The notes: generated by a model from the letters alone, not told the origin. A stretch of 42,863 nt of DNA from a virus (IMGVR_UViG_3300010403_000032:1-42863), one strand, 5' to 3'. Counted from the first letter of the stretch, positions 1-42,863 are shown. A program made the numbers and translations.

Positions 1-90
1 CGGATGCCGAGGCGGTTCAGTTCCGCCTGCAGTTGACGGAGACCCCCGGGTTCGTCAACTGCAGGCGGAACTGAACCGCCTCGGCATCCG
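1..90. repeat. Perfect 37-bp inverted repeat at the window edge
   Basis: Bases 1-37 are the exact reverse complement of bases 54-90. With one G-T wobble the pairing extends to 40 bp around a 10-nt centre. The right arm (about 41-90) reads as natural coding sequence of a peptidoglycan-binding domain, so the left arm looks like the same DNA folded back. The simplest reading is an assembly or amplification fold-back at a contig end. A true hairpin terminus is possible but has no other support here. Confidence 0.9.
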
Positions 91-1369
91 CGACAGGCGA
101 GGCCGGCCCCTGGATGTCGACGGACGACTCGGCCCGCTGACCACCGAGGCGGTCAAGGCCGCCCAGCGTCGCCTAGGACTGCCGGCCAACGGGCACGTGG
201 ATCCGGCGATGCTGAGCCGACTCAAGGACTCCCCCTCACCAAGTGCGAGGAAGGCCAAGAAGAAGTGCGTATGTCGCTCGCTGTGCTTCTGTGACCTGTC
301 CCGGGCCATGTCCAGCGCCGACGTCAACGACCTATCCGATGAGGCCTTCGCCTACATCGAACCTGGCGGCTCCAGGGACTCCTCGGGCCGCACCGTTCCC
401 CGCTCCCTGCGGCACTTCCCCGTCCATGACGCCGCACACGTGCGCAACGCGCTGTCCCGGGCCCCGCAGTCCCCGTTCGGAGACAAGGCCATGCCGAAGA
501 TCCGCGCCGCGGCCAAGAAGATGGGTATCGCCATGTCCGACGACGGGATCCGCTCGTCCCTGTTGTACAACCGGATCTTCCCCCTCGACGACATCAACAT
601 CCAGCGCTCCGGCGACGGACGGACCGTCGAGGCGTACGCGGCGATGTTCGACTCGCCCTACGAGGTGCGCGACGAGCACGGGCACTACTACGAGTCCATC
701 CATCGGGCCGCGTTCGACCGGACCCTTCGTGGCAACAGTGGAGCGAAGGCGCTGTGTGTCTACAACCACGGCATGACGCTGCACGGCACCCCGGACGGCA
801 TGGCGTCGATCCCACTCGGATCACCACTGGAGATTCGACCTGACGGGCGGGGGCTGCTGACCGTCACCCGCTACAACAAGGGGCCCTTCGCCGACCAGGT
901 GCTGGAGTCGATCCGCAACGGTGACATCAAGGCCCAGTCCTTCCGTGGGCGGATCATCCGCTCCGACCCGTCCGGGCCCATACCCCGCCAGCGGCTGGGA
1001 ATGGCCCTGCCCACCATCACCCGCTTCGAACTCGGCCTGTCCGACTACGGCCCGACCCCGATCCCGGTCAACGCCGGGGCGGAGATCCTTGCCGTTCGAT
1101 CCATGGCCGATCTCGTCGCGGAACTGGAGTCACTCGACGCTGACGAGCGCTACGAGTTGCTCCGCCACCTCGCACCGTCCACTCCCGACGAGGACCCGGA
1201 CGACGACGAGGAGTACGAGGAAGACCTCGACTCGGAAGAGGACGAGGACGACACCGCCACCCCCGACGATTCGGGGCCCGGCGCCGAGGACCCGCCAGTG
1301 AAGGCACTCCGGTCGGCAGCAGACATCGCTCGACGTATCCGCGTCGAGCAGATCCTGAGGGGAATGTAA
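2..1369 (+). CDS. HK97-family prohead protease with N-terminal peptidoglycan-binding domain (5' partial)
   Basis: This frame is open from the window edge. Three regions can be seen. About 41-230 encodes a PG_binding_1-like repeat (RVRQLQAELNRLG, LDVDGRLGPLTTEAVKAAQ, GLPANGHVDPAML). About 310-530 encodes a small actinophage domain (FAYIEPGG, TVPRSLRHFPVHDAAHVRNAL, SPFGDKAMPKIRAAAKK). About 590-1080 encodes the HK97 prohead protease, with the likely catalytic His in VYNHGMTLHG and Ser in KAQSFRGRI. The tail is very acidic (DDDEEYEEDLDSEEDEDD), as scaffold-like regions often are. The protease should cleave the capsid delta domain and scaffold during head maturation. It stops one base before the capsid GTG. 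The first 40 bases are probably a fold-back artefact, so the true start lies outside the window; an internal ATG at 197 would remove the binding domain. Assignment of the protease is firm; the role of the first domain is unknown. Confidence 0.88.
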   Translation, partial: GCRGGSVPPAVDGDPRVRQLQAELNRLGIRDRRGRPLDVDGRLGPLTTEAVKAAQRRLGLPANGHVDPAMLSRLKDSPSPSARKAKKKCVCRSLCFCDLSRAMSSADVNDLSDEAFAYIEPGGSRDSSGRTVPRSLRHFPVHDAAHVRNALSRAPQSPFGDKAMPKIRAAAKKMGIAMSDDGIRSSLLYNRIFPLDDINIQRSGDGRTVEAYAAMFDSPYEVRDEHGHYYESIHRAAFDRTLRGNSGAKALCVYNHGMTLHGTPDGMASIPLGSPLEIRPDGRGLLTVTRYNKGPFADQVLESIRNGDIKAQSFRGRIIRSDPSGPIPRQRLGMALPTITRFELGLSDYGPTPIPVNAGAEILAVRSMADLVAELESLDADERYELLRHLAPSTPDEDPDDDEEYEEDLDSEEDEDDTATPDDSGPGAEDPPVKALRSAADIARRIRVEQILRGM

Positions 1370-2887
1370 GTGAACCGTCTGCTGGAAGTGGACAACGAAC
1401 TCAAGCTGGTCAACGACCGGCTGGAGCAACTCAAGGCGATGCCCGACCCCGAGGGCGACGAGGCGACCCGGTCCAAGGTCCTCGCTGACCGCGACACCGA
1501 GATCGACGACCTCATCGGCCGCTGGGATTCGCTGCAGGCCGAACGCGGGCCGCTGCTGGTGCGGGCCCAGAAGCTGCAGGACGTGACCGCCGCGGCGCGG
1601 GACATGGCCAAGGTGGAGGTCGGCGACGGCTCGCGCTATCTCGGTGGTGTCGGGCCGAGCGTCGGCAAGCAGGTCGACCCGTTCGACACCGACCCGCGCG
1701 AACTGTCGCGGTCCGAGGTGATCTCCCGGGCCCAGACGTTCATCGACAACGAGAAGCGCGTGCCGATCCGCGACGACGCGAAGGAGCACCTGCATCACCT
1801 GGTCACCCGCTCGCTGGAGGCCGACGAGGACGAGCAGTTCGACGGCTCGTACATCGCCCGGCGGATCCTGCTGACCGAGCACAAGGCCTACCGCAGCGCG
1901 TTCAAGAAGTACCTGCGCCTGGGTGGCCTGGCGCAGTACAACGCCGACGAGCAGCGGGCCATCGCCGCGTTCCAGGACCACGAGCTGCGCCGTGCCGCGT
2001 CGGAGAACACCACCACCGCCGGCGGCTTCGGCGTGCCGGTGATCATCGACCCGACGATCCTGATCACGTCAGGCGCGATCGATGCCCCGATGCTGCGGGT
2101 CTGCAGCATCGAGCAGGTCACCAACAACATCTGGAAGGGCGTCAGCTCGGCCGGCATGTCCTGGTCGTACGACACGGAAGCCGCCGAGGTGTCTGACGAC
2201 ACCGCGACCCTGGCTCAGCCGTCGGTGACCGTCCACATGGCTCGGGGCTATATCCCGTACTCGATCGAGGTCGGGCAGGACTACCCCGGCTTCGCCATGG
2301 AGATGGGCAAGCTGCTCAACCAGGGCTACACCGACCTGATCGCGGTCAAGACCATGACCGGGTCGGGCTCGGGTGAGCCGTTCGGCATCTTCACCGCACT
2401 GGACGCCAACACCTTCGATGAGGTCACCCCGACCACCGACGGCTCCTTCGGGGGCGTCGACGTGGTCAAGGTGTGGAACGCGCTCCCGGAGCGTTACCGG
2501 GGCCGGGCGACCTGGTTCATGTCGGTGCACGTCGAGTCGGCGATCCGCCAGTTCGCCTCGGCGGCCGGGTCGTCGTCGAGCTACTTCACCGTCGACCTGA
2601 CCGCCGACGGTGTGTCCCGGATCAACGGCCGGCCGGTCATCGTGACCGACTACGCGCCGACGTTCTCCGGGTCGGTGCCGGGCACGACGGGGGCGCAGAA
2701 CATCCTCGCCGTGGGCGACGCCAGCAACTACAAGTGGGTCCAGCGCGCCGGCATGTCCGTCGAGCAGGTCCCGATCGTCATCGGGTCGAGCCAGCGTCCC
2801 ACCGGCCAGCGGGGCATGTTCGCGTGGGCCCGCAACGGCGGCGACTCGATCAACGATTTGGGATTCCGCCTCCTCCAGAATCAGTGA
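1370..2887 (+). CDS. Major capsid protein, HK97 fold
   Basis: 505 aa from GTG directly after the protease stop, with GAGGGG about 9 nt upstream. Residues 1-80 are charged and helical (LLEVDNELKLVNDRLEQLKA), matching the delta/scaffold domain that the protease removes. The capsid fold starts near residue 216 (TTTAGGFGVPVIIDPTI). It continues with the typical TLAQPSVTVHMARGYIPYSIEVGQDYPG stretch and ends with the A-domain region GMFAWARNGGDSI. Length and order fit the family. It forms the icosahedral shell. It is the most abundant virion protein and therefore a likely target of the sugar enzymes encoded just downstream. Confidence 0.95.
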   Translation: MNRLLEVDNELKLVNDRLEQLKAMPDPEGDEATRSKVLADRDTEIDDLIGRWDSLQAERGPLLVRAQKLQDVTAAARDMAKVEVGDGSRYLGGVGPSVGKQVDPFDTDPRELSRSEVISRAQTFIDNEKRVPIRDDAKEHLHHLVTRSLEADEDEQFDGSYIARRILLTEHKAYRSAFKKYLRLGGLAQYNADEQRAIAAFQDHELRRAASENTTTAGGFGVPVIIDPTILITSGAIDAPMLRVCSIEQVTNNIWKGVSSAGMSWSYDTEAAEVSDDTATLAQPSVTVHMARGYIPYSIEVGQDYPGFAMEMGKLLNQGYTDLIAVKTMTGSGSGEPFGIFTALDANTFDEVTPTTDGSFGGVDVVKVWNALPERYRGRATWFMSVHVESAIRQFASAAGSSSSYFTVDLTADGVSRINGRPVIVTDYAPTFSGSVPGTTGAQNILAVGDASNYKWVQRAGMSVEQVPIVIGSSQRPTGQRGMFAWARNGGDSINDLGFRLLQNQ

Positions 2888-2909
2888 GTGGTTCTGTCAG
2901 CCTAAATCG

Positions 2910-3043
2910 ATGACCGTTCAGGCTGCCTGTGCCACCCGCAGTCATCCCAGATCTCGCGTGGCCGGAACCGATGAGCCCGACAACGTGGTGACCGCGCACT
3001 GGCGCTGCAACCGCGACAAGCGCAACCCGTCTACCGCTCTAAC
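2910..3043 (+). pseudogene. Remnant of an HNH endonuclease (C-terminal half only)
   Basis: In the frame starting at 2910 the stretch HPRSRVAGTDEPDNVVTAH followed by WRCNRDKRN matches the second half of a classic HNH nuclease (H-P-R-S-R-x-G-G-T-D-x-P-D-N ... C-N-x-x-K). The first half with the CxxC pair and the leading DH is missing, and the frame runs on into the terminator hairpin without a clean end. It looks like the decayed 3' end of a homing endonuclease inserted after the capsid gene. Confidence 0.6.
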
Positions 3044-3076
3044 TCCCGGCGCCCGTTGGATGGGCGGGCGCCGGGA
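3044..3076 (+). terminator. Hairpin after the capsid gene
   Basis: A perfect 12-bp stem (3044-3055 with 3065-3076; core CCCGGCGCCCG / CGGGCGCCGGG) around a 9-nt loop, with no T-tract. Stem-only terminators are common in high-GC actinobacteria. It would partly separate abundant capsid mRNA from the downstream genes. Confidence 0.55.
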
Positions 3077-3105
3077 CCCATCCGCACCCGTCCGGAGGAA
3101 CTCCC

Positions 3106-3330
3106 GTGGACTACGTCTACAGCAACAACGACGGCAGGGTGCTCAACAACGCCACCGGCGGCAGCGTATGGCTGCAGCCGGGCGACGTGTGGTACGCCGA
3201 CGACCCGTTCGTACTCTCCCGACCGGAGCTGTTCTCGGCGACTCCGACGGTCGTGCACTCGACGCAGGGCCGCGAGCCCCTGCCGGCGACGCCGGTGGAG
3301 GTTCCCCGCAAGGCGCGCGCCCGTGGTTAA
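3106..3330 (+). CDS. Small conserved-type virion-module protein, unknown function
   Basis: 74 aa from GTG with GGAGGA 8 nt upstream. The sequence has a short beta-rich core (YSNNDGRVLNNATGG, VWLQPGDVWYADDPFVLSRPELF) and a basic tail (PRKARARG). The ADDPxVxxRPELF pattern is common in small proteins that follow the capsid gene in actinophages, where no function has been assigned. It overlaps the next gene by 8 nt. It may be a head decoration or connector accessory, but this is only inferred from position. Confidence 0.7.
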   Translation: MDYVYSNNDGRVLNNATGGSVWLQPGDVWYADDPFVLSRPELFSATPTVVHSTQGREPLPATPVEVPRKARARG

Positions 3331-4747
3331 GGTCGCGGTCGGCTACGTGCACGACGACGCGGGCCGGGTGACTTCCTTCGAGGACTCGCTGGCCGCGCTG
3401 ATCGCCTTCGACCGCGCCAACGAAGGGCTGCTGAGCCACGACCAGAGTCGGATGACCGTGCGGTACGGCACTGATGGTCTGCCGGCGGCGCGCAACACGA
3501 TCGCGGCCCGGCTGGTCACCTCAGACGTGGACTGGTTGCTGTGGGTCGACACCGACATGGGGTTCGCGCCCGACGCGCTGTACCAGCTCCTGGTCGCTGC
3601 CGACCCCGAAACCCGGCCGGTGGTGGGTGGGCTGTGCTTCGCGCAGCGCCAGTACGCCCACGATGGGCTGAACGGGTACTGGACGAAGCCGCTCCCAACG
3701 GTCTACGACTGGCGGCCGGACGAGAACGGCACGCCGCAGTTCGCGTCGGTGCCGCTGTATCCGGTCAACGCCCTGGTTCGTTCCGCTGCGACGGGATCGG
3801 CATTCGTGCTGGTGCACCGCACGGTGTTCGAGAAGATCGCCGAGGAGCACGGCCCGACCTGGTACGACCGGATGCCCGGCGCGGACGGACGGCTGCTCGG
3901 TGAGGACATCTCGTTCTGTGCCCGCGCCGCCACGGTCGGGGTGCCGATCCACGTACACACCGGCGTGCGCACCTCTCACTTCAAGTCCCGCTGGCTGTCC
4001 GAGCCGGACCACTGGCGCGCCTACAACCCGCCGCCGGCCACGGATGAGGTGGCGGTCATCGTGCCCGTTCTGCGTAGACCGCAGAACGCCGAGCCGTTCA
4101 TGCGCTCGCTGCGGGCAAGTACCGGCCTGGCCCGGGCCTACGCGATCTGCGAGCCCGACGACGAGCAGACCGCCAAGGCGTGGGGTTCGGCCGGCGCCAA
4201 CATCATCTGGGGCGACGACGAGCGGGTCTCGGGGACTGAAGCCGTCGCGCACACCTTCGCCGAGAAGGTCAACCTCGGCTACCGCCAGACAGGCTTCCAC
4301 AACGAACCGTGGCTGTTCCTGACCGGTGACGACGTGAGGTTCCATGCCGGCTGGCTCGACCACGCCCAGCACGTCGCCGACGCGCTGCAGGCTGACGTGG
4401 TGGGCACCAATGACCTGGCCAACCCGCGGGTTCTGGCCGGCGACCACGGTACCCACCTGCTGGTGCGCCGCTCCTACGTGGACCAAGTCGGGGCGTCGTG
4501 GGACGGGCCGGGTGTGGTGGCGTGCGAGGCATATCACCACTGGTACGTCGACGACGAGATCGTCACTGCCGCCAAGCAACGCGGCGTGTGGCAGTGCGCC
4601 CTGGGCTCGGTGGTGGAGCACAACCATCCACTGTTCGGCAAGGGCGAGGACGACGACGTGTACGCCCTGGGCCAGTCCTTCGCCGAGGACGACAAGGCCA
4701 CGTGGTTGTCGCGGCTGGCGGCCAACACGCCCGAGGCGACGCCGTGA
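3323..4747 (+). CDS. Two-domain glycosyltransferase
   Basis: 474 aa from the GTG at 3323; the frame is open further upstream, but the shadow of the previous gene there is not protein-like. The N-terminal domain (about 1-235) is GT-A-like: VKVAVGYVH, LPAARNTIAARLV, WLLWVDTDMGF with the metal/nucleotide-sugar DxD at 76-78, and LLGEDISFCARA as the second acidic site. The second domain (about 240-474) restarts a nucleotide-binding fold (EVAVIVPVLRRPQ) and has GDDVRFHAGWL and VDDEIVTAAKQRG. Two transferase domains in one chain suggest two successive sugar additions. It opens an eight-gene chain (3323-8703) whose members overlap by 4 nt. The substrate is unknown; a virion protein is the natural guess from its place beside the capsid gene. 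Confidence 0.82.
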   Translation: MVKVAVGYVHDDAGRVTSFEDSLAALIAFDRANEGLLSHDQSRMTVRYGTDGLPAARNTIAARLVTSDVDWLLWVDTDMGFAPDALYQLLVAADPETRPVVGGLCFAQRQYAHDGLNGYWTKPLPTVYDWRPDENGTPQFASVPLYPVNALVRSAATGSAFVLVHRTVFEKIAEEHGPTWYDRMPGADGRLLGEDISFCARAATVGVPIHVHTGVRTSHFKSRWLSEPDHWRAYNPPPATDEVAVIVPVLRRPQNAEPFMRSLRASTGLARAYAICEPDDEQTAKAWGSAGANIIWGDDERVSGTEAVAHTFAEKVNLGYRQTGFHNEPWLFLTGDDVRFHAGWLDHAQHVADALQADVVGTNDLANPRVLAGDHGTHLLVRRSYVDQVGASWDGPGVVACEAYHHWYVDDEIVTAAKQRGVWQCALGSVVEHNHPLFGKGEDDDVYALGQSFAEDDKATWLSRLAANTPEATP

Positions 4748-5361
4748 ACGTGACTTCGGATCCGTTCCCGCACCTCGTGGTCGAGGGCTGGTGGTCAGCG
4801 GAACTGCTCCAAGCGGTCCTCGCCGAGTTCCCCGATCCGGCCGCACCCGGGTGGAAGCGCTACGACGGGGACCGCGAGCGCAAGCTTGAGGGCGCCCAAC
4901 GGCTGTGGGGGCCGCGCACCTGGGACCTGCTGGACGAGATCCGCCAGCGGGGCCCGGAACTGGCTGAAGCGTTCGGCCTGCCCGACCTGCACATGGAGAC
5001 CGTCGGCGGCGGATACCACCTGATCGAGCCCGGCGGGCTGCTGGACGTGCACTACGACTTCAACCGCTCGCCGCGCACCGGCCGGTTCCGCCGGCTCAAC
5101 CTGCTGGTCTACCTCAACGAGGACTGGCAGGACCCCGGCGGGCATCTGGAGCTGTGGGACGCCGAGAAGCGGGTCGTGGACATCGCGCCGGAGTTCAACC
5201 GGACCGCAGTGTTCGCCACGTCGGACCGGTCGTGGCACGGCCACCCCCACCCCGCGCAGCGGGTTCGCCGCAGTGTCGCGGCGTACTTCTATACCCGGGA
5301 GCCGCCGCCGGACTACGTCGGTGACCACTCGACGGTGTGGCACGCCGGAGCGTCGTCGTGA
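4744..5361 (+). CDS. 2-oxoglutarate/Fe(II)-dependent oxygenase
   Basis: 205 aa from GTG (GTGA overlap with the gene before). The double-stranded beta-helix motif set is complete. The iron-binding HxD is at H103-D105 (LLDVHYDFNRS), the distal His at H165 (RSWHGHPHP), and the 2-oxoglutarate-binding Arg near 176 (RRSVAAYFYT). RLNLLVYLNEDWQDPGGHLELWD is a strong prolyl-4-hydroxylase-type signature (2OG-FeII_Oxy_3). The family hydroxylates proline, lysine, other side chains or small molecules. Placed directly after a glycosyltransferase, it may create the hydroxyl to which a sugar is attached, but this is inference. Confidence 0.88.
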   Translation: MNVTSDPFPHLVVEGWWSAELLQAVLAEFPDPAAPGWKRYDGDRERKLEGAQRLWGPRTWDLLDEIRQRGPELAEAFGLPDLHMETVGGGYHLIEPGGLLDVHYDFNRSPRTGRFRRLNLLVYLNEDWQDPGGHLELWDAEKRVVDIAPEFNRTAVFATSDRSWHGHPHPAQRVRRSVAAYFYTREPPPDYVGDHSTVWHAGASS

Positions 5362-5636
5362 TCGGGCCGGACGGCTATGGCGACGCCGAGCTTCGCAAGC
5401 ACGACGACGGCCGGATCGAGGTCGTGCGCGCCGATGACGTGATCGGCATCTCGGTCGAACTCCTCGCGCAGTCCCTCGGCGCCGGCCTGTGGGTCGGAGG
5501 CGACGGGCTGCTCTGGCTGGCCGGCGATCCGCGCTATCGCTATCGACCGACGCGGTTCGTGTGCAACCTGCACGGATTGTCCGTGGACGAGGCGGTTGAG
5601 GGTGCGCGGGTGCTGGTCTGCGAGCGTGTGCCGTGA
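5358..5636 (+). CDS. Hypothetical protein in the tailoring cassette
   Basis: 92 aa from GTG 5358, overlapping the oxygenase stop by 4 nt. I do not recognise a family. It is a mixed alpha/beta protein with no membrane segment or Cys cluster (DDVIGISVELLAQSLGAGLW, LLWLAGDPRYRYRPTRFV). Overlaps on both sides show that it belongs to the cassette. Confidence 0.75.
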   Translation: MIGPDGYGDAELRKHDDGRIEVVRADDVIGISVELLAQSLGAGLWVGGDGLLWLAGDPRYRYRPTRFVCNLHGLSVDEAVEGARVLVCERVP

Positions 5637-6157
5637 AGCTTGAATGGCGCGACGTGGTGCTGCGCGAGGGCAGTCCGGCCATCTCCACGTCCCTGACGCT
5701 GGCTGAGACCGAAGAACTCCGCCGCCTGGCCACCGGCAAGGACGTGCTGGAGATCGGCTCGGCCTACGGCTACTCGGCGATCGTCATGGCCCTGGCGGGG
5801 GCACGGGTGACCGCGGTCGATCCGCACCAACAGCTCGGTTCGCTCGGACCAATGACGGCCAACGTCCTCGCCTACGCCGTCGCGAGCCAGGTCGACATCC
5901 GTGCCGGTGAAGCACAGCGGATCCTCCCGCACCTGCAGGCCGAGTTCGATCTGGTTTTCATCGACGGAGACCACGCCGCGGCGGCGGTGGCCCGGGACGT
6001 GACGATGTCGCGGGACCTGCTGCGCCACACCGGGACTCTCGTGTGCCATGACTACGACGAGGACACCTGCCCCGGGGTTCGTGAGGCGTTGGACGCCTGG
6101 AAGGTCCCGCCAAGGCTCGTAGACACCATGGCGATCTACGGGCCCGGTGAGTGGTGA
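5633..6157 (+). CDS. SAM-dependent methyltransferase (class I)
   Basis: 174 aa. Motif I is VLEIGSAYGYSAI (38-50), motif II is VTAVDPHQ, and DLVFIDGDHAAAAVARD (106-122) is the post-II acidic region of Methyltransf_24/O-methyltransferase-type enzymes; LVCHDYDEDTCPGV follows. The start is GTG with a 4-nt overlap. It probably methylates a sugar or small molecule made by its neighbours; DNA methylation is unlikely because no (N/D)PPY motif is present. Confidence 0.85.
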   Translation: MKLEWRDVVLREGSPAISTSLTLAETEELRRLATGKDVLEIGSAYGYSAIVMALAGARVTAVDPHQQLGSLGPMTANVLAYAVASQVDIRAGEAQRILPHLQAEFDLVFIDGDHAAAAVARDVTMSRDLLRHTGTLVCHDYDEDTCPGVREALDAWKVPPRLVDTMAIYGPGEW

Positions 6158-7170
6158 GGGTCGCCGTCGTCGGTGGCGGGATCTTCGGCTGCACCGCCGC
6201 CATCGAACTCGCCCGCGACGGTGCCCAGGTCGACCTGTACGAGCAGCGCAGCGACCTCCTTTCGGGGGCCACGGGCAGGATCCAGGCCCGCCTGCACCGG
6301 GGATACCACTACCCCTGCAGCCCCGAAACGGCTGGCGTGCTGAGGACCGCGGCGCACGAGTTCGCGTCCCGGTTCCACCCCGCGGTGCGTACCTACGCCC
6401 ACCACTATGTGATCGCCCGGGACTCCAGGGTCTCCGCCGAGCAGTACCTGGCGTTCTGTGACCGGATGGCACTGCCCTACGAGGTGGTGAATCCGCCACA
6501 GGTACACGGGGCGCAGGTGTGCGTGCGCGTACCCGAGTCGCTGGTCGACGTGAACATCCTGCGCCGACTGGTCCGCGCCGAACTGTCGCGAGCAGGAGTA
6601 CGGCTGCATCTCGGCCAGCGGCTCGAACCCCAGGGGTACGACCTGACCGTGCGGGCCACATACGGTCAGCCGTGGTCGCGCCCGCTGCGGTACGAGGTGT
6701 GCGAGACCGCGCTGGTAGAGGTGACGCACTACGGGGGTCAGTCGTTCGTGGTTCTCGACGGCGATCACGCCTCGCTGGACCCGCACGGCGCGGTGCACAT
6801 GCTCTACGACGTGGTCAACAGCGTCCACCACGCCAACGTCGGGCACTCGCCGGAGATCCCTGAGGAGTACGTGGATCTGCTCAACCGCAGCGGTCCGGTC
6901 AGGACGCCCCTGAGCCGGCACGAGGCGATGCTGCAGACCGCGTCGAAGCACCTGCGGGGTCTTGGTCCACGAGGCCAGGGGATCGGGATCTACCACGGCT
7001 CTTGGTTCGCGGTCCGCGCGGTCCTGCCCGATGTGGACGGCACGGACGAACGACCGACGCTGGTCGAGCACGACGGTGACGAGATTTCGATCCTCGGCGG
7101 GAAGGTTGATACCGCGCTCAGCGCGGCGCGTACCGTGCGCAACCTCGCGCTGGAGCGGGTTTCGGCGTGA
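6154..7170 (+). CDS. FAD-dependent oxidoreductase (DAO superfamily)
   Basis: 338 aa. The N-terminal Rossmann dinucleotide-binding motif is clear (RVAVVGGGIFGCTAAIELA, then the acidic residue in VDLYEQRSDLLSGAT). LLSGATGRIQARLHRGYHYP is the DAO-type FAD contact, and the C-terminal GGKVDTALSAARTV closes the FAD site. I chose GTG 6154 because it gives the same GTGA overlap as every neighbour; GTG 6151 is also possible. The family oxidises amino acids, amines or sugar-like alcohols. In this cassette it may modify a sugar donor or an attached group. The substrate cannot be read from the sequence. Confidence 0.82.
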   Translation: MRVAVVGGGIFGCTAAIELARDGAQVDLYEQRSDLLSGATGRIQARLHRGYHYPCSPETAGVLRTAAHEFASRFHPAVRTYAHHYVIARDSRVSAEQYLAFCDRMALPYEVVNPPQVHGAQVCVRVPESLVDVNILRRLVRAELSRAGVRLHLGQRLEPQGYDLTVRATYGQPWSRPLRYEVCETALVEVTHYGGQSFVVLDGDHASLDPHGAVHMLYDVVNSVHHANVGHSPEIPEEYVDLLNRSGPVRTPLSRHEAMLQTASKHLRGLGPRGQGIGIYHGSWFAVRAVLPDVDGTDERPTLVEHDGDEISILGGKVDTALSAARTVRNLALERVSA

Positions 7171-7751
7171 AGGTGTCGGTGATCACCCCGACCTGGCAAC
7201 GCCAGCAGCTTCTGTTGAGCCGTTGCATACCGTCGGTCGCCGCGCAGACAGTCCTGGTGGAGCACGTGGTCGTCTCCGACGGCCCCGATCCGGGCCTGCG
7301 GGACCTACTTGCCAACCTGGATGTGGTCTACGCCGAGGTGGCCGAGCACGCCGACGACCCGTGCAACTACGGAGCCCGGGCGCGCAACCGAGGACTTGAG
7401 GTAGCCACCGGGGACCTGGTCGCCTACCTCGACGACGACAACGCCTTCCGCCCCGAGCACATCGAGCGTCTCGCCGCGGCACTGGAGCAGAACCCGGACC
7501 GGGACTTCGCGTACTCGCGGATGTACCGGCACGGCCTGGGCGACGAGATCGGCGCCGAGCCGCCACAGCACGGCACGGTGGATTCGTCGGTCCTGATGCA
7601 CCGCCGCGACACCCCGGCGCGGTTCGGGCCCTGGCCGGTCCCGTCACCGTATGAGGTGGACTGGGAACTCGTGAAGACCTGGCTCGCGGCCGGCGCCACG
7701 TGGGTGTTCGTGCCCGAGGTCACCGTCGACTACTACTACAACGCGCGATGA
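7167..7751 (+). CDS. Glycosyltransferase family 2
   Basis: 194 aa GT-A enzyme. MKVSVITPTWQRQQLL is the typical first strand and helix, NYGARARNRGLEVATGDLVAYLDDDN contains the DxD equivalent (DDD 89-91), and TVDSSVLMHRRDTPARFGPW with VDWELVKTWLAAG is the acceptor half. The length equals a bare catalytic domain. It should transfer a sugar from a nucleotide donor. GTGA overlap upstream, ATGA overlap downstream. Confidence 0.9.
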   Translation: MKVSVITPTWQRQQLLLSRCIPSVAAQTVLVEHVVVSDGPDPGLRDLLANLDVVYAEVAEHADDPCNYGARARNRGLEVATGDLVAYLDDDNAFRPEHIERLAAALEQNPDRDFAYSRMYRHGLGDEIGAEPPQHGTVDSSVLMHRRDTPARFGPWPVPSPYEVDWELVKTWLAAGATWVFVPEVTVDYYYNAR

Positions 7752-8101
7752 CCGACATCGCGCTCCGCGAGGCTGGCTGGAGGATCACCGGTCGGGCCCA
7801 GATCGACGAGCGCCCACCGGTGTCATGTGCTCTCACGATCTGCGCTGACGGAACCTGGTCAGCGACCCTGGCCACCTTCACCATCGCGGGCCAGGTGGAT
7901 CTGTTCCTGGTCTCCGACGAGGGCGGTCACTTCTGCGGCCCCGCCTCGGTGGAGCGATCCCGCGCCGATTCCTACCCGTTCGCAATGCAGACCGACCTGG
8001 CCGGTGTCGGACCGCTGCTGGTGGTTGCGCCCGAGTCGGCTCTACCCGACCTCGACGAGATGCTCGACGCCGAGGTCGTCGAAGAGATATCCGCGCCGTG
8101 A
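7748..8101 (+). CDS. Hypothetical beta-rich protein in the tailoring cassette
   Basis: 117 aa from the ATG at 7748 (ATGA overlap). No family is recognised. Alternating strand pattern (ISC-type text such as VSCALTICADGTWSATLATF, QVDLFLVSDEGGHFCG) suggests a small beta-sandwich. It sits between two glycosyltransferases and ends in an acidic tail. Confidence 0.72.
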   Translation: MTDIALREAGWRITGRAQIDERPPVSCALTICADGTWSATLATFTIAGQVDLFLVSDEGGHFCGPASVERSRADSYPFAMQTDLAGVGPLLVVAPESALPDLDEMLDAEVVEEISAP

Positions 8102-8703
8102 TCTCGTGGATCGTCGCGTCGAACAACGAGACGATCCTCTACACCAACCTCGTCGCGTCCCTGGACTGGAACGTTGACGAGATCGTGGTGGCCTGGGAAG
8201 CGCCATCCATCGCGGCCGCCTACAACGACGGCCAGTCCCGGGCGAAGTACCCGATCCGCTGCTACATCCACCACGACGTGCAGGTGCTCGACCTTCCCGG
8301 TCTGCGTTCAGCGCTGTTGGCCACCGTCGACGAGTCGGTGGGCATGGTGGGGGTGGTCGGATCCCGTACCCCGAACCTACCGTGGTGGGACGGGGACCCG
8401 CTGGGCGGGGTGTTCGACCAGCGCATCGGCGCACAGGACTTCGGCCCCGGCGGTGAATGCGCCGTCCTGGACGGACTGCTGCTGGCCACCGTCCATGACG
8501 TGGAGTGGGACGAGTCGATCCCCGGCTGGCACGGCTACGACTTCGACGCTTGCGCTCAGATGACCGCCCAGGGGCTGCCGAACTGGTGCCTCGACGACGG
8601 GGTGCGGATGGTTCGGCATAACACGACCGGGGCCTTCAGCCCCGACCAACTCGACGGCTGGGACGACGCCCTGGCGCGCCTGAGGAAGAAGTGGGGGCGC
8701 TGA
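8098..8703 (+). CDS. StrF-like glycosyltransferase (Glyco_tranf_2_5 type)
   Basis: 201 aa. ISWIVASNNETILYTNLVASL, EIVVAWEAPSIAAAYNDG and YIHHDVQVLD are signatures of the StrF-type glycosyltransferase family (AYNxG and the HHD in place of DxD), with LDGLLLATVHDVEWDE and WHGYDFDACAQM in the second half. Homologues act on cell-surface or secondary-metabolite sugars. GTG start with 4-nt overlap. It is the last gene of the continuous cassette; the next gene starts after its stop with a virion protein. Confidence 0.83.
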   Translation: MISWIVASNNETILYTNLVASLDWNVDEIVVAWEAPSIAAAYNDGQSRAKYPIRCYIHHDVQVLDLPGLRSALLATVDESVGMVGVVGSRTPNLPWWDGDPLGGVFDQRIGAQDFGPGGECAVLDGLLLATVHDVEWDESIPGWHGYDFDACAQMTAQGLPNWCLDDGVRMVRHNTTGAFSPDQLDGWDDALARLRKKWGR

Positions 8704-8704
8704 C

Positions 8705-9085
8705 GTGGGCTCTCTGACCGACACCGCCGAAACCCGAGTGCTGGACTGGATCGTCGGGAACTCCACTACCGCCCCCACCACCCCGATGAAGTTGGCACTG
8801 CTGACCGCCACCGGTAGCGACTCCACCGCCGGCACCGAAGTGGTCGGCGGCTCCTACACCCGGCAGACCATCACCTTCACGGCTGCCGCGTCTGGAGCGA
8901 TGTCCAACTCGAACACGATCACATTCAGCACAATGCCTGCTTGCACTGTGACTGGCTGGGCCATCTACGACTCGGCCGGTACCCCGATCCGCTGGTGGCA
9001 TGGCGCGCTGGACGTGGCCAAGGCGCTCAACTCTGGCGACGACTTCATCGTCGCCATCGGGGACCTCGACCTGACCGCGGACTGA
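8705..9085 (+). CDS. Phage tail-fibre/virion-type protein
   Basis: 126 aa from GTG 1 nt after the previous stop. It begins SLTDTAETRVLDWIVGNST and continues MKLALLTATGSDSTAGTEVVGG, SYTRQTITFTAA and ITFSTMPACTVTGWAIYD. This is the layout of the small phage_tail_fib-type protein often found near actinophage head-tail genes. It should be a small beta-structured surface component. Family assignment is by pattern only. Confidence 0.72.
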   Translation: MGSLTDTAETRVLDWIVGNSTTAPTTPMKLALLTATGSDSTAGTEVVGGSYTRQTITFTAAASGAMSNSNTITFSTMPACTVTGWAIYDSAGTPIRWWHGALDVAKALNSGDDFIVAIGDLDLTAD

Positions 9086-9090
9086 GTCCC

Positions 9091-9831
9091 GTGACCGACT
9101 CGCTGTTCACCAGTCAGACGCCGGGCATCACGCAGGCCAACGACGCTCAGGGTGGCATCAACACCTCGCTCACGTTCACCCTCGGCGTCCCACGAACCAA
9201 CTCCGGCGCCCGGTTCTGGGGACCGACCACGACCACCGGTACGGTCACGCTGACTCTGTATCAGCTGACCAGCGACGACGACGTGACCGCCGCCGCCGGC
9301 ACCGTCCTGGCGCAGAAGGTGTCCCCGGCTTGGGCCGGTGGACAGTGGAACCCGCTCACCTGGGACAGCCCCGTCGCCCTGACCACTGGCCAGGCGTACC
9401 GGATCTCCGCCCACAACTCCAACGGGGACTACGTCGCCAGTGGTGGGGTGTTCTTCGCGGGCGGGATGACCAATGGCGACATCACGGGCATTCAGGACGG
9501 GGCGGACCCGAACCCGCCCGGTCTGGGAGCGCTACGCAACGGCGCCTTCCGGTACGGGGCGCTGGCCACCCCGCACGGCGGCGCCGCCGGGGCCAACTTC
9601 TTCATCGACATCCTGCTGGCCACCGGCGCCACGGTAACCGGCTCCGGCTCAGCCGCCCTGGCCACCGGTGCAACCGCGGCCGGCCGCGGTTGCACCCTCG
9701 GTGGCGGATCGGCCGCGCTCACCACGACTGCCCGGATCGCGTCCTCGCTGTCCGCCGGCTACCCACTGGTGAGCGCATCGACCATTCGCAGACTCACCAC
9801 CCATACCGCGAGTGGGCTGGAGGTGACGTGA
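9091..9831 (+). CDS. DUF4082-containing putative virion decoration protein
   Basis: 246 aa from GTG 9091. Residues about 10-140 fit DUF4082: FTLGVPRTNSGARFWGP, TVTLTLYQLTSDDDVTAAAG, ALTTGQAYRISAHNSNGDYVASGGVFF. The C-terminal third is low in complexity (ATGATVTGSGSAALATGATAAG). The domain is a beta-sandwich found in secreted and virion proteins of actinobacteria. Lying between the fibre-like gene and the connector, it is probably a head or tail decoration. It overlaps the next gene by 4 nt. Confidence 0.72.
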   Translation: MTDSLFTSQTPGITQANDAQGGINTSLTFTLGVPRTNSGARFWGPTTTTGTVTLTLYQLTSDDDVTAAAGTVLAQKVSPAWAGGQWNPLTWDSPVALTTGQAYRISAHNSNGDYVASGGVFFAGGMTNGDITGIQDGADPNPPGLGALRNGAFRYGALATPHGGAAGANFFIDILLATGATVTGSGSAALATGATAAGRGCTLGGGSAALTTTARIASSLSAGYPLVSASTIRRLTTHTASGLEVT

Positions 9832-10688
9832 CCACTTACGACGTAGGCGACCAGGCGCTGCTGCAGCACGAGGTGCGCGTCGCCGGGGTACTCACGGACG
9901 CGACGGTGGTCCTGGCGGTGACCGCCCCGGACGGAACCGCGTCGACGCCCGCGGTGACCCACGCCTCAACCGGCGTGTACACCGCTTCGGTCCCGGTCAC
10001 CCAGGCCGGGCCGTGGGTCTACGTGTGGACGATGTCCGGCGCGGTCGTGGACGTGGCGGTCGGGATGTTCTCGGGGCAGAACCCGACCACCCCGGTGTAC
10101 GCGACACCGGCGCAGGTGAAGAGCTACACCGGCATCTCGGATGCGAACTCCGACTCACGCATCGCCGATGTGCTCGCCGGGGTGTCCCGGGAGATCGACG
10201 GACACACCCATCGGCGTTTCTACGCCGACCTGACCGCGACCGCGCGCCGATTCACCGTGGAGAACGTCTGCGCGGTCGAGCTGCACGACTTCTGGACCAC
10301 CACCGGTCTGGTAGTCGAGGCTGACTACGGCGGGGACGGGACATTCGCGACCACCTACACCACCGCCGATTACGAGCTGTACCCGACTGACGGGATCGTC
10401 GACGGGGAAACCGGCTGGCCGTACAACGAGATCCGCGCCGTCAACCGTACCTTTCCCTGTCAGCGACTGCGTCCCGGGCTGCGAGTGACCGCGAAGTGGG
10501 GCTGGGCTGCGGTCCCCCCGTCGGTGCACGAGGCCTGCCTGATCCTGGCCGCCGAGACGCTCAAACTGCCCGACTCGGTCTTCGGTACCGGCGGCTACAG
10601 CGAGTTCGGGGTGATCCGGGTGCGGGACAATCCCATGGCCGCTCGTAAACTCGCCCGCTACGTGCGCGACCCGGTGCTGGTCGCATGA
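9828..10688 (+). CDS. Head-tail connector with N-terminal Ig-like domain
   Basis: 286 aa from GTG 9828. Residues 1-85 look like a beta-sandwich adhesion domain (YDVGDQALLQHEVRVAG, ATVVLAVTAPDGTAS, GPWVYVWTMSG). From about residue 88 the protein follows the gp6/HK97 connector pattern: VYATPAQVKSYTGIS, SDSRIADVLAGVSREIDGHT, VHEACLILAAETLK. The second part should sit in the neck between portal and tail. The Ig-like addition would face outward. The fusion of the two is unusual but the frame is unbroken. Confidence 0.78.
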   Translation: MTTYDVGDQALLQHEVRVAGVLTDATVVLAVTAPDGTASTPAVTHASTGVYTASVPVTQAGPWVYVWTMSGAVVDVAVGMFSGQNPTTPVYATPAQVKSYTGISDANSDSRIADVLAGVSREIDGHTHRRFYADLTATARRFTVENVCAVELHDFWTTTGLVVEADYGGDGTFATTYTTADYELYPTDGIVDGETGWPYNEIRAVNRTFPCQRLRPGLRVTAKWGWAAVPPSVHEACLILAAETLKLPDSVFGTGGYSEFGVIRVRDNPMAARKLARYVRDPVLVA

Positions 10689-11107
10689 ACCTCTCCGCCA
10701 TCCGCGACCGACTCAAGACGTGCCTGGAGACAGTGTCAGGAATCCGGGCCCACGACACCGTGCCAGGCAGCGTCACTCCGCCGTCGGGCGGGGCCAGTGC
10801 GATCGTCATGCCGGGTAGTCCGCTGGTCGAGTACCCGACCATGGACGTCGATGTGACGGACGTGAACTTCACCGTCATGTTGCTCACCGGTCGGGCCGAC
10901 GAACGGGCGGCGCAGGATAACCTCGACGCGTTCCTGGACCCCACTGGGGTGGCGAGTATCCGCGCGGCCATCGAAGTCAGCGCGGCCGAGTGGGACTACG
11001 CGGCGGTGTCCGGGATCCGTCGGTACGGAGCGTTCACCTTCGGATCCGGAGACGGCGCCGTGACCTACCTAGGATGCGAGTTCCCCGTCACGGTCGGCTG
11101 CTCGTGA
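10685..11107 (+). CDS. Tail terminator/neck protein
   Basis: 140 aa, ATGA overlap. MNLSAIRDRLKTCLETVSG, SAIVMPGSPLVEYPTMDVDV, FTVMLLTGRADERAAQDNLDAFLD and the closing TYLGCEFPVTVGCS follow the plan of small tail-terminator proteins (alpha helix, strand, helix, strand) located after the connector. Function is inferred from pattern and order. Confidence 0.75.
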   Translation: MNLSAIRDRLKTCLETVSGIRAHDTVPGSVTPPSGGASAIVMPGSPLVEYPTMDVDVTDVNFTVMLLTGRADERAAQDNLDAFLDPTGVASIRAAIEVSAAEWDYAAVSGIRRYGAFTFGSGDGAVTYLGCEFPVTVGCS

Positions 11108-12120
11108 GGTTCCTGCTCTCTCAGCCGGGACCAGCGTTCAGCGTCGCCGACGTTCACGCCGGCTGGCGGGAGGCGCTGATCGGGCTCGGGCAGCAGGTGA
11201 TCGACTACAACCTCGACGAGCGGCTCACGTTCTACGACCACGCGCTGCTGCCCACCGAAGTGGACGGTCGGTTCCGCAAGGCCCTGGACCCTGACGCCGT
11301 GGTGCAGTTGGCGATCAACGGGCTTTATGCGGCGCTGTTCAAATGCCGACCCGACGTGCTGATGGTGATCTCGGGCTTCTTTCTGCCGACCGAACTCTAC
11401 GATCTGGCCCGCGCCAACGGAATCCGGGTCGTGCTGGTGCACACCGAGTGTCCATATGAGGACGATCGGCAACTCGCCGCCGCCGGACACGTGGACCTGA
11501 ATCTGGTTAACGACCCGGTTGGTATCGAGGCGTTCGCAGCATTGGCTCCGACCCGCTACGTGCCGCACGCCTATCGCCCCACCGTCCACCAGCCTGGTCC
11601 CGCCACCCCGGAACTCGTGTGCGACCTTGGCTTCGTCGGCACCGGTTACCCCAGTCGGATCCAGTTCTTCGAGGCCATGGACCTTGCTGGCCTGGACGTG
11701 CTGCTGACCGGCAACTGGCAGGCACTGCGGGAGGACTCGCCCCTGCGCGGGTTCGTCGGTCACGACCCGGCTGAATGCCTGGACAACTCCGAGGCGGTGG
11801 GGCTCTACCGCAGCGCCCGGGTGGGGATCAACACGTACCGGCGCGAGGGCATCACGGCCGTGGGGTTGGCGATGGGTCCGCGCGAGGTGGAGATGGCTGC
11901 CTGCGGGCTGTTTTTCCTCCGTGATCCACGGCCTGAGGGTGACGGGGTGCTGGACATGCTCCCCACCTTCACCAGCCCGGCCGAGGCCTCACACCTGCTG
12001 CGGTGGTATCTCGACCGACCTGACGAGCGGGCCGCGCTGTCCACCAAGGCCCGCGAGGCGATCGCCGACCGAACGTTCCACAACCACGCCGCCGCACTGC
12101 TGCGGCTGCTCGACCAGTAG
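11104..12120 (+). CDS. CgeB-like GT-B glycosyltransferase
   Basis: 338 aa from GTG 11104. The N-terminal half has RFLLSQPGPAFSVADVHAG and DVLMVISGFFLPTELYDLA. The C-terminal half carries DLGFVGTGYPSRIQFFEAM, LYRSARVGINTYR and GPREVEMAACGLFFLRDPR, the nucleotide-sugar-binding region of the CgeB/Glyco_trans_1_2 group, then TSPAEASHLLRWYLDRPDER. It overlaps the tail terminator by 4 nt and ends 12 nt before the tail tube gene. Its place among structural genes suggests it works on a virion protein, possibly the tail tube. Family call is firm, target is inferred. Confidence 0.87.
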   Translation: MRFLLSQPGPAFSVADVHAGWREALIGLGQQVIDYNLDERLTFYDHALLPTEVDGRFRKALDPDAVVQLAINGLYAALFKCRPDVLMVISGFFLPTELYDLARANGIRVVLVHTECPYEDDRQLAAAGHVDLNLVNDPVGIEAFAALAPTRYVPHAYRPTVHQPGPATPELVCDLGFVGTGYPSRIQFFEAMDLAGLDVLLTGNWQALREDSPLRGFVGHDPAECLDNSEAVGLYRSARVGINTYRREGITAVGLAMGPREVEMAACGLFFLRDPRPEGDGVLDMLPTFTSPAEASHLLRWYLDRPDERAALSTKAREAIADRTFHNHAAALLRLLDQ

Positions 12121-12132
12121 AGGGAGCAAGTG

Positions 12133-12534
12133 ATGGCGCGCATTCACGGCCGGCGTGGCCGGATCTACATGGGGATCGCCAGCGACTCGGCCGCCGCCGA
12201 GCCGCTGCCGTTCTTCGCCCGGTGGTCGATCTCCTACAAGACCGACAAGGACGAGGTCACCGCGTTCGGCGACAGCCACAAGATCTACGTGTCCGGGTTG
12301 CCTGACGCGTCCGGGTCGTTCAGCGGTTTCTACGACGACGCTACGGCACAGACCTACACCGCAGCCAACGACGGACTGCCGCGCAAGTTCTACCTGTACC
12401 CGAGCATCCTGACCAACTCCCAGTACTTCTTTGGCACGGTCCTGCCCGACATGAACATCGACGGCGATGTCGGTGCATCGGTGAAGGTGTCCTCGGACTG
12501 GGCGGCGGCATCGCTGGTGCAGAAGGTCGGATGA
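12133..12534 (+). CDS. Major tail (tube) protein
   Basis: 133 aa from ATG 12133 with AGGGAG 6 nt upstream; the in-frame GTG at 12130 is too close to that site. MARIHGRRGRIYMGIASDS, FARWSISYKTDKDEVTAFGD and SGSFSGFYDDATAQTYTA are typical of small actinophage tail-tube proteins with a beta-barrel. Its own ribosome site, unusual in this chain, fits high expression. Order before the tail chaperones supports the call. Confidence 0.82.
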   Translation: MARIHGRRGRIYMGIASDSAAAEPLPFFARWSISYKTDKDEVTAFGDSHKIYVSGLPDASGSFSGFYDDATAQTYTAANDGLPRKFYLYPSILTNSQYFFGTVLPDMNIDGDVGASVKVSSDWAAASLVQKVG

Positions 12535-12989
12535 TCACACTGCGGGTCAGTGGCGAGGCCGACCTGCGCGAGGTGCAGTTGCAGCTACTGCGCGAGGCGA
12601 TGGCGCTGGACCGCAACTGCATCCAGGCCGCCGAGAAGGGGATGGCGGGGTTCGGCCCGCACATCGTCGAAGCGGCCCCGACCTATCTACCGGACCGCTA
12701 CGCCCCCGTGTTCGCCGGTGATATCCGGGTTCAGACCTTCGTTCACCTCGCGGTGATGCCGAGCGTGAGGGTCCGGGTCTACGCCCATGGCGTGCGGGGT
12801 TCGCGGGATGTCCGCGCCGTCAACGCTGGTCGCGTCCGGCATCCACTGTTCGCCAATCGCAACCACTGGTACGAAACCAGGACTCGCCGGGGGGTGATCA
12901 CGACGGAGTTCCGCAGGATGCGCCCCGAACTGGTCGAGGCAATCAACGAGGAGCTGGAAAACGTGGCGCAGCGGGTGGCGAAGGTCTGA
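12531..12989 (+). CDS. Tail completion/assembly protein (HK97 gp10-like)
   Basis: 152 aa, ATGA overlap with the tube gene. Strand-helix start (ITLRVSGEADLREVQLQLL), basic middle (RVRVYAHGVRGSRDVRAVNAG) and VRHPLFANRNHWYETRTR, a feature of gp10-like neck/tail proteins. The position between tail tube and chaperones is uncommon, since gp10-like genes normally precede the tube. Family call is moderate. Confidence 0.65.
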   Translation: MITLRVSGEADLREVQLQLLREAMALDRNCIQAAEKGMAGFGPHIVEAAPTYLPDRYAPVFAGDIRVQTFVHLAVMPSVRVRVYAHGVRGSRDVRAVNAGRVRHPLFANRNHWYETRTRRGVITTEFRRMRPELVEAINEELENVAQRVAKV

Positions 12990-13402
12990 TGGCGATCCGC
13001 GTACATCTGGGCGAGAAGGACCGCGAGCGCTGGGGCTGCGCGGAAGCGCTCGAACTGGACCTGATGGACACCAGCATCGCCGACGTGAGCGAACTCTCGG
13101 AGCGGTTCGGGTTCGAGCCCGACGACTGGCCGGACGCGATGATCGGCGACATCCCATTCGAACAGGCCGGCAGCCCCGACGCGCGCCCGGTACAGCCGAG
13201 GTGGCAGAAGCACGCTGCGGTGTGGCTGGCACTGCACCAAGCCGGTCACGACGCGACCTGGGACGACGTCGGCAAGGTCAGCTTCCTTCGGGCCGGCTAC
13301 AGCTTCGACGGGAAGGAGGACCCGGGAAAAGAGGAGGGCGAGAGTCCCTCGCCGACCTCCGACGATTCTGGGACCCCGCCTTCCGACACGTCTTCGGAAT
13401 AG
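12989..13402 (+). CDS. Tail assembly chaperone, short form
   Basis: 137 aa from the ATG of TGATGG. It is a small acidic protein (VHLGEKDRERWGCAEALEL, VSELSERFGFEPDDWPDAM, AVWLALHQAGHDATWDDV) with a low-complexity tail (EGESPSPTSDDSGTPPSDTSSE) that arises only in the unshifted product. The family (lambda gpG equivalent) coats the tape measure during tail assembly. A slippery heptamer lies at 13324. Confidence 0.85.
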   Translation: MAIRVHLGEKDRERWGCAEALELDLMDTSIADVSELSERFGFEPDDWPDAMIGDIPFEQAGSPDARPVQPRWQKHAAVWLALHQAGHDATWDDVGKVSFLRAGYSFDGKEDPGKEEGESPSPTSDDSGTPPSDTSSE

Positions 13403-13512
13403 CCGGATCCGAGGTCTCCGCCATGTCGTGGCGGGACTGGCGCAATCACCGCGAGTTCGCGGCATGGCGCCTCGGTCTTCCCAGCGAGTACGGGGGTGAC
13501 GAGGATGCCTGA
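12989..13512 (+). CDS. Tail assembly chaperone, -1 frameshift fusion (gpGT type)
   Basis: Ribosomes that slip back one base at 13324-13330 read 114 codons of the short chaperone, then 60 codons in the -1 frame from 13330 to the TGA at 13510-13512. The added domain reads RGGRESLADLRRFWDPAF ... MSWRDWRNHREFAAWRLG, which looks like real protein and has no start of its own at a sensible place. Total 174 aa. Its stop overlaps the tape measure start. This is the lambda G/GT arrangement. Confidence 0.85.
13324..13330 (+). promoter_or_regulatory. Programmed -1 ribosomal frameshift site GGGAAAA
   Basis: In the chaperone frame the site is read G GGA AAA, the canonical X XXY YYZ order. After slipping, the next codon is AGA at 13330. 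Both tRNAs can re-pair after the shift. Downstream GC-rich sequence could form a stimulating structure, which I did not fold. Confidence 0.9.
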
Positions 13513-15271
13513 ACGCGACCTGCATCTGGAGGTCACCTCCGACGCCGACTCCCGTGGCCTGAGCGAGGCCGCGCGGGACACGGGCAAACTCCGCGACCAG
13601 GTCAAGGGCCTGGGCGGGGACATGGCCTCGACCAAGCGCGAGTCGGAGAAGCTGCAGGCCGAGATCACCCGCACCCAGACGAAGGTGCGAGACCTTGGGG
13701 TCGAGTTCGCCCGCACCGGTGACAAGAGCCTGTTCGGTGATCTGCGCAAGGAGCGCTCTTTCCTAGCCCAGTTGGAGAAGATCCGCCAAGAGCTGGAGCG
13801 GGTAGACAAGCTCGGCGCCAACCTCAGCGTGGGTGGCGGCGGGGGAGGTCTTGGCGGGCTGCTGGGAAAGATCCCGGCACCGAGCGGGGCGGGCGGTGTG
13901 CTGATCCCCGCTCTGGGACTGATGATCGCCGCGTCCGCACCTGAGATCGGCGCGTTGGTCTCATCGGCGATGTTGGGCGCAGTCGGGACCGGCGGCATCA
14001 TCGGTGGCATCGCGCTGGCGGCGCACGACCCGCGGGTCAAGTCGGCGTGGTCGGAGTTCGGCCACAACGCGATGCGTGACCTGCGACTTGGTGGCTCCAC
14101 ATTCGTCGAACCGCTCGTCGGCGGCGCGCGCGACCTGGGTCGCGAATGGGAACGGATCGGTCCTCAGATCAATGCATCATTGGCCGACCTGGCCACCCAT
14201 ACCCGGCCGCTGATCGCAGGGTTCGGCGGGTTCGTCGAGCACCTGCTTCCCGGACTGCAGAAGGGACTTGTCGCCGCAGGGCCGATCATCGACCAACTCG
14301 CGGAGGATCTGCCAAGTCTCGGTGACGCGTTCGGCACGATGTTCGAGTCCTTCGCCCAGGCGGGACCGGGCGCCCGGGAATTTTTCCATGACCTGCTGGA
14401 CGTGACGGGCAAGACGCTCGTCTCCGTCGGCGAGGTCTCAGAGGCCTTGACCAAGGTTTACCACGCCATCCCGCCAGGGGGTACCGGAACGCTCGGCGCG
14501 ATCCTGAACGCCTGGAACGAAGCCCATCCGCAGGCCGTGGTCCGCGATTTGAAGGACATCACCGGCGGGACCGGCGAACTGCGGACCCAACTGTTCGATG
14601 CCGCAAGGGCAGCCGATGCCCTCAACGGCGAACTGTCCAAACTGTTCTCCGATCGGTTCAACAAGGACGAGGCCCGCCTGGGCATGCTCATGGCGATCCA
14701 GGATCTGAAGAAGAGCCTGGGTGAGAATCAGGGCGCGTTCGGCGAGAAGACCACCGCCGGTCTGGCCGACCGGCAGTCCTTCCTCGACGCGATCCAGGCA
14801 GTGGCGCGATGGCGCGACACGCTGGTGTCGACCGGGACGCCGATCGCGCAGGCCAACGTGATGTACGAGGCCCAACTCAAACTCATCATGGGGATTGGTA
14901 AGCAGGCCGGCATCGCCCGCGGCGAACTGGAAAAGCTGGCCCGCACATACACGCTCCGGGTGGTGCTGACGACCCAGGGCATCCGGTACACCGGGACCTA
15001 CCTGCAACCCACGGACCTTCAGCCCCACCGTGCGGCCGGCGGCCCGGTCATGGCCAACATGCCGTACACGATCAACGAGCGCGGCAATGAGACGGTCTCG
15101 TTCCCCGCCAATGGGACCGTGCACCCGGCGAACCTGACCCCGGCAACGACCTCGGGAGCGGCACCGCTGAACCTGTTCGGGGGCGGGCTGGGCCAGGTCG
15201 TGTTCGAGTGGCTGCGCACCGAGATCGCCGCTCGGGGCGGCACGCTCGCGGTCCTGGGCCTGCGGAGCTGA
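13505..15271 (+). CDS. Tape measure protein
   Basis: 588 aa from ATG 13505, with GGGGG 8 nt upstream; GTG 13496 is an alternative. Residues 1-105 form a coiled coil (LRDQVKGLGGDMASTKRESEK, LQAEITRTQTKVRDL). Residues 115-180 are glycine-rich and hydrophobic (GGVLIPALGLMIAASAP, GGIIGGIALAAH). A long helical section follows, and the end has AAGGPVMANMPYTINERGNE, the usual tape-measure tail motif. Length sets tail length; at the common ~0.15 nm per residue this predicts a short tail near 90 nm. Confidence 0.9.
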   Translation: MPERDLHLEVTSDADSRGLSEAARDTGKLRDQVKGLGGDMASTKRESEKLQAEITRTQTKVRDLGVEFARTGDKSLFGDLRKERSFLAQLEKIRQELERVDKLGANLSVGGGGGGLGGLLGKIPAPSGAGGVLIPALGLMIAASAPEIGALVSSAMLGAVGTGGIIGGIALAAHDPRVKSAWSEFGHNAMRDLRLGGSTFVEPLVGGARDLGREWERIGPQINASLADLATHTRPLIAGFGGFVEHLLPGLQKGLVAAGPIIDQLAEDLPSLGDAFGTMFESFAQAGPGAREFFHDLLDVTGKTLVSVGEVSEALTKVYHAIPPGGTGTLGAILNAWNEAHPQAVVRDLKDITGGTGELRTQLFDAARAADALNGELSKLFSDRFNKDEARLGMLMAIQDLKKSLGENQGAFGEKTTAGLADRQSFLDAIQAVARWRDTLVSTGTPIAQANVMYEAQLKLIMGIGKQAGIARGELEKLARTYTLRVVLTTQGIRYTGTYLQPTDLQPHRAAGGPVMANMPYTINERGNETVSFPANGTVHPANLTPATTSGAAPLNLFGGGLGQVVFEWLRTEIAARGGTLAVLGLRS

Positions 15272-15272
15272 C

Positions 15273-18200
15273 GTGGCTACCGCCCACCGTTCGTCCCAGT
15301 CGGTGACGAACGGCACCGCCGGCACGTCAGTGACGGTCTCGAAGCCGGCCGGGATCATCGACACAGGTGCCAATCCGGGCCGGGATCACTTGATCGCCTT
15401 CGTCGCGGTCGTGGGTGTACCGACAATCACCGCGCCGGCTGGCTGGACCCAGATTGCCTCGGCGGTCGACGCCACCAATGCCGTGCGGATGCGGGCTTAC
15501 CGAAAACTCGCGTCCTCCGAGGGTGCGTCGTGGACGTGGACGCTCGGATCGTCGGTGCGTAACTGGGGCTGGGTCGGTGCGTACACCGGCGTCGACCCGA
15601 ACGACCCGGTCGTCGAATCGTCCACCGATCTGATTCTGGACACATCCACGACCATCCAGGACGCCTCCGCCGCGATACCCATCCACGGTCAAGGCGTGTC
15701 TGCGGCCAGCGGTGTCCGAGTTGCCTCGGGCGTCGCAACGACCTGGACCCACACGTCCACCGAGCGCGCCGACCTTTCCACCAACGCCGGTGCCGGCACC
15801 GACATCGCGGGCGTCATCGGCGACACCGCGTTCGCCACCGGGTTCGACGACAGCACCTACGGCCCAGCGATGGTGGCATCGCAAGCTCAGACCGCGGGCG
15901 TCGGGATCGTGCTGACGCTTCGCCCATACTTCGTGCCTTACACCGGCGCCGTGGCTGGCACGGGGCTCATCCTCGAAGCGGCGCTTGGCGTCGACCCCGA
16001 CACCGACTCGTCCGGATGGACATGGACCAATCTGACCTCGTTCGTACTCAACCCCTCCCGGCTCACCCTTACCCACGGTAGGGCCAGCCGCTCGACCGTA
16101 GCCGACCCAAGCCGGATGACGTTCACCTTGAAGAATCTGGCCGGCGAGTTCACCTCTCCCACGGGCGCCTACACCCCGTCAATGGTGCGCAACCTGCCGT
16201 TCCGGGTGCGACTCAACGGCTTCGGCACCGACGTGGGGGGGACCGGCTACCACCGGGGAACCATGTTCCTGGCCGCGATGCGGCCGCGCTGGGATACGTC
16301 GGCCAATTTCGCGGTGGTCGACGTGATGGCGGCTGGCCGGCTGGCGCGACTGCAGCAGCGTACCGACGTGCTGCACTCGGCGGCGTACACCGCACTTCAA
16401 GGAATCTCCGCCGACGCCGGCGTCTCTTCCCCGGTGGCCCACTGGCCATTCGAGGACGAGGCTGGTGCTACCTCCGCCGCCAGCGCGGTATCAGGCGTGA
16501 CGGCGGCAATCGTGTCGGGCCTCACCTTCGCCAGCGACTCCACCGTTCTCGGCTCCGCTCCCCTAGCCACCCTGTCGGCCACTTCGACGATCAGTGCCAC
16601 CATCCCCACGTATGTCGACACCGGCACGTGGACGGCGATGTTCGCAGCCACCGTTCCCACCGAGCCCGCGGCGGCGACCACGCTGCTTGAGGTTTCCACC
16701 ACCGGCACCGCGCGGACCTGGCGGGTCAGCCTCACCCCCGGCGCCCCGAGTGCGTTGACGCTGCAAGCCTTTGACGGAGCCGGAACATCACTCCTGTCCA
16801 CCAGTGTCAACGTCACTGAAGCCAGCTATTACGCGGCGCCAATCTTCTACACCCTGACGACGACCCAGAACGGCACGGGCGTCGACTACGCACTGAACGG
16901 CTACCTCAGCGACGGCACCGGCGTTGGAGCGACGGGGACACTAGCGTCCAACTCGGCCGGCCGGGCGACCAGATTTGGCCAAGGTGCGGCAGCGGGACTC
17001 AATGGGGTCGGGTTCGGGCAGCTGGCGCTGCACGTGGACTCTGGCGCCGATGGGGCACTCGCCGCGGTACCGGTACTGACCGGCAACTCGGTCGGCGGAG
17101 ACGAGACCTGGGAACGATTCCAGCGGCTGTGCCTAGAACAGGGCGTCCCCTCCACGGTGGACCAGGCCCTGCCTTACGTGGATGCGGCGATGGGCCGTCA
17201 GTCGGTCAGCACTCTCATGTCTCTGCTGCGCGAGTGCGAGACGGTCGAGAACACCGTCTTGAACGACTCCGGCCAACTGGTCGGGGAAACCGGAACGTTG
17301 TGGCTGCCCGGCCGGGCAGCGCGGGAGAATATCGACACCAGCATGACGCTGGACGTCGCATCTGGGCATGTCGCGCCACCGTTCGAGCCGATCCTGGACG
17401 ACCAGGACATCGTCAATGACGTCGAGGTCTCCAACACCAACGGCTCCTCGGCCAGGGTTACCGACGAGACCTCAATCACGATTGAGGGCCGTTACCGCGA
17501 ACTGGTCAGCGTCAACACATTCGACGACCTACTCCTGGCCGATATGGCCGGCTGGCGGGTCAACCTCGGCACCGTCGGCGGCATGCGGTTCCCATCCGTC
17601 GGCTGGAACTTGCGCCGTAGTCCGGAACTGGCGCAGCAGTGGATGGCCTGCCGCCTGTTCCACCGCATCGATGCCACCAACCCGCCTTCGCAATACCCAC
17701 CCGAAGACATCCAGGCAATCCTGGAGGGCTACACCGAGACGTTCGGCTCGGAAGAGTGGACCGTGCGGGCCAACCTTTCGCCATTCGAACCCAACAAGGT
17801 TTTCGAAGTGGCCGACACCACGGCGGACCAGAACCAGTGGGCAGGGCGTCTGGCCGGTGACGAGCAGGCGGCCATCCGGGTCGCCGTCGACGACAATGAC
17901 ACCTCGGTCGAGATCGACCCGAACTTCTACCGTTGGACCACGGCAGCGGACGACTTCGACCCGGATCTGAGGGTCCGCATCGGACGGTCCGGCATCGACC
18001 CCGGCGAGGTCGTGACCGTGTCTTCCATCGCCACGACGGCGGGGACCTACGTCGCCGCCGGCGCAATGGCCAGCGCCGACAATGCCGCCGTCACGCCGGC
18101 CCTGTACGCGGGCGCGACCGCACGTGACCTGATCTGCGTCCTGGCCCGGATACGTTCGACCAGCGCTGGAACCCTGTCCATCACTGCCGGTTACACCAGG

Positions 18201-18791
18201 ATGCCGATCCCCGGTCTGTCCGCTACGTCGACCATGCAGCTCTACGCCAAGGTTCACGACGGCAGCGAGTCAGACCCGACGGTCACACCATCTGGTGGCG
18301 CCGCCGGGGACACGGTGTCGGCCGTCACGTTCGGCCTGCGTGGCACACCCTGCACCCTCGACGATTTGACCGACATCATCATCACCGGATACGGCCAGCT
18401 CAACGCTTCGGCGCAGAACATCGCCTATCCCGGCGTCTACCCGCGGTATCAGGAGGGCTGCATCGTCCTGGCCCTGGGCGGCAAGGATGACGACTGGACC
18501 TCGGTCGCGGCGCTGTCCGGCTTCACCGAAGCCGTGGACTCCTCAACCACCACCGGCAACGACCAGGGCCTGGTCGTGGATTACGTCATCCAGACCACAC
18601 CGGCCGTCGTCAATGAGGGCAGTTTCACCGTTACCGGTGGCGCCAGCGCCATATCTCACGGAGCGGTCCTAGCTATAGCCGCCGGATACCAGACCCTGAC
18701 GGTCGCGGCACGAAGCGTGAACAACGTCGTCAAATCTCATGCCGCCGCGACGAGGGTCGAGGTTGAAGATGCTTTTGTCGAGGGGCTCTGA
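15273..18791 (+). CDS. Large minor tail protein (baseplate/distal tail region)
   Basis: 1172 aa from GTG one base after the tape measure stop. Region 1 (about 1-225) is a surface-type beta domain (AGIIDTGANPGRDHLIAFVAV, ITAPAGWTQI). Region 2 (about 230-380) is distal-tail-like (SGWTWTNLTSFVLNPSRLTL, RPRWDTSANFAVVDVMAAGRLARLQ). Region 3 (about 385-610) resembles a LamG/concanavalin fold (SPVAHWPFEDEAGATSAASA). Region 4 (about 620-860) is baseplate hub-like (LDDQDIVNDVEVSN, ILEGYTETFGSEEWTVR). A final beta-rich domain follows from about 880. It probably links tube to tip and contacts the host. Domain limits are approximate. Confidence 0.83.
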   Translation: MATAHRSSQSVTNGTAGTSVTVSKPAGIIDTGANPGRDHLIAFVAVVGVPTITAPAGWTQIASAVDATNAVRMRAYRKLASSEGASWTWTLGSSVRNWGWVGAYTGVDPNDPVVESSTDLILDTSTTIQDASAAIPIHGQGVSAASGVRVASGVATTWTHTSTERADLSTNAGAGTDIAGVIGDTAFATGFDDSTYGPAMVASQAQTAGVGIVLTLRPYFVPYTGAVAGTGLILEAALGVDPDTDSSGWTWTNLTSFVLNPSRLTLTHGRASRSTVADPSRMTFTLKNLAGEFTSPTGAYTPSMVRNLPFRVRLNGFGTDVGGTGYHRGTMFLAAMRPRWDTSANFAVVDVMAAGRLARLQQRTDVLHSAAYTALQGISADAGVSSPVAHWPFEDEAGATSAASAVSGVTAAIVSGLTFASDSTVLGSAPLATLSATSTISATIPTYVDTGTWTAMFAATVPTEPAAATTLLEVSTTGTARTWRVSLTPGAPSALTLQAFDGAGTSLLSTSVNVTEASYYAAPIFYTLTTTQNGTGVDYALNGYLSDGTGVGATGTLASNSAGRATRFGQGAAAGLNGVGFGQLALHVDSGADGALAAVPVLTGNSVGGDETWERFQRLCLEQGVPSTVDQALPYVDAAMGRQSVSTLMSLLRECETVENTVLNDSGQLVGETGTLWLPGRAARENIDTSMTLDVASGHVAPPFEPILDDQDIVNDVEVSNTNGSSARVTDETSITIEGRYRELVSVNTFDDLLLADMAGWRVNLGTVGGMRFPSVGWNLRRSPELAQQWMACRLFHRIDATNPPSQYPPEDIQAILEGYTETFGSEEWTVRANLSPFEPNKVFEVADTTADQNQWAGRLAGDEQAAIRVAVDDNDTSVEIDPNFYRWTTAADDFDPDLRVRIGRSGIDPGEVVTVSSIATTAGTYVAAGAMASADNAAVTPALYAGATARDLICVLARIRSTSAGTLSITAGYTRMPIPGLSATSTMQLYAKVHDGSESDPTVTPSGGAAGDTVSAVTFGLRGTPCTLDDLTDIIITGYGQLNASAQNIAYPGVYPRYQEGCIVLALGGKDDDWTSVAALSGFTEAVDSSTTTGNDQGLVVDYVIQTTPAVVNEGSFTVTGGASAISHGAVLAIAAGYQTLTVAARSVNNVVKSHAAATRVEVEDAFVEGL

Positions 18792-18797
18792 GTACTG

Positions 18798-19301
18798 ATG
18801 GCATTCACCGCCGCCCCAGCGGCTGGGGCGAAGCTGCGCGCCTCGGTCCTCAACGCTCTCATCACCGAGGTCCGCCCAGTTAGCGCCCGTAAGACATCGA
18901 CCCAGACGGTCAACAACTCCACGACTCTGGTGAACGACACCGAGTTGTTCGTCGCGGCCGAGGCGAGTGTCACGTATCTGGCGGAAATCAAGATCTATTA
19001 CAACTCGGGTACCACGCCCGACATTAAATTCGCGCTGACCGTCCCCGCCGGCACGACGGGTACTTGGGGCGGCGTCGGCTACGACACCGCCAGTGCACTG
19101 CTGACATTCGGGCCGCTGTCCATCGCGGTAGCGCTTCCGTTCGGCGGGCTGGCGGCAGACAAAGAAGCCCGCCTCAACGCGGTCATAGTCACCTCTACCA
19201 CCGCCGGCACGATCCAGGTGCAGTGGGCGCAGAACACGCTCAACGCGAGCAACACCAACGTTCTGGCCGGATCCTACATAACCCTGAAACGGATCTCATG
19301 A
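18798..19301 (+). CDS. Minor tail or tail-tip protein, unknown family
   Basis: 167 aa from ATG 18798. It starts AFTAAPAAGAKLRASVLNALI, a helix that often anchors small tail proteins, and then becomes a beta-rich domain (TTLVNDTELFVAAEASVTYLAE, WGGVGYDTASALLTFGP). It resembles the trimeric small fibre proteins found in actinophage tail modules. It overlaps the next gene by 4 nt, so the two products may work together. Confidence 0.68.
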   Translation: MAFTAAPAAGAKLRASVLNALITEVRPVSARKTSTQTVNNSTTLVNDTELFVAAEASVTYLAEIKIYYNSGTTPDIKFALTVPAGTTGTWGGVGYDTASALLTFGPLSIAVALPFGGLAADKEARLNAVIVTSTTAGTIQVQWAQNTLNASNTNVLAGSYITLKRIS

Positions 19302-20647
19302 CAGCGGTCTCCTGTACCCGAGCCGACATCACGCCCGGCGTGACGCTCCCGGCCATGTCCGAGATGGGCGGCTACGGCACCGCCACCGGGCCGCGGCTGG
19401 CCACCGGCACCTACTCGCCGCTGATGGCCCGGGTCACGATCTTGTGGACCCCCATGCCGCACGCGATAATCACCCTGGACGTGCTGACGATCCCGCCGGC
19501 CTGGCATCAGGCGCTGCGGCCCCGGCTGGTCGCGCTCGCACCGTGGATGTCCTCGGATGTCGCGATCCTGTGCACCCACACCCACAACGGCCCGATGACC
19601 CTGTCGCACCCGGATCCGTGGATCACCTATGCCGCAACCGATCTGGGCCCGGCCACCGCCTACTGGGCCGCCCTGGCCGACCAGGTGGTGCAGTTCGTCA
19701 CCGATGCGCTGAACACTCCCCAGACCCCGGTGACTCTGGACTACCAGTCGATCACCCAGAACTGGTCGACGCCGCGTACCCAGCCGGTGACGTACACCGA
19801 GACCGCGGTTCCGGTGCTGGTGGCTCGGGATCTGTCCGGCCAGCCGAAAGCGGTGCTGTTCGGCTACGGGACGCACGCCGTGACCGCCGGCACCCAGAAC
19901 CGCTGGGACGGGGACTATCCGGCCGCTGCCTGCTCCGTCATCGAGGCCGACATCCCCGGCTGCCACGCGCAGTTCATCCCCGGCTCGGGTGGGGACCAGG
20001 ACCCGGTGGGTACGCGGTCGTGGCGGTTGCGGGACAAACTCGGCGCCCAACTCGGTTCGGCAGTGATAACCGCCCTGGCCACGCCGGGCCGGTCACTGGT
20101 CGGCCCGATCACCTCGTCACTGACCTCGGTCGCGGTGCCGCTACAGGTGCCGGCCAACGACACTGAGCGCGCCGCCCGACGGGCCGAGTACGTCAAGCGC
20201 GACGGGGTCAACGCGGCACTGTACGACGCGGTGCCGTACTACCGCCGCCACGCTCCGATCGCCCGCGCCATGATCGACAACAACACCGATCCGCACTTTG
20301 TCGACGTGCCGATCGGGGTCTGGCGCCTAGGTAACCTGCGCATGTTGTGGATGGGGGGCGAGCCGGTCAGTGGCTTTGGTCGCTGGGTCCGTGACCACTA
20401 CGGCGGCACCAGCGGCATCCTCGTCGGCGGGTACGCCAACGAGGTGCCGTGCTACGTGGTCGGCGCGACGTTCTTCGCGCCGACCGACACCAACGGCTCG
20501 TACGAGGGCGGTTGGAACACGCTAGACCGGGACTGCGCGGGCGAGTCGGCCTGTTGCTATGGCCTGCCCTGGCATTTCAAGCCCGGACTCAACTCGGGCG
20601 ACGCTGAGCCGACGATCCTCGCCGCGCTCACCGCGGCGCTGGCGTAG
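19298..20647 (+). CDS. Neutral/alkaline ceramidase-like hydrolase
   Basis: 449 aa from ATG 19298 (ATGA overlap). It shows the neutral ceramidase N-terminal pattern from start to end: TRADITPGVTLPAMSEMGGYG; ILCTHTHNGPM (H94, H96); LFGYGTHAVTAGTQNRWDGDYPAA (H193); FIPGSGGDQDP (230s); LWMGGEPVSGF (E355); VGGYANEVPCYVVG; SYEGGWNTL. The zinc ligands expected in the family (two His, Glu, Tyr) all have counterparts. In true ceramidases GDxSPN carries a serine; here it is GDQDP, as in many bacterial relatives of unproven substrate. There is no signal peptide. Lying between a minor tail gene and the endolysin, it is probably virion-associated or released at lysis. It would hydrolyse an amide such as an N-acyl lipid. 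Substrate unknown. Confidence 0.82.
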   Translation: MTAVSCTRADITPGVTLPAMSEMGGYGTATGPRLATGTYSPLMARVTILWTPMPHAIITLDVLTIPPAWHQALRPRLVALAPWMSSDVAILCTHTHNGPMTLSHPDPWITYAATDLGPATAYWAALADQVVQFVTDALNTPQTPVTLDYQSITQNWSTPRTQPVTYTETAVPVLVARDLSGQPKAVLFGYGTHAVTAGTQNRWDGDYPAAACSVIEADIPGCHAQFIPGSGGDQDPVGTRSWRLRDKLGAQLGSAVITALATPGRSLVGPITSSLTSVAVPLQVPANDTERAARRAEYVKRDGVNAALYDAVPYYRRHAPIARAMIDNNTDPHFVDVPIGVWRLGNLRMLWMGGEPVSGFGRWVRDHYGGTSGILVGGYANEVPCYVVGATFFAPTDTNGSYEGGWNTLDRDCAGESACCYGLPWHFKPGLNSGDAEPTILAALTAALA

Positions 20648-20658
20648 AGGAGGCGAAC

Positions 20659-21525
20659 ATGGCCCGCTGGACCGACCTGGCCGCGTGGCGCGGCCCTACC
20701 GTCAACTGCGGCGACGGCGACCAGTACCCGAACGAAGGCGAAGACCGGATGCGTGAGCAGCGCGGTCTGGTCATCCACATCGCCGAGGGCTACTACGAGG
20801 GCACCATCGGGTACCAGAAGAACTCCGACGTGAACGTGTCCAGCCACTTCGTCCTGGCCGGCCCTCGCGACATCCCGCACGGCGGCCGGGACGGCCAACT
20901 CGCCCAAGTCGTTGACACCGACATCGCAGCGTGGACGCAGCGGGCAGGCAATGGCCACTGGCTATCCGTCGAGTGCTCCGGCTTCACCCCCGACAAGCTG
21001 TCGCCTGCGCAACTCGAATCTGTCGCGCAGCTCTTCGCCCGGGCCCACCGCGAGTACGGGGTGCCGCTGCAGATCGCGTACAACCCACAGGGCCGCGGCC
21101 TTGGGCACCACTCGATGGGGACCAACGGCCACAGCGTCCCCACCGACAACTGGACCGGGCCGACGTGGGGGCACGAAGACTGCCCCGGCCCGGCCATCGT
21201 CGGACAGAAGCCGGCCATTGTGGCCCGGGCCATCCAGATCGTGAGCGGAGGAGATGACGTGAGCGCAGCAGACGTGTGGGCGTACCGGTTCAAGGGCAAG
21301 CACGACGACGGGACCTCGTACGACTTCTCGGCGCAGGAGATGCTCACCGGCGCCAACCAGGCCGCCTGGCGGGCGGTGCAACTCCTCGAAGAGGCGGCCG
21401 GCTCCGGCGGCACCGTTCCGCCCGGTGCTGTTGGTCTGACCGCCGAAGCGCTGCAGCAGATCCAGGCGATCGTCGACCAGGAGCTGGACGAGCAGTCCCG
21501 CGCTGGCGCCGACAACGACGCCTGA
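20659..21525 (+). CDS. Endolysin, N-acetylmuramoyl-L-alanine amidase
   Basis: 288 aa from ATG with an AGGAGGC site. Amidase_2 domain: GLVIHIAEGYYEG (H40 zinc ligand), SSHFVLAG, WLSVECSGFTPDKLS (E105), GRGLGHHSMG (H150/H151), WGHEDCPGPAI (C175). It cuts the bond between MurNAc and L-Ala. After residue 195 comes a linker and an actinophage-type C-terminal region (AADVWAYRFKGKHDDGTSYDF), then an acidic end. No secretion signal, so it depends on a holin. Confidence 0.93.
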   Translation: MARWTDLAAWRGPTVNCGDGDQYPNEGEDRMREQRGLVIHIAEGYYEGTIGYQKNSDVNVSSHFVLAGPRDIPHGGRDGQLAQVVDTDIAAWTQRAGNGHWLSVECSGFTPDKLSPAQLESVAQLFARAHREYGVPLQIAYNPQGRGLGHHSMGTNGHSVPTDNWTGPTWGHEDCPGPAIVGQKPAIVARAIQIVSGGDDVSAADVWAYRFKGKHDDGTSYDFSAQEMLTGANQAAWRAVQLLEEAAGSGGTVPPGAVGLTAEALQQIQAIVDQELDEQSRAGADNDA

Positions 21526-21526
21526 C

Positions 21527-22039
21527 GTGCAGACCGTCCTCGTCGCCGTCCTCGGCACGGCTGGGATCATCCTCAGCCCGGCCATACTCGCCTACATCAC
21601 CGGCCGGCAGCGCCGGCACGAGAAGCTGGAGGACTACGCCCGCCAGGACCTGGTCGCCGAGCGGGTCACCGAAGCTGCGGACAAGACCCGGGAGGTCGCC
21701 CATCAGGCAGCCGAGGCGGCGAGGCTACTGGTGGCGTCCAACCTTGTCGCGGCTGAGACCGCCGCCGCCGCGACCGCGCTGACGAACGGGAAGCTGGACC
21801 AGATCCACACCCTGGTCAACTCGAACATGACCGCGGCGATGCAGGCCGAACTCGACGCGACCCGGGCGCTGCTGGCGATGATGCGCGAGTTCCGCGACTT
21901 CAAGGCCACCGCCGGCAAGCCAGCCTCGCGGCAGGCTCTGGCGGCGATCGAGGAGACAGAACGCAAGGTCGGCGAATTGGCCACGACCCTGGACGACCGG
22001 CTCGCCCAGACCCGAGTCCCGCAGACGGAAGGGAACTGA
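21527..22039 (+). CDS. Membrane-anchored coiled-coil protein of the lysis region
   Basis: 170 aa from GTG. One N-terminal membrane helix (TVLVAVLGTAGIILSPAILAY) is followed by a long charged and Ala-rich helix (RRHEKLEDYARQDLVAERVTE, AETAAAATALTNGKLDQIHTL). Similar proteins follow endolysins in many actinophages and are sometimes labelled membrane proteins. It may support holin or act as an inner-membrane lysis factor; no enzyme motif is present. Confidence 0.75.
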   Translation: MQTVLVAVLGTAGIILSPAILAYITGRQRRHEKLEDYARQDLVAERVTEAADKTREVAHQAAEAARLLVASNLVAAETAAAATALTNGKLDQIHTLVNSNMTAAMQAELDATRALLAMMREFRDFKATAGKPASRQALAAIEETERKVGELATTLDDRLAQTRVPQTEGN

Positions 22040-22041
22040 CC

Positions 22042-22179
22042 ATGTTCGCGATCCTGGCCCTGTTGGCGTTCGTGCTGGCCTTGTTCGACGTGACGATCGG
22101 AAGCATCGACCTGGTCGTGCTGGGGCTGTGCTTCGTCGCCGCCCACCTGATCTACGCCTGGACCCCCTGGCGCCGCTAA
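22042..22179 (+). CDS. 45-aa double-membrane-helix protein
   Basis: ATG 22042 follows the previous stop with GGAA upstream. Two hydrophobic helices (AILALLAFVLALFDVTIG and IDLVVLGLCFVAAHLIYA) with a basic end (WRR). The short size and position fit a holin or anti-holin partner. Function inferred. Confidence 0.65.
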   Translation: MFAILALLAFVLALFDVTIGSIDLVVLGLCFVAAHLIYAWTPWRR

Positions 22180-22191
22180 CGCACCACCCCC

Positions 22192-22214
22192 CTCCGGCCT
22201 AGACCCCGCCGGAG
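22192..22214 (+). terminator. Small hairpin that carries a repeated element
   Basis: CTCCGGC (22192-22198) pairs with GCCGGAG (22208-22214) around a 9-nt loop. It contains a 17-nt element that recurs at 23142. With no T-tract it may be a weak terminator or a regulatory hairpin in front of the next small gene. Confidence 0.4.
22195..22211 (+). repeat. 17-bp direct repeat, copy 1
   Basis: The 17 bases CGGCCTAGACCCCGCCG occur here and again at 23142-23158. Both copies are in non-coding gaps about 30 nt before the start of a small membrane gene (22244 and 23186). Confidence 0.7.
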
Positions 22215-22243
22215 ATCGACTTACCGGCCGAGTAGAGGGGACC

Positions 22244-22435
22244 ATGATCCGTGACGTGCTGCTGGCAGTCCACGCTCTCGCCTGGCTCGTCGTTGTGGTG
22301 ATCACTGCACTGCGCACGGGTGAGGTGCCGGCCGAACTGTGGGCCGTCCTGCCGTTCGGCATCGGCGGGATCATGGCCGCGTTCCGGGCCGACGGAATGA
22401 TCCGCCCACGGGGCCGACACGCGGAGGATGAATGA
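22244..22435 (+). CDS. Small two-helix membrane protein, holin-like
   Basis: 63 aa from ATG with GAGGGG upstream. Two membrane segments (VLLAVHALAWLVVVVITAL and LWAVLPFGIGGIMAAF) and a charged tail (RPRGRHAEDE) give a class II holin layout. A better holin candidate lies at 23186, so this may be a partner or antiholin. Confidence 0.68.
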   Translation: MIRDVLLAVHALAWLVVVVITALRTGEVPAELWAVLPFGIGGIMAAFRADGMIRPRGRHAEDE

Positions 22436-22536
22436 GCTACCTCACCGAGGTCAGCGTCTGGATCCTGCTTGGCGCGGCCTCCGGGACCACGCTCGGGGCG
22501 CTGTTGCGCCGGGCGGTGATCAGGAGTCGTCGGTGA
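22432..22536 (+). CDS. 34-aa single-helix membrane peptide
   Basis: ATG 22432 overlaps the previous stop (ATGA) and its stop overlaps the next GTG. It reads SYLTEVSVWILLGAASGTTL and then a basic end (RRAVIRSRR). One membrane helix. Overlaps on both sides support translation, although it is very short. Confidence 0.55.
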   Translation: MSYLTEVSVWILLGAASGTTLGALLRRAVIRSRR

Positions 22537-22907
22537 TCGGCCGGCGCCGGTTCGTGGAGTGGTCGCTGATCGCGGCCTCGGTCCTGGCGCTGATCATGTC
22601 TATGGTGTCGAGTTGCCAGTCCCGCTCATATGCCCGCTGCCAGTCGGCGGTGTCCGAGGCGCTGATCGCGGCGACCAACGCTCGAGCGGACGCGGCCGAG
22701 CGGGACCGCCAGTCCGACCGGGACGAGTCCGCCGCGACGGCCGAACTGATCCGGACCGTGTTCACGGTGCAGACCCCCGCCGAACGGATTGCGGCGTACC
22801 GGGCGTACCGGTCGGCCTTGGACGGGGTCAACACCCGCCGCGCTGCGGCCGAGGCCGATCGCGCCACCCACCCGTTGCCGGCCCCGCCGTCTCAGGTGTG
22901 CGGCTGA
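22533..22907 (+). CDS. Membrane-anchored coiled-coil protein, spanin-like layout
   Basis: 124 aa from GTG 22533 (GTGA overlap). The first 35 residues hold a basic start, a membrane helix and a Cys (WSLIAASVLALIMSMVSSCQS), which may be a lipid-attachment site. The rest is a charged helix (ATNARADAAERDRQSDRDES, YRAYRSALDGVNTRRAAAEA). This Rz-type layout also occurs in actinophage lysis regions. Its end overlaps a minus-strand gene by 16 bp. Confidence 0.65.
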   Translation: MIGRRRFVEWSLIAASVLALIMSMVSSCQSRSYARCQSAVSEALIAATNARADAAERDRQSDRDESAATAELIRTVFTVQTPAERIAAYRAYRSALDGVNTRRAAAEADRATHPLPAPPSQVCG

Positions 22908-23101
22908 CCGACGTGCTCGGGCGGCCACATCTCCCATCGGCACCCGTTGACCCGGCACAGCTGGACGTGGTGCCCGCCGTATTCGGCCCCGGCGCAGGAG
23001 CACTGCACCCACGACTGGTTGATCTTCCCCGGCCCCAGCGGGTGGCCGTTGTCGCAGCGCTCGGGGATCCACTTCGGCCACCACTCCGGGAGCTTCGCCA
23101 T
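22892..23101 (-). CDS. Antisense-oriented zinc-ribbon-type protein
   Basis: 69 aa on the minus strand; an upstream ATG at 23125 gives 77 aa. The sequence is protein-like and Cys/His-rich: PEWWPKWIPERCDNGHPLGPG, WVQCSCAGAEYGGHHVQLC, RVNGCRWEMWPP. The RCDNGHxLGPG start with paired Cys and His is typical of small actinobacterial zinc-binding proteins. It is the only minus-strand gene inside the late block, so it may be a separately expressed cargo gene. No strong ribosome site precedes either start. Confidence 0.65.
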   Translation of the reverse strand: MAKLPEWWPKWIPERCDNGHPLGPGKINQSWVQCSCAGAEYGGHHVQLCRVNGCRWEMWPPEHVGQPHT

Positions 23102-23141
23102 CTCGTGATCGTAGGACCGCACCATCCGTGCACAACGCCGA

Positions 23142-23158
23142 CGGCCTAGACCCCGCCG
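23142..23158 (+). repeat. 17-bp direct repeat, copy 2
   Basis: Identical to 22195-22211. It ends 27 nt before the holin start at 23186 and lies just upstream of its GGAAGG ribosome site. Confidence 0.7.
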
Positions 23159-23185
23159 CCGGTACCGCAACGGAAGGAACACCGC

Positions 23186-23410
23186 ATGTGGACCGCGAAG
23201 TTCTGGAAAGACGCCGCCGAGCGGGCGGTTAAGTCCGCCGCTCAGGGGCTGGTGCTGTACCTCACTGGCGGTCAGGTGTTCGACGCCTGGCGCACCAACT
23301 GGGCCGCCGCCGGCTCCATCGCGGGTAGCGCCGCTCTGCTCTCGCTGCTGAGTTCGATCATCTCCAGCTTCGTCGGCAACTCCACTTCGGCCTCGCTGGT
23401 GACCAAGTGA
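23186..23410 (+). CDS. r1t-type holin
   Basis: 74 aa from ATG with GGAAGG upstream. [21 protein letters not shown] at the start and the second hydrophobic segment [20 protein letters not shown], ending SASLVTK, are typical of the phage r1t holin family. It would form membrane lesions that release the endolysin. Confidence 0.88.
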
Positions 23411-24585
23411 CCGGCCTGCACCGGGTACCGGTGCGGCGGAGGTCCGGGTTGGGCCCGCGCGACGCGATCTGGCTCAGCGCAGTGGTGGGCGTCGCCGTCC
23501 TGTCCGGAGGCGTCGCCTACGGGGTGGCCACGTCGCAGTACACGCACCAGTGCAACGTGTCGACCAAGGCCAACGGGGGCATGGTCGTGGACTGCGACCC
23601 GATCCCCGGGCCCACCGGCGAGCCGACCCCGACCCCGACCACCCCAGGGCCCAGCCCGACGCCCTCCGCGACTCCTACACCAACCCCCACGACCCCCATA
23701 CCTACGCCTAGCGCCACCCCGACGCCGAGTCCGATGCCTTCCCCGACTCCGTCACCCACGCCCACACCGACGCCGAGCCCCACCGTCACCGGGCCACTGC
23801 TGAACTGCATGCCCCAGCCCTCCCGCTGCGGGTTCCCGGACGCCACCAACACCGGCGTACCCGCCGGCACGGTCCTGCGGGTCGTCAACGGGGACATGAC
23901 GTTCCTGGCCGGCGGCACGTACACCAACCTGGACATCCGCGGGTGCACCCGGGTGGGTGGATCGAACGTCACCATCCGCCGGGTGAAGATCCGCTGCACG
24001 GGGTCGTTGCCGATCGACATCGAGGACCGCCCGTCCATCACCGGCGTGCTCCTCGAGGACGTGGAGATCGACGCGGCCGGGCAGTTCAACGGCCGGGGGA
24101 TCGCCGGCGGCGGGTTCACCGCCCGCCGAGTGTGGTGGCATGGCGGGTCGGACTGCTCCCACTTCAACAGCAACGTGGTCATCGAGGACTCGTTCTGCGA
24201 CATCCCCCGCTACACCGGCACCGCTGATCCGCACCTGGACGGCTTCCAGTCCGGCGGCGGGGCGCACGTGACGCTGCGACACAACACCATCCGCAACGCG
24301 AACGGCCAGACCTCGGCGATCATCAACGGCCCGAATCTGCAGGTACTGGGGGCGCAGACCGACGTGCACATCGTCGACAACCTGATGTCCGGCGGCGGGT
24401 ACACGGTGTACTGCCAGGCCCACCCGGCGCCCCAGCCGTCCACCGCAGAGTTCCGGGGCAACCGGATCAGCCGGGAGTTCTACCCCCGGGGCGGGTACTA
24501 CGGGCCGATGACCGACTGCGCCGGGATCCCGGGCGCGACCACGACGATCTGGGACGACACGGGCCTGCCGATACCGCCCCAGTAG
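23407..24585 (+). CDS. Membrane-anchored beta-helix protein with Pro/Thr linker
   Basis: 392 aa from GTG (GTGA overlap with the holin). Residues 1-20 are basic; 20-42 form a membrane or signal-anchor helix ([21 protein letters not shown]). Residues about 66-126 are a Pro/Thr/Ser linker with PTP repeats, a style found in actinobacterial wall-spanning proteins. From about 130 to 385 the protein is a right-handed parallel beta-helix ([54 protein letters not shown]), the fold of polysaccharide lyases and tailspikes. Several Cys suggest disulfides outside the cell. It could act on wall glycans at lysis or change the lysogen surface. Catalytic residues cannot be assigned. Confidence 0.78.
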
Positions 24586-24595
24586 ACTCCGCACC

Positions 24596-24799
24596 GTGGC
24601 CAGCTTCCAGCTCCCCGTCGCGGACATCCTGATGGCGAGGGAGATGTTCGACGCGAGCCCGGACGGCCAGGCCGAGCGTGCACGAGTCGAGGCGCTCATC
24701 TCCTCGCTGCCGGACGGCCGCTTGGAGGTCTCCGGCTACCTCGTGTGTGACGGCGTACGCTGTGGCGACTGCCACGACTGCCGCGAGGGCGGGGCATAG
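24596..24799 (+). CDS. Hypothetical protein with C-terminal Cys cluster
   Basis: 67 aa from GTG 24596. Helical beginning (VADILMAREMFDASPDGQAER) and a Cys-rich end (LVCDGVRCGDCHDCREGG) that may bind metal. No family recognised. Confidence 0.62.
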   Translation: MASFQLPVADILMAREMFDASPDGQAERARVEALISSLPDGRLEVSGYLVCDGVRCGDCHDCREGGA

Positions 24800-24802
24800 G
24801 CC

Positions 24803-24967
24803 ATGGCCGACACGACGACCAGGATCAGGGGTTTGGCGGAGTACGACGTGACGGTGCCCGAGGGCTGGACGCCCAAGGTGAGCCGGGTCGTGATGTGCGG
24901 CCGCCTGGTCGACGTGATCACAGCCACCAAGGTGATGAACTCGTCCGGACCGCTCCGCGTGGACTGA
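24803..24967 (+). CDS. Small hypothetical protein
   Basis: 54 aa from ATG 24803, 3 nt after the previous stop. Reads as a compact beta protein (IRGLAEYDVTVPEGWTPKVS, VVMCGRLVDVITATKVM). Last gene before the late terminator. No family recognised. Confidence 0.6.
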   Translation: MADTTTRIRGLAEYDVTVPEGWTPKVSRVVMCGRLVDVITATKVMNSSGPLRVD

Positions 24968-24992
24968 CCCGCCATACCCCCAGAACGCGAAA

Positions 24993-25035
24993 AGGCCCCG
25001 GCCTCCGGCTCATTGCGAGCCGGAGGCCGGGGCCT
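24993..25035. terminator. Strong bidirectional terminator
   Basis: A perfect 19-bp stem (24993-25011 with 25017-25035) and a 5-nt loop. It stands between the last plus-strand late gene and the end of the minus-strand operon. The A-run at 24990-24993 gives a TTTT tract after the stem on the minus strand, so it is a classic terminator for that strand and probably also stops rightward late transcription. Confidence 0.9.
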
Positions 25036-25048
25036 CGTCGTCCTTCGT

Positions 25049-25264
25049 TCAGGCGGCGGTGTGCTCCTCGATGTACGCGGTGAGCGCCTCCTCCAGTGCG
25101 GCGACCTGGACCATCAGGTCCTGGACAGCCCTCAGCGTCGCGCGTGCGCCGCTGACCTCGTCGCCGATGATGGTGCCCCGCCACTGTGCGTGGGTGCGCT
25201 GGACCTTGTCCATCGCGGCCCGGGTGTCCTGCAGGAGTTTGGTGGTGGATAGGTTGTCTGTCAC
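25049..25264 (-). CDS. Small helical protein, unknown function
   Basis: 71 aa from GTG with GGGAGG about 10 nt upstream. Predicted all-helical (LLQDTRAAMDKVQRTHAQW, ARATLRAVQDLMVQVAALEE). Last gene of the minus-strand group, followed directly by the terminator. No family recognised. Confidence 0.7.
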   Translation of the reverse strand: MTDNLSTTKLLQDTRAAMDKVQRTHAQWRGTIIGDEVSGARATLRAVQDLMVQVAALEEALTAYIEEHTAA

Positions 25265-25297
25265 GGTGCTTCGACCTCCCTGGGGTCGGATTGCCGA

Positions 25298-25333
25298 GGC
25301 CCCGGCCGGTGCTCGCTACACCGAGCCGGGGCC
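25298..25333 (-). terminator. Hairpin between two minus-strand genes
   Basis: GGCCCCGGC pairs with GCCGGGGCC, and inside it CGGTG pairs with CACCG, with one bulged A and a 7-nt loop. Placed 3 nt after the stop of the gene at 25336-25560. Confidence 0.65.
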
Positions 25334-25335
25334 GC

Positions 25336-25560
25336 CTACTCGTTGGACTCGTGCGCCTTGAAGATCTCCGTCCAGACCTCGTCGACCGCCTTCAGGATCG
25401 CCCGGTGCTCGTCCCAGGAGTCGACCTGACGCATGAGAGCCATGGCGGTGACCTCGGGCGGGACGTTGGGGTACTGCTCCCGGTGGCGACGGATCTCTCT
25501 GAGCGCGTCGTCGAGGGTGATGTCCTTCATCTCGCGGCTTAACCGGTCGCGCATCGGCAT
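25336..25560 (-). CDS. Small helical protein, unknown function
   Basis: 74 aa; ATG at 25560 with AAAGGAGG 8 nt upstream, which settles the start. Helical and charged (LSREMKDITLDDALREIRRH, MALMRQVDSWDEHRAILKAV). No domain recognised. Own ribosome site and a hairpin after it suggest separately tuned expression in the lysogen. Confidence 0.75.
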   Translation of the reverse strand: MPMRDRLSREMKDITLDDALREIRRHREQYPNVPPEVTAMALMRQVDSWDEHRAILKAVDEVWTEIFKAHESNE

Positions 25561-25620
25561 CGGGCCCCTCCTTTCGTTGCCGGGTTCTGACGGCCACCGT
25601 GACCGGCCGGACGGGAGTGG

Positions 25621-25815
25621 TCAGGACTCGCTGCGCACCTTGGTGATGATGGCTGCGGCCAGTTGGCGGTCCGCATCGATGACCGACCGCCCAAAGCAGT
25701 CGGCGATCATGTCCGCGACGTCCGCCACCAGATCGCCGTCCATGTCCTCGTCGACCCACTCGCCCTCATCGGCGAAGTCGAGGGTCTCGAACTCGTCGTC
25801 CTTCACGTTGGCCAT
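25621..25815 (-). CDS. Small acidic protein, unknown function
   Basis: 64 aa from ATG 25815, chosen because GAGGGGGG stands 7 nt upstream. Very acidic first half (DDEFETLDFADEGEWVDEDM) and a helical second half (VADVADMIADCFGRSVIDA). DNA-mimic-like composition, but with no proof of such a role. Confidence 0.72.
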   Translation of the reverse strand: MANVKDDEFETLDFADEGEWVDEDMDGDLVADVADMIADCFGRSVIDADRQLAAAIITKVRSES

Positions 25816-26009
25816 ATCTGGCCCCCCTCTCGTTGGCTGGCTACTCCCCGCGTAGCTCCAGCCGACACCGGTGATCAACTGCTCATGCGCATAAAATGCC
25901 GCGCGAGTTCACTGCGCACCGAGCGCGGCACCCGCTCCGACTAGAAGCGGGTGCCGCCACTCTCGACCGTACCGAGCGCTAGTCGGACGCTCGGTCCGAC
26001 CTCACTCGG
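25816..26009 (-). other. Highly structured intergenic RNA region
   Basis: Between the DUF2637 gene and the next minus-strand start there is no gene. Two hairpins are perfect: 25925-25936 with 25946-25957 (12 bp) and 25971-25978 with 25988-25995 (8 bp). Their 9-nt loops contain CCGACTAG and CTAGTCGG, which are complementary. ACCGAGCG occurs twice (25918 and 25971), and GTCGGA (25982) can instead pair with TCCGAC (25995), so other folds compete. It may be a terminator or attenuator. Confidence 0.7.
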
Positions 26010-26639
26010 TTACGCCTTCGCCATGTCGGCGTTCAGCTCCTCGACCGGAACCCGGCCGGGGCTGACCGGCGCCATCGCCGTGGTGCGGCGACGAGTGACC
26101 CGCTTGGCCGGGGCCTTGCGGTTGTGCCGGCCGCAGGCGCAGCCAGGCTTGCAGCGCCGCGCTTCGGACTTCTCGGCCTCAGCCGCCTCGACAGCGGCCA
26201 CCTCGACGACCTGGACGGCGGTCCCCAGTCGGCCAAGCTCGATCAGCGAGATCGTCGCGACAACCATCATCCCGTCGATGATCAGCGGATAGATGTACTG
26301 GGACCCGCTGGTCTCGCCGAGCATGCCGGCCACACTCGCCATGTGCCAGTAGCTGATCCAGCCGGAGAACCCGGCCAGGGCCAGCGTGATCAGGAGCCGC
26401 GCCACGCCGAGGATTCGGCTGTGGATGGGGATCCGGGTCACCATCTCGGTGGAGATGAACAGCACGAGCGGCGCGAGGGCCGCGAGGCCCGCGCTCGACC
26501 AGACCTGCCAGGACTGGTCGTGTGCCTGGGTCAGCGAGTGGATGACGTTCGCCGTGATCGAGGTGACGATGCCGAAGCCGAGCGCTCCGCGCACGAATCG
26601 CTGCAGGTTGCGCACCTGCTTGGTGGTGAAGTGGTTCAT
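26010..26639 (-). CDS. DUF2637 membrane protein
   Basis: 209 aa from ATG 26639 with AGGAGGGGG 4 nt upstream. Four membrane helices: GALGFGIVTSITANVIHSL, SSAGLAALAPLVLFIST, ILGVARLLITLALAGFSGW, IYPLIIDGMMVVATISLIE. This is the DUF2637 pattern known from actinobacterial plasmid spread (SpdB-like) proteins and prophages. The tail is basic, with a Cys cluster (RRCKPGCACGRHNRK). It is the largest gene of the lysogeny-side operon and may alter the host membrane or exclude other phages; this is inferred. Confidence 0.85.
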   Translation of the reverse strand: MNHFTTKQVRNLQRFVRGALGFGIVTSITANVIHSLTQAHDQSWQVWSSAGLAALAPLVLFISTEMVTRIPIHSRILGVARLLITLALAGFSGWISYWHMASVAGMLGETSGSQYIYPLIIDGMMVVATISLIELGRLGTAVQVVEVAAVEAAEAEKSEARRCKPGCACGRHNRKAPAKRVTRRRTTAMAPVSPGRVPVEELNADMAKA

Positions 26640-27112
26640 GACCCCCTCCTGGGGTGGTAACTGCCGCCGCTCGACGACAGCCCCCGCGACTGTCGGTGCT
26701 GGCGGAACTGATTCGCGAATCGCGAATCGTGGGTGGCGCGCTCGCGGAGCTGGGCTCAACGCGGCGCTGCCGGGATGGGGGAAGCGAGGGGCAGCGCGTG
26801 GCCGCCCCTGCGCCCCAGCGGTTCCTAGGGTTGCTCGTCGCCCTCGATGGTCTGAGAGCTGCGCTTCCCGCCTCCGCCTAGTGCCCCGCTGCGGTGTCGA
26901 ACCGCCGCCGTCCTCTTGCGGGGTAGGTGCCGGGCTCTGTGTGGCTGTGCCCGGTCAGCCTCCGGCCTATGGGTAGCCGGTCCAACCGCCGCGCCCACGG
27001 TCTTTGGTCGCGGTCCTGTCCACAGCCCTCAGAGTTGCCGAGTAGGGCCTCTCGTTCGCGGGATGAGGTGGCTTCGCACCTACGCTCCGATCACGTCCTC
27101 ATCCCTAACTGT
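26640..27112 (-). promoter_or_regulatory. 473-bp gap without a gene; palindromic repeat and hairpins
   Basis: No convincing coding frame on either strand. About 70-90 nt before the DUF2637 start, 26710-26728 holds the palindrome GATTCGCGAATC followed by a second GCGAATC, an operator-like layout. Hairpins are seen at 26675-26695 (CGACAG/CTGTCG), 26884-26924 (CCCCGC/GCGGGG with inner GCGGT/ACCGC) and 27060-27105 (GGGATGAGG/CCTCATCCC with inner AGGTG/CACCT). The last stands 8 nt after the stop of the gene at 27113. Confidence 0.5.
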
Positions 27113-27364
27113 TCATCGCGCCCCGTAGACCACCGCGCAGGCCGCGCACAACATCGACCACGCGGACCAGGGCGGCACGTAGCGCGCCTCAGCGGGCACC
27201 CACTCGGCTTCAAGCGAGTGCGAGATGCCGATACACGCCCACTCGGGCCGTACCGGCGCGTCGCCGCCAACGATCGAGGAGAACAGCTCGACCTCGCGGC
27301 CCTCGGCCTCCGCCTCGACGAAGGCGTCGGTCCATACGGCCATGGACGCTTCCAGTTCTGACAT
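27113..27364 (-). CDS. Small hypothetical protein with CxxC
   Basis: 83 aa from ATG 27364 with GGGAGA 6 nt upstream. MSELEASMAVWTDAFVEAEA starts a helix; the second half has PEWACIGISHSLEAEW and ends with SMLCAACAVVYGAR. First gene of the minus-strand group. No family recognised. Confidence 0.62.
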   Translation of the reverse strand: MSELEASMAVWTDAFVEAEAEGREVELFSSIVGGDAPVRPEWACIGISHSLEAEWVPAEARYVPPWSAWSMLCAACAVVYGAR

Positions 27365-27637
27365 GTCCGTCTCCCTCGGACTGGCCGCCCTCGTGGCGGC
27401 GGGAGTGGACCAGGGACGAGTCGAACGTCCCGGCAGCCCCGACTTCCGGCCGGTATGCGTGCGCCTGCGCGCTGCTGCTTCCTGCGGTCCGTGGCCCCGG
27501 GCGCCGGTCGCGTCTCGCGCGGTGTCGTCTGCCTCGGGGCGGTTGTTGCAACCCACACGCTGGTGGGGTGTTTCCCGATAGCCCTCCTGCTGCCCTTGCG
27601 GGTCCCGGTTCCTGGCTAGTGGTCTGAGCTTCTGGAG
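27365..27637. other. Gene-free leader of the minus-strand group
   Basis: About 270 bp between the minus-strand gene start and the divergent promoter area. Open frames exist but read as Arg/Pro-rich high-GC noise. It would form a long leader if transcription starts near 27640. Confidence 0.4.
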
Positions 27638-27667
27638 TTGTCAACTCGTTCTGGTTCCAAGTGTAGC
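27638..27667. promoter_or_regulatory. Possible divergent promoters
   Basis: AGTTGTCAACT is a palindrome. Rightward it gives TTGTCA (27638-27643), 18 nt, then TGTAGC (27662-27667). Leftward it gives TTGACA (27644-27639) with only a poor -10. The rightward signal precedes the operator repeats and the gene at 27739. Confidence 0.4.
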
Positions 27668-27674
27668 AACATCA

Positions 27675-27717
27675 TGTGGCCACGTCAAGTGGCGTGGCCT
27701 ACTTGCTTGGCCACGTC
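27675..27717 (+). promoter_or_regulatory. Repeated TGGCCACGTC operator-like sites
   Basis: TGGCCACGTC occurs at 27677-27686 and 27708-27717, 31 bp apart (three helical turns on one face). A partial copy lies between (GTGGCGTGGCC). They lie between a candidate promoter and the small HTH gene at 27739. Confidence 0.6.
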
Positions 27718-27738
27718 TGATCTGTCACCATCGGCACC

Positions 27739-27930
27739 ATGGTCAGCGACGCGCTTCGGAAGGCCGCTCAGCGACGGCTGCATGCCGTTGCCGAGCTCGA
27801 CGCCGCCCGGGAGGACCTGCGCGTCGCCATCCTGGCCGACCTCGCGGCCGGCGTCCGCCAGGTCGAGATCGCCAAGGAGACCGGCTACACCCGCGAGCAG
27901 ATCCGGCGGATCACCCGAGGTGATTCCTGA
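27739..27930 (+). CDS. Small helix-turn-helix protein A
   Basis: 63 aa from ATG 27739; no ribosome site is visible, so it may be leaderless. A helical start (LRKAAQRRLHAVAELDAARE) is followed by an HTH: VRQVEIAKETGYTREQIRRI. The gene at 28911 has the same plan (RRQRDIVTATGYSRERIRQI), and both are preceded by TGGCCA sites. Probably a DNA-binding regulator that controls its own promoter. Confidence 0.78.
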   Translation: MVSDALRKAAQRRLHAVAELDAAREDLRVAILADLAAGVRQVEIAKETGYTREQIRRITRGDS

Positions 27931-27987
27931 AGGATCGACCCGTTCGGAGTACGGCGATCCGGGCTCAAACCTGACATCCTGCGTGGC

Positions 27988-28446
27988 ATGAACGAGCACA
28001 CCCGGCCGGGCAAGCGACCCACCTGGACGACCGTCGTTACCGCCGCCGCCGCGGCCCTCCTGCTCGGCGCTGGCGCGACCTGGGCGGTTACTGCCGGTCC
28101 ACTCAGCAGCGGTCGGGCCTTCACCGCCAAGGGCAGTGTGGCTGTCACGGACGGCGCGGTCCGGTCCAATCCCGGAACACCCTGCCGCCTAATCGGCGAC
28201 TTCGGCGACATTCGCGCCGGGGCCGAGGTGGTTGTCAGCGACGGGTCCGGCAAGACCGTCGCGCTGTCAAAGCTGGCCACCGACGACGGCACCACCGGCA
28301 GCGCCAACGAGTGCATCCACCATTTCTCGGTGCCCGACGTACCGGGCGGGCTGGGCATCTACGGGATCGACATTGCCAAGCGTGGCCGGGTGCAGTACAC
28401 CGAGGCCCAGATCCGCGCGGGAGTCTCACTCGCTATCGGCCGCTGA
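27988..28446 (+). CDS. Membrane-anchored extracellular protein
   Basis: 152 aa from ATG 27988. Basic start, then a signal-anchor helix (WTTVVTAAAAALLLGAGATWA), then a beta-rich outer domain with two Cys (TPCRLIGDFGDIRAGAEVVV, NECIHHFSVPDVPGGLGIYG). Similar domains with C-x-G-x-G..DI..G and a DVP-turn are common in actinobacterial exported proteins. In the immunity region, it may exclude other phages, but this is unproven. Confidence 0.7.
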   Translation: MNEHTRPGKRPTWTTVVTAAAAALLLGAGATWAVTAGPLSSGRAFTAKGSVAVTDGAVRSNPGTPCRLIGDFGDIRAGAEVVVSDGSGKTVALSKLATDDGTTGSANECIHHFSVPDVPGGLGIYGIDIAKRGRVQYTEAQIRAGVSLAIGR

Positions 28447-28463
28447 CTCCGGGGCAGGCGAGG

Positions 28464-28616
28464 CTAGATCACCGACTTGCGGCCGGCTATCTGGTCCTCG
28501 ACCCAGCGCATCTCCTGACGCAGGATCGCGTCAGTAAGCAGGTCGCCCAGGCTGCCTTCGCGCACGATCCGGCCGGCGAGGAGCGACCAGAGATCCGGTC
28601 GCCTGCGAATCCTCAT
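28464..28616 (-). CDS. 50-aa helical protein with a strong ribosome site
   Basis: Start ATG 28616 is fixed by AAGGAGGT 4 nt upstream. Basic start (MRIRRRPDLWSLLAGRIV) then an amphipathic helix (LGDLLTDAILRQEMRWVEDQ). Convergent with the previous gene. No family recognised. The ribosome site is among the best in the window. Confidence 0.65.
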   Translation of the reverse strand: MRIRRRPDLWSLLAGRIVREGSLGDLLTDAILRQEMRWVEDQIAGRKSVI

Positions 28617-28634
28617 TCGAACCTCCTTCCCCAT

Positions 28635-28670
28635 CCCGGCGGCGCGGGGCAGATTTCTCGCGCCGCCGGG
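28635..28670 (-). promoter_or_regulatory. 12-bp hairpin just upstream of a ribosome site
   Basis: CCCGGCGGCGCG (28635-28646) pairs perfectly with CGCGCCGCCGGG (28659-28670) around a 12-nt loop. It lies in the leader of the 28464-28616 gene, with its base about 18 nt from the start codon. No minus-strand gene precedes it, so it is more likely a leader control or mRNA stabiliser than a terminator. Confidence 0.5.
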
Positions 28671-28806
28671 TACCGCAGGGTGGATTCGGCCAGAAGGGGC
28701 CGTGGTCCGGCGCGACAACCCCAGAAGCGCAGCGAGCAACCCTTTGCCCCAGGTACCCGCATGTTCGTGAGACCACCGCGCCGGTACGAGGCACGGTACA
28801 GAACGG

Positions 28807-28918
28807 TGGCCAACCGACGCCACAGAGACTTGGCCAATCACCGATTCGAGTGATAGGCCATGTGGCCATCTCCACCATTTGGCATAACTGACCTACCGGA
28901 CAATGGCCACATGGGCCA
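28807..28918 (+). promoter_or_regulatory. TGGCCA site cluster before small HTH protein B
   Basis: TGGCCA occurs at 28807, 28831, 28863 and 28904, with GGCCAT at 28856 and 28914. In DNA of this composition one copy is expected per few kb. The last sites touch the start codon at 28911, so binding would block expression. Confidence 0.6.
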
Positions 28919-29168
28919 TGATCCTCTGGTAGACGCGGTGGAGCGGCTGAACCGCGCGGTGGCCGGGATCGAGCACGCCAAGGAGCGGGCCGGCCGTGAG
29001 ATCGCGCAGGCTCGCCAGCGCGCCGACCGGGCCCGGGAAGCGCTGGCCGCGGCGATCGTCGCCCAGGTGAAGGCCGGCCGGAGACAGCGGGACATCGTCA
29101 CCGCGACGGGGTACAGCCGGGAACGAATCAGGCAGATCTGCCGGGCCGCGGGCATCGAACCTGAATGA
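28911..29168 (+). CDS. Small helix-turn-helix protein B
   Basis: 85 aa from ATG 28911; an upstream ATG at 28860 would begin inside the site cluster. A long helix (DAVERLNRAVAGIEHAKERAG, EIAQARQRADRAREALAAA) leads to an HTH (RRQRDIVTATGYSRERIRQI) and a short tail. It is a paralogue of the 27739 product in plan and motif. The coiled coil suggests a dimer that binds palindromes. Likely autoregulated. Confidence 0.78.
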   Translation: MGHDPLVDAVERLNRAVAGIEHAKERAGREIAQARQRADRAREALAAAIVAQVKAGRRQRDIVTATGYSRERIRQICRAAGIEPE

Positions 29169-29212
29169 CCTTGCGCTATCTGTGAAACGGCCGGCGAGAT
29201 GGTGCCTGAACA

Positions 29213-29218
29213 TAGGAT
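29213..29218 (+). promoter_or_regulatory. Possible -10 element TAGGAT
   Basis: TAGGAT matches the actinobacterial sigma-A -10 form. No good -35 is seen. It lies in the 208-bp gap before the gene at 29377 and would leave a leader of about 150 nt. Confidence 0.3.
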
Positions 29219-29376
29219 TGCTAACTGAACGTTCCGCCAGGCATGCTCTGTGCTTCTGGTGCCCGGACCCCGCACCGGTATTCCGTGCTACGGCGGGCGT
29301 CCGCGAAATGACGCTACGGACGCGAACGAAATTCATCTCGCGTAAACCCGAGCTGGCCCTCCGATCGGAGCGTCCC

Positions 29377-29862
29377 ATGCACCCAACAACCCACCGTAGG
29401 TGGATGTCGATCCTCGTTTATGTGCTGTCCGCTGTCTGGGCCCCCTACGTGCTGTACCTGTTAATGGCCTCGACCGGTCACGCCGATGCCCTACCCGAGC
29501 AGTGGGAGGGGTTCATCCGGATCATCCTCGCGGTCGCGACGATCGCGGTGATCGCGTCGAACTACATCGTCACCAGCAACCGGCAGATTGTGACCGCCGC
29601 CAAGTTGGAGATCCTCGACGCGGCAGCGGTGGTCGCGTGGGCGCAACAGCGCACCGAGGTCGTCGTGCCGGCGCGGCGGTCAGTGGTGGGTCGAGCGACC
29701 GTGATCGGCGACGAGCCGACCGCGCAGATCCTGACCCGTCGCCGCGATGAACAGGATCTGAACCAGTACATGCAGGATGCCGCCGAGGCCTACGAGGTCG
29801 GTCGCCGGGCGGGCTACGCCGAGGGTCTCGCCGAGCGCGATGAGGGACAACCGTCGAGTTGA
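29377..29862 (+). CDS. Two-helix membrane protein with cytoplasmic tail
   Basis: 161 aa from ATG 29377, GGAG 6 nt upstream. Two membrane segments (WMSILVYVLSAVWAPYVLYLL and FIRIILAVATIAVIASNYIV) and a soluble, charged C-terminal half (ARRSVVGRATVIGDEPTAQI, YMQDAAEAYEVGRRAGYAEG). No family recognised. It ends next to attP, a common spot for lysogeny-expressed genes. Confidence 0.72.
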   Translation: MHPTTHRRWMSILVYVLSAVWAPYVLYLLMASTGHADALPEQWEGFIRIILAVATIAVIASNYIVTSNRQIVTAAKLEILDAAAVVAWAQQRTEVVVPARRSVVGRATVIGDEPTAQILTRRRDEQDLNQYMQDAAEAYEVGRRAGYAEGLAERDEGQPSS

Positions 29863-29863
29863 G

Positions 29864-30079
29864 TGCTCCCACTGTGCTCCCACGTGCAACAGCCCCGGGC
29901 GGGTACCCCGGGGCTGACCTGCATCTGGGGAGATCGATTCCTGGGGTGACTGAGGGGACTCGAACCCAGTATGGGTCCCAGGTCAGGGACCCGCACCCGG
30001 GCTGAGCAGCGGCTGGAGTGGGTTGGATCGGACCGGATGGGATGGTCGGGTACGCCGTTGCTCCCACTGTGCTCCCACG
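29864..30079. other. attP region with arm repeats and tRNA-3'-end core
   Basis: A 21-bp perfect direct repeat occurs at 29864-29884 and 30059-30079, each holding two TGCTCCCAC units, as expected for integrase arm sites. Between them, 29944-29967 reads on the minus strand as the end of a tRNA gene: GGGTTCGAGTCCCC (T-arm), then CAGTCAC, C and CCA. Only the 3' part of a tRNA is present, typical of a phage core. C as discriminator base points to tRNA-His as the likely host site. The integrase gene ends 10 bp away. Confidence 0.82.
29891..29915 (+). terminator. Hairpin after the 29377-29862 gene
   Basis: AGCCCCGGG (29891-29899) pairs with CCCGGGGCT (29907-29915), 7-nt loop, no T-tract. It may end the rightward transcript before attP. 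Confidence 0.55.
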
Positions 30080-30088
30080 GAATGATCT

Positions 30089-31279
30089 TCAGATCTCGGC
30101 CAACTCGTCGCTGATCTCTGCGTCCAGCTCGTCCAGGTTCACCGCCGCCAGCGCCGCGTCGATCGCGGTCAGGATGCCCTCGTCGACGGCCGGCATCAGG
30201 TGCCCGTACAGGTCGCTCGTCACCGCGATCGAGGAGTGCCCGACGCGGCGCTGAACCCCGGTGAGCGGGACGCCGTCCGAGATCAGGATCGCCGCGTGGG
30301 TGTGACGCAGGTCGTGGATGCGCAGCCCGGCCAGTCCGGCTGCCCTGGTCCACTGCACCCAGCCCCGGCGGAAGTTGCGGATCCGCACCGGCCCGCCCTG
30401 GGACGCGGTGAACAGCAACTCGGCCCGGTCGCGGCCGGACCACAGCGGCGTGAGCGTCATGGCGATCTGGACCGTGAACGTGACCGTGCGGCGGCTCGCC
30501 GCGGTCTTGGGGGTGGTGTAGATAATCTCGCCCGTCCCCGACAGTTCGTGCATGGCCTGCAGGACGGTCAGGCGGGGCGGCTTGGCCAGCAGGTCCACCC
30601 GCCCCACGCGCAGTCCGACCGCCTCACCCCAGCGCAGCCCGGTGCCGACCAGCAGCAGGACCAGCGGACGCCAGTGCTTGGGCACGGCGGCCAACAGCCG
30701 GCCGATCTCCGGTTCGGTGAGGAACCGCATCTCGTGGTGTACCCGCTCCGGCAGCGACTTGGCCGTGATCAGGCAGGGATTGGAGCGGATCAGCTTGTGC
30801 GCCACCGCCGCAGCCAGGATCTTGTGAAGGATGGCGTGCACGTTGCGCACCGTCTTTGGGCTCAGTTTCCTGCGCTCCGCCTGCCGTCGGCGTTTGCCAG
30901 CCACCGCCTCGGCCATGGGACCCCGCCCCGCGGTCAGGTCGGCCAGCCACCGCTGGACCACCAGCGGCTGCTCCAGTTCCTCCAGGGCGTAGCGACCGAG
31001 CAGCGGCAGGATGTGGTTGCGCACCCGGGCCGGCTCGGACTGTGCCGATGACGGCTTCAGGCCACCCTCGTATGTCGGCAGCCAGGCGTCGATCCAGTCG
31101 GCCAGCAGCACCCGCCCGCCCCGGGGCACCAGAGCGTCACCGCGCATCCGGTCGGCCTGGGCGGTGACGATCGCGGTCTTGGCCGCGGTCTTGGACGCGT
31201 AGCCGGACTGGACGGTGACGACCTCGCCGGCGATGCGGTCGCGGATGCGCCAGGTCTTGCCGTGCTTCTCCGCCCACAT
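30089..31279 (-). CDS. int: Tyrosine-type integrase
   Basis: 396 aa from ATG 31279. An N-terminal arm-binding region (WAEKHGKTWRIRDRIAG, YASKTAAKTAIVTAQ) precedes a core-binding SAM-like domain (LLADWIDAWLPTYEGGLKPSS). The catalytic domain has the Arg in GTGLRWGEAVGL, Lys in YTTPKTAASRRTV, HDLRHTHAAILIS (HxxR), VGHSSIAVTSDLYGH (second His and the nucleophile Tyr). All active-site residues are present, so it should be functional. It recombines attP with a tRNA attB. Its start overlaps the repressor stop by 1 nt, so the two are co-expressed. Confidence 0.95.
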   Translation of the reverse strand: MWAEKHGKTWRIRDRIAGEVVTVQSGYASKTAAKTAIVTAQADRMRGDALVPRGGRVLLADWIDAWLPTYEGGLKPSSAQSEPARVRNHILPLLGRYALEELEQPLVVQRWLADLTAGRGPMAEAVAGKRRRQAERRKLSPKTVRNVHAILHKILAAAVAHKLIRSNPCLITAKSLPERVHHEMRFLTEPEIGRLLAAVPKHWRPLVLLLVGTGLRWGEAVGLRVGRVDLLAKPPRLTVLQAMHELSGTGEIIYTTPKTAASRRTVTFTVQIAMTLTPLWSGRDRAELLFTASQGGPVRIRNFRRGWVQWTRAAGLAGLRIHDLRHTHAAILISDGVPLTGVQRRVGHSSIAVTSDLYGHLMPAVDEGILTAIDAALAAVNLDELDAEISDELAEI

Positions 31280-31665
31280 CAGGACTCCCCGGCCGCCAGG
31301 TCGATCATCTTCTGGGTGTCGTCCAGGTCCCGGGCCCGCCGTGCGCGGACGATCGCGATGATCGCGTCCTTCTTGGCCTGCGGAAGATCCGACTCCATGA
31401 TCGAGCGCATCTCCGGGTCGTCGTCGAGGCGCGGTGGGCCGAGGGTCTCGGCTGCGGCCAGCATGGCGACGGACGGCTCCACGTCCAGCGCCCTAGCAAT
31501 GCGGTGAACGCTGTGCAGCGTCAGTCCCGGCTCACCCTTGATCCACCGGAAGATCGACGACCGGTTCAGGCCGGATTCCCTGGCGAGGCGGGCGACGCTC
31601 CAGCCTGGCCGCCTGGTCATCTCGGTCAGGAACCTGGACCAGCCGGTCGGCTTAGCGTCGCTCAC
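31279..31665 (-). CDS. XRE-family immunity repressor
   Basis: 128 aa from GTG 31665; ATG 31719 or 31821 would also be in frame but lie in or at operator sites. HTH: GWSVARLARESGLNRSSIFRWI, then LTLHSVHRIARALDVEPSVAM. The C-terminal half is helical and charged (EMRSIMESDLPQAKKDAIIA) with no peptidase motif, so it is not a LexA/cI cleavage type. It faces the cro-like gene across four operators and should keep the lytic promoter off. Co-translated with integrase. Confidence 0.85.
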   Translation of the reverse strand: MSDAKPTGWSRFLTEMTRRPGWSVARLARESGLNRSSIFRWIKGEPGLTLHSVHRIARALDVEPSVAMLAAAETLGPPRLDDDPEMRSIMESDLPQAKKDAIIAIVRARRARDLDDTQKMIDLAAGES

Positions 31666-31712
31666 ACGGTCACCGTAGGACGCCTCCCACCAGCGCGGGA
31701 ACACAGCGCGGC

Positions 31713-31728
31713 GTCGCATCTTTGCGTC
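31713..31728. promoter_or_regulatory. Operator site 1
   Basis: GTCGCATCTTTGCGTC. Member of a four-site family with consensus GTCGYATMWWTGCRAC. It covers an in-frame ATG of the repressor. Confidence 0.65.
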
Positions 31729-31814
31729 ACGCGTGGGCGGTCTGCTGTTGCGTTCGCTTCGGGACTCTGGCCGGTTGTGGATGGACTTGACGCGCCGTTC
31801 TCTCCCCAGGTGCA

Positions 31815-31830
31815 GTCGCATAACTGCGAC
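31815..31830. promoter_or_regulatory. Operator site 2
   Basis: GTCGCATAACTGCGAC, the best copy, with perfect 6-bp arms (GTCGCA/TGCGAC). Confidence 0.7.
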
Positions 31831-31859
31831 GGTAGATCACCCGTCGGGCGCCATCAACT

Positions 31860-31873
31860 CACCCGTTCGGGTG
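31860..31873. promoter_or_regulatory. Second palindrome type in the immunity region
   Basis: CACCCGTTCGGGTG is a perfect palindrome with a 2-nt centre. A related copy, CACCCGTCGGGCG, lies at 31838-31850. Both are between operators 2 and 3 and could bind the second regulator. Confidence 0.45.
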
Positions 31874-31903
31874 AAACCCGACCCTCACGCCGTTGCCTCT
31901 TGC

Positions 31904-31919
31904 GTCGCATAAAAGCAAC
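31904..31919. promoter_or_regulatory. Operator site 3
   Basis: GTCGCATAAAAGCAAC. It contains an AT-rich core that could be a -10 for either strand. Confidence 0.65.
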
Positions 31920-31936
31920 GGTCTACGGTGGCCAAC

Positions 31937-32194
31937 ATGCCAGCGTTGCAAAGATACGACGCACCGTCGCAATCAAGCGGCGTAGCTGTCCGGCTGCGCG
32001 TCGGCGTCTTCGATCGGCTCATGGCACGGCGAGGCGCCACAACCGTCGTCGATCAGGCTCGGGCCGTCGGCGTTCATCGGGCGACGTTGTTCCGGATCCG
32101 GGCTGGGGCGGGCACCAGCGCGGGGACCGCGATGAAGATCGCGGCCGCCTGCCAGTCCACGGTTGACAAGCTCTTCGAGCGGATCGCCTCATGA
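31937..32194 (+). CDS. Cro-like XRE-family regulator
   Basis: 85 aa from ATG 31937 (GTG 31928 also possible). The HTH is in RLMARRGATTVVDQARAVG and VHRATLFRIRAGAGTSAG, followed by IAAACQSTVDKLFERIAS. Operator 4 lies inside its first codons. Divergent from the repressor; its position and size match a cro-type switch partner. Overlaps the excisionase gene by 4 nt. Confidence 0.78.
   Translation: MPALQRYDAPSQSSGVAVRLRVGVFDRLMARRGATTVVDQARAVGVHRATLFRIRAGAGTSAGTAMKIAAACQSTVDKLFERIAS
31945..31960. promoter_or_regulatory. Operator site 4
   Basis: GTTGCAAAGATACGAC, which is GTCGTATCTTTGCAAC on the other strand. It overlaps the start of the cro-like gene. A weaker half-copy begins at 31966 (GTCGCAATC). 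Confidence 0.6.
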
Positions 32195-32457
32195 CCGCCG
32201 CCGACCTCGTGGACACCCGTGTCGCGGCTGAGCGGATCGGCATGTCCTACGACTGGCTGCGCAAGCAGGTCAAGGCCGGTCTGGTCGAGTGCCACCGGTT
32301 CGGCAGGGTTGTCCGGTTCTCGGACGAGCAGATCGAACGGATCAAGGCCGATCACCTCCAGCCTGTGGCACCGGCCATTCCCGCGCTCGCGCTGCTCCGC
32401 ACCAGCGGCAAGCCGAAGACGAGTCCGACGTACACCGGCGAGGCGATGTCGGCATGA
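32191..32457 (+). CDS. MerR-type excisionase / HTH_17 protein
   Basis: 88 aa, ATGA overlap. DTRVAAERIGMSYDWLRKQV, KAGLVECHRFGRVVRFSDEQ and IERIKADHL form the winged HTH of the excisionase family (bent DNA binding at att sites). In the order cro-like then xis it should help excise the prophage. The C-terminal extension after residue 55 is Pro/Ala-rich. Confidence 0.82.
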   Translation: MTAADLVDTRVAAERIGMSYDWLRKQVKAGLVECHRFGRVVRFSDEQIERIKADHLQPVAPAIPALALLRTSGKPKTSPTYTGEAMSA

Positions 32458-32654
32458 GCCGCTCTGACTCCCGCCGCCCCGCCGGTCGACCCGGTCGGAC
32501 ACCTCGTGGCCCGGCTGGGCGCGGCCCCTCGCGCGGATCGCCGAGCCGCAGCAGTGGCGGCTGCCTTCGCAATGCCACTGTCGCGATCGCCGGCACCCTC
32601 ATGACCCTGGCTCGGCTCGCTCACATGCGTCACCACCTCGGGAGGCTGTCATGA
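32454..32654 (+). CDS. Arg-rich small protein
   Basis: 66 aa from ATG with 4-nt overlaps on both sides. First half is Arg/Pro/Gly/Ser-rich (SDSRRPAGRPGRTPRGPAGR); the second half is helical (NATVAIAGTLMTLARLAHMR). Could bind nucleic acid. Translation is supported mainly by the overlaps. Confidence 0.55.
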   Translation: MSRSDSRRPAGRPGRTPRGPAGRGPSRGSPSRSSGGCLRNATVAIAGTLMTLARLAHMRHHLGRLS

Positions 32655-33136
32655 CCGACTTCGACCTGCGGCGCTCGATTCGCGCGATCGTCGAGGAGAC
32701 CGACCTTGCCTCGCCGGAGGAGATCACCGAGAAGCTCGCGGGGCAGATCCCGGCTCGGGACCTGCGCGCCGTGGTGACAGTGCTGCTACGCGACTACGTC
32801 CGCGTGGAGCTGTCTCGACTCCGCATGAGAACCGGCAGCGATAGCCCAGACGCGACGACGAACCGGTCCGCCAAGGTGGCCGCCATCCGTGCCGCAGCGC
32901 CCCGCTGGCTGCGTGACCGGGTGTTCGTCGGCGGTTCGGAGTGGAAACTGCTGGGCGACTGCACGGCCGACAACCTCGCGTACCTCCAGCAGGAGCGGCG
33001 GGATAACGCCGCCAGGTCCCTCGCCGCCGCCGAGTTCTTCGCCTCGCTGGAGAAGCTGGTGCGGCGCCACAAGGTTGCCCGAGTCTCCGATCTGCCGCCG
33101 AGGACACTCGGCACCGTCGGGGAGTTGGCGGCATGA
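32651..33136 (+). CDS. Hypothetical early protein
   Basis: 161 aa, ATGA overlap. IRAIVEETDLASPEEITEKL and LRAVVTVLLRDYVRVELSRL form a helical N-terminal half. A basic middle (WLRDRVFVGGSEWKLLGDCT) and a helical end follow. Proteins of this kind occur at the start of early operons in other actinophages and actinobacterial prophages; function unknown. Confidence 0.72.
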   Translation: MTDFDLRRSIRAIVEETDLASPEEITEKLAGQIPARDLRAVVTVLLRDYVRVELSRLRMRTGSDSPDATTNRSAKVAAIRAAAPRWLRDRVFVGGSEWKLLGDCTADNLAYLQQERRDNAARSLAAAEFFASLEKLVRRHKVARVSDLPPRTLGTVGELAA

Positions 33137-34332
33137 CCACCAAGACCAGCCGGCGGGCCACGGTAGTCGCGATGCCCGTACAGTCGCCGCTCGCCGGCTC
33201 AGACTCGCAGCCGACCAATCTGCAGACGGTGCCCGTACAACCTGCGTCGGCTGCGCCAACTTCTCCCGCGCCCAACCAGGATGCGACACCCATTGAGCGC
33301 CCGGCGCGGGGGACCAAATCAACCGAGCGCCATGTTCCCAGCGATCCCCATGGTACGGACGCGCTCGGTTCCAACGTGCCGGATCCAGTGGCCGAAGTAC
33401 GCCCGATGCCCAAGCAGACTGCGTTGCTGGATCCGGCGCTCGCTCTCGCCGCCGACGTGCTCGACGACATCGAGCGAGTCCGCAAGGCGAACGCGAACCG
33501 CCTGCGCCAACTGACCCGCACCGGCGCGGACAAGGACGGCGAGGAGCGAGGCTTCGGCCTCGACCCCGACCACCCGGATGTGATGCGGCTCGGCCTGATG
33601 CTCCTCGCGCTGGAGCGGATCGAACACGACGCGGTCCTCAGCCTTCAGGGCAAGCTGCGCAAGCATCCACTCGCCCCGTGGGTCCAGGCTCAGCGCGGCG
33701 TCGGCCAGAAGCAGGCCGCGCGGCTGCTCGCTGCGATCGGCGACCCGTACATCAACTCGGCCAAGGGGCAGCCCCGCACCGTCTCGGCGCTGTGGGCCTA
33801 CTGCGGCCTCCACGTACTCCCCGCCGGCCATTGCGAACCCGACACCCAGGTCGTCCGTGCCGGCGGGGACCAGCACCGCGACACCGACCAGCAGCGCAGA
33901 GGTGCCCATGCCGGGGCCGTCGGTGTCGCGGCCAAACGGCGGAAGGGTGAGCGCGCGAACTGGTCGACCAACGCCAAGACGCGCGCCTACCTGGTCGCCG
34001 AGTCGTGCATGAAGCAACGCTCCCCTGACTGCCGGGACGGCCATACAACGAACGACTCCCATGCAGCAGCCGCCGTCCCGGCCCCCAACCCGCAGGTCGG
34101 TGACGGCCAATCGACTCCCGACACCCAGGCGAGGTATGCCGTCCCGGCCTGCGCCTGCTCCCCCTACCGCGTCGTCTACGACCGCCGCAGGGCACACACC
34201 GCCGTCACCCACCCAGAGTGGACAGACGGCCACAGCCTCAACGACGCACTCCGGGTGACCTCCAAGGAGATCCTCAAGGACCTTTGGCGCGCCGCCCGCG
34301 ACTGGCATCTGGTCCAAGGGGGCGCGGCATGA
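33133..34332 (+). CDS. Protein with IS110-type (Transposase_20) C-terminal domain
   Basis: 399 aa. Residues 1-100 are disordered (Pro/Ser/Gln-rich). A helical part (DPALALAADVLDDIERVRKA, LGLMLLALERIEHDAVLSLQ) leads to a helix-hairpin-helix as in IS110 transposases: GVGQKQAARLLAAIGDP (189-205), TVSALWAYCGLHVLP, KGERANWSTNAKTRAYLVAE, YDRRRAHTAVTHPEW, LRVTSKEILKDLWRAARDWH. The RuvC-like DEDD half of a true IS110 enzyme is not seen, so it is unlikely to be an active transposase. Two low-complexity inserts (about 234-266 and 298-342, with DTQ/DSH..AVP repeats) interrupt the domain. It may be a domesticated DNA-binding or junction-binding protein in early replication. Confidence 0.72.
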   Translation: MTTKTSRRATVVAMPVQSPLAGSDSQPTNLQTVPVQPASAAPTSPAPNQDATPIERPARGTKSTERHVPSDPHGTDALGSNVPDPVAEVRPMPKQTALLDPALALAADVLDDIERVRKANANRLRQLTRTGADKDGEERGFGLDPDHPDVMRLGLMLLALERIEHDAVLSLQGKLRKHPLAPWVQAQRGVGQKQAARLLAAIGDPYINSAKGQPRTVSALWAYCGLHVLPAGHCEPDTQVVRAGGDQHRDTDQQRRGAHAGAVGVAAKRRKGERANWSTNAKTRAYLVAESCMKQRSPDCRDGHTTNDSHAAAAVPAPNPQVGDGQSTPDTQARYAVPACACSPYRVVYDRRRAHTAVTHPEWTDGHSLNDALRVTSKEILKDLWRAARDWHLVQGGAA

Positions 34333-34565
34333 CCGGGATCACCCTCAAGCTCGTCGACGCCTACCGAATCGACGCAGCCTTCGGTAACCGCTTGGTCGCC
34401 TGGTCCGTTCGGGACAACTACGGCTGGAGCATCCACGCCCGCGAACCCAACGGGGACGTAGCGACGGTGGACCGGGTACAGGTGGACGACCCGTTCCTGA
34501 CCCGGCCGCTGGTGCTGCTGAAGCTGCACAAGGCCGCGGTGGCACGACTGGACGGTGCGGCGTGA
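34329..34565 (+). CDS. Small hypothetical early protein
   Basis: 78 aa, ATGA overlap. Beta-rich (ITLKLVDAYRIDAAFGNRLV, VRDNYGWSIHAREPNGDVAT). No family recognised. Confidence 0.65.
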   Translation: MTGITLKLVDAYRIDAAFGNRLVAWSVRDNYGWSIHAREPNGDVATVDRVQVDDPFLTRPLVLLKLHKAAVARLDGAA

Positions 34566-34783
34566 TACCCCGCTGGATCCACCACATCTACGCCGCGTTG
34601 CTCGGCTACTTCTGGGCGCCCTGCCCCGACTGCGGGAAGTACTTCGGCGGCCACGAGATCTACGAGCCGCGGCTCACGATCCTGCGCGCCACCGATACGC
34701 GCCGGCATCTTGTGGTCTGCCCTGCCTGTGAGCGGGAGAAGGAAGACCGCGCGCTGCGCTCCCTTTCGGGTGGTGCGGCGTGA
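34562..34783 (+). CDS. Zinc-ribbon protein
   Basis: 73 aa from GTG. Two Cys pairs (APCPDCGKYFGGHE and LVVCPACEREKEDR) give a zinc ribbon. The aromatic start (WIHHIYAALLGYFW) may be a short hydrophobic helix. Overlaps both neighbours by 4 nt. Confidence 0.72.
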   Translation: MIPRWIHHIYAALLGYFWAPCPDCGKYFGGHEIYEPRLTILRATDTRRHLVVCPACEREKEDRALRSLSGGAA

Positions 34784-35088
34784 TCGTCTACATCTCGATC
34801 GGCAACTCCGACGACAAGTTGACCCAGCAGGAGTGGTCAGACTTCGTGATCGAGACCGACATCCTGCTGCATCCCGGGGCGCCCGGGACCCCGGTCCTCG
34901 CGCGCCACGGCAACTGGCGCAGCCGGCCGGACGATCCCTGGCAGAACGCCTGCTGGTGCGTGGAGATCAAAGAAGGTTACGCGCTACTGAGGGCCGCACT
35001 GCGCCACCAAGCTCGGCAGCATCGGCAGGACTCCATCGCCTGGGCTGAGTGCCCGAACACCGAGTTTCTCGGAGCCTCCAATGGCTAG
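34780..35088 (+). CDS. Hypothetical early protein
   Basis: 102 aa from GTG. IVYISIGNSDDKLTQQEWSD, FVIETDILLHPGAPGTPV, WQNACWCVEIKEGYALLRAA. No domain recognised. It overlaps the next small gene by 8 nt. Confidence 0.7.
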   Translation: MIVYISIGNSDDKLTQQEWSDFVIETDILLHPGAPGTPVLARHGNWRSRPDDPWQNACWCVEIKEGYALLRAALRHQARQHRQDSIAWAECPNTEFLGASNG

Positions 35089-35218
35089 GCGCCTGTGTCA
35101 GTACTGCCGCTGGCCGCTGAACAGGTTCGCGAAGCTGCTGCACGTCTACACCTGCCGAGGCTGCACCTACCGCATGTCGATGGGCACCTCGCCAGCACGT
35201 CCAGAGGGGGACCGATGA
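35081..35218 (+). CDS. 45-aa zinc-ribbon peptide
   Basis: From ATG 35081. MARRLCQYCRWPLNRF and VYTCRGCTYRM hold two CxxC pairs 17 residues apart. Stop overlaps the next ATG. Confidence 0.62.
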   Translation: MARRLCQYCRWPLNRFAKLLHVYTCRGCTYRMSMGTSPARPEGDR

Positions 35219-35529
35219 GCACCGCCCGACACCGGCTGTTCGAGGCGACCTGCCGTGAGCACGACTGGCTGTACCACTTCAGCCCCGACAAGCGGATCTG
35301 CCGGGACTGCCCCACGGTCCAGCCGCTCACCGAGCAGGAAGCCACTGCGGCCCGCGCGTCGCTCGTGGCCTGGGCGGCAGGCATCCGTATCACCCTCGAC
35401 ATCCCCGATGCCCCTGCGCGCACCCGGTCGGAGTGCGACGCGGTGGATGCGAGCCCGGTTCTGGCGGGCTCGACGTGTGGCGGCCAGCCGCTTCCGCCGA
35501 AGGCCTCCCCGGCTGGCCGCCACACCTAA
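35215..35529 (+). CDS. Small His/Cys-containing hypothetical protein
   Basis: 104 aa, ATGA overlap. CREHDWLYHFSPDKRICRDC (12-31) holds a Cys/His set that could bind zinc (C-x2-H ... C-x2-C). The rest is helical then Pro/Ser-rich. End of this gene run; a hairpin follows. Confidence 0.68.
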   Translation: MSTARHRLFEATCREHDWLYHFSPDKRICRDCPTVQPLTEQEATAARASLVAWAAGIRITLDIPDAPARTRSECDAVDASPVLAGSTCGGQPLPPKASPAGRHT

Positions 35530-35535
35530 CCGACT

Positions 35536-35576
35536 CCCGGTGCGGCGTAGGTGGGGAGACCGGGCGCCGCACCGGG
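35536..35576 (+). terminator. Hairpin between early gene groups
   Basis: CCCGGTGCGGCG (35536-35547) pairs perfectly with CGCCGCACCGGG (35565-35576), 17-nt loop, no T-tract. It lies in the only sizeable gap of the early chain. Confidence 0.5.
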
Positions 35577-35653
35577 GCACCGACAAGAAAGCGACCGGCC
35601 GCTCGCACCAAGGTTTGCAGCCAGGCGAGCAGCCAAGACAAGAGGAGTATCGC

Positions 35654-36187
35654 ATGAACATCACCGTCAACGTCGAGGCTGTCGACATCAACTCCGAGTT
35701 CGGGGACCGATACACCTACGACGAAGACGAGCAGCGGGTCCCGATGACGCTCGGCGACGTGATCGCCGAGCGCACCGCGCAGGTGTTCGCCAAGGACGAC
35801 TCCTACAGCGGACTCCGGGGGCGGATCCGGGACATGCGCGTCGAGGAGATGCGCGCCCGCGTTGTTGCCGAACTCGATGCGGCGTTCACCCGGCCAGTCC
35901 AGAAGACGAACGAGTGGGGCGAGCCCGCCGGAGGCCCGTCGACGCTGCGATCGGAGATCGTCAAACTCGCCGAGCGGGCGCTGGCAGTTCCACGCCCCGG
36001 ATACAGCAGCAGCGACCCGCGCTCCACCAGTGCGGTGCAGCAGTTCCTGACCCGCGAGATCGAGGAAGCGATCAAGAAGGAACTCGGTGCCGCGATCGCT
36101 GACGAGAAGGCAAAACTCGTCGCGGCCGTGCGCGCGAAGGCTGCCGAGTTGCTCGCGCAGGCCGTCAAGGAAGGCATCGGCCGGTGA
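35654..36187 (+). CDS. Conserved-type early phage protein, unknown function
   Basis: 177 aa from ATG with AGAGGAG 8 nt upstream. First half: VNVEAVDINSEFGDRYTYDE, MTLGDVIAERTAQVFAKDD. Second half is a long charged helix (FLTREIEEAIKKELGAAIAD, KLVAAVRAKAAELLAQAVKE). The strong ribosome site suggests high expression. It may be a scaffold or DNA-associated protein; not recognised. Confidence 0.72.
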   Translation: MNITVNVEAVDINSEFGDRYTYDEDEQRVPMTLGDVIAERTAQVFAKDDSYSGLRGRIRDMRVEEMRARVVAELDAAFTRPVQKTNEWGEPAGGPSTLRSEIVKLAERALAVPRPGYSSSDPRSTSAVQQFLTREIEEAIKKELGAAIADEKAKLVAAVRAKAAELLAQAVKEGIGR

Positions 36188-36513
36188 CCCCCGCCGACGG
36201 ACGCCGGGGCGGGGGACGCAAGAAGCGTCCGGTCCCGGAGATCCCGTTCTCGGTCATCGAGCGCCGCTTTGAACTCGTCCACTTCGGCGCGAGCCCTGCC
36301 GTTGGCCGCGAGGATGACGGCTACTACGTCCGTGTCCTGACTGGCCAGACCTACGCGGCCGACGCGGTGCGCTCGAACTTCGACTACTTCCGCCTCGCTG
36401 CTGACGGCACTGTGAAGACTGCCCCTCGCGGCCACACTCCGATGTACAAGCCCGGCCGGGTAACGGGCATGGACGAGGCGGTCGCCAAGTACGCGACCGG
36501 CGGTGGGTCATGA
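36184..36513 (+). CDS. Small basic hypothetical protein
   Basis: 109 aa from GTG. Basic Gly-rich start (DGRRGGGRKKRPVPEIPFSV) and a compact body (RFELVHFGASPAVGREDDGY, VRVLTGQTYAADAVRSNFDY). 4-nt overlaps on both sides. Confidence 0.66.
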   Translation: MTPADGRRGGGRKKRPVPEIPFSVIERRFELVHFGASPAVGREDDGYYVRVLTGQTYAADAVRSNFDYFRLAADGTVKTAPRGHTPMYKPGRVTGMDEAVAKYATGGGS

Positions 36514-36695
36514 CCATCGCCGCGTCCAGCGTGGACACCTTCCCCGTCACCCACAACCAGCGGGTCGCGGCTGAAGCGTTGGCCCGTCCCTGCTGCCCCC
36601 GGTGCGGTATCCCGCGCTCGGACAACGACAAGCACTGGTGCCTGTACCAGGTCGACGGTGAGTGGGTCGAGCAGTGGAGGGGGTGGGACGAGTGA
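36510..36695 (+). CDS. Small protein with CCxxC motif
   Basis: 61 aa, ATGA overlap. HNQRVAAEALARPCCPRCGIPR and HWCLYQVDGEW suggest a half zinc ribbon. No family recognised. Confidence 0.62.
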   Translation: MTIAASSVDTFPVTHNQRVAAEALARPCCPRCGIPRSDNDKHWCLYQVDGEWVEQWRGWDE

Positions 36696-37003
36696 GCGAG
36701 GACCGCGTACTTCTCGACCCGCTCCTTGGGGCGATCATCTCAGCGAACGTCGACAACCTGGCCAGGACGAACAACCGGCTCCACTGGAGCCTTGCGAACG
36801 AGTTAGTCGAAGCAAGCGCGACTCTGTTGGCGATCCGGGACGAGATCGAACGCCTGCTCCGCGGTCCGTATGCGCCGAGCACCTACGCGATCGAACGCGC
36901 CGTCTTCCTCCCCGACTGCGCGGCCGTCGATGATGCCAGAACCCGGGTGCTCGCCCAGCGAGGCGACCTTCGCGTCTTCCTCGGCGAGGAGGTGTCGGGG
37001 TGA
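36692..37003 (+). CDS. Hypothetical early protein
   Basis: 103 aa from GTG 36692. Mostly helical (LLDPLLGAIISANVDNLART, LANELVEASATLLAIRDEIE). No domain recognised. Confidence 0.64.
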   Translation: MSEDRVLLDPLLGAIISANVDNLARTNNRLHWSLANELVEASATLLAIRDEIERLLRGPYAPSTYAIERAVFLPDCAAVDDARTRVLAQRGDLRVFLGEEVSG

Positions 37004-37341
37004 GCGCCGAACTGCTCCGCCGCGCTGCTGAGACTCTTCGGTCGTCTGCGGGACTAGCAAGCGAGGGACCGTGGCAGATCGGTCCGGACGCCGATGGCGA
37101 GATCACCCTTCTCGGCCCCGACCTCGGCGATCCGGACGAGCACAACCCTGATGACACCTGCTACGTGGCTCTGGTCCACCCGCCGGTCGCAACGGCGCTC
37201 GCAGCCTGGCTCGACGCTACGGCTGAGGTCGCTGACGCCAACGACGCCAGCGACGGGTTCGACCTGGACGCCGTAGACGACACCCATCGGGCTGCGGTTG
37301 CTACGGCGCGGGCCATCCTCCGCGAGGAGGAAACCCAATGA
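37000..37341 (+). CDS. Small acidic actinophage protein
   Basis: 113 aa from GTG. LLRRAAETLRSSAGLASEGPW, ALVHPPVATALAAWLDATAE and HRAAVATARAILREEE follow a pattern often seen in actinophage and Streptomyces hypothetical proteins (helix, GPW, helix). Function unknown. Confidence 0.7.
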   Translation: MSAELLRRAAETLRSSAGLASEGPWQIGPDADGEITLLGPDLGDPDEHNPDDTCYVALVHPPVATALAAWLDATAEVADANDASDGFDLDAVDDTHRAAVATARAILREEETQ

Positions 37342-37466
37342 CCACCCTCCTGTGGACACTCCTCGGCGCTCTCACCTTTGCCGTCCTGTGCTGCCTCGTG
37401 GGTGCTGGCCTCGCGGCGTGGGTGAAGCGGCGATTCCCCGACCACGACGAGGAGGACACGCCGTGA
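37338..37466 (+). CDS. 42-aa membrane peptide
   Basis: ATG 37338 overlaps the previous stop; its stop overlaps the next GTG. One membrane helix (LLWTLLGALTFAVLCCLVGA) and an acidic tail (DHDEEDTP). Confidence 0.55.
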   Translation: MTTLLWTLLGALTFAVLCCLVGAGLAAWVKRRFPDHDEEDTP

Positions 37467-37723
37467 GCGACCTCTTTCCGACCAAGACCCGGCTCGCGCT
37501 GATGCGCGCGGTCGCGGCTGGGCACGTGCTGCAATTGCCCGACGAAGAGCGCGGGGATCTGGCCACCTTCGACACCACCGACGCAGAGATCGGCGCACCG
37601 GCACGGCGGGTGAACGCCCGCGCCGCCGAGTTGGAACGCGCAGGTTGGGTGCGGCTCATGGCGGATGACGTGACGTACCGCCTGACCGACGCTGGCCGCG
37701 CAGTGCTGGACGGTGCGTCGTGA
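37463..37723 (+). CDS. Small winged-helix-like protein
   Basis: 86 aa from GTG. KTRLALMRAVAAGHVLQLPD, VNARAAELERAGWVRLMADD and YRLTDAGRAVLDG match the helix-helix-wing end of small winged-helix proteins. It could bind DNA; no closer family. Confidence 0.65.
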   Translation: MSDLFPTKTRLALMRAVAAGHVLQLPDEERGDLATFDTTDAEIGAPARRVNARAAELERAGWVRLMADDVTYRLTDAGRAVLDGAS

Positions 37724-37911
37724 GCGAGTTGACGCACTGGACGATCCGCGTGCTGGCCGGGTTCGCCGCGACGGTGGCCGTTGCCTGGCTGATCGCGTCC
37801 GCGATCCGCTACAACATCGCCACGAACCACGAGGTGCAGACGGCGTGCATCGAGCAGGGCGGCTCCTGGATCGCCGGACAGTGCATCCAGTTCGACGGCG
37901 GTGCACCGTGA
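37720..37911 (+). CDS. Small membrane protein
   Basis: 63 aa from GTG. One membrane helix (IRVLAGFAATVAVAWLIASAI) and an outer tail with two Cys (TACIEQGGSWIAGQCIQF). Confidence 0.6.
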   Translation: MSELTHWTIRVLAGFAATVAVAWLIASAIRYNIATNHEVQTACIEQGGSWIAGQCIQFDGGAP

Positions 37912-38129
37912 TCCGCCGCGCTGTCCTTCGCGGCCACAAAGGTCGGGCGGCCCGTCGCATCCTGCGCCGTCCCGGCGACGCTCGCCAATGGAACGCGCGG
38001 GGCAAGCTTATCGACGCCTACTGGGACGCGGACTACGCCTACGACGAGCGCGAGGAACGGCGGATGGCTGCCCGCTACGGGCCCTCTCCGGCGCAGCTCC
38101 TGCACCGCGCATACCGGAGGCGGTCATGA
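37908..38129 (+). CDS. Small basic protein
   Basis: 73 aa from GTG. Arg-rich (RRAVLRGHKGRAARRILRRP) with an aromatic/acidic centre (LIDAYWDADYAYDEREERRM). May bind nucleic acid. Not recognised. Confidence 0.6.
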   Translation: MIRRAVLRGHKGRAARRILRRPGDARQWNARGKLIDAYWDADYAYDEREERRMAARYGPSPAQLLHRAYRRRS

Positions 38130-38293
38130 CCTGGGCTACCGCCTTCCTTCTCGCTGCTGGCGCCGGACTGGCGCTGATGGCCCTCGTTGGCCTGATCGTC
38201 GCCACCGCCTGGCTCATTGCCGTCCTGGTCATGGGAGCGGCCGACGACGAGCCGTACGAGTTCGAGCCGCTGCACCTGATCCGGAGGGACTGA
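38126..38293 (+). CDS. 55-aa membrane protein
   Basis: From ATG 38126, overlapping the previous stop. Two close hydrophobic segments (TAFLLAAGAGLALMALVGL and VATAWLIAVLVMGAA) and an acidic tail. Confidence 0.58.
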   Translation: MTWATAFLLAAGAGLALMALVGLIVATAWLIAVLVMGAADDEPYEFEPLHLIRRD

Positions 38294-38294
38294 G

Positions 38295-38765
38295 ATGGGA
38301 ACCAGGGTCGACTTCTATGTTGGGCGAGGCGAGACCGCCGAGTGGCTGGGCTCCTACCCCTTCGACGGATACCCCGATGGCGTCTTCGGAGACGTACGCG
38401 ACAACCAGGAGGTATTCGGCCCGATCGAGCGCGGCGAGCCGGTTGCTGAGGGTGCTTGGCGGTCGCTCGTCGCCGGCTTCCTCACAGAGAACGCCGACCG
38501 GGCCACCCTGCCCGAGCAGGGTTGGCCGTGGCCATGGGAGACGAGCGCGACGACGGACTACGCCTACGCGTGGGACGACGGCGTGATCTATGGCTCATGC
38601 TTCGGGCACCGCTGGTTCACCGTCAACCCCGACGCCAAGAACTGGGGCGAGGACGACGATGAGCGGAGCGACAAGAGCGCCGTATTCCCCGACATGACCG
38701 CGCGCAAGGCCGTCACCTACGGCCCGCGTTCAGGCTTGATCGTCTTTGGGCTGCCGTCATCATGA
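38295..38765 (+). CDS. Actinophage protein of the MGTRVDFYVGRG type
   Basis: 156 aa from ATG. Start MGTRVDFYVGRGETAEWLGS, then FDGYPDGVFGDVRDNQEVFG, YAYAWDDGVIYGSCFGHRWF. This opening is frequent in actinophage hypothetical proteins of early operons. Function unknown. Confidence 0.72.
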   Translation: MGTRVDFYVGRGETAEWLGSYPFDGYPDGVFGDVRDNQEVFGPIERGEPVAEGAWRSLVAGFLTENADRATLPEQGWPWPWETSATTDYAYAWDDGVIYGSCFGHRWFTVNPDAKNWGEDDDERSDKSAVFPDMTARKAVTYGPRSGLIVFGLPSS

Positions 38766-39496
38766 CCGCCTTCGTTCTCTATTCGACCGCGCTCGGCGCA
38801 CTCCTCGTCGGTGCCGTACTGACCGCAGCCTTCGGCTTCCCCATCGTTGCCCGTCGTGCCCGTGCCCGCACCGCCGAGGAGACCCGCGTCTACGAAGGCG
38901 TCCTAGTACTGGCGGGAGGTCCGCAGTTGCACCCGCTCGTCGAAGAAGCGCTGCCGGCGCAGTTCGGCACCCTCGTCGAGCACGCACGGCTCACCGAGAG
39001 ACTTCCCATAGGGGCGGAGCCTGTCCCTGCACAGGTCCGGGATGGCGTCACCGGCCGGGCCGAAGGTCCGCGAACGTCGGGTAATGCCGCCCCCGCCGAG
39101 GTAGAACCCCCGCCGCACACCGGTGGTCCGGCGGGGTCCATCTCCTGGCCGCTGTCGTGGCGGCTCCTGTGGCCGGTGCTGCTGTTCGTCGCCCAGTTCT
39201 GGCACACCCCGATCGGCGAGCGGATCGACAGGATCGCCTCGTCGCCCCGGCTGTACTGGCTGCTCGGCCCGATGGCGCGCTGGGAGTTCGTCACCCTGCC
39301 GACCGCCGTGCCCGCCCCGGGCGGTGCGCGGCATGCGGCGCCGGACCTCGACGGCGAGGCCGAACGTCGACGCCGGGCGCTGTTCGAGCCCACCCAGGAG
39401 ATGCCGGCCCTGTACGGACTGGACCCGGGCTGGCGCAAGGACTCCGGCGAGATCCCGGTGGCGCACATCGGCGAGTTGGTTGGGATGGCGACGTGA
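38762..39496 (+). CDS. Membrane protein of the early operon
   Basis: 244 aa, ATGA overlap. First helix FVLYSTALGALLVGAVLTAAF near the N-terminus; a second hydrophobic segment at about 125-145 (SWPLSWRLLWPVLLFVAQFW). Between them lies a soluble, Pro-rich region. No family recognised. Confidence 0.66.
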   Translation: MTAFVLYSTALGALLVGAVLTAAFGFPIVARRARARTAEETRVYEGVLVLAGGPQLHPLVEEALPAQFGTLVEHARLTERLPIGAEPVPAQVRDGVTGRAEGPRTSGNAAPAEVEPPPHTGGPAGSISWPLSWRLLWPVLLFVAQFWHTPIGERIDRIASSPRLYWLLGPMARWEFVTLPTAVPAPGGARHAAPDLDGEAERRRRALFEPTQEMPALYGLDPGWRKDSGEIPVAHIGELVGMAT

Positions 39497-39678
39497 GCCT
39501 CTTCCAGGGCCGCTCCGCCGTGGTCGAGCCGGTGCGCAAGCCCCCAGCCTGCCCCGGCTGCCACTCCACCGTCGACCTGACCGACCTGCGCATCGGCGAC
39601 GGCACCATGGTCAAGGCGTGCCGGGATCCCCGAGGGTGCTGTAGCCGGGCTCGGACACAGGGGATGTGGTGCAAGTGA
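39493..39678 (+). CDS. Small zinc-ribbon protein
   Basis: 61 aa from GTG. PPACPGCHSTVDLTDL and KACRDPRGCCSRARTQGMWC form a Cys-rich pair. Overlaps on both sides. Confidence 0.62.
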   Translation: MSLFQGRSAVVEPVRKPPACPGCHSTVDLTDLRIGDGTMVKACRDPRGCCSRARTQGMWCK

Positions 39679-39926
39679 GCACGCACACCCACACCTGCAC
39701 CGCCTACAAGGGTGCAGGTCTCGACCCGAATCGGCCACGACGGTACGGCTGTACCTGTGCCTTCTGGCCGACCGTGACCGTGAAGGTTCACCTGGTCGTC
39801 ATGGACAGTGGCGGCATCTTCGGTGCGTTCCTCGACGCCGAGCGGGCGAGCGAAGCGGCTCGGAACATCGAGGGTGTCGTGGCGGTACTGCCGGTGGCTG
39901 AGGACTACCGGGCGGCCACGTCATGA
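39675..39926 (+). CDS. Small hypothetical protein
   Basis: 83 aa from GTG. His/Cys-rich beginning (STHTHTCTAYKGAGLDPN, RYGCTCAFWPTVTV), then a strand-helix unit (VKVHLVVMDSGGIFGAFLDA). Ends just before the nuclease gene. Confidence 0.64.
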   Translation: MSTHTHTCTAYKGAGLDPNRPRRYGCTCAFWPTVTVKVHLVVMDSGGIFGAFLDAERASEAARNIEGVVAVLPVAEDYRAATS

Positions 39927-40783
39927 CCACCGCTACCGTCGCTGTCACCGAGCCCGGTGTCTACGAGATGGACGACGAGGCTTACCACCGCGACCCCGTT
40001 CCCGGCGGTTCGCTGTCCGCGTCGGGCGTGAAGCTCCTGCTGCCCAAGTCCTGTCCGGCGAAGTTCCGCTACGCCCAGGACCACCCGCGCCCACCGAAGC
40101 GCGAGTTCGACCTGGGCCACGCGGTCCACAGGCTAGTGCTCGGTGTGGGCGCCGAGTTGGTCCCCATCGACTACGAGACCTATCGGGGCCTCAACGCCCG
40201 GGAACTGCGCGACGGCGCCTACGCCAAGGGCCTGGTGCCGCTACTGCGCCACGAGTACGAACTGGCCCAGGAGGTTGCCAAGGCCGTGCTCTCCGACCCG
40301 CTGGCGGGGGCGCTGTTCAGCCGGGGCAAGCCGGAGCAGTCGCTGTTCTGGGTCGACGACGAGACTGGGGTGTGGCGCCGGTCCCGGCTGGACTGGCTGC
40401 CCGACGCGAACAGTTGGAACGGCCGGGTCGTGATTCCGGACCTGAAGACGGCCGACCACGCCGACCCGGAGTCGTTCGGCAGGGCGCTGCACAACTACGG
40501 CTATGCCAGCCAGGCCGCCTTCTACGTCGACGGCGTGCTCGCTCTGGGCCTGGCCGAGGACGCCGCGTTCGTCTTCGTCGTGGTCGAGAAGGAACCGCCG
40601 TACCTGGTGAGCTTCTACGAGCCCGACGCCGAAGCGCTGCGGATCGGCCGGGAACGCAACCGGCGGGCGCTGGCGATCTACCGGGACTGCCGCGAGGCCG
40701 GCATGTGGCCCGGCTACACCACTGACGTTGAGCAGATCTCGCTCCCCCGATGGGTCGAGCGTCAACACGAGGAGTCCGAGTGA
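39923..40783 (+). CDS. RecE-like PD-(D/E)xK exonuclease
   Basis: 286 aa, ATGA overlap. GSLSASGVKLLLPKSCPAKF and FDLGHAVHRLVLG are the opening motifs; VVIPDLKTADHADP contains the catalytic D-x-K region (D..LKT), and LHNYGYASQAAFYVDGV holds the QxxxY motif of the lambda-exonuclease-like/RecB-type group. It should make 3' single strands for the RecT annealase encoded next. Usual length for phage PDDEXK proteins of this type. Confidence 0.88.
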   Translation: MTTATVAVTEPGVYEMDDEAYHRDPVPGGSLSASGVKLLLPKSCPAKFRYAQDHPRPPKREFDLGHAVHRLVLGVGAELVPIDYETYRGLNARELRDGAYAKGLVPLLRHEYELAQEVAKAVLSDPLAGALFSRGKPEQSLFWVDDETGVWRRSRLDWLPDANSWNGRVVIPDLKTADHADPESFGRALHNYGYASQAAFYVDGVLALGLAEDAAFVFVVVEKEPPYLVSFYEPDAEALRIGRERNRRALAIYRDCREAGMWPGYTTDVEQISLPRWVERQHEESE

Positions 40784-41718
40784 CCGAGGTAGCCATCCGC
40801 GACGACGGTCCGCAGCCGTACTACCCCGACAGCGCGCTGGTCCAGTGGGCCTACGAGGCACGCCAGGCCGCCCAGATCGCCGCGTCGCTGGCGAAGACTT
40901 CCTTCGTGCCCGCCAGCCTGCGCGGAAAGCCGGATGATATTACCGCCGCGATCCTGGCCGGCCAGGAGTTGGGGCTGCAGCCGATGGCGACCCTGCGCTC
41001 CATGGACGTCATCCAGGGAACGCCGGCTCTGCGCGCGCACGCGATGAGAGGTCTTCTCCAGTCGCGCGGCCACGCCATCCAGCTCGTCGAGTCCACCGAC
41101 GCCCGGTGCGTGATGCGCGGCTGCCGGCGGGGCGAAGACGTGTGGCAGGAGGTGGAGTGGACGATCCAGCGCGCCGCCGCGCTCGGGCTGACCGGCAAGG
41201 ACCAGTGGAAGAAGCAGCCCCGCACCATGCTGGTCGCCCGCGCGACCGGTGAGATCTGCCGACTCGTCGCGTCGGACGTGTTGCACGCGATGCCGTACGC
41301 GGCGGAGGAGATCGACGACGACCCGCAGCCGGTGCGTGGGGCGACCGGTCCCGTGACCGCGGCCGAGATCCTCGGCGGCGCCAAGCCGGCGGCGGAGGCT
41401 CCTCCCGCCGGTGTCGACGGGCTCCCCGAGCCACCAGTGGAGTCCGAACCGCAACTCATCACCGGACCACAGCAGAAGAGGCTCCACATCCTGCTCAACT
41501 CGGCCGGGCGGGACAACCGCGACGTGGCGCTGGTGTGGATCGCCGGCATCGTCAAACGGGAGGTCGCGTCCACGAAGGAGCTGACCAGGATCGAGGCGGG
41601 CAACGTCATCGGCGCGCTGGAAGACGAGATCGCCGCAGCCGACGCCCAGCCCGAGAAGGAGTGGCCGGAGTCGGCAACGATCCCGGCTGACAATCCGGTC
41701 ATCGAGGACCCGTCATGA
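40780..41718 (+). CDS. recT: RecT-family single-strand annealing protein
   Basis: 312 aa from GTG 40780 (GTGA overlap). DDITAAILAGQELGLQPMAT, LRSMDVIQGTPALRAHAMRG, QWKKQPRTMLVARATGEICR and VASDVLHAMPYAAEEI are typical of actinophage RecT proteins. C-terminal half after residue 195 is acidic and probably flexible (EAPPAGVDGLPEPPVESEPQ) with a last helical unit (QQKRLHILLNSAGRDNRDVA). Works with the upstream nuclease in recombination or genome circularisation. Confidence 0.9.
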   Translation: MTEVAIRDDGPQPYYPDSALVQWAYEARQAAQIAASLAKTSFVPASLRGKPDDITAAILAGQELGLQPMATLRSMDVIQGTPALRAHAMRGLLQSRGHAIQLVESTDARCVMRGCRRGEDVWQEVEWTIQRAAALGLTGKDQWKKQPRTMLVARATGEICRLVASDVLHAMPYAAEEIDDDPQPVRGATGPVTAAEILGGAKPAAEAPPAGVDGLPEPPVESEPQLITGPQQKRLHILLNSAGRDNRDVALVWIAGIVKREVASTKELTRIEAGNVIGALEDEIAAADAQPEKEWPESATIPADNPVIEDPS

Positions 41719-42101
41719 AGGGCCCCACCGACGAGACGGTCCTGCTGGTTGTCGCCCGCGCCACCCGCGACGGCCGGGTGTGCTGCGAGTTGTGCGGCGA
41801 TCCCGTCAAGGGCGACCGTGGAGTCGGTTGGGCCCTGCATCATCGGCGGTTCCGCGACGGACGGCCGGACTCCCACTCGCCGCAAAACTACCTGGTAGTG
41901 CATGGCGCTTCCAATGTCGAGTCGTGCCACGGGGTGATCCACGCCGCCAAGATGACGGCGAAGGAGAACGGCTGGGCCATCACCCGACACGGCTACGTTG
42001 ACCCGCTGACGGTTCCGGTGTGGATCGACGGCGGGGCCCGCCGGGTCCTGCTCGCCGAGGACGGTCGGTACGCCGACGCACCCCCTGAGCGTGCGGCATG
42101 A
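41715..42101 (+). CDS. HNH endonuclease-like protein
   Basis: 128 aa, ATGA overlap. RVCCELCGDPVKGDRGVGWA (CxxC), LHHRRFRDGRPDSHSPQNYL, VHGASNVESCHGVIH. The HH ... N ... H series and the Cys set match HNH nucleases common in actinophage early regions. It could process DNA in recombination or packaging. Confidence 0.8.
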   Translation: MKGPTDETVLLVVARATRDGRVCCELCGDPVKGDRGVGWALHHRRFRDGRPDSHSPQNYLVVHGASNVESCHGVIHAAKMTAKENGWAITRHGYVDPLTVPVWIDGGARRVLLAEDGRYADAPPERAA

Positions 42102-42304
42102 ATGCCCCCATTCCCAGCGTCTGCTCCACCTGCCACGGCGACGGCTTCGTCGAGGTCGTGCCGCTAGCACTGCCCGCCATCGTGGAGGTTCCTTGCCCCA
42201 CCTGTCACTGCCCCTGTGGCGCGCCGTCACCCGGGGGCCCGTGCGAGCAGTGCCGTGACGAGATCGCCGAGGACACCCGACACAGGAGGCGGGCCGATGT
42301 CTGA
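42098..42304 (+). CDS. DnaJ-type zinc-finger small protein
   Basis: 68 aa, ATGA overlap. VCSTCHGDGFVEVVPL is a CxxCxGxG unit, followed by VPCPTCHCPCGAPSPGGPCEQC. A zinc-binding protein without the J domain. Confidence 0.72.
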   Translation: MNAPIPSVCSTCHGDGFVEVVPLALPAIVEVPCPTCHCPCGAPSPGGPCEQCRDEIAEDTRHRRRADV

Positions 42305-42845
42305 CGCCAAGCGGTACCGCCTGCCTGAGGCCCTTGGTGGTGGCGAGTACGAAGAGCACCGCCGCGCCGACGGCAGCACCGAAGCGCCCATGGGGACCGT
42401 CGCATTCCTGGAGAACGGCGCCCTCGTCTGCGTCGCCCGCGTGCTGCTGACTGAGGTCAAGCCGCCGATGCCGCCGGAGCCGCCTGTCGGGTCGTTCGTG
42501 CACCTCGCCTCGTACTACGGGGTGTATGAGCGGGTCGACCGGGGTTGGATCTCCGCCAACGACGCCGCCGCCGAGGTCTACGAGTGGGACACGCTTCTGC
42601 GGCTCAACTCGGGCGACACTCCAGTGCAACTCGTCCCGTACCCGTTCGCGGAACCGGTCGAGTTGCCATGGCGGCTCGCCATCGCAGACCTGAACCCCTT
42701 CAACTGGTCGGCGATGGTGGCCTGCTCGATCCGCCCCGACCGTGCAGCCTGCGTGACCGCCTCGGCTTACCTGACCGCTGACGAAGCACGCGCCATGGCC
42801 CGCGCTCTGTGGACTACAGCCGATGCAGCAGAGGCCACGTCATGA
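42297..42845 (+). CDS. Hypothetical early protein
   Basis: 182 aa from ATG 42297, with AGGAGGC 6 nt upstream fixing the start. Mixed alpha/beta (GTVAFLENGALVCVARVLLT, VGSFVHLASYYGVYERVDRG, LPWRLAIADLNPFNWSAMVA). No family recognised. Confidence 0.68.
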   Translation: MSDAKRYRLPEALGGGEYEEHRRADGSTEAPMGTVAFLENGALVCVARVLLTEVKPPMPPEPPVGSFVHLASYYGVYERVDRGWISANDAAAEVYEWDTLLRLNSGDTPVQLVPYPFAEPVELPWRLAIADLNPFNWSAMVACSIRPDRAACVTASAYLTADEARAMARALWTTADAAEATS

Positions 42846-42863
42846 AGCGCGCAGACCTTGAGA
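42842..42863 (+). CDS. Start of the next gene (3' partial)
   Basis: ATG 42842 overlaps the previous stop by 4 nt (ATGA), as in the whole chain. Only MKRADLE is inside the window. Confidence 0.55.

Follow-up and report, generated by a model that had tools for sequence, protein, structure and literature searches.

A capsid-linked glycosyltransferase and an exchangeable enzyme slot suggest virion glycosylation encoded in the head operon of uncultured phages

We analyzed IMGVR_UViG_3300010403_000032:1-42863, a 42,863-base IMG/VR virus record, over its whole length (hereafter the window). Its head operon contains a run of eight genes, named g1 to g8 in order and together called the cassette; the ORF at 3106-3330 is termed g0. 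The features of this region are:

197..1369, plus strand: head maturation protease, flanking gene (PHROG_80, 6e-21)
1370..2887, plus strand: major capsid protein (MCP), flanking gene and proposed acceptor, a role that is inferred (PHROG_10, 3.5e-24)
3106..3330, plus strand: g0, small constant protein in the MCP-g1 gap (70/78 contigs; 22/39 family members match PHROG_9538, 'head-tail connector')
3323..4747, plus strand: g1, glycosyltransferase of GT-A type with two domains, the constant core enzyme (PHROG_34859, 2e-22)
4744..5361, plus strand: g2, 2OG-Fe(II) oxygenase, prolyl-hydroxylase type (PF13640, 1.3e-16)
5358..5636, plus strand: g3, 92-aa orphan (no family, no relative)
5633..6157, plus strand: g4, SAM methyltransferase, Methyltransf_24 (PF13578, 1e-17)
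6154..7170, plus strand: g5, FAD-dependent oxidoreductase, DAO fold (PF01266, 5e-13; model pLDDT 90.8)
7167..7751, plus strand: g6, GT2 glycosyltransferase, directly 3' of g4-g5 in relatives (PF00535, 4e-18)
7748..8101, plus strand: g7, 117-aa orphan (no family, no relative)
8098..8703, plus strand: g8, StrF-like glycosyltransferase (PF13712, 6.5e-22)
8705..9085, plus strand: g9, head/fibre protein (Gp80-like), directly downstream of the cassette (PF23140, 5e-25; PHROG_240 head protein, 3e-20)
9828..10688, plus strand: head-tail adaptor, flanking gene and downstream border of the slot (PHROG_442, 1e-24)
11104..12120, plus strand: CgeB-type glycosyltransferase, second of the two constant enzymes, immediately 5' of the major tail protein gene (PF13524, 5e-13)
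12130..12534, plus strand: major tail protein (MTP), flanking gene and proposed second acceptor, a role that is inferred (PHROG_10528, 3e-8)

The genes g1 to g8 are intact ORFs with a GC distribution by codon position of the coding type, and they overlap by 4 nt at 7/7 internal junctions, the g0/g1 overlap being 8 nt. This agrees with the initial annotation of eight genes with 4-nt overlaps, and its domain calls were likewise recovered: PF13640, PF13578, PF01266, PF00535 (g6) and PF13712 (g8) match, and g1 matches phage glycosyltransferase families. The PHROG-annotated flanks (protease, major head protein, head protein, head-tail adaptor, tail terminator and major tail protein) also confirm the placement of the cassette, with capsid genes on one side and neck genes on the other. 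Overlaps of 4 nt also join the genes beyond the cassette, through 9082, 9828, 10685 and 11104; because this coupling extends through the neck genes to 11104, the region represents one late operon rather than a separate cassette. The sugar gene set also continues past 8703 to the CgeB-type gene (11104-12120), which is flanked by the tail terminator and MTP genes. The set comprises four glycosyltransferase genes by domain and PHROG profiles (the two-domain g1, g6, g8 and CgeB). No transmembrane-like segment was detected in any cassette protein, and no nucleotide-sugar synthesis gene was found within the cassette itself. An integrase (30089-31279) and an HTH protein (31279-31821), both minus-strand ORFs of the window, identify the phage as temperate. 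Directly 3' of the cassette, the Gp80-type head/fibre protein is followed by a DUF4082 protein (8705-9831), and the same pair occupies the same place in one relative (L094).

Relatives were collected from IMG/VR with g1, g2 and g5 as queries, which yielded about 160 viral loci among the matches listed; each search contributed its best 80 loci, and the fractions given here describe those samples, not nature. One profile per window gene was mapped onto the relatives, whose ORFs were called mechanically, and the counts exclude re-fetched and obviously duplicate contigs. Among the matches listed, g1 is located 143-2339 bp 3' of the MCP gene and on the same strand in 78/78 contigs carrying both; some near-identical contigs remain in this set, so that 78 is not a number of independent events. 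The contigs behind this count had been retrieved via cassette genes and not via the MCP. The small gene g0 sits in the MCP-g1 gap in 70 of these 78 contigs, again among the matches listed. The identity of the relatives to the window ranges from about 35 to 68%, indicating that the linkage of MCP and g1 is old. As far as sequence comparison can tell, g1 thus belongs to the constant genes of the head module. With at least 545 relatives of g1 in IMG/VR, hundreds of uncultured phages appear to have kept a related capsid-linked glycosyltransferase with exchangeable extra enzymes.

A second glycosyltransferase shows a comparable linkage to the tail. The CgeB-type gene occurs in 17 contigs and, among the matches listed, directly precedes the MTP gene in 14/14 uncut ones, so that its tie to the major tail gene is shown by gene order for part of the family. 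In 50,697 phage records from cultured phages, no close homologue was found of g1 (best match 28% over a third of the protein), g5, g8 or the CgeB-type enzyme. A search for the host with g1 in 396 Actinomycetota genomes returned no match and is uninformative. In one relative (L003:8397-9992), the two g1 domains are split by an apparent wrong-frame stretch and a g0-like match lies in another frame, a possible frameshift or re-arrangement. In most relatives, the tail of the g0 homologue is strongly conserved as ExATxxPGExR, a motif that is lost in the lineage of the window. g0 was considered as a hydroxylase acceptor and rejected, as its proline-containing tail is found with and without g2 and shows no correlation with it.

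In contrast to g1, the genes that follow it vary. Among the matches listed, 25 contigs have a 2OG oxygenase gene, as a rule immediately 3' of g1, six carry the g4-g5-g6 unit along with g1, 68 show neither, and only 1/100 contigs, the window itself, combines the two. The 55-kb and 67-kb contigs of L009 and L080 are examples with g1 plus g2. Other relatives carry many methyltransferases, four nucleotide-sugar epimerases, a sugar C-methyltransferase, more glycosyltransferases or nothing recognisable, and this cargo adjoins fibre-like proteins that bear carbohydrate-binding domains. By its gene content across relatives, the g1-adaptor interval is therefore an exchangeable slot, and the cassette is composite. 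The initial annotation had grouped the eight genes as one cassette and proposed a search for the same order in other genomes; the relatives carry either the oxygenase or the methyltransferase-FAD-GT2 unit, which rejects a fixed eight-gene pathway, and since the modules are found apart, they work independently. In capsid-related cultured phages, no annotated glycosyltransferase lies between capsid and adaptor. The slot of prophiGD02-2 (L267), a cultured prophage of M. abscessus whose capsid is related, may also bear cargo: an annotated 'oxidoreductase' (7412-7918) lies directly 3' of its capsid gene.

Among the matches listed, the capsid, g0, g1 and FAD module of the window are closest to one lineage (L089, L091, L094), whereas its oxygenase is closest to those of phages with distant capsids (L003, L009). 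The window phage hence looks, from these similarities, like a member of the FAD lineage that acquired an oxygenase. The genes g4, g5 and g6 are collinear in every relative with intact g5 flanks. They are also found in the head region of contigs with no detected g1 (L095-L097) and, in L002, away from the head region beside tail genes. In this different, larger phage (L002:5873-12244), the unit belongs to a bigger sugar cluster 3' of a tail-protein gene, which also encodes a sugar C-methyltransferase and a CgeB-type glycosyltransferase. For the two small genes, g3 and g7, neither a family match nor a relative appeared in any search, even where the enzymes are conserved. They were therefore dropped as conserved factors, and the earlier suggestion that they are candidate acceptor or specificity factors is not supported.

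The predicted model of g5 has the fold of glycine and sarcosine oxidases (glycine oxidase match, E 8e-17), and its sequence match to solved proteins is confined to the FAD-binding end. It shares this fold with the DAO-type flavin oxidases of glycine, sarcosine and glycerol-3-phosphate but is only 15% identical to them, and forms a subfamily of its own, to which no solved protein is close in sequence and which is found in polysaccharide loci. Cellular relatives with about 35-41% identity occur in diverse bacteria and archaea and adjoin genes for GT4, GT2, Gfo/Idh/MocA, FkbM methyltransferase, aminotransferase and epimerase proteins. These surroundings point to a role of g5 in sugar chemistry.

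For g2, both profile and fold lead to protein prolyl hydroxylases. The residues predicted to bind iron and 2OG (H103-x-D105 and H165 as the Fe(II) triad, R175 for 2OG) are invariant in 27 sequences. The profile search returned human OGFOD1 first (6.8e-12), followed by prolyl hydroxylases, and the fold matches of the model (pLDDT 95) are headed by Tpa1, OGFOD1, the P. putida prolyl hydroxylase (P4H) and PHD2. g2 has in common with these proteins the fold and the active-site HxD...H...R residues, but is only 16-24% identical to solved members. It carries PF13640 and a prolyl-hydroxylase fold rather than features of the TET/JBP family, so that we assign it, from profile and model, to the Tpa1/OGFOD1/P4H type. 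These matches favour a protein as substrate and lend real, if predicted, support to the earlier idea that the oxygenase creates a hydroxyl on a virion protein.

The pairing of an oxygenase with glycosyltransferases is reminiscent of TET/JBP-type DNA systems, and glycosyltransferase modification of phage DNA is well known. Oxidation and glycosylation of phage DNA bases by the cassette is nevertheless very improbable: g2 belongs to the protein prolyl hydroxylase group by profile and fold, no base hydroxymethylase or TET/JBP protein was present among the ORFs scanned, which cover part of the remaining window, and the genes lie among head and tail genes, not replication genes. Enzymes of the prolyl-hydroxylase fold can also use small molecules, which counts against a virion-directed role; PolD and PasI, both among the fold matches of g2, act in natural-product pathways. 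DAO enzymes often use amino acids, and synthesis of a metabolite was proposed for gene clusters of jumbo cyanophages that encode similar enzymes (PMC7824862). That the cassette makes a metabolite, free or linked to a peptide, that has no connection with the particle is still improbable for this set of genes, which has several glycosyltransferases with no obvious small acceptor, contains no core scaffold-forming enzyme, carrier protein or exporter, and shows a tight and general linkage of g1 to the capsid gene.

Collagen-like repeats are the classic substrate of a prolyl hydroxylase together with a glycosyltransferase. As an acceptor they were discarded: a scan of all frames of the window and of L002, with L003 left out, found no run of (GXY)6 or longer. 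The ORF at 23407-24585 encodes an N-terminal hydrophobic segment, a long Pro/Thr/Ser repeat (PTPTPSPTP...) and, by eye, a beta-helix-like domain. Such repeats are typical of O-glycosylation or prolyl-hydroxylation sites, and this protein could be an alternative substrate.

Virion glycosylation explains the locus best, given that the capsid gene and the tail gene each have a glycosyltransferase gene tied to them. Capsid and tail tube, the neighbours of g1 and CgeB, are the two proteins described as glycosylated in mycobacteriophages in the reports cited below. The cargo of the slot in relatives, with its methyltransferases, nucleotide-sugar epimerases, C-methyltransferase and glycosyltransferases, represents sugar chemistry, which favours the same reading. 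Gene position is evidence of co-regulation at most. We consider it probable, on gene content and predicted folds, that the cassette is a virion-glycosylation system, with both acceptor and product being predictions. A virion-directed role, as proposed in the initial annotation, thus stands as the best reading, based on the conserved adjacency to capsid and tail genes together with Pfam links and weak profile links to genes of phage Che8.

The enzymes might instead act on glycans of the host cell wall or capsule, so that receptors change and re-infection or re-adsorption is blocked. Glycosyltransferase clusters of pelagimyophages (PMC7029224) and clusters of 2OG oxygenase, O-methyltransferase and glycosyltransferase genes in large cyanophages (PMC7824862) have been read in this way, and the cellular relatives of the FAD enzyme reside in polysaccharide loci. 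We regard such host-surface modification as unlikely here: the genes lie inside the structural operon and not beside the integrase and repressor (30089-31821), as expected for lysogen conversion, the set includes no flippase or membrane protein, and diverse phages share the linkage of g1 with the capsid gene and of CgeB with the tail gene.

Under virion glycosylation, g1 and CgeB would attach sugar to the capsid and tail-tube proteins in the cytosol late in infection. g2 would hydroxylate a virion protein, most likely at a proline, and so provide an extra attachment or decoration site. The glycan would be extended by g6 and g8, a sugar hydroxyl or amine could be oxidised by g5, and g4 would methylate the sugar; hydroxylation, glycosylation, oxidation and methylation are a putative order. 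Hydroxyproline-linked sugar is well known in plants, and hydroxyproline as a glycan attachment site is plausible here given the profile and model of g2. Enzyme swaps in the slot would change the surface glycan of related phages, plausibly altering particle recognition, so that the exchangeable enzymes probably give particles coats of varying sugars. Only tentatively do we advance the full proposal: that a phage prolyl hydroxylase makes a site on its own capsid or tail-tube protein, and that head-operon glycosyltransferases, FAD oxidase and methyltransferase build on it an oxidised, methylated hydroxyproline-linked glycan, in a position-conserved, exchangeable 'capsid glycan slot' of a large group of uncultured siphophages. 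If true, virion glycosylation would be built into the head operon of this group rather than being an occasional extra, and a dedicated slot would swap tailoring enzymes much like tail-fibre genes. Particle surface chemistry would then be a fast-evolving trait that is predictable from the genome, a glycosyltransferase gene directly 3' of the capsid gene would be a practical genomic marker for glycosylated virions, and hydroxyproline-linked sugar would be suggested as a possible phage modification.

Phage-encoded glycosyltransferases modify capsid and tail-tube proteins in mycobacteriophages, and Corndog-type phages carry three tandem glycosyltransferase genes 3' of an O-methyltransferase gene, according to PMC11600133, PMC12363180 and PMC12619734. 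These papers attribute the description of virion glycosylation in Che8, Corndog and Myrna to Freeman et al. 2023, and PMC12363180 reports Che8 gp110 to be essential for capsid glycosylation. Our comparison with the three phages is based on these citing papers and on the Che8 sequences. Like the window, they encode glycosyltransferases together with an O-methyltransferase, and Che8 gp110, which is distantly similar to g1, was the sole control-phage match of the g1 profiles. By domain search, the Che8 operon encodes GT2 plus Methyltransf_24, GT2 and GT25-type proteins, the first being gp108, a GT2 fused to a Methyltransf_24 domain. The profile matches, from a small set, are weak (8.6e-5 for the g1 C domain and gp110, 1e-6 for g6 and gp108). 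Methyltransf_24 is common to g4 and the C domain of gp108, although no match to gp108 was obtained with the g4 profile, and the links of the cassette to Che8 proteins are weak and at the superfamily level. Whereas the window has its genes in the head operon with both an oxygenase and an FAD oxidase, the annotated Che8 operon lists neither and lies at the far end of the genome. The Streptomyces phages Zuko and KimJongPhill have an oxygenase-glycosyltransferase-methyltransferase-glycosyltransferase operon without an FAD oxidase, close to the end of the genome and surrounded by tRNA genes and small genes. Its oxygenase, annotated only as a hypothetical protein, is a relative of g2 with 41-42% identity and adjoins a glycosyltransferase, a methyltransferase and a g6-related glycosyltransferase.
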